64,000 nt of DNA from Nitrospira japonica (GTDB lineage: Bacteria; Nitrospirota; Nitrospiria; Nitrospirales; Nitrospiraceae), in assembly GCF_900169565.1 (NCBI RefSeq), contig NZ_LT828648.1:3136501-3200500 (forward strand), in the 5' to 3' direction. Below the pieces are notes generated by a model. That model made no database searches. It was not told where the DNA came from and worked only from the letters and a program-made list of their open reading frames with translations. Both the position numbers and the translations under genes were made by a program. The number at the start of each line of letters is the position of its first letter. The stretch's first letter is position 1. Positions 1 to 64,000 of the stretch are shown piece after piece.

Positions 1-380
1 TCGCATAAGTCATCTATTTGGTTTGTCTCTTTAGGAATGGGTTCGAATTCCACGCCCGTCACCTGGTCCTGCTCAATCAAGAGACTGGCCCAGCAGCCAC
101 GATGCCGCATGTGTTGGCTGCCTTCCAGGAACGTGGTCGATCCGACAAAGGTGGACGCCTCTTTGTAGTAGCGGAGGATGACTCCGGTTTCATAGGGCAC
201 TTCCTTGGCAGGCTGCCCTGCGCACTGGCGTATGTGCGTTTGGCTTTTCCCGACCAGGCGCTGGGCTATGGGCTTCGGCGTAGATGGCGCGGGGGGCGAG
301 GCGCATCCCACGATGAGCAGAACGGCGAGAGACCAACACAATGAAATATACCGGTTCAATCTGCGATGTTGTACACTCAT
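1..380 (-). CDS. Small lipoprotein, SmpA/OmlA-like, 3' end outside window
   Basis: The reverse strand is open from an ATG at 378-380 to the window edge (126 codons seen, no stop). The N-terminus has a basic stretch, a hydrophobic helix and a lipobox (LLIVGC, Cys about residue 26), so the product should be a lipoprotein. The mature part has a segment GKSQTHIRQCAGQPAKEV, which resembles the 'GM...CAGxP' element of SmpA/OmlA-type small lipoproteins, and further Cys residues. Function is not known. The gene is divergent from the lipoprotein gene at 510. The ribosome-binding site is weak, so the start is chosen from the signal peptide. Confidence 0.7.
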   Translation of the reverse strand, partial: MSVQHRRLNRYISLCWSLAVLLIVGCASPPAPSTPKPIAQRLVGKSQTHIRQCAGQPAKEVPYETGVILRYYKEASTFVGSTTFLEGSQHMRHRGCWASLLIEQDQVTGVEFEPIPKETNQIDDLC

Positions 381-509
381 TTCCACGTAACGAGCTGAGC
401 GCGCCTGTGTCTGTATGATGTCCTGACTCGAAGAACCTGGAGCGACGTCATTCTAGGAGGCACTCGATCACGGCGCAAGTCTCTTCGCACGAAGTGAAAG
501 GTTCATAGG

Positions 510-1259
510 ATGCGCGTGCCCATTCTGGTTCTAGTCTTTCTAGTCTTCGCAGCCTTGTCCACATTGTCCTGCAGCGGCAAGCCGTCACCGCACGCGACGG
601 AGGAACCGCCGCCGTCCACGGGGCACGTCGATACTGAAGATGACCTCATGCATGGAGATCATGAGGCCGAGGCGGTGCTCGCCATGTCCAACCCTCAAAC
701 CCATCTGGGACCGCATTTCCGATGGACCACGCTTCGCCCCACCAATCAGGCAGATCAAGCGACGGCCTGGGACTTCCTCCGGCATCTGCGACAGGATTTG
801 GCCCCATTTCGCGAGTATCGCTTTGCCGAGGATGAAGGCTACGAAACATTCCTGCCGAACGTCCGGCAGACGCACTATCACTTTACGCGCAAGACGAACG
901 GATTTAAGGCCAATTTCAAATTCGATCCCAAGCAGCCCACCTCGCTGTTATACCGGGACGCCCCAGGCGGCTATGAATTAGAAGGCGCGATGTTCACGGC
1001 GCCGAAGTGGGCGAGCGAGGAGGATTTGAATAAACGGATTCCTCTGAGCGTGGCGCAGTGGCATGCTCACGTGAATATCTGCCTGCCGCAGAAGAAGGAC
1101 TTGCAGCACGCGGACTGGAAGAAGTTCGGCCCCAAAGGCTCGATCCTGACCAAAGCCGAATGCGATCAAGCCAACGGGCGATTCTATCCGCAGCTCTTCG
1201 GCTGGATGGTGCACATCTATCCGTACGCGGAGACGCCCGAGCAGATTTGGGCGCACTGA
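510..1259 (+). CDS. Lipoprotein of unknown function (249 aa)
   Basis: The first 21 residues form a signal peptide ending in a lipobox-like LSTLSC, so this should be a lipoprotein. A Pro/His/Asp-rich linker follows (about residues 22-55). The mature domain is rich in His, Trp and Tyr, with 'WHAHVNICLPQKK' near residue 185 and 'QLFGWMVHIYPY' near the C-terminus. The paired His in WHAHVN could bind a metal, but that is only a suggestion from composition. I do not recognise the family. It stands alone and is convergent with ilvA, 18 bases away. An aagtgaaagg element precedes the ATG. Confidence 0.7.
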   Translation: MRVPILVLVFLVFAALSTLSCSGKPSPHATEEPPPSTGHVDTEDDLMHGDHEAEAVLAMSNPQTHLGPHFRWTTLRPTNQADQATAWDFLRHLRQDLAPFREYRFAEDEGYETFLPNVRQTHYHFTRKTNGFKANFKFDPKQPTSLLYRDAPGGYELEGAMFTAPKWASEEDLNKRIPLSVAQWHAHVNICLPQKKDLQHADWKKFGPKGSILTKAECDQANGRFYPQLFGWMVHIYPYAETPEQIWAH

Positions 1260-1277
1260 AAAGACGATGCCTGCCTC

Positions 1278-2486
1278 CTATTCGACGACCGTGAATTCAT
1301 ACGGCACGTCCTTGAGGGTCGCCAACAGCTGCGAAGTATGATCACCCCCGCGAGTTTCCATCGTGATATCGATCGCCGCTTCGTTCAAACCGACACCATA
1401 GTGCGCGCGGTTATACGACGTCTCCACGATGTTCGCACTCGCCTTGGCGATCACGGCGGCGAGCCCTTCCAATGCGCCGGGGTAATCCGGAAGGCGCACT
1501 CGCAGCCGTAATCTTCTGCCATCCCTGACCATACCCTGTTCGATGATTCTGGCCAGCAGCGTCACGTCGAGGTTGCCACCGGACACCAGGACGGCGATGT
1601 TCTTCCCGCGATGACCCGTCTTGGATTGAAGGATGGCGGCAAGGCTAATGGCCCCGGCACCTTCCGCCACCGTCTTTTCCCGCTCCAACAACACCAGAAT
1701 CGCCGCGGCGATCTCATCTTCGTCCACCGTCACAATGGTATCGACATACTTCCTGACGAGGGGCAGCGTATGCGTACCCGCTTTGCGGACGGCAATGCCA
1801 TCGGCCAAGGTGGATTGTGCGGGAAGACTCGCTGTTCCTTGGCCTTCGAGAGCGGCTTTCATGGAAGGGAGGCGGGCTGTTTGGACTCCGACGATCTCAA
1901 CGTGAGCATGGCGCTCCTTGACCGCACAGCCGAGCCCTCCGATCAAGCCTCCGCCGCCGACCGGCACCACGATCACATCCAGATCGGGGTTCTGCTTCAG
2001 GAGTTCCAAACCGATCGTGCCTTGTCCGGCGATCACGGCCTCGTCATCAAAGGGATGAATGAACGTCGCCTTTCGCTCGCGGCTCTGTTCCAACGCGGCC
2101 GCGCATGCGTCGTCATAATTGTTTCCCTGCAACACGACGTCGGCCCCATACCCTCGCGTGGCCGTGAGTTTGACGAGCGGGGTGGACCTCGGCATCCAGA
2201 TTTGGACCGGAATATGGTTCTGCGTGGCATGGTAGGCCACGCCCTGGCCATGGTTTCCGGCCGAGGCCGCAATCACTCCCTTCCGGCGTTCGGCATCGGT
2301 CATCGTCAGGATGCGGTTGAGGGCGCCGCGCTCCTTGAAGGACCCGGTCATCTGCAGATTTTCCAGTTTCAGAAAAATGGAATTTCCGGTGAGCCGCGAC
2401 AGCGTCTTGGAATGGACCAGCGGCGATTCATAGATGGACGATCTGATGCGGCTCGCTGCGGCTTCGATTGATTCGAGGCTGACCAT
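1278..2486 (-). CDS. ilvA: Threonine ammonia-lyase (biosynthetic type, with ACT domain)
   Basis: PLP-dependent deamination of L-threonine to 2-oxobutanoate, the first step of isoleucine synthesis. The fold-type II motif TGSFKERGA holds the PLP lysine (K51), and the phosphate-binding glycine loop PVGGGGLIGG follows near residue 180. The C-terminal ~75 residues (from about 325, RLRLRVRLPDYPGALEGLA) form an ACT domain, so allosteric control by an amino acid is expected. Length (402 aa) fits the one-ACT class. The start at 2486 is chosen over an upstream in-frame start at 2525 because GAAGGAGG lies just before it and the longer form would run into a terminator. A catabolic TdcB-like role cannot be excluded. 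Confidence 0.93.
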   Translation of the reverse strand: MVSLESIEAAASRIRSSIYESPLVHSKTLSRLTGNSIFLKLENLQMTGSFKERGALNRILTMTDAERRKGVIAASAGNHGQGVAYHATQNHIPVQIWMPRSTPLVKLTATRGYGADVVLQGNNYDDACAAALEQSRERKATFIHPFDDEAVIAGQGTIGLELLKQNPDLDVIVVPVGGGGLIGGLGCAVKERHAHVEIVGVQTARLPSMKAALEGQGTASLPAQSTLADGIAVRKAGTHTLPLVRKYVDTIVTVDEDEIAAAILVLLEREKTVAEGAGAISLAAILQSKTGHRGKNIAVLVSGGNLDVTLLARIIEQGMVRDGRRLRLRVRLPDYPGALEGLAAVIAKASANIVETSYNRAHYGVGLNEAAIDITMETRGGDHTSQLLATLKDVPYEFTVVE

Positions 2487-2522
2487 ACCCTTCCTCCTTC
2501 TCGTATCGAGTGCTCTTCCGGA

Positions 2523-2562
2523 CAAACAAAAAGCCCCTGGCAGAACTGAATCCGCCAGGGGC
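2523..2562 (-). terminator. Intrinsic terminator behind the 22-aa micro-ORF
   Basis: A perfect 9-bp stem (GCCCCTGGC at 2533-2541 and GCCAGGGGC at 2554-2562) with a 12-nt loop is followed on the reverse strand by TTTTTGTTTG. It lies between the micro-ORF stop (2596) and the ilvA start (2486), so it separates two transcription units. Confidence 0.85.
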
Positions 2563-2595
2563 CTCGCGTCGATGACGCTGTGAATGCAGGCCGGC

Positions 2596-2664
2596 TCAGG
2601 CGGAACTGGCGATCATCATCGCCGCCGCCATGCTAATGCCGAGAGTCTGCAGAATGGTCTTCAT
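2596..2664 (-). CDS. 22-aa hydrophobic micro-protein in its own transcription unit
   Basis: The ORF begins MKTILQTLGISMAAAM and ends MIASSA: a basic start, an Ala/Met-rich hydrophobic stretch and no further domain, so it could be a tiny membrane peptide or a signal-peptide-like remnant. The Shine-Dalgarno sequence is poor. Support comes from context: a plausible promoter at 2705-2734, the ORF, then a strong terminator at 2523-2562, giving a predicted transcript of about 175 nt. The same DNA could instead be a small RNA gene in which the ORF is incidental. Confidence 0.4.
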   Translation of the reverse strand: MKTILQTLGISMAAAMMIASSA

Positions 2665-2704
2665 GGTTGAACTACATGCCGTGCTTGATTTTTGCCGAGG
2701 GCAA

Positions 2705-2734
2705 TATATACCAAGGACAGAGCATGGATAGCAA
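2705..2734 (-). promoter_or_regulatory. Possible sigma-70 promoter for the 22-aa micro-ORF
   Basis: On the reverse strand TTGCTA (2729-2734) and TATATA (2705-2710) are 18 bp apart, about 40 bp upstream of the ATG at 2664. The match is by eye. Confidence 0.35.
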
Positions 2735-2756
2735 ATGTGTAAAATTTCAAAGACCA

Positions 2757-2868
2757 AACGCGCAAATCCAAATTCGAAATCCGAAATCCGAAGTTCGAAA
2801 TCCGAAGTTCGAAAGCGTATGAAGTCCCAAAATCCAAGACCCAAATATCAAAAATCCGAAATTCGAAC
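2757..2868. repeat. Degenerate AT-rich repeat (aaatccgaagttcg-type)
   Basis: The segment is built from short imperfect repeats of 'aaatccgaa(a/g)ttcg', at least two exact tandem copies of a 14-mer near 2777-2812 plus diverged copies to 2868. Base composition is clearly lower in GC than the flanking genes. It is non-coding and lies between the micro-ORF unit and the TPR gene. Confidence 0.6.
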
Positions 2869-2900
2869 GGACCCGAGCCCATGATAGAATCCCCATCATT

Positions 2901-4208
2901 GTGAGACGCGAGACCCATCCATTCTGCTTCCGCTCATTCTGGCTCTTCTTGTTCTGGTCCTGTTTGGCCGGTATCCTCGTGCCTCCTCATGCTATCGCCG
3001 ACATGCAGACGATGACGGCAACCGGCGAATATCGGATGGTCGCGCACGACACGCCTGGCGATGCGGAACGCCTCGCCCTAGTTGCGGCAAAATCACAGAT
3101 TCACAATGTGACGGCGGACTACCTTGCTACCGTTCCAGTGGTGCAACAACTCGGACTGAATCAGACAGAAATCCGTGCCTACACCGTGGGCCTCTTCGAG
3201 ATCGATCAATATCCGGCCCGGCCCGCCGAGAGCGAGAGCGGCACCACTCTGTCCGTTCCGGTGAAGATTCACTTGGACCCTGCCGTGGTGGCCCGTCAAC
3301 TGAATGGATTGATGCAGAACGAGCGAGCCAAGACGGAATTGATGCGCATCAGAGACACTCTCGACGCCTATTTCAAGGAACTGGACGATGACCGGACGCG
3401 CCTGGCCAAGACGAAGGAGGAGGCCGACGTGAAGGCGATCCTCCAGCATCGCCGCGACGTCCTGACACGGATCGACACCGAGGAACAATTCGCCCGCACC
3501 TGGACCACTCTATTCAGCATGCGGGAGGCCGCAGTTCCTCAGGGCCGGGCTCCGCAAGACAAGCATGGTCAGAGCAAGGAGCCGGCTCGCGCGCCAGGCA
3601 ATGCCGAAGCGCATCGGAAGAAGGGAGCGTTGCTCGCCGACCAAGGCCGTTTTGACGAGGCACTCGTTGAGTTTCACGAGGCGCTCCGACTCATTCCCGA
3701 TCTCGACCGGGCTCACCTCGGTCTCGGAGCCGCCCTGCAAGGCAAAGGGGATCTCGACGGGGCCATTGCCGAATACCAAACAGTCCTCAAACAGCATCCG
3801 AACGATGCCCATGCCCACAATAATTTGGGGAGTGCGCTCCAATTGAAAGGGGATGCTCCGGGAGCCATTGCTGAATACCGCAAGGCGCTGGAATCTGAAC
3901 CCAATGATGCCGTGACCCACTTCAATCTCGGAACGGCGCTGGCAACGAACGGGAAGGGCCAGGAGGCCGTGGAAGCATATCGAACGGCGACCCGGCTCGA
4001 TCCGGATCTATTTCAGGCGTACTTCGATCTTGGCGGGCTCTTGAGGGACAACAATCAACCACGCGAGGCGGTGAGCGCATTCCGGGAGTACCTCCGGCGG
4101 GCGCCGGATACGCCGGCCAATCGGCCGTTCATCGAGCAGGCCCGCGCCTACCTCGACACCGTCAGGGAGCAGCGCCGCGAGCGGCTCCGTCAAGGCACCG
4201 GCCCGTAA
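2901..4208 (+). CDS. Exported TPR-repeat protein
   Basis: A GTG-started protein of 435 aa with a long hydrophobic N-terminal signal (LFLFWSCLAGILVPP, cleavage likely after AIA about residue 33). Residues 35-130 form a domain beginning 'MTATGEYRMVAHDTPGDAERLA', resembling the N-terminal domain of some exported enzymes that act on cell-surface processes, followed by a charged helical segment. From about residue 230 at least five tetratricopeptide repeats follow, with motifs such as GRFDEALVEFHEALRLIPD and GDLDGAIAEYQTVLKQHPN. TPRs mediate protein contacts; the partner is unknown. No good ribosome-binding site is visible, and the GTG is kept because it gives a complete signal peptide. Confidence 0.75.
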   Translation: MRRETHPFCFRSFWLFLFWSCLAGILVPPHAIADMQTMTATGEYRMVAHDTPGDAERLALVAAKSQIHNVTADYLATVPVVQQLGLNQTEIRAYTVGLFEIDQYPARPAESESGTTLSVPVKIHLDPAVVARQLNGLMQNERAKTELMRIRDTLDAYFKELDDDRTRLAKTKEEADVKAILQHRRDVLTRIDTEEQFARTWTTLFSMREAAVPQGRAPQDKHGQSKEPARAPGNAEAHRKKGALLADQGRFDEALVEFHEALRLIPDLDRAHLGLGAALQGKGDLDGAIAEYQTVLKQHPNDAHAHNNLGSALQLKGDAPGAIAEYRKALESEPNDAVTHFNLGTALATNGKGQEAVEAYRTATRLDPDLFQAYFDLGGLLRDNNQPREAVSAFREYLRRAPDTPANRPFIEQARAYLDTVREQRRERLRQGTGP

Positions 4209-4300
4209 CGCACGTCCGTGCACTTCGAGTCACCTGTGTTTCGCCCCTCCTATTCTCCTCTCTAGTTTTTCCGATACCCGAGTTTTACAATCGAATGTGA

Positions 4301-4331
4301 TGTCCGAGATGTTTCACTCATCTCAAGGACA
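4301..4331 (+). terminator. Hairpin between TPR gene and DUF2630 gene, no T-run
   Basis: TGTCCGAGATG (4301-4311) pairs with CATCTC..GGACA (4319-4331), giving an 11-bp stem with a 2-nt bulge and a 7-nt loop. There is no T-tract, so it may be a factor-dependent terminator or an RNA-processing site. Confidence 0.3.
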
Positions 4332-4418
4332 CAGTCGTCCGTTGCCTTTCCTGGAATTCAAACCACTCCTCTGACGGTTCGTCGTCAGTTCGGAGTGCGC
4401 AAGCGAAAGGACTATCTT

Positions 4419-4679
4419 ATGGACACCAAACGCCCATCAACGGATCAACCGGTTCTCGCCCACATTCAAGATCTCGTCCAAGAGGAGCATCGCCTATTCG
4501 AAAAAGGCGAGCATGGGACGGTCGCAGAGAAAGACCGTCACAGGCTCACTCAGGTGCAAGTCGAGTTGGATCAGTGTTGGGACCTCCTCCGCCAACGCCG
4601 CGCTTTGCGAGACGCCGGCCAGGATCCGAACCAGGCACAAGTTCGTCCGGCTCGAGTCGTCGAGAACTACGAACAATAG
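4419..4679 (+). CDS. DUF2630 family protein
   Basis: An 86-aa acidic, helical cytoplasmic protein. The segment VELDQCWDLLRQRRALRDAG followed by NQAQVRPARVVENYEQ is the hallmark of DUF2630, a family of small proteins common in Actinobacteria and some other phyla with no known biochemical role. The ATG at 4419 is preceded by AAAGGA at good spacing. An in-frame start eight codons upstream has no such site. It stands alone upstream of the sulfite dehydrogenase pair. Confidence 0.85.
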   Translation: MDTKRPSTDQPVLAHIQDLVQEEHRLFEKGEHGTVAEKDRHRLTQVQVELDQCWDLLRQRRALRDAGQDPNQAQVRPARVVENYEQ

Positions 4680-4752
4680 CTCCGCCAACGATCGGCCGGT
4701 CTGCGGTTAGGAGGTCCTCCCGCTCAGAAGGCTCTCTTAAAAGGAGGCTGGA

Positions 4753-6024
4753 ATGAATGACGAGACGGAAGGCGTAAACCGGCGAAAATTTTTGCGCCGC
4801 AGTGCGTCTCTTATCGCAGGAGGAGCCGCGGCACTGGCCGTGCCTGCTGCCCGCGCCGAACCGTCGGACTCGCCGAAAGATCCGATGCGCGTCCCGGGAG
4901 CCTTGCCCCGTCCATATGGGGACCGCTCGCCGTTTGAGACCGCGCAGCGATCGGGAGCCGGCGGCCCCGGCTCCGCTCACGGTTGGGGGTCCAATGCTCC
5001 CAACAACATCAACTCCACCACACCGCTTCAGGATCTGCACGGGATCGTCACGCCGTCCGCGCTGCACTTCGAGCGGCACCATAACGGCGTGCCCGCCATT
5101 GATCCAGCCCGTCATCGCTTGTTGATTCACGGACTGGTCGATCGGCCGATGGTCTTTACGCTGACCGATCTGGAGCGTATTTCCTCTGTGTCGCGCCTCG
5201 CATTTCTCGAATGCTCCGGCAACTCGTGGGATTGCTGGGCGGAAAAAGCTCCAGACTTTACCGTCCAAGAGCTGCATGGACTGACCAGCACCAGCGAATG
5301 GACGGGAGTGAAACTATCGACGCTGCTGGATATCGTCGGCGTTCAACGCGGTGCCGGCTGGATGTTGGCAGAGGGAAGCGACGCCTCCGGCTTGGACCGG
5401 AGTGTACCCCTGACCGGCGACGTTCTCGAGGAAGCCATGATCTGCTATGGACAGAACGGCGAAGCGTTGAGACCCGAGCAGGGTTATCCGATGCGTCTCC
5501 TGCTTCCGGGATACGAGGGCAACATCAACGTGAAGTGGCTGCGGCGGTTGAAATTTGGCACCGCCCCATTTATGACGCGGTGGGAGACGGCCAAATATAC
5601 CGATCTCATGCCGGATGGAACAGCCTACCAGTTCAGCCTCGTGATGGAGGCCAAGTCCGTGATTACGTCTCTGTCAGGCCGCCAGCAGATCCAACCGGGG
5701 TTTCACGAAATTCGCGGGCTGGCCTGGAGCGGCCGTGGCCGCGTGACGAAAGCCGAGGTCAGCCTGGACGGCGGGCGCACGTGGCAGGCGGCTCAGCTGC
5801 AAGAACCTATCCTTCCCAAATGCCATACGCGTTTTCGATTGCCATGGAAGTGGGACGGACAAGAGGCGATCTTGCAATCCCGCTGCACGGACGAGACGGG
5901 CTATGTCCAACCGACTCGTCAGGACCTCGTCAACGTCCGCGGCACCAATTCCGTCTATCACTATAACGGCATTCAAAGCTGGAAGGTGGAACGCGATGGA
6001 CACGTGCGGAACATCTCTGTCTAA
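4753..6024 (+). CDS. Sulfite dehydrogenase molybdopterin subunit (SoxC/SorA-like)
   Basis: A 423-aa periplasmic molybdenum enzyme that probably oxidises sulfite to sulfate. The N-terminus has a twin-arginine signal (NRRKFLRR then a hydrophobic stretch, cleavage after ARA about residue 35), as needed for export with bound cofactor. The oxidoreductase molybdopterin-binding domain is clear, with FLECSGNSW carrying the molybdenum-ligand cysteine (C154), and a C-terminal Mo-co dimerisation domain with 'VSLDGGRTWQ'. The strong site AAAAGGAGG lies before the ATG. The next gene overlaps it and encodes a cytochrome c, the usual electron acceptor. SoxC and SorA cannot be separated by eye. No other sox genes are present in the window, so a stand-alone sulfite oxidase role is more likely than full thiosulfate oxidation. 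Confidence 0.88.
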   Translation: MNDETEGVNRRKFLRRSASLIAGGAAALAVPAARAEPSDSPKDPMRVPGALPRPYGDRSPFETAQRSGAGGPGSAHGWGSNAPNNINSTTPLQDLHGIVTPSALHFERHHNGVPAIDPARHRLLIHGLVDRPMVFTLTDLERISSVSRLAFLECSGNSWDCWAEKAPDFTVQELHGLTSTSEWTGVKLSTLLDIVGVQRGAGWMLAEGSDASGLDRSVPLTGDVLEEAMICYGQNGEALRPEQGYPMRLLLPGYEGNINVKWLRRLKFGTAPFMTRWETAKYTDLMPDGTAYQFSLVMEAKSVITSLSGRQQIQPGFHEIRGLAWSGRGRVTKAEVSLDGGRTWQAAQLQEPILPKCHTRFRLPWKWDGQEAILQSRCTDETGYVQPTRQDLVNVRGTNSVYHYNGIQSWKVERDGHVRNISV

Positions 6025-6562
6025 GTCGTCGATGGTGGCGCTCGGCTCACTGACGATTGCCCTGGGATGCGTGTGGACCGGATGGTCGGCGGAAGAGCGG
6101 GACTATGGAGTGGGGCGGCCGGCCACCCAGGAACAGATCCGTGCCTGGGACATCGACGTGAATTCGGTCGGGGAGGGACTTCCACCGGGACAAGGCACGG
6201 TCAAACAGGGTGCACAAGTGTTCGCATCCAAATGCGCCATGTGTCACGGTCCGACAGGGATCGAAGGTCCAAAGGACAAACTGGTAGGCGGACACAACAC
6301 GCTGATGACGGCAAAGCCGCTCAAGACGATCGGCAGTTACTGGCCCTATGCGACGACGCTGTACGACTATGTCCATCGAGCCATGCCGTTTACCGCGCCG
6401 CAGTCTCTCACCCCGGATGAGACCTACTCGGTCGTCGCATGGCTGCTCTTCCAGAACAAGATCATCCCTGAAGACATGGTGATCGATGCGAAGACGTTAC
6501 CCGCCATACGCATGCCGAACCGTGACGGGTTTGTTCGGGATCCACGACCAGACATTCGTTGA
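5996..6562 (+). CDS. Cytochrome c partner of the sulfite dehydrogenase
   Basis: A 188-aa exported protein with one haem-binding motif, SKCAMCHGPTG, in a class I cytochrome c domain and a likely distal methionine in the HRAMPFTAPQSL segment. The hydrophobic N-terminal region (MVALGSLTIALGCVWTG) is a signal peptide. It should accept electrons from the molybdenum subunit and pass them to the terminal oxidase chain. The ATG at 5996 lies inside the upstream gene (29-nt overlap) and follows GGAAGGTGG. The alternative ATG at 6032 lacks such a site. The overlap implies translational coupling and a 1:1 complex. Confidence 0.85.
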   Translation: MDTCGTSLSKSSMVALGSLTIALGCVWTGWSAEERDYGVGRPATQEQIRAWDIDVNSVGEGLPPGQGTVKQGAQVFASKCAMCHGPTGIEGPKDKLVGGHNTLMTAKPLKTIGSYWPYATTLYDYVHRAMPFTAPQSLTPDETYSVVAWLLFQNKIIPEDMVIDAKTLPAIRMPNRDGFVRDPRPDIR

Positions 6563-6617
6563 ATCTGCGGGACGAGGAATCGCACGTGCCAATTCTAAGA
6601 CGTGAGTGGCGCTGATC

Positions 6618-6640
6618 ACTCTCCCAGAGTAGTGCTTTTT
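6618..6640 (+). terminator. Weak terminator after the sulfite dehydrogenase pair
   Basis: ACTCT-CCC-AGAGT is a 5-bp stem followed, five bases later, by TTTTT. It lies between the cytochrome gene and the RND operon. The stem is short, so confidence is low. Confidence 0.3.
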
Positions 6641-6714
6641 GCCTGGCTAAGGCGTATCCTCCACTTCCCTAACGTGGCGACCCTGGCCGGAGATGAGTTT
6701 GTGGGTGGTGACCC

Positions 6715-7914
6715 ATGAATCTCGACTGGAACGCGCGTCAACAGTCGGCAGCCTGTCTTCTCGCGATCTTCATTACTACGTTCCTCTTCGGCTGTAAGGG
6801 CGAAGTCGCCTCCTCGCCGCCCCCTCAAGCGCTGGAAATCGGTGTGGTCACGGTGACACCCACTTCCGTGCCCGACGAGCCGGAGTTCATCGGTCAAGCG
6901 GAAGCCTCGCGGATCGTCGAAATTCGCTCACAGGTGACGGGCATCATTCAGGAACGTTTTTTCCAAGAGGGGAGGGAGGTCAAGAAGGGCGATCGGCTGT
7001 ATCGGATCGATGAGGTGCCTTTCCGCGCGGCTGTCGTGAGTGCCAAAGGACGAGTCGCCCAGTCTGAAGCCCGTTTCGTTCACGCCAAACAAGATCTGGC
7101 TCGTGTGAAGCCGCTCCTCGAACAGGATGCCGTCAGCCAGAAGGATTTCGATGATGCGGTGGCCGAGCAACTGGCGGCCAAGGCCGCGCTGGAGACTGCG
7201 CATGGAGACTTGGACAAGGCCAAATTTGATTTGGATAATACAGTCATCGCGGCGCCGATCAGCGGATTGGTCGAGCGGACACGAGTCTACGAAGGCCGCT
7301 TGGTCTCGGCCCAGACGGATCTGCTCACCGTCATTCACCAGATTGATCCCATGTATGTCGTCGTCAACGCGCCGGAGGCCTTTCTGATCAAACGACGGGA
7401 GGATACGGCCGCCAAGAAGATCCAGCACCCCGGGGTCTACAAGCTGACGGGGACGCTTATTTTTCTCAATGGCAGCCGGTATGCGGAAGACGGGGTTCTG
7501 GATTTGCTCGATGTGGGATTGCGCAGCGACACCGGGGAACGGCCGGCACGCGTCACATTCCCCAACCATGACGGCATCATCATCCCCGGCCAGTTCGTGA
7601 CCGTGCGCTTTCATGGAGTGACGCGGAGCAGCGTGATGTTGATTCCCCAGCGAGCCGTGCTGCAAGGGCCGAAGGGACCGATCGTCTACGTCGTCGATGC
7701 CGACAACAACGTGCAAATCCGTGACGTCAAGGCCACGGCCTGGCAAGGGACCCAATGGTTGGTGGAGGACGGCTTGGTCGCCGGAGAACGAGTCGTCGTG
7801 GACAGTTTGCAACGCGTCGTCCCTGGAACGGCCGTGAAGCCGGTCCCGGTCGAGACCGAGGCCGGGTCCTCCGGAAGTCCGCCATCCGATCCGAAGAGTC
7901 AGACAGCCAAATGA
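6715..7914 (+). CDS. RND efflux periplasmic adaptor (membrane fusion protein)
   Basis: A 399-aa AcrA/MexA-type adaptor that links the inner-membrane pump to the outer-membrane channel. It has a signal peptide ending in a lipobox (TFLFGCKG, Cys about residue 27), a split biotinyl-lipoyl domain (EIRSQVTGIIQERFFQEGREVKKGDRL and later DNTVIAAPISGLVERTRVYEG), an alpha-helical hairpin between them, and C-terminal beta-barrel and membrane-proximal domains. The stop overlaps the pump start by 4 bases (ATGA), so the two genes are translationally coupled. Substrates cannot be told from sequence. Confidence 0.93.
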   Translation: MNLDWNARQQSAACLLAIFITTFLFGCKGEVASSPPPQALEIGVVTVTPTSVPDEPEFIGQAEASRIVEIRSQVTGIIQERFFQEGREVKKGDRLYRIDEVPFRAAVVSAKGRVAQSEARFVHAKQDLARVKPLLEQDAVSQKDFDDAVAEQLAAKAALETAHGDLDKAKFDLDNTVIAAPISGLVERTRVYEGRLVSAQTDLLTVIHQIDPMYVVVNAPEAFLIKRREDTAAKKIQHPGVYKLTGTLIFLNGSRYAEDGVLDLLDVGLRSDTGERPARVTFPNHDGIIIPGQFVTVRFHGVTRSSVMLIPQRAVLQGPKGPIVYVVDADNNVQIRDVKATAWQGTQWLVEDGLVAGERVVVDSLQRVVPGTAVKPVPVETEAGSSGSPPSDPKSQTAK

Positions 7915-10900
7915 GCCCCCGGTTTTTCATTGACCGGCCGATCTTTGCCTCAGTCCTCTCGATCGTGATTGTGGTCGTCGGCCTGGTGGCGATGGCGACC
8001 CTGCCCATCGCGCAGTTTCCCCCGATCACTCCCCCCGTCGTGCAGATCGACGCCGACTACCCCGGAGCCAGTGCCGAGACCGTAGCGGATTCGGTCGCGC
8101 GTGTCATCGAGCTCCAGATCCCAGGGATCGACAATCTGCTCTACTACGACTCCACGAGCACGAATGACGGGCACATGACCCTCCGCCTGACGTTTCAGAT
8201 CGGCACCAACATCGACATCGCGCAGGTCCAGGCGCAGAACCGGGAGAAACTGGCGGAACCGCAACTCCCGCCGGAAGTCATCCGCCAGGGCGTGTCGGTG
8301 AAGAAACTCTCGACCGACCTGCTGGCCGTGCTGGTGTTGCAGTCGGCCGATCCCAAGTACGACGCGTTCTTTCTCGCGAATTACGCCACTGTTCGCCTGG
8401 TGGATGACATCAGGCGTCTGCCGGGCGTGGGCGACGCCTATATTTTCGGACAGCAGAACTACAGCATGAGAATCGTCCTCGACCCGGTGCGCATGGCCCA
8501 ACTCAGTCTCACCCCCAGCGACATCGTGAACGTCGTCCGGGAACAGAACCGGGACTTTCCCGCCGGCCTGGTCGGACGGGAACCCACACCCCAGGAGAAC
8601 GAGCTCACGATTCCGATCATTACTCGCGGCCGGCTGACGGAGGTGAAGGACTTCGAAGAGATGATCGTCCGGGCGATGCCCAACGGCTCCATGATCCGCC
8701 TGAAGGACGTGGCCAGGATCGAACTGGGCGCTCAATCGTACGACCTGGAAGGCCGGTATCGGGCCAAACCGACGGCCCTGCTCCTGACGTTTCTCGCGCC
8801 GGGGTTCAACGCTCTCAACACGGTGAAAGCAGTCCGCAAGCGGATGGACGAACTGTCGAAGTCCTTCCCGCCAGGCGTCTCGTACGACGTGCCGTACAAC
8901 ACCACCAAATTTATCGAAGTGTCCGTCGAAGAAGTCGTCAAGACCTTGCGCGATGCGATGATCCTGGTGATCCTCGTCGTCTTTCTCTTCCTGCAGAGCT
9001 GGCGAGCGACGTTGATTCCGGCGGTGGCAGTGCCGGTATCGCTCATCGGGACGTTCGCCGGCATGGCTGCCCTCGGGTTCTCCATTAACACGCTGACGCT
9101 GTTCGGCATGATTCTCGCGATCGGGATCGTCGTAGACGACGCGATCGTCGTGGTCGAAAACGTCGAGCGCCACATGGAAGACGGATTGTCGCCCAAGGAG
9201 GCGGCCAACAAAGCGATGGAGGAAGTGACAGGTCCCGTGATCGCCATCGTGCTGGTCCTGGGTGCGGTGTTTGTGCCGGTGGGATTCATGGGCGGCATCA
9301 CCGGACAGCTGTACAAGCAATTCGCCATTACCATCGCCATCTCGGTCGCCATTTCGGGGTTCGTGGCCTTGACGTTGAGCCCTGCGCTTGCCGCGTTAGT
9401 GCTCAACCCGCGTCATCCTTCGGAAAAGGGATTATTCTCCCACTTCAATCGCATGTTCGGCTGGGCCCAAGTCCGCTATGCCGGCGCCGTCGGCGGGACG
9501 ATTTCACGTCCATGGCTGTCCCTCGCTTTGTTCGGCATGGTGGTGCTCCTGGCGCTGGCCCTTTTCCGCGTGACCCCCTCAGGTTTTCTGCCCGACGAGG
9601 ATCAGGGCTACATCATCGTGGTCGCGCAGCTTCCCGACGGAGCTTCGAAGAAACGAACCAATGCCGTGATGGATAAGGTCGAAGGATTTTTTCTCGCGAA
9701 TCCGTCCGTGTATGCGACGAACGGGCTGACCGGGCAGAATTTCGTCTTCGGCACCCGGGGAACCTACACCGCCACGTCATTCGTCCCCCTCAAGCCCTGG
9801 GACGAACGGAAGGAGCCGCATCAGCATGCGAAAGCGTTGATCGCCGACGCCTTCGCCGAGTTCAAGAAGTTCCGTGACGCGATCGTGCTGGCTTTCAACC
9901 CGCCGTCTATCAGAGGGCTCGGGGCCACGGGCGGATTCTCCATTCAAATCCAGGATCCCAGCGGAGGGGATTTCAGAAAATTTTCCGCCGTGACCAAGGA
10001 TTTCATCGCCAAGGCCAGGCAAGACCCGGCCATCGGCGCCATCAGCACCAGCTTCCGCGTCACCGCGCCTCGGCTGTATGCCAACATCAACCGTGACCGG
10101 GCGAAAGCCCTCGGGATTCCCATTTCCGAAGTCTTCGACACGATGCAGGCCTACTTCGGCAACTTCTATATCAATGACTTCGTGAAATTCGGCCGGGTGT
10201 ACCGTGTTCAAACCGAAGCAGAATCTCAATACCGCATGGCTCCGCAGGACATCTCCAAGATCTACGTGCGGGCCTTGAGCAGCCAGGGTCAGGCCATGAT
10301 TCCGCTCGACACGGTCGTCACGACCGAAGCCACGAGCGGACCCGATCCAGTGACACACTTCAACGGGTTCAACACCGCCCTGGTCCTGGGGGCCTCGAGT
10401 CCAGGATACAGTTCCGGACAAACGCTGGATGCGCTCGAACGGGTGGCGCAGGACGTGTTGGTGCCCCAAGGGTATGCGATCGACTGGAGCGGTATTTCCT
10501 TCCAGGAACGGAAGGCGGGCACTCAATCATTTCTGGCATTCGGGTTTGGCCTGCTCATGGTCTTTCTGGTACTTGCGGCGCAGTACGAGAGTTGGACTGT
10601 GCCCTTCGCCGTGATCATTGCGGTGCCCTTCGGTGTCTTTGGAGCCTTGTCGGCGGTCTGGCTGCTCGGCATGAACAATGACATTTATTTCCAAATCGGG
10701 CTGGTCACCCTGATCGGACTGTCGGCCAAGAATGCCATCCTGATCGTGGAGTTCGCCAACCAGCAATACCAACAGGGCCACTCATTGGTGGACGCGGCAA
10801 TCGAGGCCGCCAGGCTTCGCTTCCGTCCCATCATCATGACGTCGATGGCCTTCATTCTCGGCGTGCTGCCGTTGGTGATCGCCACGGGAGCCGGCGCCGC

Positions 10901-11099
10901 CAGCCGGCGATCGATCGGTACCGGTGTGCTCGGCGGCATGCTGGCGGCCACGTTCCTCGCCATCTTCTTCGTTCCGTTGTTCTTTGTACTGATCGGTAAA
11001 CTCAATCAACGGGTCACCGGTCGTGGCGCGGTCACGCCGCCGCCCACGACGAGTCAGATACATCCTCAACGGGTTCTTCCTGCCGGGCGTTCGGGGTGA
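7911..11099 (+). CDS. RND efflux pump, HAE1 family (AcrB/MexB-like)
   Basis: A 1062-aa inner-membrane proton antiporter that exports hydrophobic compounds. The first helix begins FFIDRPIFASVLSIVI, the classic HAE1 start. The proton-relay pair lies in helix 4 (GIVVDDAIVVVENVER, D409 and D410). Two large periplasmic loops and 12 membrane helices are evident, with the second-half motif 'LIGLSAKNAILIVEFA'. The start at 7911 overlaps the adaptor stop, and a longer in-frame extension upstream lies over the adaptor gene and is not real. The pair DD in helix 4 and the family type argue for drug or lipid efflux rather than heavy metals. Confidence 0.95.
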   Translation: MSPRFFIDRPIFASVLSIVIVVVGLVAMATLPIAQFPPITPPVVQIDADYPGASAETVADSVARVIELQIPGIDNLLYYDSTSTNDGHMTLRLTFQIGTNIDIAQVQAQNREKLAEPQLPPEVIRQGVSVKKLSTDLLAVLVLQSADPKYDAFFLANYATVRLVDDIRRLPGVGDAYIFGQQNYSMRIVLDPVRMAQLSLTPSDIVNVVREQNRDFPAGLVGREPTPQENELTIPIITRGRLTEVKDFEEMIVRAMPNGSMIRLKDVARIELGAQSYDLEGRYRAKPTALLLTFLAPGFNALNTVKAVRKRMDELSKSFPPGVSYDVPYNTTKFIEVSVEEVVKTLRDAMILVILVVFLFLQSWRATLIPAVAVPVSLIGTFAGMAALGFSINTLTLFGMILAIGIVVDDAIVVVENVERHMEDGLSPKEAANKAMEEVTGPVIAIVLVLGAVFVPVGFMGGITGQLYKQFAITIAISVAISGFVALTLSPALAALVLNPRHPSEKGLFSHFNRMFGWAQVRYAGAVGGTISRPWLSLALFGMVVLLALALFRVTPSGFLPDEDQGYIIVVAQLPDGASKKRTNAVMDKVEGFFLANPSVYATNGLTGQNFVFGTRGTYTATSFVPLKPWDERKEPHQHAKALIADAFAEFKKFRDAIVLAFNPPSIRGLGATGGFSIQIQDPSGGDFRKFSAVTKDFIAKARQDPAIGAISTSFRVTAPRLYANINRDRAKALGIPISEVFDTMQAYFGNFYINDFVKFGRVYRVQTEAESQYRMAPQDISKIYVRALSSQGQAMIPLDTVVTTEATSGPDPVTHFNGFNTALVLGASSPGYSSGQTLDALERVAQDVLVPQGYAIDWSGISFQERKAGTQSFLAFGFGLLMVFLVLAAQYESWTVPFAVIIAVPFGVFGALSAVWLLGMNNDIYFQIGLVTLIGLSAKNAILIVEFANQQYQQGHSLVDAAIEAARLRFRPIIMTSMAFILGVLPLVIATGAGAASRRSIGTGVLGGMLAATFLAIFFVPLFFVLIGKLNQRVTGRGAVTPPPTTSQIHPQRVLPAGRSG

Positions 11100-11154
11100 C
11101 CGTGTATGGCCGGGTCTTGCCATTGACCTTCCATTTCGCGACGGAGGTACGATC

Positions 11155-12597
11155 ATGCGCGATGTGATGCTCCGATCGTTCCTGGTGGGACTACTGGGAC
11201 TGCTGGTCTCCTGCAAGATGGGGCCGGACTATGCCAGACCTGCCATTCCAGTTTCCGACTCATTCCGCATGGCGGAGGAAGAAAAGAACCTGCAATCCTT
11301 CGCCAATGTTCCGTGGTGGGACCTCTATCGAGATGAGGAACTCCAGAAACTCATTCGTCTCGCGCTGGAGGGGAACAAGGATCTCAAACGGGCCGTGGCG
11401 ACCGTTGACGAATTCGCCGCGCGAGTGCTTGTCACCAGAACCGATTTTGCTCCCCAGATGAATGTGGCGGTGAATGCGCCGGGCTTCGGCAATACGAGAA
11501 ATTTGTCCTTCCCCGGATTTCCCAACCTGTTCAACTACTATGTTCAGGGCAATCTCGCCTGGGAACTGGATATCTGGGGACGAATCCGCCGGTCCAATGA
11601 GGCGGCGATCGGAGACTTGCTCTCCCGGGAAGAGAACCGGCGGGGCATCATTCTGCAGATCGTCAGCGGAGTGGCCCAAGCCTACTTCGAATTACGGCAG
11701 TTCGATTTGCAGCGGGACATCGCCCTGCGGACCTTGGACGCGTGGGATGAATCCGTGCGGATTGCCCGGGCGCGATTCAAACAGGGCTATATCCATAGGC
11801 TGGACGTCGAACAGTTTGAGGCCGAGCGGGAGAATGCCGCGGCCCGGATTGCGGAATTGAAGCGGCAGATCGTGCAGAAGGAGAACGAGCTCAGCGTGTT
11901 GCTAGGGAGAAATCCCCATCAAATCTCGAGGGGGCGGGCCCTGACCGAACAGGTGATGCCGCCGGTCGTGCCGGCCGGCCTTCCCTCGGAATTACTCCAG
12001 CGCCGTCCGGACGTCGTGCAGGCCGAGCAACAGGTGGCCGCCGCAACCGCCAGGATCGGTCAGGCCAAGGCCGACCGATTTCCCAAACTGAGCATCACGG
12101 GCATTCTCGGTATCGCCAGTCCTCAGTTGACTCAGTTGGTGGCTCACGAGACCTTCTTCGGAGTGGCGGGTCCCAGCGTGGCCGGCCCCTTATTGAATGC
12201 ACAGGTGTTGGGTTTCCAACAGGAGGCGGCTGAAGCCCAAGCAAGACAGACCGTCGCCCAATACGAACAGACCATTCTGGTGGCGTTCAGAGAAGTGGAG
12301 GATTCGTTGGTGGCAGTGTCCACAGCCGATGAGCAGGTGGCCGCACAAGCGCGGCAGGTCAAGGCACTCCAGGCGGCACTGCACCTGGCGAACCTGCGCT
12401 ATAAAGGCGGGATTGCCAACTATCTCGATGTCCTCATTGCCCAGCGGAACCTCTTCGATGCCGAATTGTCATTGGCTTCGACGCGCCGACTGCACCTCGT
12501 CTCGGTGGTTCAACTCTACAAGGCCCTGGGCGGAGGCTGGCTGCCGGCACCGGCCACGGAGAGCCAAGAATCAGAGCAGCACGCCCGCATGGAATAG
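11155..12597 (+). CDS. RND outer-membrane factor (NodT family lipoprotein)
   Basis: A 480-aa TolC-like channel protein that completes the tripartite pump. The N-terminus is a lipoprotein signal (LLGLLVSCKMGPDYARP; 'C..GPDY..P' is the signature of NodT/OprM proteins). Two repeated outer-membrane-efflux domains follow, with typical 'PWWDLYRDEELQKLIRLAL' and 'LLQRRPDVVQAEQQVAAATA' segments. The start at 11155 is preceded by GGAGG. It follows the pump gene by 55 bases and should be in the same operon. Confidence 0.93.
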   Translation: MRDVMLRSFLVGLLGLLVSCKMGPDYARPAIPVSDSFRMAEEEKNLQSFANVPWWDLYRDEELQKLIRLALEGNKDLKRAVATVDEFAARVLVTRTDFAPQMNVAVNAPGFGNTRNLSFPGFPNLFNYYVQGNLAWELDIWGRIRRSNEAAIGDLLSREENRRGIILQIVSGVAQAYFELRQFDLQRDIALRTLDAWDESVRIARARFKQGYIHRLDVEQFEAERENAAARIAELKRQIVQKENELSVLLGRNPHQISRGRALTEQVMPPVVPAGLPSELLQRRPDVVQAEQQVAAATARIGQAKADRFPKLSITGILGIASPQLTQLVAHETFFGVAGPSVAGPLLNAQVLGFQQEAAEAQARQTVAQYEQTILVAFREVEDSLVAVSTADEQVAAQARQVKALQAALHLANLRYKGGIANYLDVLIAQRNLFDAELSLASTRRLHLVSVVQLYKALGGGWLPAPATESQESEQHARME

Positions 12598-12669
12598 GCA
12601 CGGGACGAGCGACGAATTTGGCCCGATAGAGAATCAGTCATTTCATCCATCGGACCAACGTGAGGCACG

Positions 12670-13419
12670 ATGAGACCACGTCTTGCTGGAAAAGTTGCGG
12701 TGATTTCCGGAGGCGGCAGGGGATTGGGATTGGCGACAGCCAGACTCTTCGCGCGTGAGGGCGCCTCCGTGGTCATCGGACAGCGTGACCGCGTTGAAGG
12801 CGAACAGGCGGTGACCAGCATGCATGCCGACGGCGAACGCGCCTGTTTTTCCGCCCTGGACGTAACACAGGAAGACTCGTGGCAGCAGGTTATCCATACG
12901 GCTCTGGAAACGTTCGGCCGGCTCGACATATTGGTGAACAATGCAGGGGTCCTTCAAATGGAAGGCGTGGAGGATTTAACCCAAGACGTTTGGGACCATA
13001 CCATTGCGGTGAATCAGACCGGCACGTGGCTCGGGATGAAAGCGGCCATTCCAGCCATGCGCAAAACAGGAGGAGGCTCGATCGTCAACGTCGCGTCAAT
13101 CGCCGGCTTGATCGGCCATGGCCAAGTGTTTGCGTATCAGGCGAGTAAAGGCGCCGTGGTGATCATGTCCAAAAGCGCCGCCATTGAGTACGCGCGCGAA
13201 GGCATTCGGGTCAACACTGTCATTCCCGGCCCGGCCGATACCGCCATGTTCAGCCAGGTCGAGCAAGCCCTCGCACAGCAGGTCAAGAATCAGATTCCTT
13301 TGGGACGCATCGCACGACCGGAAGACGTTGCGTATGGCGTGCTCTATCTCGCATCCGACGAAGCCGCGTATGTAACGGGCACTGAATTGGTCATAGACGG
13401 AGGCTTCACGGCACAGTAA
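12670..13419 (+). CDS. Short-chain dehydrogenase/reductase
   Basis: A 249-aa classical SDR that uses NAD(P)(H) for alcohol/ketone interconversion. The nucleotide-binding loop GGGRGLG is at residues 14-20, NNAG near residue 90, and the catalytic triad is S143, Y156 and K160 (YQASK). The C-terminal GTELVIDGGF is typical of the 3-oxoacyl-reductase/cyclopentanol dehydrogenase-like group. The substrate is unknown. It starts 72 bases behind the RND operon with only a weak GAGG site, and may be read-through from it. Confidence 0.9.
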   Translation: MRPRLAGKVAVISGGGRGLGLATARLFAREGASVVIGQRDRVEGEQAVTSMHADGERACFSALDVTQEDSWQQVIHTALETFGRLDILVNNAGVLQMEGVEDLTQDVWDHTIAVNQTGTWLGMKAAIPAMRKTGGGSIVNVASIAGLIGHGQVFAYQASKGAVVIMSKSAAIEYAREGIRVNTVIPGPADTAMFSQVEQALAQQVKNQIPLGRIARPEDVAYGVLYLASDEAAYVTGTELVIDGGFTAQ

Positions 13420-13585
13420 GCGGATCGGCGGTCGTGCAACCAACCCTGCCGTTCCCGTAGAATACGATCCGCCATCTGTCACGCATAGCTTACGAGTTTT
13501 TCACCGCGCCACTCGCCGTGGCGAAGGTGATTCGCCAAGGCAGACGAACACGTTCAACCAGTCACATCACTGAGAGGACCACGCC

Positions 13586-13765
13586 ATGAAGAATGTCGAC
13601 ATGACCGTCGAAGGCACGATACTGACGATTAAGGTCGATCTCTCCAAAGAGTTCGGACCTTCCGCCTCGGGCAAGACCATCATCATCGCCTCGACTGAGG
13701 GGAATGTCACAATTCCGAATCGGGAGGAAAAGGTCGGGCTCAACGTGTATCGAAAGAAGCCATAA
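13586..13765 (+). CDS. 59-aa conserved small protein
   Basis: The ORF begins MKNVDMTVEGTILTIKVDL and contains SKEFGPSASGKTIIIASTEG, ending VGLNVYRKKP. The alternating beta-strand pattern and the 'MTVEG..L.I.VDL....G.S.SGK' layout are those of a small conserved protein seen in many bacteria without a known role; this recognition is from memory of the family pattern. GAGAGGA precedes the ATG. It ends 40 bases before the convergent hybrid kinase gene. Confidence 0.75.
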   Translation: MKNVDMTVEGTILTIKVDLSKEFGPSASGKTIIIASTEGNVTIPNREEKVGLNVYRKKP

Positions 13766-13805
13766 TTTGTTTCCCGAAGATCTCTCTGCCTGGACGAAGC
13801 TCACT

Positions 13806-15899
13806 CTATTCCTCTTCGGTCGTTAGAAAAGGCTCGTGCCGGGAGGTGAGGGCCATGACCGTTTCGTAGAGTCGTTCGCTGGCTTCCTCCTTCGATACAA
13901 AGGCCGATGCGCCGGCCTTGCGCATCGATTCCCGGACATGCGGTGTATCGTTCACGGAGACTGCAATAATGACCGTTTCAGGGTGTTCTTTCTTGATCCG
14001 CGTGGTCGCCTCGATACCATCCATGCGCGGCATATTGATGTCCATGATGATGACGTCCGGCGCCCGCTTCGTTGCGATCGAGACTGCTTCCCGGCCGTCT
14101 GCCGCTTCCCCGATGATGAACAAATCAGGGTATTGGTCTAGGATGGCTCGAAGCCCCTGGCGGACCATGGCATGATCGTCCACGAGTAACACGCGGCGCA
14201 CCCCGGTCGTCTTCGCTGATGGTGAAGAAACCTGTCCTTTATCTCCTGTTGCCTCCGAAGTCGATACGGACGGGGTGAGCGGGAGGCCCAATGTGACGGT
14301 CGTTCCCTTTCCCGGAACACTTTCGACTCGCAACCATCCTCCCAATTCCTCCATGCGTTCTTTGACGCTGAACAGTCCAAAACGATGCCCAGGCTGAGCT
14401 GGGGCGAGGCTGTCGGTGTTGAACCCCTGTCCATGATCCTGGACCGAGATTCTTAAGAGATGATCCGTCGCTTCCAACGTGAGGATAGCGTGATTCGTCC
14501 CGGCATGTTTGGCGACATTAAGCAGTAATTCGCGAATCGAGTGGAACAGTAAGATCGCTTGATGTTCAGCTAGCGTCAGCGTGGATGTGCCGACATGCGT
14601 TTCGACCGTGAGGCGATCTTTCTCCATCTGTTCAGCCAACCATTGGAGTGCGGTCGGTAGACCGAATTCATGCAATACCGATGGACTTAACTCCGCCATC
14701 AACGTTCTGGTGTAGTCGAGAGCTTTGATGAATGTGTCATCGACCTCTTGAAACAGCGTCTCCGCAGGGCCGCCCTTGCTCCGGAATTGTGCATGCAGGC
14801 TCGACAACTTCATCTTGCCGAGCACCAGCAACTGAGCCAAATAATCGTGCAGTTCTCCGGCCATGCGCTTACGCTCGCGCTGTTCGGTCAAGGTCAGCGT
14901 TTGAGCCATGGTGCGCAACCGTGACTGCGTGTGGACCAGCTCTTGCGTCCGCTTGTTCACCAATCGTTCAGCCTGGTCGAGGAACCGCGCTTCAAGGTCC
15001 TTTCTCTCTTGTACGGCGGCGGCCAGGGCCAATGCCATGAGCGAATTCACGGCGAGAAAGGCTTGCCCGAGCAAGAGCGATTCGTTTTCCGAAGTACTGG
15101 CAAATGGACCGCGGCCATGAATTGTGCCGAACGTGGCCCATCCGGCCAGGAGGACCGTGAGGGTGGCCGTCTCTCGCGGGCCGAAATGGAAGGCCGCCCA
15201 GATCATGATGGGCACGAGCAGAAACTGCAGCGGATACTTGTGTCCCGTGTTCATCAGCGGGCCAAAGATCACGGCACAGGTGAGGAGAAGCACAAGGAGT
15301 AAAAGCCCCAGCTCGAGCCCTTGTTGGCGAGTCCACTCTATGCGCGGATATTGCGCCCAGAGCAGGATCGCCGGTGTGACAATCAGAATGCCGGTTGCGT
15401 CACCCATCCACCACGTGAGCCAGATGACGACGAACTGTTCCGGTGCGGCATGCTGGCCCAGCAAGAGGCTGCCTGCCCCGATCGTGGCGCTGACCGTCGG
15501 ACTCAGAAATCCTGCGAGAAGCGCGGACTTTAAAATATCAGGTGTCGATTCAAATGCCTGAAGACCATGCGCGAATCTTTGCAAGAGCCACGCAGCAAGA
15601 ATCCCTTCGAGTGTATTGCCGACCGCAATCGCGGCCGATGTCACAAGTGAACCCATCGTCGTGACATTGACGAGGAAGGCCCCGGCGAGGATCGCCGGCC
15701 AAATGGAAGGTCCGAACAGAAGCAGCAAGGCGATCGCCATTCCGGCGGGAGCCCAGACCGGCGATGCACTCACGTGCACAGAGGCAAAGCCGAGGCCGAT
15801 CTTTCCGGCCAAGAAATAGACGCCGGTCACGAGCGCCATGACGGCCACGTTCACGGCCGGGCGCTGATGAGGCAGAAAAGGCATGGTTGCCCACATCAC
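13806..15899 (-). CDS. MASE1 hybrid sensor histidine kinase with NarL-type receiver
   Basis: A 697-aa membrane kinase. Residues 15-300 form a MASE1 sensor with about eight membrane helices. A coiled-coil linker leads to a HisKA_3 dimerisation domain with the phosphorylated histidine in ERKRMAGELHDYLAQ (H351). The HATPase domain has N461 in the N-box, a DHGQGF G1 box near 488 and a GHRFGLFSVKERM lid near 504. The C-terminus is a receiver domain (acidic D574-D575, phosphorylation site D620 in DINMPRMDG, K670) of the NarL/FixJ type but with no HTH, so output must go through another protein. No partner regulator lies next to it. The start is uncertain; M2 or M6 are alternatives, and no clear ribosome-binding site is seen. 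Confidence 0.92.
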   Translation of the reverse strand: MMWATMPFLPHQRPAVNVAVMALVTGVYFLAGKIGLGFASVHVSASPVWAPAGMAIALLLLFGPSIWPAILAGAFLVNVTTMGSLVTSAAIAVGNTLEGILAAWLLQRFAHGLQAFESTPDILKSALLAGFLSPTVSATIGAGSLLLGQHAAPEQFVVIWLTWWMGDATGILIVTPAILLWAQYPRIEWTRQQGLELGLLLLVLLLTCAVIFGPLMNTGHKYPLQFLLVPIMIWAAFHFGPRETATLTVLLAGWATFGTIHGRGPFASTSENESLLLGQAFLAVNSLMALALAAAVQERKDLEARFLDQAERLVNKRTQELVHTQSRLRTMAQTLTLTEQRERKRMAGELHDYLAQLLVLGKMKLSSLHAQFRSKGGPAETLFQEVDDTFIKALDYTRTLMAELSPSVLHEFGLPTALQWLAEQMEKDRLTVETHVGTSTLTLAEHQAILLFHSIRELLLNVAKHAGTNHAILTLEATDHLLRISVQDHGQGFNTDSLAPAQPGHRFGLFSVKERMEELGGWLRVESVPGKGTTVTLGLPLTPSVSTSEATGDKGQVSSPSAKTTGVRRVLLVDDHAMVRQGLRAILDQYPDLFIIGEAADGREAVSIATKRAPDVIIMDINMPRMDGIEATTRIKKEHPETVIIAVSVNDTPHVRESMRKAGASAFVSKEEASERLYETVMALTSRHEPFLTTEEE

Positions 15900-15998
15900 G
15901 TAGGAATTGAACTATAAAGGAAGGAGTATGCTGGGATCCAGCCACAAAGATGACGCTGAAATGAAGCAGGGCGGGAGAGATCGAAACGAAAGATGCGG

Positions 15999-17558
15999 CT
16001 ATCGTGGCCGGAGACAGGCTTCCACGGCAACGGCATCGCCGCGCTCCATGGCCGCCTGCACCCGCAGGGACTCGACGTCTCTGTTCACGGATGCCACTGC
16101 CACAATCTTGCCATTCTTGCGATACGCCACGAGACAATCGCGGTCCGGAATGCTACCGGTCACGCTCGCCTCATCCCATTCCGGAGCCGCACCCACATAA
16201 GCAATCGTCACGTCGTAATGTGCGCTCCAGAAAAAGGGAACGGCGGCGTACGGCTGGTTGAGACCCAACATGTTTCGTGCAGCGGCTTGACCCTGCTGCT
16301 CAGCCACGACCCAGTGCTCGACCCGTAGCGAGGTTCCGCTGTAGCGGTCCGGCCAGCGCACGATGTCGCCGGCTGCCCAAATGTGCGGATTGCTCGTCCG
16401 CAAGTATTCGTCCACCAGCACGCCTCGATCAATCCGTAATCCCGCCTGTTCGGCCAGATCCAGATTCGGGCGAACCCCGATGCCCACGACCACGAGATCG
16501 GCATCGAGCGTCGTTCCGTTCTTCAGCGTGGCCGATTTCCCGGTGATCGACGTGACGGTCTGTCCCAAATGGAACTGCACGCCATGCTGCTCGTGCAGCT
16601 CGCGCACGAAGCGGCCCAATTCGGGCCCGAGCACGCGCTGCATGGGAATCTCGTCAGGCGCCACCACGTGCACGTCGAGCCCTCTCGTCCGGAGGGAGGC
16701 CGCGACTTCCAGCCCGATGAAACTCGCACCGACCACGACCGCATGCCTCGCTGTCGTCGCACGCTCGATGATGGCGCGGCTGTCGCGCAACGTGCGCAGC
16801 GTGAACACATGAGGCAAATCGGCACCGGCTACGTTCAGTTTGACCGGCGACGCACCGGTGGCCAGCAACAAGGCACCGTATTCGAGGCGCCGGCCGTCGT
16901 CCAGTCCGACCGCGCGCGCATCCGGAATGAGCCGGACGATGCGGCGGCCCGTGAGCAGGTCGATCTTGGTCTGCTGGTACCAATCGAGCGGACGGAGCGG
17001 AATCCATTCTTCCGGCGCCTTGCCGGCCAGATAGTCCTTGGAAATGTTCGGACGGTCATAAGGGCCGGCGTCATCGCCCGAGATGATCGTCACCGGCCGT
17101 TCATAGCCCAGGCGCCTGAGCATCTCCGCCGCGGCAAACCCGGCGGCACCGCCGCCCACGATGATGACGGAAGAGGGGACGGAAGTCGATGGAGCGTGAG
17201 CGGGAGGCGCCGATAGCTTTTGGTTGACGAATAGACGGCCACCGCGCTTCTCCGTCGAATAGCAGGCCACCGGATCGAAGGCGGGAGCATGGACGGCTTC
17301 TCCCGTCTCGGGTCGAAAACAGGCGTGATGCCACGGACAGCGAACCACCGATCCATCGAACAGGCCTTCGGCCAAAGGGCCTCCGTAGTGCGTGCACTTG
17401 GCACCCATGGCATGCACCGTCGTACCCTTGCGGACCAGCAGCACCGGCTCTCCATTGAAGTGACCGAGGAGCATGCCCCCGTCAGGGAGCTCGCTCGATG
17501 CCGCTCCCACGGTTCGCAGATCGGGTCCGGACAACGACTCTCCACCGTTCTCGCTCAT
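15999..17558 (-). CDS. Rieske-FAD/NAD(P)H oxidoreductase fusion (AIF-like)
   Basis: A 519-aa cytoplasmic flavoprotein. Residues 15-115 are a Rieske [2Fe-2S] domain with ligands C55-x-H57 and C74-x-x-H77. A linker leads to a pyridine-nucleotide-disulfide reductase core with an FAD-binding GGGAAG near 135-140, an NAD(P)-binding segment VVVGASFIGLEVAASL and 'IWAAGDIV' near residue 395. The order matches AIFM3-like or ferredoxin/rubredoxin reductase-type enzymes that move electrons from NAD(P)H to a redox protein. The acceptor is unknown. GGGAAGGATCTC precedes the ATG. It lies between two unrelated genes and appears monocistronic. Confidence 0.9.
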   Translation of the reverse strand: MSENGGESLSGPDLRTVGAASSELPDGGMLLGHFNGEPVLLVRKGTTVHAMGAKCTHYGGPLAEGLFDGSVVRCPWHHACFRPETGEAVHAPAFDPVACYSTEKRGGRLFVNQKLSAPPAHAPSTSVPSSVIIVGGGAAGFAAAEMLRRLGYERPVTIISGDDAGPYDRPNISKDYLAGKAPEEWIPLRPLDWYQQTKIDLLTGRRIVRLIPDARAVGLDDGRRLEYGALLLATGASPVKLNVAGADLPHVFTLRTLRDSRAIIERATTARHAVVVGASFIGLEVAASLRTRGLDVHVVAPDEIPMQRVLGPELGRFVRELHEQHGVQFHLGQTVTSITGKSATLKNGTTLDADLVVVGIGVRPNLDLAEQAGLRIDRGVLVDEYLRTSNPHIWAAGDIVRWPDRYSGTSLRVEHWVVAEQQGQAAARNMLGLNQPYAAVPFFWSAHYDVTIAYVGAAPEWDEASVTGSIPDRDCLVAYRKNGKIVAVASVNRDVESLRVQAAMERGDAVAVEACLRPR

Positions 17559-17684
17559 GAGATCCTTCCCTCACAGGGTTCGTTCACTGTTAGCATCGTC
17601 CGAGAACAATCCAGAACTAGTGAATCCCCTCATCAACCCTGACAGACCTTTTCGCCCGGCAGCGCACCGTACCATGGAAGACGC

Positions 17685-17728
17685 TTGACCGGCAGTGCAA
17701 ATCTTGTCTAAATCCTCATTGATTTGCA
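17685..17728 (+). promoter_or_regulatory. Possible promoter with operator-like inverted repeat
   Basis: TTGACC (17685-17690) and TAAATC (17709-17714) are 18 bp apart. An 8-bp perfect inverted repeat, TGCAAATC (17696-17703) and GATTTGCA (17721-17728), flanks the -10 element. The arrangement suggests a repressed promoter for the GH13 gene 87 bp downstream. By eye only. Confidence 0.35.
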
Positions 17729-17814
17729 ACTGCATCCGCTTCGATGTTTCGTAAAACATTCTGATGCCGACGAAACTGTCGGCGATGTCGCACCGCTTGT
17801 AGGAGGATATCCCT

Positions 17815-20229
17815 GTGCCAACGCGAAAGGTGGAATTTCAATTCATCACAGGCTTGAAGCGCTCGATCTTTCGAAATGCTCGCCTGCGCGGCAGCTGGAA
17901 CGCGAATGGCCGGTATTCTGCCGATTGGACGGAATCTCCGATGCAGAAGACGGTCGGAGAAGATGGCTGCCCCGTCTTCAAGGCCTCGGTCTCACTCGAT
18001 CTCGCCGATCAGGGCACGCTCTTTCGCTGGGGAGTGGTCGTAGACGATCCGCAGGGCAATAATTTGTGGGGTATTCCGACCGAAATCCCGGATATGAATT
18101 CCGCTGACCGTTATCGGCAGTTCGGTCTGACTCCCGGGAGCTCGGCCCAAATCGAGCGCTATTACCTGACGTACGGCCGGCGGTTGGGAGCCAACAAACA
18201 CTTCGCAACAGCAACCTCCAAGCCCGGTCTGCGTTTTGCCGTCTGGGCGCCCAATGCACGAAGCGTCGAGGTGGTCTTCGGAAAGCCTTTGAACGGCCAT
18301 ATTGCCGACGATGGCACCGGAATCGATGCAGCTCAACCGGTCGTGACGCTGTCTCGGGGCGCCGACGGTATGTGGCAGGGTGGTCCTCCCGGCAACTTTG
18401 CATCGTTCATGAGCCTTCCATATATGTACCGCATCGTCAACGCCGGCGGGGACACGGTCTACCGGACCGACATTTTTTCCCGCAGTCAAATCGGCAGAGG
18501 CGGCATCAAGCCTCCCGATGGAGCGGGTTGGACAGGGACGGTGGACCAGCTGGATGGCACGGTGAGCTGCAGCGTCGTGATCGATCCTGACGTGGTCCGC
18601 CGCACGTTCGAATCGACGGCTCCCGGTGCGGCGCCGGATCTCATCTCCGCCGAAGAATTCTGGACCACGGAATTCACTCATGGGCGGCCGGTTCCCAATC
18701 GTCTCGAAGACCTCGTCATTTATGAATTGCATGTCGGTTCATTGGGATTCGGGAAGACGGGCGCGGGGGATCTGAGCGATGCGATGTCGTTTCTTGATCA
18801 CCTGGTTCTGCTCGGTGTGAACGCCGTCGAACTCCTCCCGATGGCGGAATTTTCCGGGAATGTGGGATGGGGATATGGCGACAGCCATCCCTTTTGCATC
18901 GAATCGAGCGCCGGCGGACGCGACAAGTACCGCCATTTCGTCCGCGAGTGCCACCGGCGCGGCATGGCCGTGATTCAGGACGTGGTCTACAACCACTACG
19001 ACAACGACGCGGAGCGGGCTCAATGGCAGTATGATTCGACCGCTCCTGAACAGAACATCTACTACTGGTATGAGGGGCGCTCGTCCGATTATGCGTTCCC
19101 GGACGGCGGCTATCTGAATAACGGCTCCTCAGGGTACACCCCCCGGTTCTGGGAAGATGTCGTCCGCCAGCAGTTTATTAGTAGTGCGGCTTTTTTGACC
19201 GAGGAAATGCATGTCGATGGGTTGCGGGTCGATCTGACCCAGGCGATTCACCGCGATAACACGCTCAATGCCGATGGGCGTTCCATCGGCAGCGCCAATC
19301 TGTTCGGGCAAAAGTTCTTGCGTGAGTGGAGTCGAACGCTTCATATGATTCGTCCGACTACGATCCTGATCGCGGAAGACCATACGGGATGGGACGCGGT
19401 GACGCAACCGCCCGCGCAAGGCGGATTGGGATTTGACGGTACGTGGCACGTCGCGTTCTATCACGATCTCATTGGAGATTCGGACATGTCGGGTGACCGG
19501 GCTCGTCTGCTGAAACGAGCGGGGCTTGACGGGATTGATCCGCTTCAGATGGATTGGTTTGCGGGATCGCTGTACGACACCCAATACAGGCGGGTCGTCT
19601 TTCACGAATCGCACGATGAAGCGGGGAATGCGTCTGGGACCGCAAGGACCATGGTCGTGGCCGTCAATGATGCTCCGCTGGTGGATGCCACGAGAATGGC
19701 CGCAGAGTCCCGGTCACGCCTGTCCTTCGGTCTCTCGCTGCTCTCCGCCGGTACGCCGATGTTTTTCATGGGAGAAGAGATCGGGGCCCAGAAGCGGTAT
19801 ACGTTCAACGGGTTTCTTCAACACCGGGAAGACATCCTCGGCGAGCGGACCGGGAACGGCAAGGCTCTCTTTCGCTTCTATCAGGATGTCATCGATCTCG
19901 GCCGGCGTCTCGAATCAGTCCGCAGCCACAACATCGACATCCTCCACCAGTCCAACGCCAACCGCGTGATGGCCTGGAAACGATGGGACGGCGCGGAGCA
20001 GGTCATCGTGGCTGCGAGCTTCAATAATGCGCCGTTCGCAAATGGCTATGTGATCGCGAAGGATGCGCTCGCGATCCCCGATGCCGGATGGAAGGAAGTG
20101 TTGAATAGCGATGCGGTCATCTATGGCGGTCAGAACGTCGGGAATTCCGGCGCCATAATACCTTCCAGCTCAGGCCAGCTTGAAGTCGTGATACCCGCCA
20201 ACGGCTTTGTGGTGCTCATCAAGCAATGA
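17815..20229 (+). CDS. GH13-family alpha-glucan enzyme (branching/trehalohydrolase-like)
   Basis: An 804-aa protein with an N-terminal beta-sandwich carbohydrate module (from about residue 1; a second CBM48-like part near 135-215) and a GH13 barrel. The four conserved regions are present: DVVYNHY, GLRVDLTQAIH with nucleophile D473, LIAEDHTG with acid/base E521, and HESHDE with D601. All three catalytic acids are kept. The order of an N-terminal module before the barrel fits glycogen branching enzymes or maltooligosyltrehalose trehalohydrolases, and I cannot separate them. There is no signal peptide, so the enzyme is cytoplasmic. A GTG start follows AGGAGGA. No other glycogen or trehalose gene is in the window. 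Confidence 0.85.
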   Translation: MPTRKVEFQFITGLKRSIFRNARLRGSWNANGRYSADWTESPMQKTVGEDGCPVFKASVSLDLADQGTLFRWGVVVDDPQGNNLWGIPTEIPDMNSADRYRQFGLTPGSSAQIERYYLTYGRRLGANKHFATATSKPGLRFAVWAPNARSVEVVFGKPLNGHIADDGTGIDAAQPVVTLSRGADGMWQGGPPGNFASFMSLPYMYRIVNAGGDTVYRTDIFSRSQIGRGGIKPPDGAGWTGTVDQLDGTVSCSVVIDPDVVRRTFESTAPGAAPDLISAEEFWTTEFTHGRPVPNRLEDLVIYELHVGSLGFGKTGAGDLSDAMSFLDHLVLLGVNAVELLPMAEFSGNVGWGYGDSHPFCIESSAGGRDKYRHFVRECHRRGMAVIQDVVYNHYDNDAERAQWQYDSTAPEQNIYYWYEGRSSDYAFPDGGYLNNGSSGYTPRFWEDVVRQQFISSAAFLTEEMHVDGLRVDLTQAIHRDNTLNADGRSIGSANLFGQKFLREWSRTLHMIRPTTILIAEDHTGWDAVTQPPAQGGLGFDGTWHVAFYHDLIGDSDMSGDRARLLKRAGLDGIDPLQMDWFAGSLYDTQYRRVVFHESHDEAGNASGTARTMVVAVNDAPLVDATRMAAESRSRLSFGLSLLSAGTPMFFMGEEIGAQKRYTFNGFLQHREDILGERTGNGKALFRFYQDVIDLGRRLESVRSHNIDILHQSNANRVMAWKRWDGAEQVIVAASFNNAPFANGYVIAKDALAIPDAGWKEVLNSDAVIYGGQNVGNSGAIIPSSSGQLEVVIPANGFVVLIKQ

Positions 20230-20497
20230 CGCGAACATACAAGCGTGCTCCACGTGTATGCGATCGGGCATAGAGGTGGTGAAATTCGTGGCACCACGCC
20301 CGCTTCATCGATCGCTGGAGTGAATGGCGCCTGCAGAGCTCTGTCTGTCCTAGCGCAGGGCAGGATTGTTGCGGCGCGTATGCCTCCTAGTCTCATGATG
20401 ACATCTTACCAAACCGTCCGCTTGCTTCTTCCCAAGGATTCAAGAGTCCTCTCACTTTCCTCTTTTTTCATCTCGGCGCTTCGCGTACCATTTTCAC

Positions 20498-21391
20498 ATG
20501 ACTGATCAGGCACAACACCTCACACCGGGCACTTTGCCGGCCTCCTTGCGTGAACGGATGGAGCACGCGCGCCGGTGCGGCGCCATCCAGTTCATGCAGA
20601 CGTGCCTGGACGTCATTGAACAGGAGGGGATCCCGTTCCAGGTGCGGATCATGGAATCCCTGGCCAAAAAAGCAACCGCTGCAAGCGGTGGCGCGAACGT
20701 CAACCCGTTTCTTCCCTGTGATCCCGACCTTTTCGTCGCGCCGATTTCTCCGACGCATCTCGCCTTGCTGAACAAGTTCAACGTGGTCGAGGGTCACTTA
20801 CTGATCGTCACCCGAAGCTTCGAAGATCAGTGCTGTCAGCTCACGCAGAAAGACTGTGAAGCGCTGCTGATCACTCTCACGGAGATTGACGGACTGATCT
20901 TCTACAATGCGGGACGGGAGGCAGGGGCAAGCCAGTCGCACAAACACTTCCAGCTGCTGCCGTTGGACGCCATCGGTCCGATCCCGATCGAGCCGTTGTT
21001 CCGCTTTGCACATCCGGATGAGATGGTGGGAACCGTCCCGAAGCTTCAGTTCCGCCATGCCTATGCCGGAATGGATGCGGACTGGACGAATCCGGAAAAG
21101 CTCAGCGGCGCGTCCTTCCATGCCTGCTACCGCCAACTCCTTCACACGGCCGGCCTGTCGGTGGAGGCCGCCACAGGAAGCCATGCACTGACGGCTCCGT
21201 ACAATCTCCTCGTGACTCGGAAGTGGGCCTTACTCGTGCCCCGATCGCGAGAACGCTTCGAAGATATTTCCATCAATGCATTGGGATTCGCCGGAACCTT
21301 CCTCGTGAAAGACCAACGCCAACTCGAGACGCTACGGCGAATGGGACCGCTGACCGCGCTTCGGCATGTCTCTTTTCCGAATCCCGCCTGA
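20498..21391 (+). CDS. ATP adenylyltransferase (Ap4A phosphorylase)
   Basis: A 297-aa enzyme that splits diadenosine tetraphosphate with phosphate to ATP and ADP. The family segments NPFLPCDPDLFV, LLNKFNVVEGHLLIVTR and the HIT-like catalytic motif GASQSHKHFQLLPL (His-x-His) are present. Length fits the bacterial/cyanobacterial enzymes. It controls the level of a stress-related dinucleotide. It follows the GH13 gene by 268 bp. No clear ribosome-binding site is seen before the ATG, so the start is by homology. Confidence 0.92.
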   Translation: MTDQAQHLTPGTLPASLRERMEHARRCGAIQFMQTCLDVIEQEGIPFQVRIMESLAKKATAASGGANVNPFLPCDPDLFVAPISPTHLALLNKFNVVEGHLLIVTRSFEDQCCQLTQKDCEALLITLTEIDGLIFYNAGREAGASQSHKHFQLLPLDAIGPIPIEPLFRFAHPDEMVGTVPKLQFRHAYAGMDADWTNPEKLSGASFHACYRQLLHTAGLSVEAATGSHALTAPYNLLVTRKWALLVPRSRERFEDISINALGFAGTFLVKDQRQLETLRRMGPLTALRHVSFPNPA

Positions 21392-21435
21392 ACGCTTCTT
21401 TCGACTTCCATCACCTCGTGAACCTGACGTCTTCA

Positions 21436-21639
21436 TCATTCGAAATGGAGGACGGTCTGCCCGTCATGCGGGGAGCGTCTATATTTGATGACGGAGAGTT
21501 CCTCCAAACAACACCGGAGGATTTCCGCCTCGTGGCAGGTCAACGTTCTTGCATCAGAGAGATGCCGGTAGAGCTGCTCGGTCGCGATGATAAAGTCCTG
21601 TATTTCCTTTTTGATCGGCAAAGCGACCCCTCGTCTCAT
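21436..21639 (-). CDS. 67-aa unknown small protein
   Basis: The protein begins MRRGVALPIKKEIQDFIIA and is predicted to be all alpha-helical, with two Cys (near residues 35 and 43) and a basic C-terminal part. I do not recognise the family. The ATG at 21639 is preceded by GGAAGA at good spacing; the reading frame stays open far upstream but without coding character. It is convergent with the Ap4A phosphorylase and divergent from the helicase. Confidence 0.5.
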   Translation of the reverse strand: MRRGVALPIKKEIQDFIIATEQLYRHLSDARTLTCHEAEILRCCLEELSVIKYRRSPHDGQTVLHFE

Positions 21640-21969
21640 TGTTCTTCCATGCAGCATGATCGTTCGTTGTATCGGCTTTGGGCCAGCTCGGTACATCTGG
21701 GATTGCCCTAGTCGCGTCTGTGATGGAGACGGGTCCGGGCTGCCTTCGCTATGTTCAGGAGATGACAGAGGTTGACGGAACCGCCTGAATACTATAGAGT
21801 GAAGCCACCTCGATCGTAGTAGTCCGGCGACGAGCCAATCCAAACACACGGACTTCGCGATCGCATCGCGGCCAGGTCCTGTTCGGAGCGGATTCTCCTC
21901 TTCCCGATTCTGACTCCCCTCGGTTCTCTGATTTTCGTCACCATGCGATCCAACTGAAAGGATAGTGTC
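21640..21969. other. 330-bp divergent intergenic region
   Basis: It holds the divergent promoters of the 67-aa gene and the DEAD-box helicase. I see no ORF with a ribosome-binding site, no strong hairpin and no repeat in it. A long leader for the helicase is possible, as is common for cold-responsive helicases, but nothing in the sequence proves it. Confidence 0.5.
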
Positions 21970-23220
21970 GTGCACACGACTGTTCCCACGAGTTTTCACG
22001 CCCTCGGTCTGTCCAAAGGTCTCCTTCACAATCTCACGAAAGCCGGTTTTCAGAACCCATCGGCCATTCAGGCCGAAGCTATTCCACATGCGCTGGCCGG
22101 CCGCGACGTCCTCGGCTGCGCACAGACGGGCACGGGCAAAACGGCGGCCTTCGTCGTTCCGCTGATCGAACGGCTGGCCGCCGATCCCAAGGGACATCCC
22201 CGCGCCTTGATCCTGGCGCCCACCAGGGAGTTGGCCATTCAGATCCAGAGCACGATCGATCGGCTCGCCAAAAATCTCGGCGTCTTCGCGACCACGCTGG
22301 TCGGCGGCGCGGACATGCAAGCGCAGGTGAGGGGATTGCAACAGCGGCCTGACATTCTGGTCGCTACGCCGGGCCGCCTGTTGGACCATATGTGGAACGG
22401 GACCATCAATCTCGGATTGATGGAGATCCTAGTGCTGGATGAAGCCGACCGCATGCTGGACATGGGCTTCGCACCGCAGATCAATCAGATTCTCGACGCG
22501 CTGCCGGAAGACCGGCAGACCCTGCTGTTCTCCGCGACGTTGCCGGCCGATCTCACACGCCTGGTGCAGGCGAACGTCAAGGATCCCGTCCATGTGACGG
22601 TGACGCCTCCTGCCACGACGGCGGACGGCGTGACGCAGGCGCTGCACCATACGACGCATGCGCGGAAGGGCGAGCTCCTCGTGTCGCTCCTCGGCGCAGA
22701 AAAGGAGACCGTGCTCGTCTTTACCGGCACGAAGCATCGCGCCGACCGGATCGGTCGTTTGCTCGGCGAAGCCGGGCACAAAGTGGCGGTCCTGCACGGA
22801 GACCGGACCCTCCCGCAGCGGCGGGCGGCGCTCGAAGGCTTCAAGCGCGGGACCTATCGCGTGCTCGTGGCGACGGACATCGCCGCTCGCGGCATCGACG
22901 TGGCCAACATCGGCCATGTGGTCAACTACGATCTCCCGCAATGTCCGGAGGACTATGTCCACCGGATCGGCCGCACCGCGCGCATGAAAACCACCGGCCG
23001 CGCCACCAGCTTCGTGACGGCCGAGGACCGCCCGCAACTCCTGGCCATCGAATCCCTGCTGGGTCAACCGGTTCCGCTTGCCCCAGGCAGCCCGGCGCCG
23101 CGACCGAACGGCCACGGCAATGAAGGTGGTGACCGCGGGCATGCGGGACGATCCCGACGATCAAACCATCATCGTCGCCCCATGGTCCAAGCTCCCGCCT
23201 CGGGACAATCCCAGGTCTAA
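21970..23220 (+). CDS. DEAD-box RNA helicase (RhlE-like)
   Basis: A 416-aa ATP-dependent RNA helicase. Motifs in order: Q-motif (FQNPSAIQAEAIP), Walker A AQTGTGKT, PTRELA, GG, TPGR, DEADRM (LVLDEADRMLDMGF), SAT (LFSATLP), and in domain 2 ATDIAARGID and HRIGRTAR. The C-terminal tail after the second RecA domain is short (about 45 residues) and basic, as in RhlE. It probably acts in RNA turnover or ribosome assembly. GTG is the start, with AAAGGAT upstream. Confidence 0.95.
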   Translation: MHTTVPTSFHALGLSKGLLHNLTKAGFQNPSAIQAEAIPHALAGRDVLGCAQTGTGKTAAFVVPLIERLAADPKGHPRALILAPTRELAIQIQSTIDRLAKNLGVFATTLVGGADMQAQVRGLQQRPDILVATPGRLLDHMWNGTINLGLMEILVLDEADRMLDMGFAPQINQILDALPEDRQTLLFSATLPADLTRLVQANVKDPVHVTVTPPATTADGVTQALHHTTHARKGELLVSLLGAEKETVLVFTGTKHRADRIGRLLGEAGHKVAVLHGDRTLPQRRAALEGFKRGTYRVLVATDIAARGIDVANIGHVVNYDLPQCPEDYVHRIGRTARMKTTGRATSFVTAEDRPQLLAIESLLGQPVPLAPGSPAPRPNGHGNEGGDRGHAGRSRRSNHHRRPMVQAPASGQSQV

Positions 23221-23303
23221 GCCGTCTTGACCGGTTCCTGACCGGAGCGTAGAGTAAAGGATCTGTCGTACACTACCTCAGAATTATGGAGGTGGTTGCC
23301 GCC

Positions 23304-23495
23304 ATGATTCTCCGCTTCTCTCCCGTTCGAACTCGTTCCCTCAATCGCCAGGCGCGACGCTCTTCCCGGATACCAGTCCGGGACGTGACGGGTATCGCCG
23401 TTCCGGATCAACAACCCATTCATATCGCTTGCGCCATACGGCGGTCCGCGCGTTTGCCGCGCGCCGACCTGCCGGAAGGCGAAAGGAGGTCGTGA
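23304..23495 (+). CDS. Possible 63-aa Arg-rich small protein coupled to next gene
   Basis: The ORF begins MILRFSPVRTRSLNRQARRS after GGAGGTGG and its stop overlaps the next start by one base (TGATG), as in coupled genes. It is Arg-rich and has no recognisable domain, which is also what random GC-rich DNA would give. The overlap and the ribosome-binding site are the only support. Confidence 0.3.
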   Translation: MILRFSPVRTRSLNRQARRSSRIPVRDVTGIAVPDQQPIHIACAIRRSARLPRADLPEGERRS

Positions 23496-24448
23496 TGTCG
23501 TACCGTTACAATTCCGTCGACATCATCGTGGGTGTCGGCATGTGTGCGATTCTCTTCGGTGCTCTCCTGCTCTTTGCGGCTGCCAACGGCACCTACCAGG
23601 TGGCCGTCCCCGAGCCCGCCATCACGCAAGAACCGGTCGAAAGCCTGAGCGGACTGAACTGGCTCCAACCCGTCATTGGCCAGGCGCTGGTCGATGGCGC
23701 CATCTTCGAGCGCCGGACCAATCAACTCCTCGATCAATCCACCGCCGAATTAAACCGGGCGACGATCGCGGCGAATGACTTCACCTCCACCGCGGAAGAT
23801 CCGTTCGGTTCGGTGATGCATCAAGCGGAAATGATGCCGGTCGCCCATCAAGCTCGTGTTCAGGGCATCATGGGGCGCGCCATTGTCAATGACACGAAAC
23901 GAGGAATCAGAAGCGGCGTGCTGTCCGCCGACTTGTATCTGTCGGATTACAACACCCGCATGATCCGCACGATCGAAACCAGGGGACAGCAGCTTGACGA
24001 GGAGTTTGCCTCCACCTGGCAAGCCGTCCTGGGACGAAGCATCGTGGACGCGTTTCAGCGTTACACGGATCGAGCCGGCGCAATTCAGGAACAAATGGGA
24101 TCGGCGCTGGTGCACCTGACGCAAGGGCAGTGGATGGCGGAGGAAGGCGGCACGGCGCTGGCCTCGCAGATGGGAAGTCTCGTTCTCGCCGCAGTGCGGA
24201 CGGAAGCACTGGAGGAACGGCTCACGTTGCTGGCAGCCATCGAGTCGTCTCCTGAAGAACCGGCCCTGCCCACGACCGAACCGGCCTCCTGGCCGGACAT
24301 TCCAGTCGGCTTCGTTGCCGCTGCCGGCGTCTTGTTGATGGCCGTTTTCTTCGGCGGAATCACGTTGTCGGCACAGCGACGGGATCGTATTGCCATGGCC
24401 GAGATCCAGCACCAGGCGTCCAAGTGGGTCTATCGGCCGGCCGCCTGA
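23495..24448 (+). CDS. Unknown two-helix membrane protein (317 aa)
   Basis: An N-terminal membrane helix (VDIIVGVGMCAILFGALLLF, residues 8-28) and a C-terminal one (PVGFVAAAGVLLMAVFFGGI, about 270-290) bracket a long, mostly helical polar domain of about 230 residues with repeated 'GRAIV' and 'GRSIV' motifs. The polar part probably faces the periplasm. I do not recognise the family. The perfect site AAAGGAGGT fixes the start. Two single-helix small proteins follow on the same strand, so a three-component membrane complex is plausible but is inference. Confidence 0.7.
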   Translation: MSYRYNSVDIIVGVGMCAILFGALLLFAAANGTYQVAVPEPAITQEPVESLSGLNWLQPVIGQALVDGAIFERRTNQLLDQSTAELNRATIAANDFTSTAEDPFGSVMHQAEMMPVAHQARVQGIMGRAIVNDTKRGIRSGVLSADLYLSDYNTRMIRTIETRGQQLDEEFASTWQAVLGRSIVDAFQRYTDRAGAIQEQMGSALVHLTQGQWMAEEGGTALASQMGSLVLAAVRTEALEERLTLLAAIESSPEEPALPTTEPASWPDIPVGFVAAAGVLLMAVFFGGITLSAQRRDRIAMAEIQHQASKWVYRPAA

Positions 24449-24464
24449 GCGGCGCAAGAAGGGA

Positions 24465-24486
24465 CTCGCGCGTTCATGCGCGCGAG
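24465..24486 (+). other. Intercistronic hairpin before the 57-aa gene
   Basis: CTCGCGCG (24465-24472) and CGCGCGAG (24479-24486) form a perfect 8-bp stem with a 6-nt loop. It ends a few bases before the AGGTG ribosome-binding site of the next gene and has no T-run, so it may set stability or translation of the downstream message. Confidence 0.5.
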
Positions 24487-24496
24487 CAGGTGACAT

Positions 24497-24670
24497 ATGT
24501 CGCTCGTCTATTGGGGAATCGTGACGGGTCTCGTATTGATGGTCGTGACGCTGTTCGTCAGTTTTGCCTTGATCGGGTCAAAGGCCAGACCATCCGACGC
24601 ATCAAGGCAAAGCCTCGAGGAGTTGAAAGAGCACATCGCACGGGCGTCAAGCGGCCGTCGTGCGGCCTGA
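24497..24670 (+). CDS. 57-aa single-helix membrane protein
   Basis: One N-terminal membrane helix (VYWGIVTGLVLMVVTLFVSF) is followed by a polar tail ending SSGRRAA. AGGTG lies five bases before the ATG. It is 48 bases behind the two-helix protein and in the same direction, so likely one operon. Short membrane proteins of this form often stabilise larger membrane complexes; the partner here may be the upstream 317-aa protein, but that is inference. Family unknown. Confidence 0.6.
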   Translation: MSLVYWGIVTGLVLMVVTLFVSFALIGSKARPSDASRQSLEELKEHIARASSGRRAA

Positions 24671-24694
24671 GTGACGCCGAGGCAATAAACCTCA

Positions 24695-24726
24695 TTCCAG
24701 GCCGCCATGGTTCATGGCGCCTGGAA
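24695..24726 (+). other. Strong hairpin before the 55-aa gene
   Basis: TTCCAGG-C-CGCCATG (24695-24709) pairs with CATGGCG-CCTGGAA (24713-24726): 14 bp with one bulged C and a GTT loop. The 3' arm includes the GGAA that could serve as ribosome-binding site for an ATG at 24733, so it may hide that site. The downstream ATG at 24745 has its own GAGGTG. Confidence 0.55.
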
Positions 24727-24744
24727 GAACCTATGAGGTGCACT

Positions 24745-24912
24745 ATGGTGGAGATGATTGGTGTCGTCACAATCTGTGCGCTTCTCTGGTTGCAAGCCTG
24801 GTCGATGGCACGGGAGAGCGATTCTGAAAGAAAACGGACGCATCTATCTCACGAAGGGAATCACTCTCTGGACGTCACACCGACGCACGCGCGGCCGAGA
24901 CAGGCGGCCTGA
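24745..24912 (+). CDS. 55-aa single-helix membrane protein
   Basis: A helix MIGVVTICALLWLQAWSM at the N-terminus is followed by a charged, His-rich tail (HLSHEGNHSLDVTPTHARP). GAGGTG precedes this ATG; an alternative start at 24733 adds four residues and would depend on the site inside the hairpin. It is the third gene of the unknown membrane operon. Function unknown. Confidence 0.5.
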   Translation: MVEMIGVVTICALLWLQAWSMARESDSERKRTHLSHEGNHSLDVTPTHARPRQAA

Positions 24913-24951
24913 GTCCGGTTACGTAGATTGACTCATGAGACCGTTCGAGGC

Positions 24952-24965
24952 TCCCTGATCAGGGA
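24952..24965. repeat. 14-bp perfect palindrome in convergent gap
   Basis: TCCCTGATCAGGGA lies between the end of the membrane operon and the end of clpX. It could fold as a small bidirectional terminator hairpin (5 bp, 4-nt loop), or be a protein-binding site. Confidence 0.4.
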
Positions 24966-25006
24966 AAGGAAAGGTCTGTACTGAACCGGGGCTGTGAACA
25001 AAACCA

Positions 25007-26278
25007 TTACGAGAGGACTCGCGGCTGCGCAGTACCGGCGATGACATCCTCGGTGATTTCGACGGATTTTACGCTGCCCATGGCCGGTACCTCGTACATG
25101 AGATCGAGCATGACTTCCTCCAGTATGGTGCGCAAGGCCCGCGCGCCGGTCTTCATGAGCGCTGCGCGCCGCGCCACCGCCCTCACGGCCGAGTCGCTGA
25201 ACGTCAATTCGACGCCTTCGATCTCGAAGAGAGCCTGATATTGTTTGACCAGCGCGTTGCGCGGCTCGGTCAGCACCCGGATCAGTGCCGGCACATCAAG
25301 GTCGGCCAGGGTCGTGAGAACGGGGAATCGTCCGACGAATTCCGGGATGAGCCCGAATTTCAGCAAGTCTTCCGATCGCACCCGGCCGAGGATTTCGGTA
25401 TGGCCGTCGATGCCGACGGACGGATCGTGCATATCAAATCCAAGCCGCTTCGGCATCGTCCGTTCCGCGATGATGTGATCCAGCCCCACGAAAGCTCCGC
25501 CCGCGATGAACAGGATGTCCGTCGTATCGACGCGGATGAACTCCTGCTCCGGATGTTTTCTCCCGCCTTTCTGCGGCACGTTACAGGTGGTGCCTTCGAC
25601 CAGCTTGAGGAGCGCCTGCTGAACCCCTTCGCCGGACACGTCGCGGGTCAATGAAGGACTCTCGGACTTGCGGCTGATCTTGTCGATTTCGTCGATATAG
25701 ATGATACCGGTCTCGGCACGCGGGACGTCGTAATCGCAATTCTGCAAGAGTTTCAATACGACGTTTTCGACGTCCTCGCCCACGTAACCGGCTTCGGTCA
25801 GGGTGGTGGCATCCGCGATGGCAAAGGGCACGTGGAGAATCCGCGCCAATGTCTGCGACAAGAGGGTTTTGCCCGTTCCCGTCGACCCGATCATCAAGAT
25901 GTTGCCCTTTTGCAGGCCGACGTGTTTGAGACGGTCGCGATTCACGATGCGCTTGTAGTGATTGTGGACCGCGACCGCCAGCACCTTCTTAGCGCGCTCC
26001 TGGCCGATTACGAACTCGTCGAGCGTCGCTTTGATGTCGGTCGGCTTGGGAATCACGGAGGGCAGGGAGGAGGACGTTGAAGGCTGTCCAATCCGATCCC
26101 TATTCAGCGAACGCTGCAGGCACTCTTCGCAGATGAGGACCTTGGAGATGACGCCGCAGGACTTGCAGCTGTGCTCGACGGGGCTGGCGACGAGGTTGCG
26201 GACCGTGGTCTCGCTCCTCCCACAAAACCAGCAGACGGGTCTCGGCTCGGGCGACGGGTGGACTCGGTCCCAAAACAC
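25007..26278 (-). CDS. clpX: ClpX-like ATPase with enlarged zinc-binding domain
   Basis: A 423-aa AAA+ unfoldase. Walker A is GSTGTGKT, the pore loop is AGYVGED, Walker B is IIYIDEIDK, and the sensor/arginine region matches ClpX. The ClpP-docking loop has LGF (in [10 protein letters not shown]), which fits the [LIV]-G-[FL] rule, so ClpP binding may be kept. The N-terminal zinc domain is unusual: CWFC, then 18 residues, CKSC, then 8, CEEC. Canonical ClpX has no such middle pair. The gene is not beside clpP, tig or lon, so it is probably a second copy. The GTG start at 26278 follows CAGGAGGG at ideal spacing, while an ATG ten codons upstream has none. Confidence 0.9.
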
Positions 26279-26491
26279 GCTCTGTCCCTCCTGATGCCTG
26301 ACCGGCAACTGCTTCGCGGGCGGCCGTCATCGCCTATGCAGCGCGCTGAGGACACTGGAACCCTGTGCGAGAGAGATTGGGATAGGGACCCGAACGAGAT
26401 AGAAGCGGGAGAGAGAGGCGCTTTGTCGGTCTTCCCGTACACGGGAGATTGTGTTGCCGTTTCAAATCCGGCCAATGCGACCGACGTGAAA

Positions 26492-26511
26492 CCCGCCTCT
26501 ATCTCGGCGGG
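26492..26511 (-). promoter_or_regulatory. Attenuator-like hairpin in the clpX leader
   Basis: On the reverse strand CCCGCC and GGCGGG pair across an 8-nt loop and are followed by TTT. The stem overlaps the stop codon of the 14-codon ORF upstream of clpX. A leader peptide next to a terminator-like stem suggests attenuation, but the T-run is short. Confidence 0.3.
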
Positions 26512-26543
26512 CCATTGAGGTCCGGTGGACTGAGGTCTTCCAT
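26499..26543 (-). CDS. 14-codon leader-like ORF upstream of clpX
   Basis: The peptide is MEDLSPPDLNGPPR. The strong site GAGGAGGT lies at proper spacing before its ATG. It contains several prolines (PP twice), which slow ribosomes, and its stop lies in the hairpin at 26492-26511. It may be a regulatory leader peptide or the start of a decayed gene. It begins 265 bp upstream of clpX. Confidence 0.3.
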   Translation of the reverse strand: MEDLSPPDLNGPPR

Positions 26544-26943
26544 GACTGACCTCCTCTTATTCGTACACTATGACCTCTCATACGCCTCGGCCACGTTCCT
26601 GTCAATGGTCTTATAGACCAACCCTCTTACCATCGACCTGCATTCTATCTGCCTGGCTCGAAATCTTAGAACTTGACTCCGGTCTTCATTGCGCCCATCG
26701 TACTGGCCATGCTGTCAGGCGTGAAGCGACGCTGACGGCTGCCCTATCTCTCGCGCTTCACATTTCTTTTCGCGCGACTGATTCTCCAGCCTCCGCCGCT
26801 CACACACGCCACGAGATTCTTGCCCGCACAGTGCCGTCCGGTCAGGCCGCACCAGAACAAAGAGTCGGCTCTCCGGATCAGCACAGGTATTGAGTACGAT
26901 GCCGAGGCAAGACCTGCGCAGTGAACCTATTGCGAGGAGGTGC

Positions 26944-27045
26944 ATGATTGGCAGTGAACACACCGCTTTTCTGGTTCAGACAGGCAGGCTCCGTCGAAGA
27001 ACGAAGCCGGAGTCAGTTCACCCATGCACGGACCTAATTTCATAG
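26944..27045 (+). CDS. 33-aa ORF upstream of the SmbP-like gene
   Basis: GCGAGGAGGTGC precedes the ATG. The peptide begins MIGSEHTAFLVQTGRLRRR, has no recognisable feature, and stops 19 bases before the next ATG. The ribosome-binding site is the only support; it may be a leader or chance. Confidence 0.25.
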   Translation: MIGSEHTAFLVQTGRLRRRTKPESVHPCTDLIS

Positions 27046-27063
27046 CCGAAGAGGAGGTTCACC

Positions 27064-27750
27064 ATGCTACGTCGAGGTGTACTCATCTTGTGCGGAAGTC
27101 TTGTGTTGTTCCTCGGACTGGCTCCCTGTTCGTCCAACGCCCAGACCGCCGCTACCCCACCCCCACCGCCCATCGCTGACCAACCTCAGATGGTCCCGTC
27201 GGATCGTCCGGAAACAGCGACGACGGCCGACCGCGCATCCTACGACCGCCAGCTATCCGAAGCCGTGGCCCACGCGCGGAAGGCCGAGGTCGCCGGCAAC
27301 GAAGGGAACATTCCTGAGATGCTGCGACACACAAACATGTCATTGGAGCAAGCCAAGGCGGCGCAAGTGGCCGGTGCCAATCCCGATCTGGACGACGGTA
27401 TCGCAAATCTGAAAGAAACCATCATGGTCGGAAAGCGCGATCAGATTGCCCCATCCTCCATCAAAGAGGCTCGGGTCAAGCTGGTGCAGGCCTCAGCCGT
27501 CCATCCAGTCAGCACGGCCGGCACGAAAAGTTCCCGAATCCTGACAGGGGAGTTGAGACGGACGACGACCATCTCGACCTTTCCGGAGCAGGAAGCCTAT
27601 GTCGTCAGAGATCCTCAGACCGGCGCCGACACGCCGGTATTCATGTCTCCGGAGATGAGCCGTCAGGTCAAAGAGGGAGACATGGTGCAGACGCAGATTG
27701 ACTCGCAAGGTCGCGTGGTCGCGATTTCCCCGAAGTCGCCTAATAAATAG
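27064..27750 (+). CDS. SmbP-like exported protein with extra C-terminal domain
   Basis: A 228-aa exported protein with a signal peptide (cleavage after SNA, about residue 26) and a Pro-rich linker. Residues 60-135 form a helical repeat, 'SEAVAHARKAEVAGNEGN' and 'ANPDLDDGIANLKETIMVGK', which resembles the small metal-binding protein SmbP of Nitrosomonas. That protein is rich in His; here only a few His remain, so metal binding may be weak or lost. Residues 145-228 are an added beta-rich domain (FPEQEAYVVRDPQTGADTPVF) of unknown role. GAGGAGG precedes the ATG. A 12-bp hairpin follows the stop. Confidence 0.7.
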   Translation: MLRRGVLILCGSLVLFLGLAPCSSNAQTAATPPPPPIADQPQMVPSDRPETATTADRASYDRQLSEAVAHARKAEVAGNEGNIPEMLRHTNMSLEQAKAAQVAGANPDLDDGIANLKETIMVGKRDQIAPSSIKEARVKLVQASAVHPVSTAGTKSSRILTGELRRTTTISTFPEQEAYVVRDPQTGADTPVFMSPEMSRQVKEGDMVQTQIDSQGRVVAISPKSPNK

Positions 27751-27764
27751 GGAAGCTTGCGGAG

Positions 27765-27791
27765 GGCGGGGTGGAGATGCTCCACCCCGCC
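27765..27791. terminator. Hairpin between convergent genes
   Basis: GGCGGGGTGGAG (27765-27776) and CTCCACCCCGCC (27780-27791) form a perfect 12-bp stem with a 3-nt loop, between the SmbP-like gene and the convergent hydrolase. No T-run on either strand, but position and stability fit a bidirectional terminator. Confidence 0.65.
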
Positions 27792-27842
27792 AAATCCGTA
27801 CGGCAGCCGACTGTCATCAGAGGCACAGGCATGAAACGCGTG

Positions 27843-28706
27843 CTACGCGACACCGTTCTTCTTGAACCAATCCTGTAACCGCTTCCAGCCGTCTTCCGCC
27901 GCTTCCTTTCTGTAGCTTGGCCGATAGTCCGCGTGGAAGGCATGCGGGGCATTCGGATAGATCACGAACTGCGACGTGCCGCCGGCTGACTGAAGCGTCG
28001 CCTTCATTTGTTCCACCGTATCGAGTGGGATGCCTTTGTCTTCCGCACCGTAAAGACCCAGCACCGGAGCCTTGAGCGACGAGGCGACGTCGAGCGGATG
28101 CTTGGGCTGCAAGGGCGTCGGATTGCCGGCCAATCGACCGTACCAGGCCACGCCGGCCTTGAGCTGGGGATTGTGGGCCGCATACAACCAGACGATTCGC
28201 CCTCCCCAGCAAAATCCCGTGATGCCGAGACGCTCAATGTTGCCTTCCCCGGATTCTTTTGCCCAGGCGACGGCGGCATCGAGATCGGACAGAACCTGTG
28301 CGTCGGGGACCTGCGACACCACTTTGGAGCGGATCTCGTCGATATCGGTCATCTTCGACACGTCCCCCTGGCGCGTGAACAACTCGGGCGCAATGGCCAA
28401 GTAGCCCAGCTTGGCGAACCGGCGGCATACGTCTTTGATGTGCTCATGGACCCCGAAGATTTCCTGGACCACGAGGACAACCGGAAACCCGGCGCCGCTC
28501 TGCGGCTTCGCACGATAGGCCGGCATGGGGCCATCTCCGGTGGAGATCCTGATCTCGCCGGCTGTCAGTTCCGCCTCGTCAGTCGCGATAGTGGCGGCAG
28601 AAATCGGCCGCACGGCCAACGCGAAGCCGGCCGCCAACGTCGCGGTTACAAAACCACGTCGAGTCATGGCTGGTGACGAATTCGGCATGGGATTGTGACC
28701 GGCCAT
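27843..28706 (-). CDS. Exported dienelactone hydrolase family protein
   Basis: A 287-aa alpha/beta hydrolase. A twin-arginine signal ([19 protein letters not shown]) starts at about residue 14, so it is probably exported folded. The dienelactone-hydrolase core has the nucleophile cysteine in GITGFCWGG, the acid in YGAEDKGIP and the base in HAFHAD. Family members hydrolyse lactones and esters; the natural substrate here is unknown. AGGAGGATCC precedes the ATG at 28706. It stands alone, convergent with the SmbP-like gene. Confidence 0.88.
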
Positions 28707-29012
28707 GGCAGGATCCTCCTGGCGGCGACGATAGCACTTGCCCCTGATCAGAGCAACGCGAGAGATCGTGCGTGGCCGATCATGGCGCTCACATCGTAGG
28801 CGCACAGGCTCGGGCCTTGAATCTGGCTCCTAGAGATTATCCTAGTGGCTGGCGCCCACATGGGATGTGGCAAAAGTCCCTACAAATTCAGGTGGTTTAA
28901 TGTCCACAGTGAACCTTTTGCTTGCGAAAACAGTCTTCTAGGGTATTGGCACTTGTGGTGCATTCTTTTGTAGATTGCAAGAGATCAGGTGGGCAGACGT
29001 GAGGAGGATACT
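28707..29012. other. 306-bp divergent intergenic region
   Basis: Between the hydrolase and the 118-aa exported protein. Its right half holds a sigma-54-type promoter (listed). AT-content rises near 28880-28980. No ORF with a ribosome-binding site is seen. Confidence 0.5.
28946..28962 (+). promoter_or_regulatory. Sigma-54-type promoter
   Basis: TTGGCACTTGTGGTGCA matches the -24/-12 consensus: GG at 28948-28949 and GC at 28960-28961 with exactly 10 bp between them, and TTGGCAC is complete. The -12 box differs from TTGC by one base. The gene start at 29013 lies 51 bp downstream. If real, transcription needs RpoN and an enhancer-binding activator. Confidence 0.5.
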
Positions 29013-29369
29013 ATGACTGACGTCAAGTTCATCCGTTCCACGGTCACCGCGATCAGCCTCGGTATTGCAAGCGCCTGGTTCTTCGTCCCCGAGGCCCAGA
29101 CTCAATCCCGCCCTTCATCTCCACGAACCGTGACAGGTCAGGTTTCGGCGGTCGAAGGGAATTTTCATATGGCGAAGGATGGCGGAGGAAAAGACATTCT
29201 CCAGTTCGTCGACAAGGCCTATACCATCACGACACCGACCGGCCAGGAGATTGAATTGACGCTCACGCGCGAGACAAGAGTCCCGGCCCGAGCGAATCCT
29301 GGCGACAGGGTAGAGGCTCAGATTTCGGAGAAAGGCCAAGCCTTGTCGGTCAAACTGATCGAGCCATGA
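29013..29369 (+). CDS. 118-aa exported protein, OB-like, unknown
   Basis: The signal peptide runs to about residue 30 (ISLGIASAWFFVPEAQTQ). The mature part has the beta pattern VTGQVSAVEGNFHM... GQEIELTLTRETRV... GDRVEAQISEKGQALSVKL, which looks like a small OB-type or DUF5666-like barrel that often occurs in exported proteins. No catalytic residue is obvious. GAGGAGGATACT precedes the ATG. The sigma-54-type promoter upstream is its most interesting feature. Confidence 0.65.
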   Translation: MTDVKFIRSTVTAISLGIASAWFFVPEAQTQSRPSSPRTVTGQVSAVEGNFHMAKDGGGKDILQFVDKAYTITTPTGQEIELTLTRETRVPARANPGDRVEAQISEKGQALSVKLIEP

Positions 29370-29430
29370 GGAGTTTCAATAGGGCCGGTTCTCTCATGTG
29401 CGGTTCGGAGCCATTTACCTGGGACGATCA

Positions 29431-29748
29431 ATGGCGCATCCCGTCGCATCGTTCTGCGCAATACTGATGATTCTCACCCTTTCCACCGGCTGTCCCTTGA
29501 CGCTCGAGCAGCGATGGGAATGGTTCGATTCGGAGAGACGACAGGAGATCGGCGTCAAGACCAAGGACTATTATCTGGATGAGTGGGGACCGCCGGCGAA
29601 GCGCACGACGACCGCCGACGGAGATATCGTGTGGACGTGGGAGCAGCGTGCATATGGCGGGGCGCAAGGTTGGCGGAAGACGTTGATTTTCACGCCCGAC
29701 GGCGTCTTGAAGGCCTTTAGCCGAGACTATTGGCCAAAAGAAAGATAG
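29431..29748 (+). CDS. 105-aa lipoprotein, unknown
   Basis: A short signal peptide ends in a lipobox-like LSTGC (Cys about 21). The mature domain 'YYLDEWGPPAKRTTTADGDIVWTWEQ' is a pattern seen in small lipoproteins that resemble outer-membrane assembly factor SmpA: a Gly-Pro-Pro turn and a Trp-rich strand. The ATG at 29431 is chosen because it starts the signal; an upstream GTG at 29398 has no ribosome-binding site. Function unknown. Confidence 0.6.
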   Translation: MAHPVASFCAILMILTLSTGCPLTLEQRWEWFDSERRQEIGVKTKDYYLDEWGPPAKRTTTADGDIVWTWEQRAYGGAQGWRKTLIFTPDGVLKAFSRDYWPKER

Positions 29749-29758
29749 AAACCCGTTC

Positions 29759-30307
29759 TCAATTTTCGAACACGCTCCGATAACTCTCGCTCACCGACAT
29801 CTCCCGATCGTCGTGCGCAAGGCGTTCCCATCCGTCGCCAGCGCCGACTTCGCCTTCTTCGATGACCGCCAGATAGAAGCCGCAGCGACCGCTCACGTGA
29901 AACCGCTTCGGCATGTCTGGGCGTCTGAATCGGAGACCGAGTTTGTAGCAGGGGAGACGCGGTTGGGTCACCTCCATCACCGCACCCCCGATCCTGAAAC
30001 GGTCGCCGATGTGCACGGACTGCTCGTCCAGCCCCTCCGTCGTAAAGTTCTCCCCAAAGCTGCCGTAGGGGAGCTGCGTGCCCGGCAGTTCTTTTTGCCA
30101 GAACGCATAGTGCTCGGATGGGTAGACGTAAACCGCCTTGTCCCGGCCGCCATGGACGGTGAGATCGGCCTGCTGATCCCCTTCCAGATTGAAATGCCGT
30201 GCCATGATGCGACCCGTCACCGGCTTCTTATAGATGCCGGTGGTAATGGATTTTCCCCGCCATCGCACCGTGCGTGGACGGCCGACTTGCACCGATACCA
30301 GCTTCAT
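29759..30307 (-). CDS. MOSC domain protein (YiiM-like)
   Basis: A 182-aa protein with the MOSC fold. The segments DLTVHGGRDKAVYVYPSEHY and 'GSFGENFTTEGL' are typical, and PRLPCYKLG carries the conserved cysteine thought to handle sulfur or the molybdenum cofactor. YiiM-type proteins reduce N-hydroxylated bases with this domain, so detoxification is possible. AGGAGG precedes the ATG at 30307. Convergent with the lipoprotein gene at 29431. Confidence 0.9.
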   Translation of the reverse strand: MKLVSVQVGRPRTVRWRGKSITTGIYKKPVTGRIMARHFNLEGDQQADLTVHGGRDKAVYVYPSEHYAFWQKELPGTQLPYGSFGENFTTEGLDEQSVHIGDRFRIGGAVMEVTQPRLPCYKLGLRFRRPDMPKRFHVSGRCGFYLAVIEEGEVGAGDGWERLAHDDREMSVSESYRSVFEN

Positions 30308-30773
30308 GGCAGGCCTCCTGTCTAGACGCTGCAGCGTTCGGTCGCCGGACATTCCTCATTCCCCGACGACGCCGGCTTCCATCCTATCCAGGTCACGATC
30401 CGCTCACCGATCACACCGCACGGCTGTTCGAGCGATGTGCGAGCATCTGTCTTTGATTGATTGTACAGACTTCTCATCGCCGACGTCAGACGCACGATCC
30501 AACAATCGAATCGGCAGTCGTATGCGTCGTCAGACATGGTGCATTCAGTTGAATGAACAGGAGCCTGTAATTACAATCGCGCGAGGTGAACGGTCTCATC
30601 TATCAGGAGAGGAGCGGTCCGCACCGCTGTCTGCCGGCGCTGCTCGCACGCTTCAAGGGTTACGAGAACTGTGTGGTCATCGAATATACCTGGTCCACAC
30701 GGATCTGCAGAGTCAACGCTGGCAGTTACAGAATCAGCGACGCCAGCACGTGATGGGAAAACAGGAGGGTATG
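30308..30773. other. 466-bp divergent region with one possible small ORF
   Basis: Between the MOSC gene and the nitrobindin-like gene. It holds a 55-aa GTG-started ORF (30586-30753) listed separately; otherwise no repeats or strong hairpins were seen. Confidence 0.4.
30586..30753 (+). CDS. Possible 55-aa small protein upstream of nitrobindin-like gene
   Basis: A GTG-started frame includes RFKGYENCVVIEYTWSTRIC, which has a protein-like alternation of hydrophobic residues. Its stop overlaps an ATG at 30753 (TGATG) that is in frame with the next gene, hinting at coupling. No Shine-Dalgarno sequence lies before the GTG, so it may be chance. Confidence 0.3.
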   Translation: MNGLIYQERSGPHRCLPALLARFKGYENCVVIEYTWSTRICRVNAGSYRISDAST

Positions 30774-31337
30774 ATGCAGTCAGATTTGAGCAAACTTGGG
30801 CCGCTGGCACCATTGGCCGGCATTTGGGAGGGAGAGAAGGGGGAGGACGTCGCACCGTCGGATGATCGGGGAACGGAACATAACAAATTTCATGAACGGA
30901 TGACGTTCGAGCCGATTATTCCCGTGCAAAACCACGAACAGATGCTGTACGGGTTGCGTTATGCGACCGTGGCACGGCGGATCGGTGAAACCTATCCGTT
31001 TCACGAGGAAGTCGGATACTGGTTATGGGACCCCGTGGAACGGCAGGTCCTGAGATGCTTTATCATACCGCGCGGCATCGCGTTGATTGCCGGCGGCGCC
31101 GCAGAACCCACGTCCATGGAATTCACGTTGGTGGCGGACGTGGGGTCTGAAACGTACGGCATCTGCTCGAACCGGTTCCTCGACCGGGAATTCAAGACCG
31201 TACGATTCGAATTGACCGTCACCATCTTCGGTCGGGACCGATTTCACTATAAGGAAGATTCGCTGCTTCGCATGCCGGGCAAACCGGATCTGTTCCATCA
31301 TACGGATCAGAACATATTGAGGCGGGTATCGGGCTAG
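30774..31337 (+). CDS. Nitrobindin-like haem-binding beta-barrel protein
   Basis: A 187-aa cytoplasmic protein. The start of the barrel, PLAGIWEGEKGED, matches the G-x-W-x-G motif of nitrobindin/FABP-like proteins. The C-terminal DLFHHTDQNILRRV has paired His where that family has its haem-contacting His; this suggests, but does not show, haem or NO binding. The ATG at 30774 is preferred because AGGAGGGT lies at suitable spacing; ATGs at 30771 and 30753 are in frame and possible. Confidence 0.7.
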   Translation: MQSDLSKLGPLAPLAGIWEGEKGEDVAPSDDRGTEHNKFHERMTFEPIIPVQNHEQMLYGLRYATVARRIGETYPFHEEVGYWLWDPVERQVLRCFIIPRGIALIAGGAAEPTSMEFTLVADVGSETYGICSNRFLDREFKTVRFELTVTIFGRDRFHYKEDSLLRMPGKPDLFHHTDQNILRRVSG

Positions 31338-31346
31338 ATCGGAAGG

Positions 31347-31838
31347 CTAGGCGGCGCGGTCTTTTTCGGGGCCGTCCACGTTCGTGCCGAGCCCGGCAAG
31401 ACGGCGGGCCAAGACGGATTGGATGACGGTCAATTCGTCCTGACCGGCCGGGTTGGCTTGGATGCAGCGGGTGAGCGGAATACCCGCCGCTTCGATTTCC
31501 GGCTCGAATTTTCCGATGTCATCGTCGATCCAGAACCACTCACGGCCGTTCAACTTTTGCACGGCCTGTTGGACCCACGCCACTTTGTTTTCGAGCTTCG
31601 TCCAATTGGCATGGTGGAAGACCGGTGGGTCCTCGTCTGGTCTGAATTTCTCGCAGTACAGCACTTTCAGCAGCGTTTTGATCCTCTCCGATTCCCACGA
31701 CGTCAGCCAGACGAGCTCGAAATGTTCGTGCGCCCAGGCGAGCCAGGATTTGACGCCCGGCCTGAGTTGGAACTCGCCCGCATAGTCGCCGAACAACACC
31801 CCGTCAATGTCGTGGAAGAGAATCGGTACGGTCTTCAT
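31347..31838 (-). CDS. HAD-like hydrolase, phosphatase type
   Basis: A 163-aa protein beginning MKTVPILFHDIDGVLFGDY: the DxD motif (D10, D12) is HAD motif I. 'LVWLTSWE' is motif II (Thr/Ser) and 'WFWIDDDIG' is motif IV with paired acids. There is no cap domain, so it may act on large substrates. GGAGGCGCC precedes the ATG. Convergent with the nitrobindin-like gene, nine bases apart. Confidence 0.8.
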   Translation of the reverse strand: MKTVPILFHDIDGVLFGDYAGEFQLRPGVKSWLAWAHEHFELVWLTSWESERIKTLLKVLYCEKFRPDEDPPVFHHANWTKLENKVAWVQQAVQKLNGREWFWIDDDIGKFEPEIEAAGIPLTRCIQANPAGQDELTVIQSVLARRLAGLGTNVDGPEKDRAA

Positions 31839-32006
31839 ATGGCGCCTCCGGGGTCACTCTAACAGAAGCGTTCCGGAAACCTATTAAATTCACTGTTTGG
31901 TGCTTGCCGGCCGCACTCCGGCCTGTTGCCTTCCCCCTGCGCTGCGTTATCATGGGGGCCTTTTTCTCTCCCCCATGCGTCGGTTTGCCCTGGAGTATCG
32001 ACTCGT

Positions 32007-33995
32007 ATGAATCAGGAGCACCCTGTCGTCCCCGCTGCGGTTTCACTGCCTGAGATCACCGTCAAGGCGGTCGTTCTGTCGGTCATCCTCGCCGCGGTGC
32101 TCGCGGCAGCCAATGCCTATCTGGGGCTCTTTGCCGGCATGACCGTCTCCGCGTCCATCCCGGCCGCCGTCGCCTCGATGGCGATTCTCAGATTGTTCCG
32201 GCAATCGAACATTCTCGAAAACAACATCGTCCAGACCGCCGCGTCATCAGGAGAAGCGCTGGCGGCCGGAGTGATTTTCACGATTCCCGCCTTGCTGCTG
32301 GTGGGTTATTGGGGAGACTTCGACTATTGGCAGACCACCGTGATCGCCACGGTCGGCGGACTATTGGGCGTGCTGTTCACCATTCCATTGAGGCGCGCGC
32401 TGATCGTGACGGCTCGCTTGCGATTTCCGGAAGGAGTGGCGACGGCCGAAGTCTTGAAGGTGTCGGCAGGCGCGCATCGCGAACAGGGACGGGAACCATC
32501 GGATGACTTCAAGGCGCTGGCCACCGCCGCCATGATCGGCGGAGCGGCGAAGTTCTGCGAGAGCGGTTTGCGCCTGTGGACTGAATCGATCGAAGCGGCG
32601 GCGCAGATCGGCAGGACGGTCCTGTATGCCGGCATCAATCTATCGCCCGCGTTGCTGGCCGTGGGCTTCATCATCGGCCTTCAGACGTCGGTCGTCGTGT
32701 TCGTCGGCGGCGTGATCGGTTGGCTCGTGCTGATGCCCGCATACGGCCTCCTGAACGGGCTACCGGCCGATCTCACGGGCTTGGAGGCGGCCAGGACGAT
32801 CTGGAGCCATCACATCCGATACGTGGGCATCGGCGCCATGCTGATCGGCGGCCTCTGGACCCTGACCAAACTGCGCGAACCCGTCTGGAGAAGTCTCCGG
32901 ACGCTTCATGATACGTATCGAGCCTCCCGCGTCGCGCACATCAATCAGCACACGGACCGGACGGACCGGACGGACCGGGATGCCTCCTTGCCGTGGATCG
33001 TCGCGCCGTTCGTCCTGTCGCTGTTCCCGATGGCCTGGCTCTATTCACGCGTCGTCGACAGCCTGTCGATCGGCCTGGTCATGACGGTCGTCATGGCGCT
33101 CGCCGCCTTTCTTTTTTCCTCGGTCGCGGCTTATATGGCCGGATTGGTCGGAAGTTCGAGCAATCCGGTCTCCGGAGTCACGATCGCCACGATCATGTTG
33201 GCTGCATTACTGCTCGTGCTCTTCATGGGATCCGGCCATCCGGCAGGTCCCGCCGCGGCGCTGGTGATCGGAGCCGTGGTGTGCTGCGCCGCCGCCATGG
33301 GAGGAGACAATCTCCAGGACCTCAAGACCGGCCATCTGGTCGGCGCCACGCCCTGGAAGCAGCAGATCATGCAAGTCGTCGGTGTGGTCACCGGTGCCCT
33401 CGTGCTGGTTCCGGTGCTGTCATTACTCCACGCCAAGTACGGCATCGGCGAGCCGACGGTCGCACATCCGCATCCGCTGAGCGCGCCGCAAGCTACGTTG
33501 ATGGCAAGCCTGACTCGCAGCGTCTTTGGAGCGGGCCTGCCATGGCCCCTCGTCGGACTCGGCGCGGCATTCGGCGGCCTGGTGATCTTCATGGACGGAA
33601 AGCTGGAGGCGCGCGGAAGCACCTTTCGTCTGCCCGTCCTCGCCGTGGCTCTCGGCATGTATTTGCCGTTGAAACTTTCCGCTGCCATCGTTTTCGGCGG
33701 TGCCGTCGCCGCCTTGGCCAAACGGGCAGCGTCGTCGGGAGAGGAGACTTCCCGATCAGGCCTGCTGTTTTCCGCCGGATTGATCACAGGGGAGGCCCTG
33801 ATGGGTATTCTGCTGGCCATGCCGATCGCATTGGCCGCGCTGATTCCCGGTCTCTCGGCCGATCCCTTTACTCTCTTCGACACACCTCCGATTGCCGGCT
33901 GGCCGGGACTTGCGGTCATCGCACTGGTCGGAATACTGCTCTATCGCGTCGCAACAAGGACCGGACGGCCGGAGCGCGGCAACCGGCACCGATAG
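32007..33995 (+). CDS. OPT family oligopeptide/metal-chelate transporter
   Basis: A 662-aa inner-membrane protein with about 14-16 helices. 'NAYLGLFAGMTVSASIPAAV' near the N-terminus and 'SSSNPVSGVTIATIM' mid-protein are OPT signatures (NxYxGL..GMTVS and the NPVSG motif). OPT proteins import peptides or metal-siderophore chelates. A hydrophilic loop at about residue 320 carries a TDR-TDR-TDR repeat encoded by a 9-bp DNA repeat. The start at 32007 is chosen as the first ATG giving a short polar N-terminus. It appears monocistronic. Confidence 0.9.
   Translation: MNQEHPVVPAAVSLPEITVKAVVLSVILAAVLAAANAYLGLFAGMTVSASIPAAVASMAILRLFRQSNILENNIVQTAASSGEALAAGVIFTIPALLLVGYWGDFDYWQTTVIATVGGLLGVLFTIPLRRALIVTARLRFPEGVATAEVLKVSAGAHREQGREPSDDFKALATAAMIGGAAKFCESGLRLWTESIEAAAQIGRTVLYAGINLSPALLAVGFIIGLQTSVVVFVGGVIGWLVLMPAYGLLNGLPADLTGLEAARTIWSHHIRYVGIGAMLIGGLWTLTKLREPVWRSLRTLHDTYRASRVAHINQHTDRTDRTDRDASLPWIVAPFVLSLFPMAWLYSRVVDSLSIGLVMTVVMALAAFLFSSVAAYMAGLVGSSSNPVSGVTIATIMLAALLLVLFMGSGHPAGPAAALVIGAVVCCAAAMGGDNLQDLKTGHLVGATPWKQQIMQVVGVVTGALVLVPVLSLLHAKYGIGEPTVAHPHPLSAPQATLMASLTRSVFGAGLPWPLVGLGAAFGGLVIFMDGKLEARGSTFRLPVLAVALGMYLPLKLSAAIVFGGAVAALAKRAASSGEETSRSGLLFSAGLITGEALMGILLAMPIALAALIPGLSADPFTLFDTPPIAGWPGLAVIALVGILLYRVATRTGRPERGNRHR
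32952..32978 (+). repeat. Three tandem copies of ACGGACCGG inside the OPT gene
   Basis: Three exact 9-bp copies encode Thr-Asp-Arg three times in a hydrophilic loop. In-frame units of 9 bp can expand or contract without breaking the gene. Confidence 0.9.
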
Positions 33996-34057
33996 CGGCA
34001 ATCTCGCCATGCAATCGGCCGGCGAAACAGGTACACTGCCATGAGTCGGAGGCATAC

Positions 34058-34336
34058 ATGGCACGATCCAGAAGACCTGAACTCGAAAAAGACAATCCGT
34101 CGGCCCCGCAGACGTACGTGGGACGGCGGCGGAAGAGAAACACGCTCCACGTTGACGCCGAACACGGCATGATCGAAACGTTGGAACACCTCACGGATGC
34201 AGCGGAGCGGTTCATCAATCGAGTGCCGCGACTCAGGAAGCACGAAGCGGAACGGCTGGCGCTCTTGGATGCCATCACCCAGGCGCAATTGACCTTGTCG
34301 GTCCACACGGTACCGTCTCACCATCCGGTTCGCTGA
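34058..34336 (+). CDS. 92-aa basic/helical protein of unknown function
   Basis: The N-terminal third is highly charged and basic (YVGRRRKRNTLH), followed by a helix 'MIETLEHLTDAAERFINRV' and a second helix to the end. I do not recognise a family. CGGAGG precedes the ATG. The frame remains open far upstream, across the OPT gene, but that is not coding. It lies between OPT and the YkvA-like gene and may share a transcript with the latter (61 bp gap). Confidence 0.55.
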   Translation: MARSRRPELEKDNPSAPQTYVGRRRKRNTLHVDAEHGMIETLEHLTDAAERFINRVPRLRKHEAERLALLDAITQAQLTLSVHTVPSHHPVR

Positions 34337-34397
34337 ACGGCCGGGCGACCGAAGCTGGATCTCATTGGCGTCCGACGAGGACGGGACGGGGGACAGG

Positions 34398-34784
34398 ATG
34401 TTCGGACAATATGGCGGACGGGCCGGACGATACCTCAGGGACAAGGAGCGGTTGCAGCGTCTGATCGGCGAAGCCTTGTCGATGGCACGAGCGAGGGGCG
34501 GTGCGATCTGGACCGACATCCAGTTATTGACCAGACTGCTCAAGGCCTGGATGAACGGAGCCTATCACGGAGTCTCCGCCCAAACCTTGGTGGCGATCGT
34601 GGCGGCGCTGATCTACTTCATCAATCCGTTCGACGCGGTTCCCGATTTCATTCCAGGACTGGGCTATATCGATGATGCTGCCTTGATCGCGTGGCTATTG
34701 AAGAGCCTGGCGGGGGATTTGGACCAGTTCAAAAACTGGGAAGACCGCAATGGATCGGCTGAAAGTCCGCAGGAGACGGCATAG
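34398..34784 (+). CDS. YkvA/DUF1232 family membrane protein
   Basis: A 128-aa protein with the DUF1232 core 'LIYFINPFDAVPDFIPGLGYIDDAALIAWLL', a short membrane-associated helix-turn motif found in YkvA and relatives with no defined role. The ATG at 34398 follows GGGGACAGG. Convergent with the lipoprotein gene at 34794, nine bases apart. Confidence 0.88.
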   Translation: MFGQYGGRAGRYLRDKERLQRLIGEALSMARARGGAIWTDIQLLTRLLKAWMNGAYHGVSAQTLVAIVAALIYFINPFDAVPDFIPGLGYIDDAALIAWLLKSLAGDLDQFKNWEDRNGSAESPQETA

Positions 34785-34793
34785 CACTACCGG

Positions 34794-35141
34794 CTATCTC
34801 GCACCGACCATGGGTTGATAGTAGAGCCGATCGAAATAGGATTCCCCGCCCTGGGTCATGTTGCCATAGTTGCTCATCGCGCGCATCCGCTTCTCCCGGT
34901 CGGCCCGTTCACGGTCCTCTTCCTCAGACCGGCGGGTGAAATAATCAGTCGTGACCTCGAAGCTGGTCATATCGGCTGGATTTTTGCCGAAATGGCCTGT
35001 CCCCGTCGCTTTCTCGCCGGAACTGCTTCCCAAGTAGGAAGATTCGATCATCATCTGACCTTGCGCCGACGGAACGGAGCAGGCTCCGACTGCAAACGCG
35101 AGGGCCAGGCTGACCAAGATCCCGAGGGGAAGTACCATCAT
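34794..35141 (-). CDS. 115-aa lipoprotein, unknown
   Basis: A signal peptide (MVLPLGILVSLALAFAVGAC) ends in a lipobox with the Cys at about residue 21. The mature part is polar, with a charged coil 'RRSEEEDRERADREKRMR' near residue 75 and no recognised domain. AAAGGA lies upstream of the ATG at 35141. Confidence 0.6.
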   Translation of the reverse strand: MMVLPLGILVSLALAFAVGACSVPSAQGQMMIESSYLGSSSGEKATGTGHFGKNPADMTSFEVTTDYFTRRSEEEDRERADREKRMRAMSNYGNMTQGGESYFDRLYYQPMVGAR

Positions 35142-35212
35142 GGATCCATTCCTTTCTTGCTTACCCCAGAACGGGCAGGCTGAATCGACATGCCGTCTGA
35201 TCGGCGGACCGG

Positions 35213-35416
35213 TCACTGGACGCGCAGCGTCGTCGCCAGGCCCAGACTGTTCCGACTGAATTTGATACGACCGGTGCGACCCAGCCTATCGACTTCATGA
35301 AACACTTCGAACCAGCTCAATTCCGGCAGGCTGCGGATCAAATGGCCGAGCGCACAATCCGGATGGGCCTTTACCGCTTGGAGAATCTGATCGGCAGCAG
35401 TGTGTTGTTGATCCAT
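35213..35416 (-). CDS. 67-aa winged-helix-like small protein
   Basis: The segment DQILQAVKAHPDCALGHLIRSLPELSWFEVFHEVDRLGRTGRIKF has the helix-turn-helix and beta-wing layout of small winged-helix proteins. The prediction rests on pattern only. GAGGAGCTCC precedes the ATG at 35416; an open extension to 35620 lacks support. It may regulate a neighbour, but no target is evident. Confidence 0.55.
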   Translation of the reverse strand: MDQQHTAADQILQAVKAHPDCALGHLIRSLPELSWFEVFHEVDRLGRTGRIKFSRNSLGLATTLRVQ

Positions 35417-35746
35417 ATCGGAGCTCCTCACCATGCACCATGACACGTTGTCGCCAACGACCACCTTAGAGTTGTGCAAATCGCAGTCCTGGCATGGGCC
35501 GCGAGAGCCCCACATAAGTTCCTGTAAATGTTTAGATTTTGCCTGACGATTTGGAGGCAGATTCCAGACCGAATGCCGCACGGCATTTTCGCTCATGCTC
35601 AACTGAGCGAAATCGCTCAAACTCGAGATTGGAATTCAGTATCCGGAGAGATGAAAAAGGCCGATCAACCTCACATGAGAGGGCGCCGGAGCCCCCTCAT
35701 GATGAAGGCGAATGGACATCGGTGTGAAGACGGGCAGGCCCGTCGA
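35417..35746. other. 330-bp region without a clear gene
   Basis: Between two reverse-strand genes. The open frame that extends the 67-aa protein upstream has a CPxxC-like 'CQDCDLH' but no ribosome-binding site. A hairpin at 35729-35744 lies behind the next gene. Nothing else supported. Confidence 0.4.
35729..35744 (-). terminator. Weak terminator behind the 129-aa gene
   Basis: GACGGGC and GCCCGTC pair (7 bp with a 2-nt centre, so about 5 effective bp), two bases past the stop at 35747-35749 on the reverse strand, followed by TTCAC. No real T-run. Confidence 0.3.
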
Positions 35747-36136
35747 TCAGATACTCGGCGGATCTTCCTTGTCCTCGCCCGTCAACATCGTCACCTCCTT
35801 CGCCTCCATCTCAGCCATCTCGGTTAACATGCTCTGCAGGGCCTGACGGCGCTGCTGCACCGCCGTCTTTGGAAGGTCCTTCGCCATGGGCTCCTGTGCC
35901 GATTCCGGCAGGTTCACCAATGCTTCCGCCTCGGCAAGCGTTGCATACTTGTAGGTTTCGACGTAGCGATGATCTGCGCCGTAGAGCCGGACGAGTACCG
36001 CTTCCGCTTCATCATCGAACCGCTCCAGATCAGGCCGCACCGGAGACCGATGGTCCAAGGTTTCCAGTTTCTCGATCAGTGCCTGGAGTTCCTCACTGCG
36101 CATCCGCGGGGCAAACGACGCATTGGTATTGGGCAT
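35747..36136 (-). CDS. 129-aa acidic helical protein, unknown
   Basis: An acidic, Glu/Leu-rich protein predicted as mostly helical (ELQALIEKLETLDHRSPVRPDLERFDDEAEAVLVRLYG). No signal peptide or membrane segment is seen, so it is cytoplasmic. The family is not recognised. The strong site AGGAGGACGTTC precedes the ATG. Confidence 0.65.
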   Translation of the reverse strand: MPNTNASFAPRMRSEELQALIEKLETLDHRSPVRPDLERFDDEAEAVLVRLYGADHRYVETYKYATLAEAEALVNLPESAQEPMAKDLPKTAVQQRRQALQSMLTEMAEMEAKEVTMLTGEDKEDPPSI

Positions 36137-36314
36137 GAACGTCCTCCTATTGGAAAGTGAATGAGTCCAGCTTCACGCAATTACCGCCGTCGGAACACTA
36201 GGGGAATCCCCACGTCCTTCCTTCACCGAACCGAACCTTGTAAGATGAACTCGTCGCCCGTCCGACAAGGGCGGACGATGATCGTATTCAACCATTCAGC
36301 GACATGGGGGATTC

Positions 36315-36722
36315 ATGACCGTCATGCACTGGGCAATCGGCTTCGCCTTATCCGTCTTCTTGTGGACCGGATCCGCGTTCGCGGCGGACCCGGCTGATGT
36401 GGAGAAATTTGTCAAAGCCCGCATCGAAATCGGAGAGATGATGACCAACTATTTTTCAGGTGGAGGCAGCAACGGGACAGGGCAACCGCCTTCGCCGGAG
36501 CGGATGCAGGACATGCGGGCCGACATCAATACGAAGCTCGGCAAGGTTCTGGCGAAATATGATTTGACCGTCGAAGAGTATCGCGCGCGCAGCAAGGAAG
36601 TCTTCGCCGATGAAGCCGGCGTGAAAAGCTTTCTCGAGGCCAATCCCGACCTGAAACAACGGTATGACGCCCTGCCGCTCGACCGAATGGGACGAAGCGG
36701 GGGATCGGGAAGGGGTTACTGA
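36315..36722 (+). CDS. 135-aa exported protein, unknown
   Basis: A signal peptide (MHWAIGFALSVFLWTGSAFA) is cleaved after about residue 23. The mature domain is helical and charged ('VEKFVKARIEIGEMMTNYF' and 'KYDLTVEEYRARSKEVFADE'), resembling small periplasmic helical proteins of the DUF4168 type; this is a loose similarity. Its stop abuts the GTG of the Kelch gene, so the two are one operon. Confidence 0.65.
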   Translation: MTVMHWAIGFALSVFLWTGSAFAADPADVEKFVKARIEIGEMMTNYFSGGGSNGTGQPPSPERMQDMRADINTKLGKVLAKYDLTVEEYRARSKEVFADEAGVKSFLEANPDLKQRYDALPLDRMGRSGGSGRGY

Positions 36723-37727
36723 GTGCGATCGAGAATCGCTTGGATGCTCCATGGCCTCCTCTTGGTCTGCCTTCTCCCGCAGCCGTCCGGCGCGGAGCCG
36801 ACGAAGCCTGATCCCGGTCAAGGTGCCTGGCGGACCGCGAGGCCGGCTTCGCTGCAACGGACCGAAGCCGTCGCCGTCACGGTCAACGGCAAGATTTACG
36901 TCGTGGGAGGATTCGAACCGCCCGGCGTAGGCACGGCGACGAAATTAGCCATTACGCCGGCACTCGAGGAATACGATCCCGCATCGGATCGGTGGACGGC
37001 TAGAGCCTCCATGCCGATGGGATTGCATCACACCGGCATCGGAGCCGTGGGCGGTCTCGTTTACGTGATCGGGGGCTATAAGCAATCCGGCCTGAGCATC
37101 TGGCAACCGGTGGCCTCGGTTTATGCGTACGATCCGGCTGCGGACAAGTGGACCGAGCGTGCCCCGATGCCGACCGCTCGCGGGGCCTTGGCCGTGGCGG
37201 AGCTCGACGGAATGCTCTACGCGATCGGGGGATTCGGCGAGAAGGGGAATAGCCCGGCGGTGGAAATCTATGATCCGGCCCATGATCGATGGATGCCGAG
37301 GACGCCGCTGCCGACCCCTCGCGACCATCTCGCCGTCGTGGCCCTCAACCGGAAGATCTATGCGATCGGTGGCCGTCTGAACGGCGACTACCAACGGAAC
37401 CTCGCCGTCACCGAGGTCTATGATCCCGCCGTGGATCGTTGGGAATCGGCCCCGCCGCTGCCGACTGCTCGTAGCGGCATTGCTGCAGTGTCACTCGGAA
37501 ACCGGCTCTATGTCTTCGGCGGCGAAGGTCCTGAAGGAACATTTCGCGAAAACGAAGCCTATGATCCGGCCCGGCATGAGTGGCAAAGGATGGCCCCGAT
37601 GCCGACCGGACGGCATGGCTTGGGGGCGGCATCGCTCCAGGGAGGAATTCATGTGATCGATGGAGGTCCGACTCCGGGCGGCTCCTTCAGTAACCTGCAT
37701 GAGATCTTCACGCCACCGTCCCGCTAA
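36723..37727 (+). CDS. Exported Kelch-repeat beta-propeller protein
   Basis: A 334-aa protein with a signal peptide (ending about PSGAEP, residue 25) and about six Kelch repeats. Motifs are of the form 'GKIYVVGGFEPPG', 'YAIGGFGEKGNSPAVEIYDPAHDRW' and 'YVFGGEGPEGTF'. Kelch propellers bind proteins or carbohydrates. The GTG start directly follows the previous stop (no gap), so the two genes are translationally coupled; their products may work together in the periplasm. Confidence 0.9.
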   Translation: MRSRIAWMLHGLLLVCLLPQPSGAEPTKPDPGQGAWRTARPASLQRTEAVAVTVNGKIYVVGGFEPPGVGTATKLAITPALEEYDPASDRWTARASMPMGLHHTGIGAVGGLVYVIGGYKQSGLSIWQPVASVYAYDPAADKWTERAPMPTARGALAVAELDGMLYAIGGFGEKGNSPAVEIYDPAHDRWMPRTPLPTPRDHLAVVALNRKIYAIGGRLNGDYQRNLAVTEVYDPAVDRWESAPPLPTARSGIAAVSLGNRLYVFGGEGPEGTFRENEAYDPARHEWQRMAPMPTGRHGLGAASLQGGIHVIDGGPTPGGSFSNLHEIFTPPSR

Positions 37728-37977
37728 GTTCGTCTCATTGAATCTAAATAGATCCGAGCTGAATCCAAATACTCTCGCCCCTTGCACCTTTCGACATACT
37801 CAGGCACCTCATCTTTCTGAGAATCCCGGTGTTATTTCGCTGCCTTCACAAGGAAATGTCCGCTTTGAGCATAGGGCATTGGAGTTGCACTCTTTCTGTT
37901 ACCACAACACCTGAGGTGTGCGTTCCTCAGTGAGCCGTCCCAGCATCAAGCGAGGCCGACCGGTAAGGTGACGTCCC

Positions 37978-38604
37978 ATGTTCCATGACTCGTTCCTGCG
38001 GCATTCTGGAAATGGCCGGCCCTGTCCCCACTGTTCCTCGACCAAAACGAACGAGATCAGCCAATACCTGCTCGGATGCTCGCATTTGGCGCTGCAGCGC
38101 TGTGGACAGCTGCTGCTGAAGGCCGCCGCCCGCTTCGACGGAGGAGAGGAGGAGGCGGCCTTGGAACAGGCGATCCATTCGCGCGAGGAATTGGACCGGT
38201 CCCGCTATCTGGAAGATCAATGGAGGGTCGGCCTGAGCGGCACCTCCATCTCGGTGACGGACATCGAAACTCACTTGAAAGAACATTTGGAGAAGCAGGA
38301 GTGCAACCGAGGGGTGACACAACCTCCACGAGGCGCCGCGGCGATCTACACGTCGGCACCGGATAGGCGGACCGGCTCTCACGATACCGACGAGAACGAC
38401 CGGTCGCAGAGAAGGGAAGCCATCCGTCAATACATGCTCGACGTGATCGGCATCTACACCTACCGCTGGGACCGGTTGCAGAGCTTCGACCTGTTGAACC
38501 TTTCCGATCCTGAGCTCGCCCATGCCTATATGCGTCTGAGCGACCGTCTGACCCTGCCGGCGCCTCCCGACATGACCGTCCCCAGACGGGCAAGCACGTT
38601 CTGA
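37978..38604 (+). CDS. 208-aa cytoplasmic protein, CxxC, unknown
   Basis: A CPHC motif (GRPCPHCSSTKTNE) near residue 18 and later Cys at about 34 and 42 suggest a possible metal site. The rest is helical and charged, with a polar linker near residues 115-140. No family recognised. Convergent with the cis/trans isomerase gene, eight bases apart. Confidence 0.6.
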   Translation: MFHDSFLRHSGNGRPCPHCSSTKTNEISQYLLGCSHLALQRCGQLLLKAAARFDGGEEEAALEQAIHSREELDRSRYLEDQWRVGLSGTSISVTDIETHLKEHLEKQECNRGVTQPPRGAAAIYTSAPDRRTGSHDTDENDRSQRREAIRQYMLDVIGIYTYRWDRLQSFDLLNLSDPELAHAYMRLSDRLTLPAPPDMTVPRRASTF

Positions 38605-38611
38605 GGGAATC

Positions 38612-40954
38612 TTAGCGGTTTTCCAGCCTGTTATAGTCCAGCGACCCCGCCTCGATGGGGTCGATGCGGCGATAGGTTTCGTGGACGGCGTCGCTGTGCC
38701 GCCAGAAATCCCGGCTGGTACGGCGCAACCCAAAATGTGCCGTAAGTGTGCGGTAGTCATCTTCGTTTCTCAGCGAGGCGACCATGGCGATGAATTCCGG
38801 AAGATCCTGTTTGTTCACCCGGTAGAAGGCGTTGGGATAGGCACCGATGAGTCCTCTCGCCACCGTGACTCCGTCTTCATCCGGGAGGCGGCGAGAGGCC
38901 TCGTTGAACAGCGAGGCGATGTTACTGAATCCGTTATCGTGCAACAACGTGTAGAGCCGGTCTCCCTGACCTTCCCGGCCCGGTCCCTCCGTGACCGTCA
39001 ACAAGGCGACTTCCGGCATCCACTGCAGCACTCGTCCCTTGATCTTGGACAATCCCTGCAGCTGCTCCCGCACATCCGCATCCTGTTCTCCCGCCACGTC
39101 GTAGGCATGATTGAGTGCGCCACCGACATGCCGGGCGAGCATGTCGAAAAGTTCGTGCTTGGGTCGGTCCGTCCGGTACGGAATCCCGCTTTCCTTTTCG
39201 ACATTGATGCGGCGGCCCAAAACATACTCCTTCACCGAGTCGTGCGCATCCCGATACCAATAATCCCGTTCTCGCTCCCGGTCCTTGGCAGGCAACAGCA
39301 GCAGAAAATTCGACTCTCCCTCCATCCGGAGGAAATCCATGTACAGCCGCGTATCGAGCTGGTGGCCCGTAAAACCATACACGTCGAAGCCGGCGACGAG
39401 CAGATAATAAATCCGCTCGAACAAGTCGTAGGAGAGGAGCCAGGCCGTCTTCGGATCGTCGCCGACCAGACCCTGCACGACGGATGCGCTGTCGGCGTGG
39501 CGGAATACGGTGAGGGCGGCGTTTCGATTCCGGTCCCGGCCGTTCCAGATGAACGCCAAGCCGGCCGCCTCACCCTTGAGATCCAGCGATTCGAGATAGG
39601 CCTGTTTGGCCTTGAGAAATTCCTTCTGCATGCCGGAATACTTGATCCAAGAGATGGGCCCCCATCGTGCTCCTTCCGCGGTCGGCAGGTACAGATAGTC
39701 GCTCGTTTCCGCCAGATATTCGTCCTTGCCGTCGAGCGCGGCACTATCCGGATCGATGAAGAACATCCAGAACCGGTCGTCGATGACGTTGAGGGCGACC
39801 TGGCCGCGGCAGACCGGCCCTTTGATGAACTGCATGACGAAGGTCTGCGCGTCGTCCAACAGGAATTTGTAGCGAGAACGAACCGGCAGATCCCGGAAGG
39901 AGACGAAGGGATTTGAGGCGATCTTCGGCTCATAGCCGGGAAGCGCACGGACCTCGAAAGGCGCGTCGAGAAACAACTCGGTGAATCGTTGCTTCCGCGC
40001 CTGGCTCAGCGGATAAGGAATGTGCGTCTTGGCGAGGAGACCGGCGTGGACCGGTTCGAACCGGTAATAGACCCGCGGCGTCCCGGGATCGTCATACGGC
40101 CGGCGCGTCGCGATCCGGTCGATCGGCTGCCCCGGGGCCGTGCGCGACCGAACGAGGCGGAACCAGCGCCGGTCGGGGAGCCCGTCGAAATACAGATGGG
40201 TGATGTGCAGATGCTCATAGAGATAGCGGCTCATGAGGATCTGCTTCGGCGCGTCGCCGTTGAGAAACGCTTCCCATTCATCCACCTGCGCCTTGACCGA
40301 AGGCGGAAGGGAATCGGGCGCGTGATAGGGCGCGCCTTGCTGGATCCACCGAATGAGCGTGTAATATTCGTCGTCCGTCAGACCGGGCAGACCGTAGGGC
40401 ATGCCCCACTGGGGATATTTTTGCGCGTAGGCGTCGACTTCGGTTTCGGTAGGACATTGCTGGTCCCGATCGAGCGACAGATCGAAACTGTCCGGCAGAA
40501 TCGACTGGTCCGGCAAGGCGTGCGTCCGTTTGAGCGCCAACATGCGCGCGAAGACGCCGGCGCGCCGCGCCTCTTCGGTCGCCTTCTCGTCTTCCTGCAG
40601 GACGGGAAAGAACTTCTTGTCGCGCCAGGCCGCGACCGTGTCGGCATCCTCGAAGAGTCTGGTCGGCTGCGCCGTCAGAAGCCGGGTGGCATCGTAGACC
40701 GGTTTTTTATTGGCCCCGCGCGCCACACCCTCGTAGGCGGTCAGGTTCAACTGGCACGGTGCGTCGTAGCATCCATGGCAGACGATACAACGGCGTTCCA
40801 GTATCGGCTGCACATCCCGCCAGTAATCCACCGTCGCGATGCCCGCCGAGCTGGGAGGCGGCGGAGCCGGTACCGCAGCCTGCTTCGATGGAGCGGACCG
40901 GGCGCAGCCGATGACCGCCAGCAGCCCCAGCGCCCACAGCCACGTGCGCGCCAT
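38612..40954 (-). CDS. cti: Fatty acid cis/trans isomerase, haem-containing
   Basis: A 780-aa periplasmic enzyme that turns cis unsaturated fatty acids of the membrane to trans under solvent or heat stress, stiffening the membrane at once. The haem-binding motif CIVCHGCYDAPCQLNLTAYEG is near residue 60, as in the cytochrome c-type Cti of Pseudomonas, and the start carries a lipoprotein-like signal (LLAVIGCARS). Sequence 'KKPVYDATRLLTAQPTRLFEDA' matches the family. The start at 40954 is chosen to give a normal signal; a longer form from 41017 has no better site. No ribosome-binding site is evident. Confidence 0.9.
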   Translation of the reverse strand: MARTWLWALGLLAVIGCARSAPSKQAAVPAPPPPSSAGIATVDYWRDVQPILERRCIVCHGCYDAPCQLNLTAYEGVARGANKKPVYDATRLLTAQPTRLFEDADTVAAWRDKKFFPVLQEDEKATEEARRAGVFARMLALKRTHALPDQSILPDSFDLSLDRDQQCPTETEVDAYAQKYPQWGMPYGLPGLTDDEYYTLIRWIQQGAPYHAPDSLPPSVKAQVDEWEAFLNGDAPKQILMSRYLYEHLHITHLYFDGLPDRRWFRLVRSRTAPGQPIDRIATRRPYDDPGTPRVYYRFEPVHAGLLAKTHIPYPLSQARKQRFTELFLDAPFEVRALPGYEPKIASNPFVSFRDLPVRSRYKFLLDDAQTFVMQFIKGPVCRGQVALNVIDDRFWMFFIDPDSAALDGKDEYLAETSDYLYLPTAEGARWGPISWIKYSGMQKEFLKAKQAYLESLDLKGEAAGLAFIWNGRDRNRNAALTVFRHADSASVVQGLVGDDPKTAWLLSYDLFERIYYLLVAGFDVYGFTGHQLDTRLYMDFLRMEGESNFLLLLPAKDRERERDYWYRDAHDSVKEYVLGRRINVEKESGIPYRTDRPKHELFDMLARHVGGALNHAYDVAGEQDADVREQLQGLSKIKGRVLQWMPEVALLTVTEGPGREGQGDRLYTLLHDNGFSNIASLFNEASRRLPDEDGVTVARGLIGAYPNAFYRVNKQDLPEFIAMVASLRNEDDYRTLTAHFGLRRTSRDFWRHSDAVHETYRRIDPIEAGSLDYNRLENR

Positions 40955-41099
40955 GCGTGGAAATGCGTCAATCAACTTGGGCTCCCTTGGTTCCGCCCGT
41001 ACCGTCAGGCACACCACTGTAGCACAACGGGGCCAACAACGGACCGTGACCGAAGTCTCACGGTTGCGCGATGCGCGGCCCTCTTCGTACTATCCTCCT

Positions 41100-42644
41100 A
41101 TGGAATTCGGTGAACTGGTGGCGTTGGTCGCAGCGGTCCGGGCCACTCCCAAAAAGACGGAAAAGGTGACAAGGCTTGCAACCGGCCTTCGGCAGGTTCA
41201 AGGCAGAGAACTCGTCATCCTGGCCTCCTATCTGGCTGGAACCATCCCGCAGGGCCGTATCGGCGTGGGATGGAAGCTGATCGAAGCGGCCATGCCCCAG
41301 GAGGATCGCCCTCCAGATATGCCCTTGGGCCTGACCGACGTCGATCGAACGATGAACCTTCTTGCCTCGGACCAAGGCAGCGGATCGTTCGAACGCAGGA
41401 GGACGGAACTCCGCCGCCTCTTCGAGCGGGCCGTGCCGGAGGAACGCCGGTTTCTGGGCGAGTTGCTGATCGGGGAAATCCGCCAAGGCGCGCTGGAGGG
41501 CCTGTTGCTGGACGCGATCGCCAAGGCCGCCGACGTCTCGGCGCCGGCGGTTCGCGGCGCCATGATGTTCAGCGGAGACATCGGTGAGGTCGCACGCCTC
41601 GCGCTCGAGGAGGGGACGGCAGGGCTGGCTCGGATTGAATTCCAACTGTTGAATCCGATAGCGCCCATGCTGGCTAATGCCGCAGCCGACCCTGCTGAAG
41701 CGCTCGAGCGGCTCGGTGAGGCCTCGTTCGAGTACAAGCTGGACGGCGCACGCATACAAGTCCACAAGCAACATGAGACCATTCGCATCTTCACCAGACA
41801 GCTGCAGGACGTGACCAACCGGCTGCCGGAATTGATCCAATGGACAGCAGCGTTGCCGGTGCGTGAGTTCGTCCTGGAAGGGGAAGCAATCGCCCTGCGC
41901 CAGGACGGCAGGCCGCTGCCTTTCCAAGTGACCATGCGACGATTCGGGCGCGTCAACGATATCGAAGCGGCGAGGCGCGACATCCCGCTGTCCTGTTTTT
42001 TCTTCGACTGCCTTTACGTGGAAGGCCGGGGCTCGCTCCTGGCGAAATCCTATCGCGAACGGATGGAGGCCCTCGACGCGACGGTCCCGCCCACTTCATT
42101 GATCCCGCGGCTCGTCACCGGTGATCGCGGGGCCGCGGAAGAATTTCTTCGTCAGGCTCTCGATGCCGGCCACGAGGGTGTCATGGCCAAATCCCAAACG
42201 GCGCCTTACGTCGCAGGGCAGCGCGGATTTCACTGGCTGAAGATCAAGGAAGCCAAGACCCTCGATCTCGTCGTTCTGGCCGCCGAATGGGGCAACGGCC
42301 GCAGAACCGGCTTCCTCTCCAATCTCCATCTGGGTGCGCGTGATCCGGAAACCGGCCGCTTCATCATGCTGGGCAAGACGTTCAAGGGGATGACCGACGC
42401 GCTCCTCCGCTGGCAGACGGAACAGTTCCTGGCCCTCGAAGAGCGGCGTGACGGCATGACCGTCTACGTCAAACCGGCGCGCGTGGTCGAGATTGCCTTC
42501 AGCGATATCCAGGAATCGCCCCGATATCCCGGCGGGCTGGCCTTGCGCTTCGCGCGTGTCAAACGCTACAGACCGGACAAGACCCCGCAAGAAGCGGACA
42601 CGCTCCACACGGTGAAGGACCTGTTTCACAAGAGCCGGCAATAG
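41100..42644 (+). CDS. ATP-dependent DNA ligase (LigB-type)
   Basis: A 514-aa ligase of the archaeal/actinobacterial class. The adenylation lysine is in EYKLDGARIQVHK (K213), and further ligase motifs are FVLEGEAIAL, FFFDCLYVEG, GVMAKS and WLKIKEAK. The N-terminal DNA-binding domain (about residues 1-180) and C-terminal OB domain are present. It joins nicks with ATP, in addition to the NAD-dependent LigA that bacteria need. There is no Ku gene in the window. It is divergent from cti (ATGs 145 bp apart), and no ribosome-binding site is visible. Confidence 0.93.
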   Translation: MEFGELVALVAAVRATPKKTEKVTRLATGLRQVQGRELVILASYLAGTIPQGRIGVGWKLIEAAMPQEDRPPDMPLGLTDVDRTMNLLASDQGSGSFERRRTELRRLFERAVPEERRFLGELLIGEIRQGALEGLLLDAIAKAADVSAPAVRGAMMFSGDIGEVARLALEEGTAGLARIEFQLLNPIAPMLANAAADPAEALERLGEASFEYKLDGARIQVHKQHETIRIFTRQLQDVTNRLPELIQWTAALPVREFVLEGEAIALRQDGRPLPFQVTMRRFGRVNDIEAARRDIPLSCFFFDCLYVEGRGSLLAKSYRERMEALDATVPPTSLIPRLVTGDRGAAEEFLRQALDAGHEGVMAKSQTAPYVAGQRGFHWLKIKEAKTLDLVVLAAEWGNGRRTGFLSNLHLGARDPETGRFIMLGKTFKGMTDALLRWQTEQFLALEERRDGMTVYVKPARVVEIAFSDIQESPRYPGGLALRFARVKRYRPDKTPQEADTLHTVKDLFHKSRQ

Positions 42645-42696
42645 GCGCGGCCGGACATTGACAAGGCCCTCAGAGCCCGGGAGAATCACCCAGCCC

Positions 42697-43944
42697 GTGT
42701 CGTCGACACCGCTCAACATCCAAGCCGGCACCTCGATCCCCGCGGCCGACGCGGAGGAAGAACCCTCGTTTCCGTCCTACGACGGTCCCCCGTTTCTCTC
42801 TTACGGATTCCGGCCCTTCTTTCTCTCTGCCTCGCTGTTTGCCGGCCTGGCCGTGCCGATCTGGGTCCGGCTGTTTGCGGGAGCCGGCAGTGCGTCGTTT
42901 CTGTATCCGCCGCGGGACTGGCACGTGCATGAGATGCTCTTCGGCTTTCTTTCCGCCGTCATTGCGGGATTTCTGTTGACCGCGATCCCCAACTGGACCG
43001 GACGAGCACCGTTGCGAGGCATCCCCCTGCTGGCGCTCTGGCTCTTATGGTTGGCGGGCCGGCTCTGTCTGGCGGTACCCGCCGCTTCGCCGATCACGGT
43101 CGCCGCCCTCGATGCCTCGTTCCTCATCGTCCTAGCTTCGCTGCTCTGGCGGGAACTGTACGCGGTATCGGCCCGCGCGCAGATGCCCATCGCGGTCATG
43201 ATCACCCTCTATGCCGCGGCCAACCTCCTCTTTCACGCGGCGGCCCTGCGCGGCTTGTCGACCGATCTCCCTGAGCGGCTCGTGCTCGCCCTGATCATGC
43301 TCCTGTTGACGGTCATCGGCGGACGGCTCACGCCGAATTTGACCCGCGAGTTTCTGGCGCAGTCCGGTACGGCGCGCCTGCCGGCTGACTTTTCACGTCT
43401 CGACGTCGTAGCGATGTTGTCGGTGCTGATTGCCGCGGTGATCTGGATTGTCGGGCCGGACCTGCCGGCCGCAGGATGGGCGTTCATCGCGGCCGGTGTC
43501 ATGAATGTCGCGCGACTCCTGCGCTGGTACGGATGGGTGGCCTATAGGGAACCGCTGGTGTTGATTCTTCATATCGGATACGGATGGGTCGCGATCTCTC
43601 TGCTCGTACTCGGAGACACGGTACTCGGGGCAGGCATGCCGCAGGCCAATGCCCTCCATACGTTGACCACTGGCGCAGTCGGCGCCATGACCCTTGCCGT
43701 CATGACCCGGGCCAGCCTCGGACATACCGGACGGGCGAAGCGCGCCGGCGCTCTGACGGTCGTCATCTATCTGCTGGTCAACGTGGGTGCATTGCTGCGT
43801 ATTCTCGTCCCGCAGTCGGAATCGCCGACGGCGCTGACCCATACGATCCTCCAATTGTCCGCCGCGGCATGGAGCGGCGCATACCTCCTTTTTGCCGTGG
43901 CCTACGGGCCGTTGCTCGTCCGCCGTTCGCTGGATGAACCGTGA
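42697..43944 (+). CDS. NnrS family haem-copper membrane protein
   Basis: A 415-aa protein with about 12 membrane helices. The signature HVHEMLFGFLSAVIAGFLLTAIPNW is that of NnrS, a family tied to nitrosative stress and denitrification, which binds haem and copper. It probably protects the cell from NO-derived damage. The GTG at 42697 is tentative, and a TTG at 42658 is in frame. It lies 52 bases after the ligase stop. Confidence 0.88.
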   Translation: MSSTPLNIQAGTSIPAADAEEEPSFPSYDGPPFLSYGFRPFFLSASLFAGLAVPIWVRLFAGAGSASFLYPPRDWHVHEMLFGFLSAVIAGFLLTAIPNWTGRAPLRGIPLLALWLLWLAGRLCLAVPAASPITVAALDASFLIVLASLLWRELYAVSARAQMPIAVMITLYAAANLLFHAAALRGLSTDLPERLVLALIMLLLTVIGGRLTPNLTREFLAQSGTARLPADFSRLDVVAMLSVLIAAVIWIVGPDLPAAGWAFIAAGVMNVARLLRWYGWVAYREPLVLILHIGYGWVAISLLVLGDTVLGAGMPQANALHTLTTGAVGAMTLAVMTRASLGHTGRAKRAGALTVVIYLLVNVGALLRILVPQSESPTALTHTILQLSAAAWSGAYLLFAVAYGPLLVRRSLDEP

Positions 43945-44060
43945 AAAATGGGCTTTTCAGTCGCGGTCCGGCGGACATATACTTTGAGAATAGGCCGGAC
44001 GCATGTACGGGAATACGATAGTCCTCAGAAGCTGTCGGAATCAGAGAAAGCGAGGCTGTG

Positions 44061-44534
44061 ATGAAGCGTGTGTCATTCCTCCTGTTCTTCCTGTGCTTTG
44101 GACTGCCGGCCTGGGCCGAAAACTCGGCATGGACCGGCACCTGGGTGCTCCGGGAACTTCAACCGGGCGGCCAACTCACCATGAAGATCGAAGAAACGAA
44201 TGCCGGCTGGAAGATGACCTACAAAGTCGTTGGGCCCGGGGCGCCCGGGGCGAGTGACACGACCATCGTCACCATGCTTGACGGCAAGGATGTACCGGTC
44301 CTGATCGACGGCAAAGCCTCAAAGCAGACGATGGGCATCAGCAAGGTGGACGGCCACCACACCGTCAATATCATCAAGTTCGGGGGGAAAGAGATCGGTG
44401 TGTCCAAAGCGGAGCTTTCCGCCGATGGAAAACTGATCAGGGTAGAAACCGACTATCCGGAATCGAACCCCGGCGCTCCGGCCGGTAAACAGATTCAGTT
44501 CTGGGATCGCAAAGAGCGAACGTCTTCTCCCTAG
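44061..44534 (+). CDS. 157-aa exported protein, unknown
   Basis: A signal peptide (MKRVSFLLFFLCFGLPAWA, cut after about residue 19) precedes a beta-rich domain ('WTGTWVLRELQPGGQLTMKIEET' and 'VDGHHTVNIIKFGGKEIGVSKAEL'), perhaps a lipocalin-like fold. The ATG at 44061 follows GAGG. No family recognised. Confidence 0.65.
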   Translation: MKRVSFLLFFLCFGLPAWAENSAWTGTWVLRELQPGGQLTMKIEETNAGWKMTYKVVGPGAPGASDTTIVTMLDGKDVPVLIDGKASKQTMGISKVDGHHTVNIIKFGGKEIGVSKAELSADGKLIRVETDYPESNPGAPAGKQIQFWDRKERTSSP

Positions 44535-44619
44535 AAACGTCGGCGGGCTTCATCATCGCTTGGACGGACAAAGATCGGCCGTACGGTATTGAGGCTGGTC
44601 TTGCTATATCGAGTAGCGC

Positions 44620-44955
44620 TCAGCGACGGTAGATTTCCAGCTCGTTGTCCACGCTCGTGACCCCCGTCACCTGCGATGCCACCTTTCCCGCCTGCATCCG
44701 TTGATCCAGAGTCTCGACCGTGCCCCGTAAATGGACGATGCCGTTCTTGGTTTCGACTTCCACCCTAGCAGGATCGACGACCTTCTCGTAGGCCAGCCTG
44801 GACTCGATGGCGACGGTGATCTCTCCGTCGTCGAAATAGCGGTCGGCGGTCGGTCGAAAGGGATCGCAGGCGGCGAGCGTGGCCAGGATACCACCCGCCA
44901 TCGTCACCGTGACCAGCCGGATCGTCCGACTTGGCTTCCTGTCGTGGAGTGCCAT
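44620..44955 (-). CDS. BON-domain lipoprotein
   Basis: A 111-aa protein with a lipobox (LATLAAC, Cys about residue 30) and a single BON domain ('AIESRLAYEKVVDPARVEVETKNGIVHLRGTVETLDQRMQ'). BON domains bind membranes in periplasmic stress proteins such as OsmY. GAGGTGCGCAC precedes the ATG. Confidence 0.88.
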   Translation of the reverse strand: MALHDRKPSRTIRLVTVTMAGGILATLAACDPFRPTADRYFDDGEITVAIESRLAYEKVVDPARVEVETKNGIVHLRGTVETLDQRMQAGKVASQVTGVTSVDNELEIYRR

Positions 44956-45278
44956 GTGCGCACCTCATCTTCAGGTGACGCCCACCACATGCTCCCCGCT
45001 GTTTATGATATCACCCCCCGCATAGTCGATGCCGAGCTCACGCCGGTATCATCCATCCCAATAAAAGGTCACGATCCAAAGATTTCCAATCGGTTGCAGA
45101 TGCTGCTACGGGCGAAAGGTCCGGGCAAGCCCGCAGACGATTCAACCTGGCAGGGATGGACTGTCCGTAATCAGACGAATTGTCCGTCCATCAGGCACGT
45201 GTGTTTTCTTGACTGATGAAAGGGGTAGGGTACCTTAAGGATGGCGATCGACAGGTTCAATGCGGCAACGAGGCCTCA
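44956..45278. other. 323-bp divergent intergenic region
   Basis: Between the BON gene and the DUF3015 gene. Open frames here are short and lack ribosome-binding sites. No strong hairpin or repeat seen; it should hold two divergent promoters. Confidence 0.4.
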
Positions 45279-45818
45279 ATGAGATCCCGTACGATAGGCG
45301 GTCTTGTATTCTGCTTGTGTGCGCTGCTGCACCAGCATGGTGCACAGGGCGCAGCCGTTTCGGATAACGGGCCTGGTTGCGGTCTGGGGAAACTTGCGTG
45401 GATGGATTATGACGGTCCCAAGCAAATCGCGCCTCAGGTCATGATGGCGACGACGAACGCCACGTTCGGCAGTCAGACATTCGGCATCTCATCGGGCACA
45501 TCCGGCTGCACCAACGACGGTGTCGTCATGAAAAACAAGCACATCAATATTGCCAGTCACGCATTCGACCGGCTGACCGAGGAGATGGCGCAAGGAAACG
45601 GGGAGCACTTGGCGTCTTTGGCTACGCTTCTCGGCGTGCCGGAAGAATCGAAGCCGGCATTCTTCGCGCTTGTCCAAGATCGGTATCAGCGCGTCGTCGG
45701 AACGGATGAAGTCACGCCAGCCGTGCTGCTCAAAGTATTGCAAGACGCTATGGCGGAACGTCCGGCGCTCGCACGCTTGCCGTTCGTCGGCGACGTCAGC
45801 GAAGATCCCGGACGATAG
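45279..45818 (+). CDS. DUF3015 family exported protein
   Basis: A 179-aa protein with a signal peptide (cut after about AQGA, residue 24) and the DUF3015 core 'GPGCGLGKLAWMDYDGPKQIAPQVMMATTNATFGSQTFGISSGTSGC'. The two conserved Cys (GPGCG and TSGC) may form a disulfide in the periplasm. Function of the family is unknown. GAGG precedes the ATG; an in-frame ATG at 45216 is less likely. Confidence 0.85.
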   Translation: MRSRTIGGLVFCLCALLHQHGAQGAAVSDNGPGCGLGKLAWMDYDGPKQIAPQVMMATTNATFGSQTFGISSGTSGCTNDGVVMKNKHINIASHAFDRLTEEMAQGNGEHLASLATLLGVPEESKPAFFALVQDRYQRVVGTDEVTPAVLLKVLQDAMAERPALARLPFVGDVSEDPGR

Positions 45819-45836
45819 CCCGCCCTAGGTTGTCAC

Positions 45837-46823
45837 TTACCGGCCCTCCGCTCCTTGCCGGATCAGAGGCTGGATGTCGATCTCTGCCAACACGCCATAG
45901 TGATCGGACGGCCAGAGAGCGCGTCCATCCGGCAGCCGTCCCGGACGATCGAGAATGACACGGCTTGATCGGACCACGGCTGACGATGCGGAACCAGGCA
46001 AGTAGAGGATGAAGTCTACGCGCGTCGACGCGGTGGGCGCTTCCACATCGATGCGTTGCCAGACGGTCGGACCCGGCGCATCGGGATTGGCGACACGAAA
46101 GGTATCGACGAAGCCGGCCTCGAGGCGGAGCGCCGTGAGAATTTGCGACGTTTCCGGAGTGTTGAAATCCCCCATGAGAAGCGACAACCCAAGCCACCCG
46201 CGCTCGCGCACGAGTTCACCGACCCGCCGCATTTGACACTCGTCACCGCGCGCGACATGCGTCGAGTACACTTGCAGCGGTCCTCTCTCGGTCGCGATCT
46301 CCGCCCGCAAGAGAATCCTCGGTTCGATCCATCGCCGGCAACGGGGCAGATCGGTCACCTCTGAGTCCACGATGGGAAATCGGCTGAGGATCGCCGATCC
46401 CTCCTTGAACCCCATGGCGCCGACGACGGCCCAATCGAGAGGAGGCAGGCGAAAGATGTGCTCCGTGGCCGGGGCGAAGACGACATGAAACCCGAGCGCC
46501 TGAGCGAGACGCTCCGCGATATTGCCATGCGTGCGGCTATCCGAAGCCTCCTGCAGCCCTACAATGTCCGGATCGAGCGCTTTCAGTTCCCGGATGACCA
46601 TCTCCAGGCGGTCTTCGAGATGGGTATCGCCTTCGATAAAGCCTGAAGCGGCACCGTCGTGCAGGAGATTGTAAGTGACCACGCGCAACGGTGGGGGATC
46701 GTCCTGCGCCAGGGCAGCCGGCATGATGATCGGGCTCGCGAAAAATAGGGTGAGGGCAACCCACGCCGTCTGCACAGGACGGAAAACCCGAACGGCTTGT
46801 CCGATGAGAAATCGAGCCGGCAT
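45837..46823 (-). CDS. Endonuclease/exonuclease/phosphatase family protein, exported
   Basis: A 328-aa EEP-fold enzyme: RVVTYNLLHDG (Asn), DIVGLQEASDS (Glu metal ligand), 'YSTHVARG', 'LMGDFNTPE' (Asp/Asn) and 'PSDHYGVLAEI' (His). All catalytic residues are in place. The N-terminus carries a hydrophobic stretch, so it is probably exported; it may hydrolyse nucleic acid, sphingolipid or inositol phosphates. The start at 46823 is preferred because the upstream ATG at 46862 lies inside a large hairpin. Confidence 0.85.
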   Translation of the reverse strand: MPARFLIGQAVRVFRPVQTAWVALTLFFASPIIMPAALAQDDPPPLRVVTYNLLHDGAASGFIEGDTHLEDRLEMVIRELKALDPDIVGLQEASDSRTHGNIAERLAQALGFHVVFAPATEHIFRLPPLDWAVVGAMGFKEGSAILSRFPIVDSEVTDLPRCRRWIEPRILLRAEIATERGPLQVYSTHVARGDECQMRRVGELVRERGWLGLSLLMGDFNTPETSQILTALRLEAGFVDTFRVANPDAPGPTVWQRIDVEAPTASTRVDFILYLPGSASSAVVRSSRVILDRPGRLPDGRALWPSDHYGVLAEIDIQPLIRQGAEGR

Positions 46824-46838
46824 CGGCTGTCCGGAGAA

Positions 46839-46888
46839 AGGAATCGAATCCACTACGCTCATCGATGAGCGTAGTGTACCCGATTCCT
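46839..46888 (-). terminator. Very large palindromic hairpin between OmpA-like and EEP genes
   Basis: A perfect 26-bp palindrome (46851-46876, half-site CACTACGCTCATC) is flanked by 4-nt unpaired sides and an outer 8-bp stem, AGGAATCG (46839-46846) with CGATTCCT (46881-46888). On the reverse strand the stem is followed by TTTCT. It probably ends the OmpA-like transcript. Confidence 0.65.
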
Positions 46889-46934
46889 ATCGGTTACGGA
46901 TCATCCTGAAGAAAGGAAGGAGGGGCGGGCAGAC

Positions 46935-47504
46935 CTACTGTTTGACCACGAAATGCACGCTTCGATTGACTTGCATGCAGTCGTCATCGTGCCGGAAACA
47001 GAGTGGACGGTCCTTTCCGTAACTGGTCGTATCGACCTCGACATCCAGGCCAAGGTCCTCGAGATACTGCTTCACGTTCCTGGCCCGTAGGTCCCCCAAT
47101 ACCATATTATAGGCGGCAGTCCCGACCTCGTCTCCTCGTCCTTCGAGCAGCACACCCGTGACGCCTTGCCGGCGCAGACGCTTGGCATTGGCCTCCAACG
47201 CAGGCACGGCCTCCGCCCGGATCGTATACCGGTCGAAATCGAAGAGAACGTCAGCCAGCGAACCTTTGGGCATCCCGGTATCGTTTCGGGCCGCTAATTC
47301 CGCACGCATCGTCGGACCAGAGCGTCGGGAAGCCAAACTCGGGTCTGGTGGTGCAATGTGTTTGATGACCGGTTCATCTATGCGCTCATTCCGGGACACC
47401 TGTTCGTCACCGGTGCCGGATCCATACAGGCTGCTGCACGCCGGCAGACCCAGTGCGGATACCACCAGGAGTCCCATCAGCGCGATCTCAGTGGACTTTT
47501 TCAT
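46935..47504 (-). CDS. OmpA-family (Pal-like) lipoprotein
   Basis: A 189-aa protein with a lipoprotein signal (LLVVSALGLPAC, Cys about 23) and a C-terminal OmpA domain ('VLFDFDRYTIRAEAVPALEANAKRL' and 'LLEGRGDEVGTAAYNMVLGDLRARNVKQYL'), which normally binds peptidoglycan. 'GRGDEVG' replaces the usual 'GHTDxxG' so one common ligand His is missing. AGGAGGCACA precedes the ATG. It lies upstream of the EEP gene on the same strand. Confidence 0.88.
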   Translation of the reverse strand: MKKSTEIALMGLLVVSALGLPACSSLYGSGTGDEQVSRNERIDEPVIKHIAPPDPSLASRRSGPTMRAELAARNDTGMPKGSLADVLFDFDRYTIRAEAVPALEANAKRLRRQGVTGVLLEGRGDEVGTAAYNMVLGDLRARNVKQYLEDLGLDVEVDTTSYGKDRPLCFRHDDDCMQVNRSVHFVVKQ

Positions 47505-47792
47505 TGTGCCTCCTTCTTGACACACCTGATCCGTCTTAAGAAAGCAAAGGAAATGCCATTTACTCCGGAACGAACCAGTGCCGGAGATTCAGGTCACCGA
47601 GCCTCGATCTCGCCGGAAACATTTGTAATTCTATCGATGTTCCGATCATCGCTCCGCATATTCCTGAAATTGGGCGGATCGTCTTTCCAACATACGGTAA
47701 ACGGCCGCACCACACTTGTACAGCAGTACGACGTTTATCGCCGCTTACCTCTCGATCGCCGGCAATAGGTCCCCTGCTACAATAGCCGAACG

Positions 47793-48674
47793 ATGCGGCT
47801 GGATTTCCTCAGTTACGCTGCAGCCAACCTGTTCGTTTCGCACCCGCGATTGGCGACATTGAAACGACTGGGGACGGCGACCGGGTTCACGGCCTTCCTC
47901 ATCCTCATCCTGACTGTTCTCCACCCGACACTGGCCCAGGCCGATCCGGTTGCGGTTCGTTTTCCTGAAGGGCTGACCCATGGCTTCCTGCAAGTACACT
48001 CGCCGGCCGGTGACCTTCTCGGAAGGGGAGAACTGACACAGACCGTCAAGGAAGTCGACCTCGTGGAAAGCCGGCTGCTTTTCGTTTTCAAGGATGGCTC
48101 CAGGCACGAAGAGCGGGTGTCGTTTTCACAGAAACGTCTGTTCAGTCTCGTCCGATATCGGCTTACGCAACGAGGTCCCTCATTCCCGCAGCAATTGGAC
48201 GTGACCTTCAACCGTGGCAGCGCGGCCTACGAGGTCCGTTCGGGGCGGTGGGGAGACGAGAAGGAAGAGCTGTTGAGGGGCAAGATCGAAGTACCGAAGG
48301 ACGTCTACAACGGCATGCTGCTGACCGTGCTGATGAACCTCCCGCCCGGAGCCAGCGAATCGATCAAGGTCCTGACTTTTACGCCGGAACCGAAAATCAT
48401 CAAGCTGGCGTTGCGTTTCATGGATGAGCACACCGTCCGCATCGGCGAGCAGCCGCGCAAGGCGCTTCGGTACTCGTTTGAACCGGCCTTGGGTGTCATC
48501 GAAAAGTTCTTCGGCAAAGTACTCGGCACGTTGCCCGACGACTTCCACTATTACTGCTGGATTCTGGCGGACGATATCCCGGCGTTCGTCAAGTTCGAAG
48601 GTCCTCTCCAATTACTCGGCCCGATTGTGCGCATCGAACTGGTCAGCCCTCGCCTGGAGTTAACCACCGAGTAG
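47793..48674 (+). CDS. Exported protein, DUF3108-like
   Basis: A 293-aa protein whose hydrophobic segment (residues 28-48) may be a signal or anchor. The mature part is beta-rich, with 'FPEGLTHGFLQVHSPAGDLLGRGEL' and 'DDFHYYCWILADDIPAFVKFEGPLQL', and looks like a lipid-binding beta domain of the DUF3108 type. This is a weak assignment. It is convergent with the 63-aa reverse gene. Confidence 0.6.
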   Translation: MRLDFLSYAAANLFVSHPRLATLKRLGTATGFTAFLILILTVLHPTLAQADPVAVRFPEGLTHGFLQVHSPAGDLLGRGELTQTVKEVDLVESRLLFVFKDGSRHEERVSFSQKRLFSLVRYRLTQRGPSFPQQLDVTFNRGSAAYEVRSGRWGDEKEELLRGKIEVPKDVYNGMLLTVLMNLPPGASESIKVLTFTPEPKIIKLALRFMDEHTVRIGEQPRKALRYSFEPALGVIEKFFGKVLGTLPDDFHYYCWILADDIPAFVKFEGPLQLLGPIVRIELVSPRLELTTE

Positions 48675-48750
48675 TGCCTGGCTCATCTGTCGGCGGATGA
48701 CGACCGTTTGGATTCGACGAGCGTCCCTCATCGGGACTTGGCGTCATGCA

Positions 48751-48942
48751 TCAGGGGGTGCTGGCCGGCGGGTGGGTGGGCGTCTCGAGGGTCTGCTGTT
48801 CTGGCGAGGCAGTATCTTCCGCCCTCTCCCCGCGGAAGCCAGCCCAGAAGCCCAGAGCCACCAGGAACGCCAGGGCCACTGCCAGTCCCGCTCGGTCCAT
48901 TCTGCGCGCGGTCTTTTGAACGATCCAACTACGATGGGGCAT
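48751..48942 (-). CDS. 63-aa membrane-anchored small protein
   Basis: One membrane helix (RAGLAVALAFLVALGFWAGF, residues 18-37) follows a basic N-terminus and precedes a polar Pro-rich tail. GGAGATGTGTG lies before the ATG at 48942. Function unknown. The frame on the opposite strand here is only the upstream extension of the DUF445 gene, so there is no overlap with a real gene. Confidence 0.5.
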   Translation of the reverse strand: MPHRSWIVQKTARRMDRAGLAVALAFLVALGFWAGFRGERAEDTASPEQQTLETPTHPPASTP

Positions 48943-49113
48943 CACACATCTCCACGATTATTCCCGGATCGGCTCATCCTATGTAACGCATCCATCATGA
49001 CGAGGCTACCGGGAACCTCCCTAGGTGCAGAGATCGACAGGACGATGCTCCGACAGTCGAACTACCCCGTTCACTGTGATAGGGTCGTGACCATCGAGAT
49101 GATGAGGTCTGCA

Positions 49114-50361
49114 ATGGACGGCGACGTTCCGATAATTCCACACGACCCCTCCGCGGCATTTCGGCGCACGCGGCTGGCCGCGACCGGACTTCTGCTTTTC
49201 ATGGCTGCGCTATTCCTGGCGGCCCTCTTCGGCGAGCAGCGCTATCCGTTGCTGAGCTGGTTGCGCGCCTTTGCGGAGGCGGCCATGATCGGTGCACTCG
49301 CCGACTGGTATGCCGTCACGGCGCTCTTCAAGCAGCCGCTCGGCCTCCCGATCCCTCATACTGAAATCATCCCGCGCAACAAGGACCGCATCGCCTCCAG
49401 CATCGGAAGTCTGACCCAACGCAAGCTGGTCACGCCCGAGGCCATCGGCAGACTGATAGAGTCGTGGCGCATTCCGGATGAATTGACGTCGCTGCTCGTC
49501 GATCCGCAGCGCAGACGGGGACTGACACAGGAACTGGCCGGCTGGCTCGCCCGCTTGCTCGAGACGTCCGAAGATGCCGCCGTGCAGCGCTTTATCCGTC
49601 ACCTCGCGACCAAGCTGCTCGACGGTCTGACGGTTGCACCGTTGACGCGACAGCTGGTTTCGGGCGTGTTGCAAAGCCTGCAACGCAATCGGTTGGTCAA
49701 CGACGCGCTCGCCCTCGCCATCGACTACGTCGATACGCATCGGGACCCGCTGTCCAACATGATTGCCCAGAAGCTTCCCTGGTCCCGCTTGCTCGGCCTG
49801 GTCCGTCTCGATAAGAGGGTAGCCAGGCGCATGATTGGGTGGTTCCGCTCCGTGCTGCGCGACGTGCAAGACCATCCCGATGATTCCATGAGGCAGAGCG
49901 CGGAACAGTGGTTCACGTCTTCCGATGGGGCATCGAGGCAGGTCACGGCCATCAAAGAGTTGTTGATGTCCCCTGTCATGCTGCAGATCATCGATGGGTC
50001 CTGGCACAGCCTGAAGGAATGGCTTCTGGCGGATTTGAAACAGGAGCATTCGGAGACCCGTGCCTATCTCGATGCGGCGTTGGCGGGCCTCGGCGACACT
50101 CTGAAGCGAGACGAGGACGCTGTAAGAATATTTCAGGAAGGGTTACAGAATCTGGTGGTCGAGCTTGCCACGAGGCACCGGGACAGAATCGGCGAACTCG
50201 TCACCAACACGGTCCGTGACTGGTCCGTCGCTCACATGGTGGAGACGATCGAACGAGAGGTCGGCAAAGATCTGCAATTCATTCGCATCAACGGAACCGT
50301 CGTCGGGGGGCTGATCGGTCTCCTGTTGCATGCGGTGGCTATGCTGTTCGGCAAGATGTGA
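49114..50361 (+). CDS. DUF445 family membrane protein
   Basis: A 415-aa protein with N-terminal helices (AATGLLLFMAALFLAALFG and 'WLRAFAEAAMIGALADWYAVTALF') and a C-terminal helix 'NGTVVGGLIGLLLHAVAML'. The motif GALADWYAVTALFKQPLGLPIPHTEIIPRNK is the DUF445 signature (GxxADWxAVxxLF.P). The helical middle is probably in the periplasm. Function unknown. The ATG at 49114 is preceded by GAGGTCTGCA; upstream ATGs in frame lack a site. Confidence 0.88.
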   Translation: MDGDVPIIPHDPSAAFRRTRLAATGLLLFMAALFLAALFGEQRYPLLSWLRAFAEAAMIGALADWYAVTALFKQPLGLPIPHTEIIPRNKDRIASSIGSLTQRKLVTPEAIGRLIESWRIPDELTSLLVDPQRRRGLTQELAGWLARLLETSEDAAVQRFIRHLATKLLDGLTVAPLTRQLVSGVLQSLQRNRLVNDALALAIDYVDTHRDPLSNMIAQKLPWSRLLGLVRLDKRVARRMIGWFRSVLRDVQDHPDDSMRQSAEQWFTSSDGASRQVTAIKELLMSPVMLQIIDGSWHSLKEWLLADLKQEHSETRAYLDAALAGLGDTLKRDEDAVRIFQEGLQNLVVELATRHRDRIGELVTNTVRDWSVAHMVETIEREVGKDLQFIRINGTVVGGLIGLLLHAVAMLFGKM

Positions 50362-50372
50362 GTCGGGTCGGG

Positions 50373-51293
50373 TCAGGGCCGCGCATCCGCAGACTCGAGC
50401 GTTCCGGGAAACCCGAAACAGGCTTCGCCCACAATCGTGCAGGACGCTTTGGACTGCCCGTCGGCGGGAATGGCCTCATACTCAAGATGACTAAATGAGA
50501 GTGTGGCCTTGGACACAATCTTGTCGACGGCGGTCGGATCCGAACACGGAAGCTGAGCCGACAACAGTCGAATCGCGCTGAGACGCAATTGCTTGCCGAC
50601 TTCCGCAACGAGATCGGCAAGACCGGCCCGAAGGGAAGCTTCGACGGTATCCTTTGATACGACGAGGCCGACCAGCCAGGGCAACTCCAGGCGAAACTCT
50701 TCGACAGTGTGATGCAGAATTTTGGATGGGTCGGCGGATGTGTCAGGATTGAGGACGACCCTGCCCGAAGCCGTGGCGCCTTTTCCACCGCAGCTCAGCG
50801 TGATGCCTTCAGGTTTGATTTTCCCCTTAATCCACTCCAGGTTGGCTACTTCCTTCTTCGTCTCGGCCAGAGCCGTGGTCAAGCGGGGCTGTGAAAAACC
50901 TGCCTCGCGTGGAATGGCAACGCGGGCCACGTAGACATCACACTGCTTTCCGTCGACGGCGTGAGGAACGAACGGGGACGAGCGATACCACCGGCCGGAC
51001 TGCGGCTCGCTTTCGATGATGCCCTTCGAGACATCCGCGCGGCCGGACGCAGACAAAAAGACGGGCATGTCGGAGGACATCGAAACATCCAGATCAAATC
51101 GGCCGGTACCATCCGTGTTCGACTCGACGAGGAAAGCAGAACCCCGACCTGGCTGATTCAGCCCGTCGAGAATGACGCGCGCGTTCGGGACGGGACTGAC
51201 GCTGCTCGTGCCCGGTTGAGATCGGTTCGTCATATATTCCTGCACGAATGATCCGATATTCGTGATTTCGTACAGGGTGCCACGTAATCTCAC
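50373..51293 (-). CDS. 306-aa protein of unknown function
   Basis: The GTG-started protein has no signal peptide. Residues 1-130 look beta-rich ('MPVFLSASGRADVSKGI'), residues 140-300 have a mixed pattern with four Cys (SCGG, PCSD, SCTI, ACFG). No known motif is seen. It ends 11 bases from the DUF445 stop (convergent). Confidence 0.5.
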   Translation of the reverse strand: MRLRGTLYEITNIGSFVQEYMTNRSQPGTSSVSPVPNARVILDGLNQPGRGSAFLVESNTDGTGRFDLDVSMSSDMPVFLSASGRADVSKGIIESEPQSGRWYRSSPFVPHAVDGKQCDVYVARVAIPREAGFSQPRLTTALAETKKEVANLEWIKGKIKPEGITLSCGGKGATASGRVVLNPDTSADPSKILHHTVEEFRLELPWLVGLVVSKDTVEASLRAGLADLVAEVGKQLRLSAIRLLSAQLPCSDPTAVDKIVSKATLSFSHLEYEAIPADGQSKASCTIVGEACFGFPGTLESADARP

Positions 51294-51442
51294 GCGCCCA
51301 CCTCGATGCTTTTCACACCTTCATTCACTCGCGGGCCTATGTATCACGGCCTGCATCGAGCGACAAGATCTCTTCACCACCCGTCCAAGCTGTGCTATCG
51401 TTGACCCCCTCTGCGTTCATGCCGGGTTGGAGGAGGTTACCT

Positions 51443-52858
51443 ATGGACGATCCGCACGCGCCTGAGCTTCCAAAGATGAGACGCTGTTTCCTCCACATGG
51501 CAGCGGTCTTTGTCTTCCTGGTCGTTGTCGCGTCGTCACTACTCATCGTCGAAACCTCAGTGCGGGCGGCGAACATCACGGAGCCGACGGAAAACTGGAT
51601 CGAGCAGATCCTTAAAGGTCTCTTCAAGCAGGACCAATATCCGGACCCGCTGCCCAAGCAGACACCGCTGCCTCTCCCGACGAAGTTCATGCAGCTCTCG
51701 CTGAGCGAAGCGATGGAGCTGTTCCTCAAGCAGAATCTCGATCTGATCATCGCCCACTACGGAATCGATGCCGCGAAAGGCAGACACATCACCGCGCGCC
51801 TGTTTCCCAATCCCACGCTGAACGTCAACACGTTGAGTTCCTACACTCAGGGTTGCCAGATGAGCACCTGCGGCGCCGTCGGACCGAGCGTCAGTCAACT
51901 GTTCGAAGTGGCCGGAAAAAGAGGGTACAGAATACGAGCGGCCGAGTTGGAGGTGCTGTCGGTCGAAGCACGGTTTGAAGACGCGGTTCGGCAATTGGGT
52001 TTTACACTCAAAGATAATTATTTTCGCGTGCAGCGACAGCGCGGACATCTCTCCATCGACCAACGCGCGCTGAACATTCTCATCAAATTGCTTCAGCCCG
52101 ACAAGAAAAAGCAATTCACCTCCGACCTCGAGCGGACCAGATTGGGACTACTCACCGTGAATACCGAAGCGGAGGTCCTGCGCGATCTGCAGCGGGTCGA
52201 AGATGCGTCGGGCGATCTCAGAGTCATGTTACGACTGTCACCGGACGTCGAGCTCGACCTGGAAACTCCTCTTATCTACCGCTCGTTGGACTTGAAGCTT
52301 GACGAGTTGATGGAGTATGCATCGCAAAACCGGCCGGACATCCGCGCGCTCCGGCTCGTGCGTGACAGACGGAAAACCCAGCTGCAACTGGCCAAAGTGA
52401 TTCCTTATCCGAACGTGACGGCGAACCTCGGATACGCGGTCCAAGGTCCCCACGGTCCGGACAACCAGCAGCAATGGGGCTTCGGTCTGAGTGTGCCGAT
52501 TCCGGTTTTCGATAGGAATCAAGGGGGCATCATGGAGGCGGAAGTCGCTTCAAAAGCCGCGGAAGCCGAAGTGGAAAAGGCGTTGATCCAGATGCAGAAC
52601 GATATCGGTGTCGCCTATCGCAAGGTCCTGCACTCAAAAAAACTCGTCGACGTGACGAATGGCGCCATCGATCGCGCCACGACGGTATTCCAATCCGCAC
52701 AAGAAGGCTACGCCAAGAACGAGATCGGCATTTTGGATTTGGAAAACTCGCGCCGGTCCTACGGCGACACGGAAATCAGCCACCTAGACGCGCTGTTCGG
52801 TTATTACGAGAATTTGCTGCTTCTGGAACGGTCGACCGGTCGCAACATCATGCTCTGA
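51443..52858 (+). CDS. TolC-like outer-membrane efflux protein (CzcC/CusC-like)
   Basis: A 471-aa outer-membrane channel protein. A signal peptide or membrane segment at residues 16-40 (AAVFVFLVVVASSLLIV) precedes two outer-membrane-efflux repeats; 'QLSLSEAMELFLKQNLDLIIAHYG' and 'LMEYASQNRPDIRALRLVRDRRKTQ' are typical. No adaptor or RND pump is adjacent; instead a Ca2+/H+ exchanger gene starts 22 bases downstream. GGAGGAGGTTACCT precedes the ATG. It may serve metal efflux with a partner elsewhere. Confidence 0.85.
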   Translation: MDDPHAPELPKMRRCFLHMAAVFVFLVVVASSLLIVETSVRAANITEPTENWIEQILKGLFKQDQYPDPLPKQTPLPLPTKFMQLSLSEAMELFLKQNLDLIIAHYGIDAAKGRHITARLFPNPTLNVNTLSSYTQGCQMSTCGAVGPSVSQLFEVAGKRGYRIRAAELEVLSVEARFEDAVRQLGFTLKDNYFRVQRQRGHLSIDQRALNILIKLLQPDKKKQFTSDLERTRLGLLTVNTEAEVLRDLQRVEDASGDLRVMLRLSPDVELDLETPLIYRSLDLKLDELMEYASQNRPDIRALRLVRDRRKTQLQLAKVIPYPNVTANLGYAVQGPHGPDNQQQWGFGLSVPIPVFDRNQGGIMEAEVASKAAEAEVEKALIQMQNDIGVAYRKVLHSKKLVDVTNGAIDRATTVFQSAQEGYAKNEIGILDLENSRRSYGDTEISHLDALFGYYENLLLLERSTGRNIML

Positions 52859-52880
52859 TGCCCGGAGAAATCGGACGCCT

Positions 52881-53939
52881 ATGAGTCTCAATTGGTTGCT
52901 CGTCTTCATCCCGCTCGCGCTGGGGTTGGACTGGTATGGAGCCAGCCCGATCGCCATCTTTTGCGTCTCGGCGCTCGCCATCGTGCCGCTGGCCGGCTTG
53001 ATGGGGCAGGCGACCGAGCAACTATCAATTTATGTCGGAGCGACGATCGGGGGATTGATGAGCGCCTCCCTCGGAAACGCCCCGGAGCTGATCATTTCTG
53101 GCTTCGCGTTGAAGGAAGGGCTCGGCGACATCGTCAAAGCGTCCATCACGGGTTCAATTCTTGGCAATCTCCTGTTTTCTCTCGGATTGTCCATGATTTT
53201 CGGAGGCTGGGGGCGCCAACGCCAGCAGTTCAATAAAACCGTCGCGGGCGTCAACGGAGGACTGCTGTTCGTGGCTGCGGTCGGCCTGCTCATTCCGGCG
53301 CTCTTTCATTTTGCCACCGGAAAGGAACGCGAGGTGAGCACGGAAATCGCGATCGTCCTCTTTTTCGCCTACATTGCGAGCCTGGTGTTCACGCTCAAAA
53401 CTCATCGCCAGCTCGTTGAAACGGAACCGGGACAGTACGGGCCGGGCAAGGAACAAGTGGAAGAGGAAGAGGGTCGCTGGAGCAAGGGAAAGGCCATTGC
53501 CGTGCTCGGAGGAGTCACGGTATTGATCGCCATCATGAGCGAAATGCTCGTCGGAGCGATCGAACCCGCCTCTGCTTCACTTGGTTTCACGCCGATTTTT
53601 GCCGGTGTGATTTTCCTGGCGCTGGTCGGCAATGCCGCGGAAGCGATGAATGCCGTGCGATTTGCCAGGAACGATCAGATGGATTTGTCGTTTGGCATTG
53701 CCGTAGGAGCCAGTACCCAGGTCGCGTTATTCGTCGCACCGGTCCTCGTATTCCTGGGATACGCCGTCGGACAGCCCATGAACCTCCATTTCACATACTT
53801 CGAAATTATCGCCATTACGCTCACCGTCGCGGTCGTCAGTCGTCTCACGTCCGACGGCGAGTGCAATTGGATGGAGGGCGTGATGCTGGTCTGTGTGTAC
53901 CTGATGTTTGCCATCGGCTTTTTCTTCTTGCCCGCCTGA
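52881..53939 (+). CDS. Ca2+/H+ exchanger (CAX family)
   Basis: A 352-aa inner-membrane antiporter with about 11 helices. The two alpha-repeats are GNAPELIISGFALKEG and GNAAEAMNAVRFARNDQMD, each with the ion-binding acidic residue, as in CAX/ChaA proteins. It exports Ca2+ (or Mn2+) in exchange for protons. It directly follows the TolC-like gene, so the two are likely co-transcribed. Confidence 0.92.
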   Translation: MSLNWLLVFIPLALGLDWYGASPIAIFCVSALAIVPLAGLMGQATEQLSIYVGATIGGLMSASLGNAPELIISGFALKEGLGDIVKASITGSILGNLLFSLGLSMIFGGWGRQRQQFNKTVAGVNGGLLFVAAVGLLIPALFHFATGKEREVSTEIAIVLFFAYIASLVFTLKTHRQLVETEPGQYGPGKEQVEEEEGRWSKGKAIAVLGGVTVLIAIMSEMLVGAIEPASASLGFTPIFAGVIFLALVGNAAEAMNAVRFARNDQMDLSFGIAVGASTQVALFVAPVLVFLGYAVGQPMNLHFTYFEIIAITLTVAVVSRLTSDGECNWMEGVMLVCVYLMFAIGFFFLPA

Positions 53940-54128
53940 CGAACGAGGGTGGGCTGTCATCCTTTTGATTTATAACGATAATGCCTCGTCTCATGCTCGC
54001 TTACTTGACCCTCGCATCGTCTCCGGGACAGCCCTGAAAATTGCGTAATAGACCCAGCGGATAGACCTGCCTTGCGGTCCCTCTTCTCTTGCGTATGCGG
54101 GTGTCGGAGCGACTCATCTCCGAGGAAT

Positions 54129-54158
54129 TTGCACGAGAAGAGCTCCTTAAGGTACTAT
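54129..54158 (+). promoter_or_regulatory. Possible sigma-70 promoter of the metal-compartment cluster
   Basis: TTGCAC (54129-54134) and TACTAT (54153-54158) are 18 bp apart, 52 bp before the first DUF5132-like ATG. By eye. A GATAAT-containing stretch at 53967-53983 upstream is only a weak Fur-like match. Confidence 0.35.
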
Positions 54159-54209
54159 GCTCCCTCTCATTCGTCAGAATTCAATTCGGCCAGGTGGAAG
54201 GAGGACCCC

Positions 54210-54479
54210 ATGGAAGCGATTATCACTGGAGTGGTTGGAGTCGTCGCCGGAGCGGTCATCGCGCAGGCAGCTCCAAAAATCGTCGAAGGTCCTGCCTCGC
54301 TACTCCGCGGCCTCGCGCGTGAAGTGATCAAGGGCGGGCTGGTGATTCAGGATTCTGCCGCTTCGTTATTCTCCGGAAGCGGGAACGTCCTGAGCGATCT
54401 GGTTGCAGAAGCGAGGGCGGAACTGAAGTCCGGCTCGGCTGCAGCAACCGCACCGGCGAAAGTCGGGGCCCACAAGTAG
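54210..54479 (+). CDS. DUF5132-like protein 1 (89 aa)
   Basis: A hydrophobic N-terminal helix (AIITGVVGVVAGAVIAQAAP) is followed by a conserved helical core ('LLRGLAREVIKGGLVIQDSA' and 'LSDLVAEARAEL') seen in all three such genes in the window. The layout fits DUF5132, small helical proteins of unknown role that tend to sit beside HMA-domain and P-type ATPase genes. AAGGAGGACCCC precedes the ATG. First gene of the cluster; it may coat or shape a membrane, but that is inference. Confidence 0.75.
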   Translation: MEAIITGVVGVVAGAVIAQAAPKIVEGPASLLRGLAREVIKGGLVIQDSAASLFSGSGNVLSDLVAEARAELKSGSAAATAPAKVGAHK

Positions 54480-54665
54480 GCCTCGTGCGAGTGTTCCTCA
54501 GGGGCCAGCCTCATGGTCACTCACCATAGGTTCATCAGGCCCATCGACGGTTTTCCGAGGAAAGCCAGAGGCCCCCAAGGCATGCTGGCGAGCGCTGTAA
54601 CCGGTGTAGGGCGGAAGCACCTGTGTCCGGTCATGAGCACGAAGTGCCTGTAGAGGAGGACACCG

Positions 54666-54872
54666 ATGACGGATTTTCTTTCAGGAATAGGATCGGCGTT
54701 GCGTCCCTTGGCCAAGGAATTGATCAAGGGAGGGATCTATCTCTTCGATTCAGTATCCGAAGCGGCCTCCGAGGCAGGAGAGCAGTTCAAAGACCTTGTC
54801 GCTGAAGCCAAGACGGATCTGGCCAAACAGAACAGTGCGTCCGTTGCAAAAGAGCCTACCGAGGACGATTAG
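54666..54872 (+). CDS. DUF5132-like protein 2 (68 aa)
   Basis: The sequence 'LRPLAKELIKGGIYLFDSVS' followed by 'FKDLVAEAKTDL' is almost the same as in the third copy at 63603-63908 and similar to copy 1. It is amphipathic, lacks the long N-terminal helix of copy 1, and ends in an acidic tail. AGAGGA precedes the ATG. The role is unknown; clustering with the P-type ATPase is the clue. Confidence 0.75.
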   Translation: MTDFLSGIGSALRPLAKELIKGGIYLFDSVSEAASEAGEQFKDLVAEAKTDLAKQNSASVAKEPTEDD

Positions 54873-55061
54873 ACCGGCACCGCAATCCCCGAAAGGCACA
54901 CCTGCTCATGGCTGTCGATGTCGAGGAGTCGGCGCGTATGTCGGCGCATGTCGGATTGAGAGCGAACGACTGGATGGCATGGCATGACCGCCGGGGAAGA
55001 ATCCGGGGGGTGGCCCGGAAACCGGTAAGGCAGCACAGGGCTGAGGAGAGGAGATGAGACC

Positions 55062-57623
55062 ATGTCGGTCGAGCGGGCCACGGTTACGGTAATACATTCC
55101 TCACCCGGGCGTGTGCGTCTGAGGGTCAATCAGCTGAAGAGCAGCCGTCGATACGCCCAAGACCTTGAGCAGAGCCTCCAGTCCATTCCTTCCATCCGGC
55201 AAGTTTCACTGACTCCAAGCATAGGCAGCCTCGTCGTGCAGTTTGATTCGACAGTCACCCCATCGGCGGGCGTGCGACGATCGATGGCCTCGGCACTGGG
55301 CGTGGCGCCGCAGACGTTCGACGACCTGACATTCGACTCAGTTCCTCTTCGGCCGCAATACCACAAGCAGACCCCTCCGCATGATGCTTCCGCTGATGAA
55401 GCCGCACTCGTTCGGGCGGATCGTATCGGCTCACTGATTGATACCAGCATTGTGCACAGCCTCCAGGGGCGAGTGCGTTTGCGGGTTCCCGCGCTCAAGA
55501 CTTCTTCCGACCTGCCTCAGGGCATTGAACGGATCCTCCGAGATCAACCGGGTGTCATCGAGGTGAGCGTGAACGAATGGTCCGCAAGCGTGACCGTTTC
55601 ATACGATCCCTCGCTGTGGACGTCCGAGCGGCTCTGCGAGTGGGTCAGAGGGCTGAGCATCGAACAGGTCTCCGCGTATGAGCCCACCGGGACGAGATCG
55701 GGCCAGGCGGCGACCGAAGAGGAAACCTCCGGTGATGAGCTATGGTATTCCAGCGCAGGGATCGGCATGGCGCTGTTGCTCGAACCCCTGGCGGCTCCGT
55801 TGCTGCCCGTCTTACTCATCGCCAGCGCATTGCCGATGCTGAAACGGGCTCATCGCTCGCTGTCCGAAGACGGCAAATTGAACGTGGATGTGCTCGATGC
55901 TTCCGCCACCTCGCTCCTCGTCGTGCAAGCCAACTTCCCCATGGCTCTTTTCATGGTCTGGCTGATCAACGTCGCCGACTGGATCCGAGACCTGACGATG
56001 ATGCGGTCCAAGAAGGCCATCGAGGAGATCCTTGGATATCAACACATCGAAGCCTGGGTCGTGCGCGATGGACAGAAAATCCGTGTCAACGTGTCAGAGG
56101 TTCAACTCGGCGAAACCGTGGTGGTCTATCCGGGCGAGCGCATTGCCGTCGACGGCACCGTATTGAGCGGAAAGGCCCTGGTGGACCAGGCCGCTCTCAC
56201 CGGCGAATCGGTCCCGGTCGAGAAAGAGGCGGATCACCTCGTGTATGCCGCGACAGTCGTTCGCGAAGGGAAACTCTACATCCGAGCCGAGCGGATCGGA
56301 AGCGAAACCGAGGCCGGCCAGATTCTGCGCCTCGTGGAAGCCGCCCCTGCCCGTGAAACGAAGATCCAGAATTACGCCGTCAAGTGGGCGAATGATCTCG
56401 TGCCGTACAGCTTCATGGGCGCCGGTTTCGCAGCCGCCATCGGAGGCGGAATCCCCGGAGCGGCTGCGGTCCTGATCGTCGACTACGGAACCGGAATCCG
56501 GATCGCCGCCCCGACGACCGTGTTATCCGCCATGACGAAAGCGATTCGCAACGGCATTTTGATCAAGGGTGGACGGCACCTCGAAACCCTCGCAGAAGTC
56601 GATGCGGTCGTCTTTGATAAGACCGGCACGCTCACCACGGGACATCCCGATGTCATCGACGTGGTGACGTTCGAGTCCTCCACCTCCGACGAGGTCCTGG
56701 CATTGGCTGCCTCCGCGGAGCTGCGATTGACACATCCCGTTGCCGATGCCGTGGTCCGGGCGGCTGAGGCGAGACATCTGACGATCCCTGAGCGTACGGC
56801 TTCGGAATATACCCTGGGGCTCGGCGTCGAGGCGCTGGTCGACGACGCGGTCATTCTGGTCGGCAGTCCACGGTTCATGGCGCAGCGTGGAGTCGCGTTC
56901 TCACTGGACGCGGGAGAGCGCATCGCGGATCTGCAGCGACGCGCGGTTTCGCCGCTCTGCGTCGCGCGGAACGGGTCGATCATCGGCCTTCTGGCGATTT
57001 CCGATCCATTGCGGCCCGAAGCACAAGAGGTGGTTCAGGCGCTGCGTGCGCGCGGTATCAAGCACATCGTCATGCTGACGGGTGACCATAAGGACGTCGC
57101 GCGCCAGGTTGCCGACGAGATCGGTATCACGGAATACGAGGCGGAAGTATTCCCGGGTGAAAAATCAAAGACGGTCGAGCGTCTCCAGTGCCAAGGCTAT
57201 AAAGTGGCCGTGGTCGGGGACGGAATCAACGACTCTCCCATGTTGGCCTATGCCGATGTTGGCATCGCGGTCGAAGGGGGAACGGAGGCTGCGAGAGAAA
57301 CCGCGCCCGTCGTACTCTTACATGGCGGGCTCTGGAAGGTTCCGCTCGCGATCGATATCGGCCGGGAAACCGTCTCCTTGATCCAGCAAAACTGGAAAAT
57401 TATTTCAATTCCCAACACGATCGCCCTGTGCCTGGCATGCATCGGTGTGCTCGGACCGATCGGGGCCACGTTGCTCAGTAACGGGTCGGCGATCATCGCG
57501 ACGATGAACGGCCTTCGTCCGATTATGGAACAGCAACCCGTGAAGGTTCTCACGACGACGCGTGAAACGACCACACGTCTCCTTCCTGCTCCTGAGACCG
57601 AGAAGGTCATGCTCGCGGGATAA
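55062..57623 (+). CDS. P1B-like metal ATPase with two N-terminal HMA-like domains and no CPx motif
   Basis: An 853-aa P-type ATPase. Two ~75-residue HMA-like domains each carry an arginine triplet, SSPGRVRLR (R17, R19, R21) and SLQGRVRLR (R137, R139, R141), and lack the CxxC of usual HMA domains. The core has TGES, DKTGTLT with phosphorylation site D519, and GDGINDSPML. At the site of the CPC motif in the sixth membrane segment there is DYGTGIRIAAPT (D474), so no Cys or Pro coordinates metal there. A strong site (GAGGAGAGGAG) precedes the ATG. The next gene, 13 bases on, encodes a third such HMA-like domain. The architecture resembles FezB of ferrosome operons (P1B-6 type); the transported ion is likely iron or another divalent metal, by inference. 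Confidence 0.85.
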   Translation: MSVERATVTVIHSSPGRVRLRVNQLKSSRRYAQDLEQSLQSIPSIRQVSLTPSIGSLVVQFDSTVTPSAGVRRSMASALGVAPQTFDDLTFDSVPLRPQYHKQTPPHDASADEAALVRADRIGSLIDTSIVHSLQGRVRLRVPALKTSSDLPQGIERILRDQPGVIEVSVNEWSASVTVSYDPSLWTSERLCEWVRGLSIEQVSAYEPTGTRSGQAATEEETSGDELWYSSAGIGMALLLEPLAAPLLPVLLIASALPMLKRAHRSLSEDGKLNVDVLDASATSLLVVQANFPMALFMVWLINVADWIRDLTMMRSKKAIEEILGYQHIEAWVVRDGQKIRVNVSEVQLGETVVVYPGERIAVDGTVLSGKALVDQAALTGESVPVEKEADHLVYAATVVREGKLYIRAERIGSETEAGQILRLVEAAPARETKIQNYAVKWANDLVPYSFMGAGFAAAIGGGIPGAAAVLIVDYGTGIRIAAPTTVLSAMTKAIRNGILIKGGRHLETLAEVDAVVFDKTGTLTTGHPDVIDVVTFESSTSDEVLALAASAELRLTHPVADAVVRAAEARHLTIPERTASEYTLGLGVEALVDDAVILVGSPRFMAQRGVAFSLDAGERIADLQRRAVSPLCVARNGSIIGLLAISDPLRPEAQEVVQALRARGIKHIVMLTGDHKDVARQVADEIGITEYEAEVFPGEKSKTVERLQCQGYKVAVVGDGINDSPMLAYADVGIAVEGGTEAARETAPVVLLHGGLWKVPLAIDIGRETVSLIQQNWKIISIPNTIALCLACIGVLGPIGATLLSNGSAIIATMNGLRPIMEQQPVKVLTTTRETTTRLLPAPETEKVMLAG

Positions 57624-57636
57624 CGAGGACGTCCCA

Positions 57637-58314
57637 ATGGCCATCGATGATAGGAGCGTATCCGATGTGCCACTTGCGGGAGGCACGGATCGCTCCGGCG
57701 AGCCCGGCCCTGCAGCGGGTGAAGATTGCCGTGAGGGTGCGGGACTCGACAGACCTTTGGCCGGTACCAGGGTCATCCATTCACTCCCCGGTCGAGTCCG
57801 GCTGCGTGTTCCCGCGCTCAAGAGCCATTCCCACCTAGAAAAAGGCCTCCAAGCCCTGCTCTCGGATCAAACCGGTGTGATCGAAGCCACCGTGAACAGT
57901 CGCTGCCAGAGCGTGACGGTGATGTACGATCCCGCACTGTGGAGCCTGGATTCGCTGTGCGCGTTTCATCGCCGTCTCACTCGCGAAGAACTCGAACGAC
58001 GCGCATCGATCGCATTGGCGGACGAGGAGGGTGCGGCCACCTCGCCGCCGACGGAATGGTTACAGCCGTGGCGATTCTTGACCAAGACCGAAGAGAACCC
58101 TCATTCCAGCGGGGCGGTTCAGACACAAGTCAGATCAGGCTACTGGACGGCAGGCTATATCAGCATGGTTGTGGGAGCGGTTCTGGTTCCCGTGCCCTTG
58201 GTTCCAGGTATTCCGCTCCTGATGTTGGCGAGTTACTTTTTTGCCAAAGCCAGCGTATCGAAACCGGGAAATGGACCTGAATTTGACGGGCACGCTACCA
58301 AACCAACAGAGTAG
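57637..58314 (+). CDS. HMA-like membrane protein, partner of the P-type ATPase
   Basis: A 225-aa protein. After a polar N-terminal stretch, an HMA-like domain carries SLPGRVRLR (R53, R55, R57), closely matching the second domain of the ATPase ('VPALK' and the downstream 'SVTVMYDPALW' are shared). A C-terminal hydrophobic segment (GYISMVVGAVLVPVPLVPGIPLLMLASYFF) forms one or two membrane helices, so the domain is tethered. GAGGA precedes the ATG, and the 13-base gap means coupling to the ATPase gene. Similar to the FezC-type component of ferrosome operons. Confidence 0.75.
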   Translation: MAIDDRSVSDVPLAGGTDRSGEPGPAAGEDCREGAGLDRPLAGTRVIHSLPGRVRLRVPALKSHSHLEKGLQALLSDQTGVIEATVNSRCQSVTVMYDPALWSLDSLCAFHRRLTREELERRASIALADEEGAATSPPTEWLQPWRFLTKTEENPHSSGAVQTQVRSGYWTAGYISMVVGAVLVPVPLVPGIPLLMLASYFFAKASVSKPGNGPEFDGHATKPTE

Positions 58315-58351
58315 ATATCGTATGGGCACTCCTCGCTGTGACGACTGACCT

Positions 58352-58379
58352 CATTCTTCGACTTCATTCAGCTCATACA
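58352..58379 (+). repeat. Short degenerate repeat shared with 62897-62924
   Basis: A 28-bp segment (core tcgactt-attca) matches 62897-62924 at 22 of 28 positions, all six differences being transitions. Both copies lie in intergenic DNA. Confidence 0.3.
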
Positions 58380-58492
58380 GGCACTGAAGTGCGCACCGAT
58401 GGGACACCTCTGTCACCGTCACGAAGCCAGTGTCTTATCTTGAACGGATTGATAAGAGGGAGAGTCGCGCTCGTCGCGCCTGACGATTACTC

Positions 58493-59137
58493 GTGAAAGT
58501 CCTACATCTGTTTCTGAAACGCTCCCATACGCATGAACGGCTCTGCGCTGTTTCGGATGGCGTATATGCGATCGCGCTCACCCTGCTCGTATTGGATCTC
58601 AAGGTGCCAGAAGTCCGCGGGATCACGAATTCGGAGTTGACGACGGACCTCGTCGAGCAGCTCCCAAACTTTGTCGCCTATGTGGTCGCATTTTTTCTGG
58701 TCGCCCGCTTCTGGATCAACCACCATCGGATCTTCCAGTCGGCAGCCCTGTGTGACGAAAAAGCTCTCTCATTGAACCTCGCCCATCTGTTTTTCATTTC
58801 GCTGACCTCGTACACAGCGTCCTTGATCGGCCACTATGAGGGAGATCGTATTGCGACCATCATCTTTTCCTCGAATCTTGGATTGTCCTCATTGACGCTG
58901 AGCATACTTGGGCACTACGTGCTGGAGAGAAAGGAATGGCGGACAAAGGAGTCTGGCGGAACGTGGGTGAAGATTTCTTGGTGGACGGCTTACACAGCCC
59001 CTGGTGTGGCCTTAGCGAGCATTCTGGTGTCCTTCCTGAGCATTAATGCTGCGCTGCTTCTCTGGCTTGTCGTGCCGTTGAGAGACCTGATGCTTCTGAA
59101 TCGCCTCTCATCCCCCCATGTGCATCAAGAGCCGTAA
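58493..59137 (+). CDS. TMEM175-like potassium channel family protein
   Basis: A 214-aa membrane protein with about six helices. The family signature appears as 'VSDGVYAIALTLLVLDLKVP' near residue 22 (FSDG in most members; here VSDG), followed by 'WINHHRIFQS'. Bacterial TMEM175 homologues form K+-selective leak channels. A GTG is the start; no good ribosome-binding site is seen. It lies 178 bp behind the ATPase cluster and is probably separate. Confidence 0.85.
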   Translation: MKVLHLFLKRSHTHERLCAVSDGVYAIALTLLVLDLKVPEVRGITNSELTTDLVEQLPNFVAYVVAFFLVARFWINHHRIFQSAALCDEKALSLNLAHLFFISLTSYTASLIGHYEGDRIATIIFSSNLGLSSLTLSILGHYVLERKEWRTKESGGTWVKISWWTAYTAPGVALASILVSFLSINAALLLWLVVPLRDLMLLNRLSSPHVHQEP

Positions 59138-59265
59138 TTCAATGACCTAGGTTCATCAAGGATCATCGCGAATCATCTACATGACCGATTCCCATCGACG
59201 AACGCACAGTGGCCGACAACGGCCGGAATGAGCGCGACCAACGCTCTGTCTGGAATGCGCTGTCC

Positions 59266-60780
59266 TCAACGAGTCTCACTCCGGAACTGCGTAATGTTTG
59301 GCGATGGGGGATTGGGATACTTCTTGACCGATTCAAGGTATTCCTGAACGGTCTTGAACAAAGGGCCAGTGACCCACCCGAAGGTTCCCGCAGTCAGATC
59401 CTCGTGTGGATCCATCTCGATGTTGTACAGGATCGGGTAGCCGGCCAGGGGAGCACTGGTGGAAAAGATCCCAGGCTGACGCTGCGGGCCCTGGCCGGTT
59501 GGGTGAATATCGGTGAAGTACATGCGCCATTGCTTCCACCGCGCCGCCACCAGGTCCGCGCCGATGAAGCTCAGGAGATGCTCGCGGTGTCCGGCGTCGG
59601 ACTTTCCGAGCAGCACGTCGGTTTGATCGACGCCGTCGATGGGGCGGTCGGCGGGCACCCGGGCCCCGATGATCGCGGCGAAGGTCGGAAAGAAGTCCAT
59701 GATCGAGAACATGGCGTAGGACGTGGTGCCGGGCTTGACGTGCCCCGGCCAGCGGATGAAGCAGAAGGTCCGGATCGAGCCTTCGGTGACTTCGCCTAGC
59801 TCGCCGCGGAAGGGACCCGGGCTGCCCATGTCCGGCGTGCCGTTATTGCCGAACTCACGAAACGCTTCTCCAGACGGTCCGTTATCGGATGCAAAGACGA
59901 GGATCGTGTTGTTCTCCACGCCGAGCTCCTTCAGCGTGTCCATGATCTGGCCTACGTGAAAGTCGCCTTCCATGAGCTTGTCGCCGTAGTTCCCGATGCG
60001 TGACTTGCCCTTGAACTGGCCGGACGCCAGGTTCGGGATGTGGCCCATCGAAAACGGCAGGTACAGGAAGAAGGGCTTCTTGGCATCGGTGTGCCGCTTC
60101 ATGAAGTCGATCGACTTGGCCACCAGCTCATTGTCAATGTCAGCACGCACCTCCTGTGTGAAGGGTTTGATGTGCTTCAACGGCCCTCCGGCAGTCGCTT
60201 CCACGATCTGGGGTCCGCGGGCAAGCAGGGCTTGGCGCGGTGCTGGAATAGAGTGGGTCAGCTCGATCGTATCCACGTAGGTCGCAGAATCCCAGGAGAT
60301 ATCAGGCGGGATGCCGTAAAACTCGTCGAACCCGTGCGCCGTCGGCAGGCTGTGTGGCGCACCACCCAGGTGCCATTTCCCGAAGGCGGCCGTGGCGTAG
60401 CCCGCATTTTTAAACAGTTCCCCCATCGTGACGGCACGCCCGGGAAGCGTATAGGGCGAACCTTCAATCACGACCAACGATAGGCCGTTGCGGATCGAGT
60501 ACTGGCCGGTCATCAACGCCGCACGTGAGGGAGTGCAGGCCGGTTCGACCAGGAATTGCGTGAGCCGTAGGCCTTCGCGGGCCAGCTGGTCGGTGCGCGG
60601 TGTGGGCGCTCCACGGAGCTCGCCCCCGCCATACGGCCCCATATCGCCGTAGCCGACGTTGTCGGCAAGAATAAAGACGACGTTGGGTATTCTCTCGGCA
60701 GCCTGGGTCAGTACAGGCATCTCAACGACGGCCGCCATCACCATGCCATAGATCAACATTTTCTGAACGATTCGATCCAT
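59266..60780 (-). CDS. Exported arylsulfatase-type sulfatase
   Basis: A 504-aa sulfatase. A signal peptide ends near TQAAERIP (about residue 30). 'VVFILADNVGYGDMG' binds the metal (D40, N41) and CTPSRAALMTGQYSIRNG is the sulfatase signature with C82, to be turned into formylglycine by a maturation enzyme. The size and sequence fit group S1 sulfatases, which remove sulfate from organic esters. GGAGACGCTCC precedes the ATG. The gene for the formylglycine-generating enzyme is not in the window. Confidence 0.9.
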   Translation of the reverse strand: MDRIVQKMLIYGMVMAAVVEMPVLTQAAERIPNVVFILADNVGYGDMGPYGGGELRGAPTPRTDQLAREGLRLTQFLVEPACTPSRAALMTGQYSIRNGLSLVVIEGSPYTLPGRAVTMGELFKNAGYATAAFGKWHLGGAPHSLPTAHGFDEFYGIPPDISWDSATYVDTIELTHSIPAPRQALLARGPQIVEATAGGPLKHIKPFTQEVRADIDNELVAKSIDFMKRHTDAKKPFFLYLPFSMGHIPNLASGQFKGKSRIGNYGDKLMEGDFHVGQIMDTLKELGVENNTILVFASDNGPSGEAFREFGNNGTPDMGSPGPFRGELGEVTEGSIRTFCFIRWPGHVKPGTTSYAMFSIMDFFPTFAAIIGARVPADRPIDGVDQTDVLLGKSDAGHREHLLSFIGADLVAARWKQWRMYFTDIHPTGQGPQRQPGIFSTSAPLAGYPILYNIEMDPHEDLTAGTFGWVTGPLFKTVQEYLESVKKYPNPPSPNITQFRSETR

Positions 60781-61211
60781 GGAGCGTCTCCTTTCGGATC
60801 TCACTTCATGTATGAAGATCGGCTATGCACGTCGCGTATCGAGTAGCCATGACATTCTTTGCCAAATTGATCATGTGCTCTCGCTGCTTTCAAAACTGAA
60901 CGCGCGTATTCAGCTAAGAGTAGTTCGAGGAGAAGCGATGGTGATCGTACAGATCATGGATCCACGATAAGGTGAAGGCAAGGTTGTCATTCACCGCAAA
61001 GTTGAGTTGCGGACCCAGGACATGGTCCTCCGAAAGAGGCCGCCGGCGAGTCGTGCACGGGAGTTGCGGCCGGAGTATGGATCTTTCCTACAATTGTGTC
61101 AACGACGCTCCAGTACAGTGCGGACGAGTACATAAGGCTGGCCCTATCCCATGGAAACCATGAACAACGCCCTTGCTCAAGATGGTCTCTCCAGGACCGG
61201 AACAGCGTCAC
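60781..61211. other. 431-bp gap with a probable porin-gene remnant
   Basis: Between the sulfatase and the porin, both on the reverse strand. Most of it is covered by the remnant at 60920-61145 (listed separately); the part nearest the sulfatase (60781-60915) holds its promoter region. No ORF with a good start is seen. Confidence 0.4.
60920..61145 (-). pseudogene. Possible decayed outer-membrane protein fragment
   Basis: Reverse-strand frames give 'SLMYSSALYWSVVDTIVGKI', then, after a one-base shift near 61028, 'DHVLGPQLNFAVNDNLAFTL' and 'SWIHDLYD'. The second piece looks like the last beta-strands of an outer-membrane porin or phenol-degradation-type transporter. There is no start, and the frame breaks, so it is probably a remnant. 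It lies just downstream of the porin gene. Confidence 0.3.
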
Positions 61212-62744
61212 TTAAAAGATAAGCCGCACTGACAAAAACATGTAGCTGGCATTTTTGTCGTTAGGCGAGCCAGCCACCCCCTGGCTGAGAAGATTGGAGT
61301 AATAGCTTCCTTTGATGAGATAGAGCCATCCTCCCTCCACGATGAGATTGGGACCGGCCGTCCAGGCCAAGCGCGTGTCGAGATCCGACCCCAGAGAAGT
61401 ACCGGCCTGTCCGGTCTGGTCTTGCAGATCGGCGCCCTGGAATTCGTCTTTGGCCTGCGCCAAGAACCAAAACCGCTGTTTGAAAGAGGCGCGAAGATTG
61501 TTCACCGGTTGCACCGATAGGACATACCCCGGTGAGTTGATATTCGACCGCTTGAACAGCCCCCAAATTCCCGTCGGAGTGAAGGAAAATCCATAGGTGC
61601 CGAAGAGCGGGTCAAAGCGGCCATTCTGATTGTCGTTCGGATTCTTATCGCCGCTGGCATAGTCATATTCAAGGCGAATGGCCGGTTTCCACCGAACGTT
61701 GAACGTGTAGCCGAATTCTCCATGCTGAAAGAATGAGAACGTCGTCAGGGGAGGGCCGCCGGGCTGGAGCGCCGATTGGCCGAACTGATAGGCTGATTCG
61801 ATCTCGTAATCGAACGCCCCGGCCGCCTCCGGCTGGAACAGCCGAAACCCCATGGTCGTGAGATGCGGGCGCCGGCCTGTGGTGATTTGTTCCTGGGAAC
61901 GACCGTTGATGCCCTGCCCCTCGGCGGTTTGGGTCAGCGTAAAGGTATAGAGCTCGGTATGGAGCCAGGGCCTGCGCTGATTGAGGTATGACAGTCCAAA
62001 GAAGTTTGTATGCGAATCCAGCGTGTCGGGGGAGGTCTGCTGATTTTTGACCGGACGCATGGCGAACGCCCGCACTTGCCAGTCGGTGGCTTTTCCCCAC
62101 GACCAGTGGGCGCCAACAAACGAATATGGGACATTGCTGTAGAAGCTTCGCGCAATCAGCCGGCTCTTTCCAAACGCTTGGGTAAACTTGCCGATCTGCA
62201 GTTCGGTCGGCTGACCTGATCCCAGAAAATTATCTGACCACAGACTGCCATAGAGCTGAAGCATGTCGTTCCGATTCTCCATGTTGCCGCTGACGATCAC
62301 ACCGTAGTTGTACAACGGGCGCGCGTCCAGAAACTCCGCGTGGAATTTAAACGGCTTATAGCGCATCTCCATGTTCACGTCCGTGCGTTCCGAGAATTGC
62401 GCCCCGCCGGTCGTCTCATTCTTCTTGACCGGCTGACTGTAGGACTCATAGCGGGTCCGGAAATCAACGCTCAGATGGAGCCAGTCCGGGACGTGGAGCG
62501 CCTGATCAAGATGGAATTGCGATTGAGGGAGGCGTACAGGCGACCCATCCGACATCACGATGTCGTGGAGCCGTTGCACAAGAGGGCCGAACCGCGGTGA
62601 TTCTTCTTCGGATGGCGACGATTCTAAAATTCGTGCAGAGTTCTCGCTCGGCGGATTCGCCGGAGAGTTCTCTTCAGCCCATGCCGCCTGAACCGTGAGC
62701 GTGCTGCAGAGAAGGAGGAAGCGCAGAAGGTAACGGAGGACCAT
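61212..62744 (-). CDS. Outer-membrane porin, alginate-export family-like
   Basis: A 510-aa protein with a signal peptide (YLLRFLLLCSTLTVQAAWA, cut about residue 23), a short linker, and a long beta-strand-rich domain with 'LSVDFRTRYESYSQ', 'LQIGKFTQAFGKSRLIARSF' and a C-terminal Phe (SVRLIF), typical of barrels such as AlgE/alginate-export proteins. It probably forms an 18-strand channel for small anions or sugars. The ATG at 62744 is used rather than an upstream TTG. The sulfatase lies on the same strand downstream. Confidence 0.8.
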   Translation of the reverse strand: MVLRYLLRFLLLCSTLTVQAAWAEENSPANPPSENSARILESSPSEEESPRFGPLVQRLHDIVMSDGSPVRLPQSQFHLDQALHVPDWLHLSVDFRTRYESYSQPVKKNETTGGAQFSERTDVNMEMRYKPFKFHAEFLDARPLYNYGVIVSGNMENRNDMLQLYGSLWSDNFLGSGQPTELQIGKFTQAFGKSRLIARSFYSNVPYSFVGAHWSWGKATDWQVRAFAMRPVKNQQTSPDTLDSHTNFFGLSYLNQRRPWLHTELYTFTLTQTAEGQGINGRSQEQITTGRRPHLTTMGFRLFQPEAAGAFDYEIESAYQFGQSALQPGGPPLTTFSFFQHGEFGYTFNVRWKPAIRLEYDYASGDKNPNDNQNGRFDPLFGTYGFSFTPTGIWGLFKRSNINSPGYVLSVQPVNNLRASFKQRFWFLAQAKDEFQGADLQDQTGQAGTSLGSDLDTRLAWTAGPNLIVEGGWLYLIKGSYYSNLLSQGVAGSPNDKNASYMFLSVRLIF

Positions 62745-62896
62745 GCTGAACGCCCTGTCACGCGGCAATCACAGCCATACGCCTGCCGCACCAACAAACA
62801 CTCATATTCCTTGTTCTATACCGACCTACCGGTGGAAAGGTGCCGCTCGGTTGTGATCATCGAGATGGCCATACACAATTGGCGACTTGGTTATAG

Positions 62897-62924
62897 TATT
62901 CCTCGACTTTATTCAACTCGTATC
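62897..62924 (+). repeat. Short degenerate repeat shared with 58352-58379
   Basis: See the copy at 58352-58379: 22 of 28 positions agree and the differences are all transitions. It may be a chance match or the trace of an old duplication. Confidence 0.3.
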
Positions 62925-63037
62925 ACCGTAGGGTCCGGAGTTCGAATCCAGGCCATCTTCGTGTCGCTGACCGTACTCGGGAACCTCTGTCGTAGAGAGA
63001 AAGAAGGGAACAGGCTGACAGATAAAGGAGGCGGGTG

Positions 63038-63075
63038 GGGGACAGTTTGTATCAATTGGTGGATAAACCGTCCCC
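63038..63075. repeat. REP-like inverted repeat
   Basis: GGGGACAGTTT (63038-63048) and AAACCGTCCCC (63065-63075) pair with one mismatch around a 16-nt loop. The GGGGACAGTTT/AAACTGTCCCC type of inverted repeat is known in many genomes, often near REP-associated transposases. Only one copy was seen in this window. Confidence 0.55.
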
Positions 63076-63112
63076 ATAGAGCAATTTTTACGTGTTAAGG
63101 CTAAAGAATGAG

Positions 63113-63129
63113 GTGGCACTGGATTTGCT
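63113..63129 (+). promoter_or_regulatory. Sigma-54-type promoter of the 27-aa gene
   Basis: GTGGCACTGGATTTGCT: GG at 63115-63116 and GC at 63127-63128 are exactly 10 bp apart, with TGGCAC and TTGCT both perfect to the consensus. The 27-aa ORF starts 66 bp downstream. This is the better of the two sigma-54-type sites in the window. Confidence 0.65.
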
Positions 63130-63194
63130 TTTCTCATGTACTTGGTACGTTGTTATGTCAGACTCGATCAAAGAGTAACGAAGGAGGATCAAGC

Positions 63195-63278
63195 ATGCAG
63201 AGTTTAGCGTTTGTACTCTCCATCATGGGTTTTGGACTTGAACTCGCCGCATTTCTTCTGACGGTTTCCGTCTTATAG
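63195..63278 (+). CDS. 27-aa single-helix membrane peptide
   Basis: The peptide begins MQSLAFVLSIMGFGLELAAF and ends LLTVSVL: it is one hydrophobic helix with a single Glu in it. AAGGAGGATC precedes the ATG at ideal spacing, a sigma-54-type promoter lies at 63113-63129, and hairpins follow at 63287-63305 and 63331-63370. The full set of signals makes it a likely gene despite its size. It resembles small regulatory or complex-stabilising membrane peptides, but no family is recognised. Confidence 0.6.
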   Translation: MQSLAFVLSIMGFGLELAAFLLTVSVL

Positions 63279-63286
63279 AGCCTGAC

Positions 63287-63305
63287 AGGCGCGATGTGGG
63301 CGCCT
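63287..63305 (+). terminator. Short hairpin after the 27-aa gene
   Basis: AGGCGC and GCGCCT pair (6 bp, 7-nt loop), nine bases after the stop. There is no T-run; it may serve as a stability hairpin. Confidence 0.35.
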
Positions 63306-63330
63306 ATTCGTGGTGCCCGCATGAATTCCA

Positions 63331-63370
63331 CAACAGAAGGCCATTCATGTTCATCTCAGAGCATGAGTGG
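63331..63370 (+). terminator. Long hairpin, possible terminator, downstream of the 27-aa gene
   Basis: AGAAGG-CCATTCATG pairs with CATGAGTGG-CCCTTCT around a 12-nt loop, with a few mismatches. It is followed by TGCTT. It lies in the convergent gap, so it could act for either strand. End points are approximate. Confidence 0.4.
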
Positions 63371-63602
63371 CCCTTCTTGCTTCCAATGACATCACGAGTT
63401 CCGCTTGTGGGATCTTCTAGGCCGCGCCCTTGGCTAATGACCAGGTGTACCGGAGCTTGCCATAGCTAAGGTATCTTGAGGAAGTAAGCTAGTTCACAAT
63501 CGCGGATGAATGGTGAGTACGAGTTCCGTAAGGGACGAAGCCAATCGAAGGGTAGGGACATACGAGGGCGGGGTTAGCCTGTATGCCTATGTCAGAGATG
63601 GA

Positions 63603-63908
63603 TCATCGAGACCCTCTAATCGGTACACGCGTCTTGCGCCGACGACGGCTCTGATCGCCGTTCTTTTCGACTTCCCCGTTCGCTTCTTCTACTGGTGAAG
63701 CTTCCGCTTTTGCTGACGCCTCTTCTGCAGGAGGCTGACTGCTCTGTTGAGCCAGATCTGCTCTGGCTTCGGCGACGATATCTTTAAACTTCTCACCGGC
63801 CTCCAAGGCAACCTCGGATACTGTATCAAACAGGTAGATCCCCCCTTTGATCAATTCCTTGGCCAAAGGACGCAACGTCGCTCCTATACCTGAAAGAATA
63901 TCAGCCAT
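63603..63908 (-). CDS. DUF5132-like protein 3 (101 aa)
   Basis: The core 'LRPLAKELIKGGIYLFDTVS' and 'FKDIVAEARADLAQQ' is nearly identical to copy 2 at 54666, and the genes also align well at DNA level, so this is a recent duplicate. A further tail of about 40 residues is acidic then strongly basic (SRRRRKTRVPIRGSR), perhaps binding membranes or nucleic acid. GAGAGGA precedes the ATG. The gene lies about 9 kb from the cluster on the opposite strand. Confidence 0.75.
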   Translation of the reverse strand: MADILSGIGATLRPLAKELIKGGIYLFDTVSEVALEAGEKFKDIVAEARADLAQQSSQPPAEEASAKAEASPVEEANGEVEKNGDQSRRRRKTRVPIRGSR

Positions 63909-64000
63909 CGGTGTCTTTCCTCTCCTTGGAGACTCGTCGGTCTCTTATTTCAATGCCTCGAACAGCCACATTCGGCCCTCCGGCGCATGAGCATGAGCTG

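Follow-up and report, generated by a model that had tools for sequence, protein, structure and literature searches.

The Nitrospira-type gene set described here is a previously undescribed ion-pump set that is kin to the ferrosome pump but lacks its metal-binding residues. It lies in a 64,000-nucleotide stretch of the Nitrospira japonica genome (the window), at a site where the original prediction had placed two DUF5132-like proteins, a P1B-like ATPase with two N-terminal 'GRVRLR' domains and a membrane-tethered partner with a third. All of these components are indeed present on the plus strand, the 'GRVRLR' domains being HMA_2 domains and the partner an HMA_2/DUF454 membrane protein (Table 1). 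The gene set is found again in other genera and phyla, so the locus is not a chance grouping. The lost metal-binding residues, the usual Ca2+ exchanger neighbours and the carbonic anhydrase of close relatives together make calcium a likelier substrate than iron, and we regard it as an evenly balanced proposition that the encoded proteins form a membrane platform that handles a hard divalent cation, with Ca2+ as the likeliest candidate.

The conserved set is wider than the interval originally delimited (54129-58314), with Cax upstream, TMEM175 downstream and a carbonic anhydrase gene just past the window; in this genome, DUF5132, the HMA_2 partner, Cax, carbonic anhydrase and the pump are all contained within 13 kb. 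The first gene of the predicted interval is genuine, although its start most likely lies at 54210 (ATG after GGAGGA) instead of 54129. Its product, DUF5132-A, scores barely below the PF17195 cut-off of 25 bits and combines a Gly/Ala-rich hydrophobic N-terminus with a K..IKGG...DLVAEA helix, while no membrane helix is predicted for DUF5132-B. A terminator-like and a promoter-like site separate Cax from DUF5132-A, so that a common transcript of both should not be assumed, a point that we count against the calcium reading. Upstream of Cax, the TolC-type gene weakly matches the NCBIfam model of IhpA, a divalent metal exporter subunit, and it adjoins Cax in the relative loci L081, L082, L211 and L213-L215 as well. 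Magnetominusculus-type loci encode a partner protein of identical HMA_2 plus DUF454-like architecture. A viral origin of the partner was rejected, as the viral contigs searched contained no relatives of it. No RNA genes were found in the window, and the short repeats at the locus are ordinary. A homologue of the outer membrane porin (L213:5039-6604) adjoins carbonic anhydrase in a relative.

Table 1. Features of the locus and its surroundings (window coordinates unless marked as genome positions)
Feature	Position	Strand	Evidence and remarks
OEP, TolC-type outer membrane efflux protein	51392..52858	+	Pfam PF02321; ends 22 bp before Cax
Cax, Ca2+/H+ exchanger, Na_Ca_ex family	52881..53939	+	TIGR00378 350.6 bits (cut-off 211); PF01699
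DUF5132-A, 89 aa	54210..54479	+	Pfam PF17195 24.9 bits; hhalign to DUF1490
DUF5132-B, 68 aa, acidic helix EAGEQFKDLVAEAK	54666..54872	+	Pfam 40.2 bits
GTG-type P1B-like ATPase, 853 aa	55062..57623	+	NCBIfam TIGR01525, PF00122, PF00702, PF19991
HMA_2 domain 1 of ATPase	55077..55256	+	HMA_2 46.9 bits; R17/R19/R21 on predicted strand 17-22
HMA_2 domain 2 of ATPase	55446..55616	+	HMA_2 33.7 bits; R137/R139/R141 on predicted strand 137-141
ATPase TM4 site DYGTGIRIAAPT, residues 474-485 (D474-T485)	56481..56516	+	Replaces CPC or DYSC
ATPase phosphorylation site D519-KTGT	56616..56630	+	Conserved in homologues
ATPase TM6 site SNGSAIIATMN, residues 806-816	57477..57509	+	P1B-6 HN motif replaced by SN
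Partner: HMA_2 (R53/R55/R57) and C-terminal DUF454-like membrane hairpin	57637..58314	+	HMA_2 32.2 bits; DUF454-like membrane part 26.4 bits
TMEM175-type K+ channel homologue	58493..59137	+	PF06736 93.2 bits; conserved neighbour, also in L211, L213, L214
Alginate_exp-type outer membrane porin	61212..62768	-	PF13372
DUF5132-C, third copy	63603..63908	-	PF17195 37.6 bits; adjoins LCIB carbonic anhydrase
LCIB carbonic anhydrase, 0.7 kb past window end	genome 3201196-3201888	-	63% identity to L081 gene

The P1B family is known for pumping transition metals. The window ATPase retains all the catalytic motifs (DKTGT, TGE, HP and GDGxND), which its homologues conserve as well. The N-terminal HMA_2 region with its Arg triplet scores 75.6 bits against Pfam, and the triplets of all three HMA_2 domains as well as the TM4 motif agree with what was initially reported. 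In the AlphaFold model (mean pLDDT 77.8), the helix carrying the TM4 site is broken at residues 473-475, and the best full-length structural match is the copper P1B ATPase 7r0g (TM 0.81 by target); the model of the partner (mean pLDDT 60.8) is of low confidence except for the HMA domain. Phylogenetically, the ATPase falls with CtpC-like and FezB-like pumps in a clade of HMA_2-bearing P1B-like ATPases (support 99). There, it belongs to a well-supported clade of its own, the GTG type, which has members in Nitrospirota, in cyanobacteria and in a handful of further phyla and is sister to the FezB-like P1B-6 pumps with a DYSC motif (joint support 98), represented by Vibrio, Azospirillum, Arcobacter and Cereibacter proteins that stand in for characterised FezB.

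The kinship to P1B-6 pumps suggested at the outset is thus borne out by the tree, but the signature of this group is gone. The definition of P1B-6 includes a conserved HN motif in TM6 (PMC9374683), for which the window ATPase has SN. More generally, the TM6 column occupied by His in FezB-like and CtpC-like pumps holds Asn or Ser in 50/50 GTG-type pumps, with the following Asn kept. The predicted lack of a CPC motif was likewise confirmed, since CPC or DYSC in TM4 is replaced by DYGTG in the GTG type. The corresponding TM4 column contains Cys in all 39 of the 39 other pumps compared and Thr in the GTG type, a contrast that arises partly by selection, as D-x-GTG was a requirement of the pattern used for scanning; no such selection bears on the TM6 contrast. 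No conserved Cys or His was found in TM4 or TM6 among the aligned GTG-type pumps, whereas D474 is common to GTG-type and FezB-like pumps.

The genes surrounding GTG-type pumps point in the same direction as the calcium reading. Of the 29 GTG loci flanked on each side by 5 kb or more, 20 have a Ca2+ exchanger gene no farther than 6 kb away, versus 1/19 loci of CPC-type ATPases (Fisher 1.4e-5). An LCIB carbonic anhydrase is encoded in five of the nine genomes with a GTG ATPase versus 3/138 without one (147 family genomes; Fisher 1.2e-5). The kinship of the counted loci means that the Fisher values overstate independence. Arrangements differ between Nitrospira, the Magnetominusculus group and cyanobacteria, which looks like at least three separate associations with Cax. 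In Nitrospira relatives, a single cassette unites a TolC-like protein, Cax, ParA together with a small basic protein, DUF5132 copies, the ATPase, HMA_2, TMEM175 and LCIB carbonic anhydrase. The carbonic anhydrase gene is part of the operon itself in L080-L082 and belongs to the cassette in L211 and L213-L215; in this genome, where the ParA pair is absent from the set, it lies less than 10 kb from the ATPase gene. Against the calcium reading stand the reduced loci G127/L199, L216 and L217, which have DUF5132, HMA_2 and ATPase genes but neither Cax nor carbonic anhydrase, as well as several loci of cyanobacteria, including Gloeomargaritales, that have no nearby Cax.

The idea that DUF5132 proteins act as shaping or anchoring parts gained strength from their likeness to PacL (DUF1490), which scaffolds P-ATPase platforms in mycobacteria (PMC9374683) and features a membrane helix, a Glu/Ala-rich helix and a C-terminal metal-binding motif. 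Alignment of DUF5132 to DUF1490 by hhalign gave a score of 29.5 (E 1.5e-4), with a probability of only 51%, while the highest score among 20 column shuffles was 14.6; moreover, a small Nitrospirota protein weakly matches both families. As in PacL-CtpC platforms, a small scaffold-like protein is encoded beside an Arg-type HMA_2 pump, and DUF5132 shares with PacL a helix ending in DxVAEAK/R. A possible counterpart of the PacL membrane helix, a hydrophobic N-terminus, exists in DUF5132-A and is missing from DUF5132-B. Unlike PacL, no DUF5132 copy in the window has a His-rich metal-binding tail, which we count against a calcium platform together with the modest hhalign probability and the missing membrane helix of DUF5132-B, and the present locus differs further in its several DUF5132 copies and its additional HMA_2/DUF454 partner.

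In the reading that we favour, the DUF5132 proteins would act as PacL-like scaffolds and the Arg-triplet HMA_2 domains of ATPase and partner as non-metal-binding adaptors, with either the scaffold helix or anionic lipid as their docking site. Scaffold and adaptors would jointly cluster the P1B-derived ATPase, in whose ion site Asp, Thr, Asn and Ser have taken the place of Cys and His. That the pump is accompanied by Cax and by an LCIB carbonic anhydrase of the cytoplasm suggests that its job is the handling of Ca2+ and linked pH or carbonate, either by export from the cytosol or by loading of an internal space. As a bolder extension, the Nitrospira-type and cyanobacterial sets could form an intracellular compartment or membrane domain for calcium (carbonate) that is positioned by ParA. 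It would resemble a ferrosome whose pump was re-tooled from iron to calcium, and its further parts would be scaffolds of the PacL kind, Cax and carbonic anhydrase. ParA and the small basic protein, conserved in relatives, hint at a positioned cargo, but we consider such a structure rather unlikely.

Three other readings need to be weighed against a calcium platform. The similarity of DUF5132 to PacL, the placement of CtpC-type pumps in the same HMA_2 ATPase clade and the IhpA match of the TolC-like gene are all consistent with an efflux platform of the PacL/CtpC type, exporting a transition metal (Zn, Cd, Mn or Ni) through the TolC-like protein. We nevertheless judge this unlikely: the CPC and HN motifs of such platforms give way to DYGTG and SN, no Cys or His is conserved in TM4 or TM6, DUF5132 has no His-rich tail, and no metalloregulator was noticed beside the GTG genes. 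On the basis of the TM4/TM6 motifs, a CtpC-type pump was rejected. A second alternative is that the pump transports a hard cation other than Ca2+ (Mg2+, Mn2+, Sr/Ba) or acts in the control of inorganic carbon and pH, with Ca2+ exchange being incidental. A site of Asp, Asn, Thr and Ser suits several hard cations, and the possibility that it serves Mg2+, Mn2+ or Fe2+ counts against the calcium reading; a role in pH and charge balance is what carbonic anhydrase and TMEM175 point to. Since Cax-family genes recur specifically and P2-type ATPases with PEGLP and NLVTD motifs recur in cyanobacterial clusters, we consider this alternative, too, unlikely.

The iron store originally proposed, in which the ATPase would load Fe2+ into membrane-bound granules shaped by FezA-like DUF5132 proteins, appears more improbable still. 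It draws on the sister position of the GTG clade, the shared TM4 Asp, an N-terminal Arg-type HMA_2 domain in place of CxxC, the separate HMA_2 partners and small Gly-rich proteins found in both systems, and the ParA pair of relatives with its hint of positioned cargo. However, the TM4 Cys and TM6 His kept by FezB-like pumps are lost (DYSC to DYGTG, HN to SN/NN), and the GTG context comprises a Ca2+ exchanger and carbonic anhydrase instead of iron genes, as opposed to the FeoA and TonB receptor genes alongside the Cereibacter FezB-like cluster. FezC, a DUF4405-like cytochrome of D. magneticus-type clusters (PMC10979944), has no counterpart at the locus, the three DUF4405 matches of this genome all lying more than 750 kb away. 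A FezB-like DYSC ATPase was found neither in this genome nor among the best hits across 118 genomes of Nitrospirota. The six-gene alphaproteobacterial arrangement with HMA and YtxH-like proteins, known as RPA2333-2338 in R. palustris (PMC12016538), differs from the window as judged against an Azospirillum-type cluster. Motifs, tree and gene context thus led us to reject ferrosome membership.

Returning to the calcium platform, two further systems offer parallels. Some other Nitrospirota encode DUF5132 and HMA_2 proteins beside a P2-type (Ca2+-type) ATPase that carries its own N-terminal HMA_2 domain, which we count, like the P2-type ATPases of cyanobacterial clusters, in favour of the calcium reading; this pump has a PEGLP motif, and its neighbours include S-adenosylmethionine synthetase and TerC. 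The CoBaHMA domains and calcyanin of CaCO3-forming cyanobacteria would be a second parallel, through an HMA-like domain with conserved basic residues and a link to calcium. A simple pattern check for calcyanin-like Gly-zipper proteins at GTG loci gave a single match, which lies inside the L087 ATPase. If our reading is correct, a P1B clade without Cys/His ligands, travelling with Cax and carbonic anhydrase, would represent a change of substrate class inside the P1B family and provide candidate genes for calcium concentration inside cells of cyanobacteria, Nitrospirota and other bacteria. Ferrosomes, mycobacterial effluxosomes and calcium handling would then be tied together by a single module of scaffold and Arg-type HMA_2 domain.

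The ATPase and its immediate neighbours form a compact gene set on the plus strand, at the positions given in the original prediction apart from one corrected start. The arginine triplets described there, three in all, are real, as is the DYGTGIRIAAPT motif. All three HMA_2 matches in the genome fall at this locus, and all three DUF5132 matches lie inside the window. The catalytic residues of the ATPase are all intact and conserved among its homologs, and NCBIfam places it among the heavy-metal P-type ATPases, with no exact equivalog match. Its structural model predicts eight membrane helices, with a helix break at residues 473-475, the position of the ion site; over its full length, the model is most similar to copper P1B ATPases. 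The modeled HMA_2 domains follow the order beta-beta-alpha-beta-beta-alpha and carry each arginine triplet on the predicted second strand (17-22 and 137-141); none of them contains a CxxC motif. They presumably resemble the domains known from work on calcyanin as CoBaHMA (conserved basic residue HMA), a likeness that we take as a lead only. An arylsulfatase-type gene (PF00884; 59266-60804, minus strand), located between the TMEM175 and Alginate_exp porin genes, was not seen as a conserved member of the cassette.

Core genes of the locus (window coordinates)
Feature	Position	Strand	Domain evidence
DUF5132-A	54210-54479	+	Pfam DUF5132, just below cut-off
DUF5132-B	54666-54872	+	Pfam DUF5132
ATPase	55062-57623	+	Pfam HMA_2 x2
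Partner	57637-58314	+	Pfam HMA_2 x1; weak DUF454 match at membrane end

The absence of a CPC motif was correctly predicted, with TM4 of the window ATPase reading DYGTG. Scanning named genomes for this TM4 pattern yielded 47 loci encoding such GTG-type pumps, distributed over the Nitrospirota, the cyanobacteria, single members of the Planctomycetota, Armatimonadota and Thermodesulfobacteriota, and others. Where the 39 other pumps compared all carry a cysteine in TM4, the GTG type has a threonine, an invariance that partly reflects locus selection by this very pattern. Independently of selection, every GTG-type sequence that covers the TM6 histidine column (51 GTG-type pumps compared) has Asn or Ser there, in place of the histidine kept in all FezB-like and CtpC-like pumps compared. 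Since TM4 and TM6 thus retain Asp, Thr, Asn and Ser but neither Cys nor His, coordination chemistry favors a hard cation as the substrate class; a methionine (M298) is conserved in an earlier membrane helix. A long-branch GTG-like ATPase (ADLGTGIR, NNASAL) is encoded on the Methylobacterium radiotolerans plasmid pMRAD05 (L168:2632-5085). At five cyanobacterial loci (L086, L088, L092, L096, L103), a second, tandem HMA_2 ATPase precedes the GTG ATPase; its TM4 sequence (DFGHALR/DFSHSIR) and the replacement of GDGIND by GEGIND suggest a modified or partner pump.

A Ca2+/H+ exchanger (Cax) gene scoring well over its curated cut-off lies 1.1 kb upstream of the window ATPase. For 29 GTG-type loci, 5 kb or more of sequence is available on either side; among these related loci, 20 have a Cax-family gene within 6 kb, as opposed to 1 of 19 CPC-type control loci from the same phylum (Fisher 1.4e-5). 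In the same sets, again of related loci, HMA_2 proteins are found at 24/29 versus 0/19, and DUF5132 at 12/29 versus 0/19. The exchanger lies upstream in Nitrospira types, immediately upstream and in two copies in the Magnetominusculus group, and downstream in cyanobacteria, where a P2-type ATPase bearing PEGLP and NLVTD motifs comes next. In other Nitrospirota, DUF5132 and HMA_2 proteins are paired with a P2-type (PEGLP) ATPase that itself bears an N-terminal Arg-type HMA_2 domain. A hard cation, most simply Ca2+, is the apparent common theme of both pump classes. The P2-type pairing was seen at L051-L055, L057, L059 and L062-L068, often followed by an S-adenosylmethionine synthetase gene and, in L057, also by TerC.

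In five relatives (L211-L215), the cassette recurs in one gene order: a TolC-like protein, Cax, a ParA-type ATPase and its companion of ~100 residues, two DUF5132 proteins, the ATPase, the HMA_2 partner, usually TMEM175, and a conserved glycine-rich protein of 111-138 residues; the L212 contig stops inside Cax, placing the expected TolC-like gene position beyond its end. This protein, whose glycine-rich stretch is central and hydrophobic and which has no Pfam match, accompanies the cassette in eight genomes (alignment A7); the copy in this genome lies 0.2 kb past the window (L198:1214-1582). The reduced loci L199, L216 and L217 keep only the core: DUF5132, HMA_2 and ATPase genes. The small ParA partner has a basic N-terminus, the motif MAKRxTIxxNPLD and a C-terminal hydrophobic helix. 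Divergent ParA pairs lie near Cax and DUF5132 genes (L211:12403-13547, L213:12393-13490, L212, L214, L215 and L081); the pair is absent from the locus in the window genome, which contains no convincing match to the small partner anywhere. Since ParA and a small partner position carboxysomes (PMC13052382), the cassette may, by analogy, serve a positioned cargo in these relatives.

Four of these five cassettes also include a carbonic anhydrase. An LCIB-type enzyme is encoded between Cax and DUF5132 in Nitrospirota relatives (three relatives, L080 differing); on L080, a short contig, its gene stands just before the DUF5132 genes. The only LCIB gene of this genome lies 0.7 kb past the window end, adjoining DUF5132-C. 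Among 147 family genomes searched, nine contain a GTG-type ATPase and eight LCIB, with LCIB in 5/9 genomes with the ATPase versus 3/138 without it (Fisher 1.2e-5). In the five genomes with both, the genes lie within about 10 kb of each other. The other three LCIB genes, from genomes lacking a GTG ATPase, are surrounded by none of the cassette genes.

Mycobacterial P-ATPase efflux platforms are scaffolded by PacL proteins needed for pump stability, and DUF1490 (PacL) and DUF6110 proteins are tied to P1B6-like and P1B6 pumps (PMC9374683); the relevant passages of that work do not mention DUF5132. When aligned with hhalign, profiles of 15 DUF5132 and seven DUF1490 proteins scored 29.5 (E 1.5e-4, probability 51%), compared with 7.5 to 14.6 for 20 column-shuffled controls, which makes homology likely, albeit not proven. 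A small protein of another Nitrospirota genome weakly matches both families. Given this profile match and the scaffold role of PacL, DUF5132 plausibly represents a third branch of PacL-like scaffolds.

Most likely, DUF5132 scaffolds and Arg-type HMA_2 domains gather the pump into membrane patches, and the pump would spend ATP to move Ca2+ or a similar cation. Cax would swap Ca2+ for protons, carbonic anhydrase would balance the linked proton and bicarbonate chemistry, and TMEM175 may provide charge balance; the cation may either be exported or be loaded into an internal space. Carbonates inside cells are known from cyanobacteria and magnetotactic Nitrospirota. However, GTG-type pumps are also present in genera that are not known to form carbonates, and they are therefore not a marker of carbonate formation.

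A calcium-linked context is unexpected for this pump group, even to a specialist. The proposed placement of the ATPase with ferrosome pumps holds in so far as GTG-type pumps are sister to FezB-like pumps (joint clade support 98), look-alikes standing in for authentic FezB, but they form a separate group; both are nested in a larger HMA_2-bearing clade that includes CtpC-like pumps (support 99). One FezB-like (DYAC/HN) cluster, on the conjugative Cereibacter plasmid pORIO2 (L166), is flanked by FeoA and TonB-dependent receptors and is a possible mobile ferrosome-type locus. The ferrosome identity originally proposed for the window locus fails on the features tested, and we instead read the locus as a new form within the group holding ferrosome and PacL-type pumps. 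While FezB-like pumps combine DYSC (Vibrio, Azospirillum, Arcobacter) or DYAC (Cereibacter) in TM4 with HN in TM6, and CtpC-like pumps encoded with DUF1490 combine CPC with HN, the window ATPase pairs DYGTG with SN.
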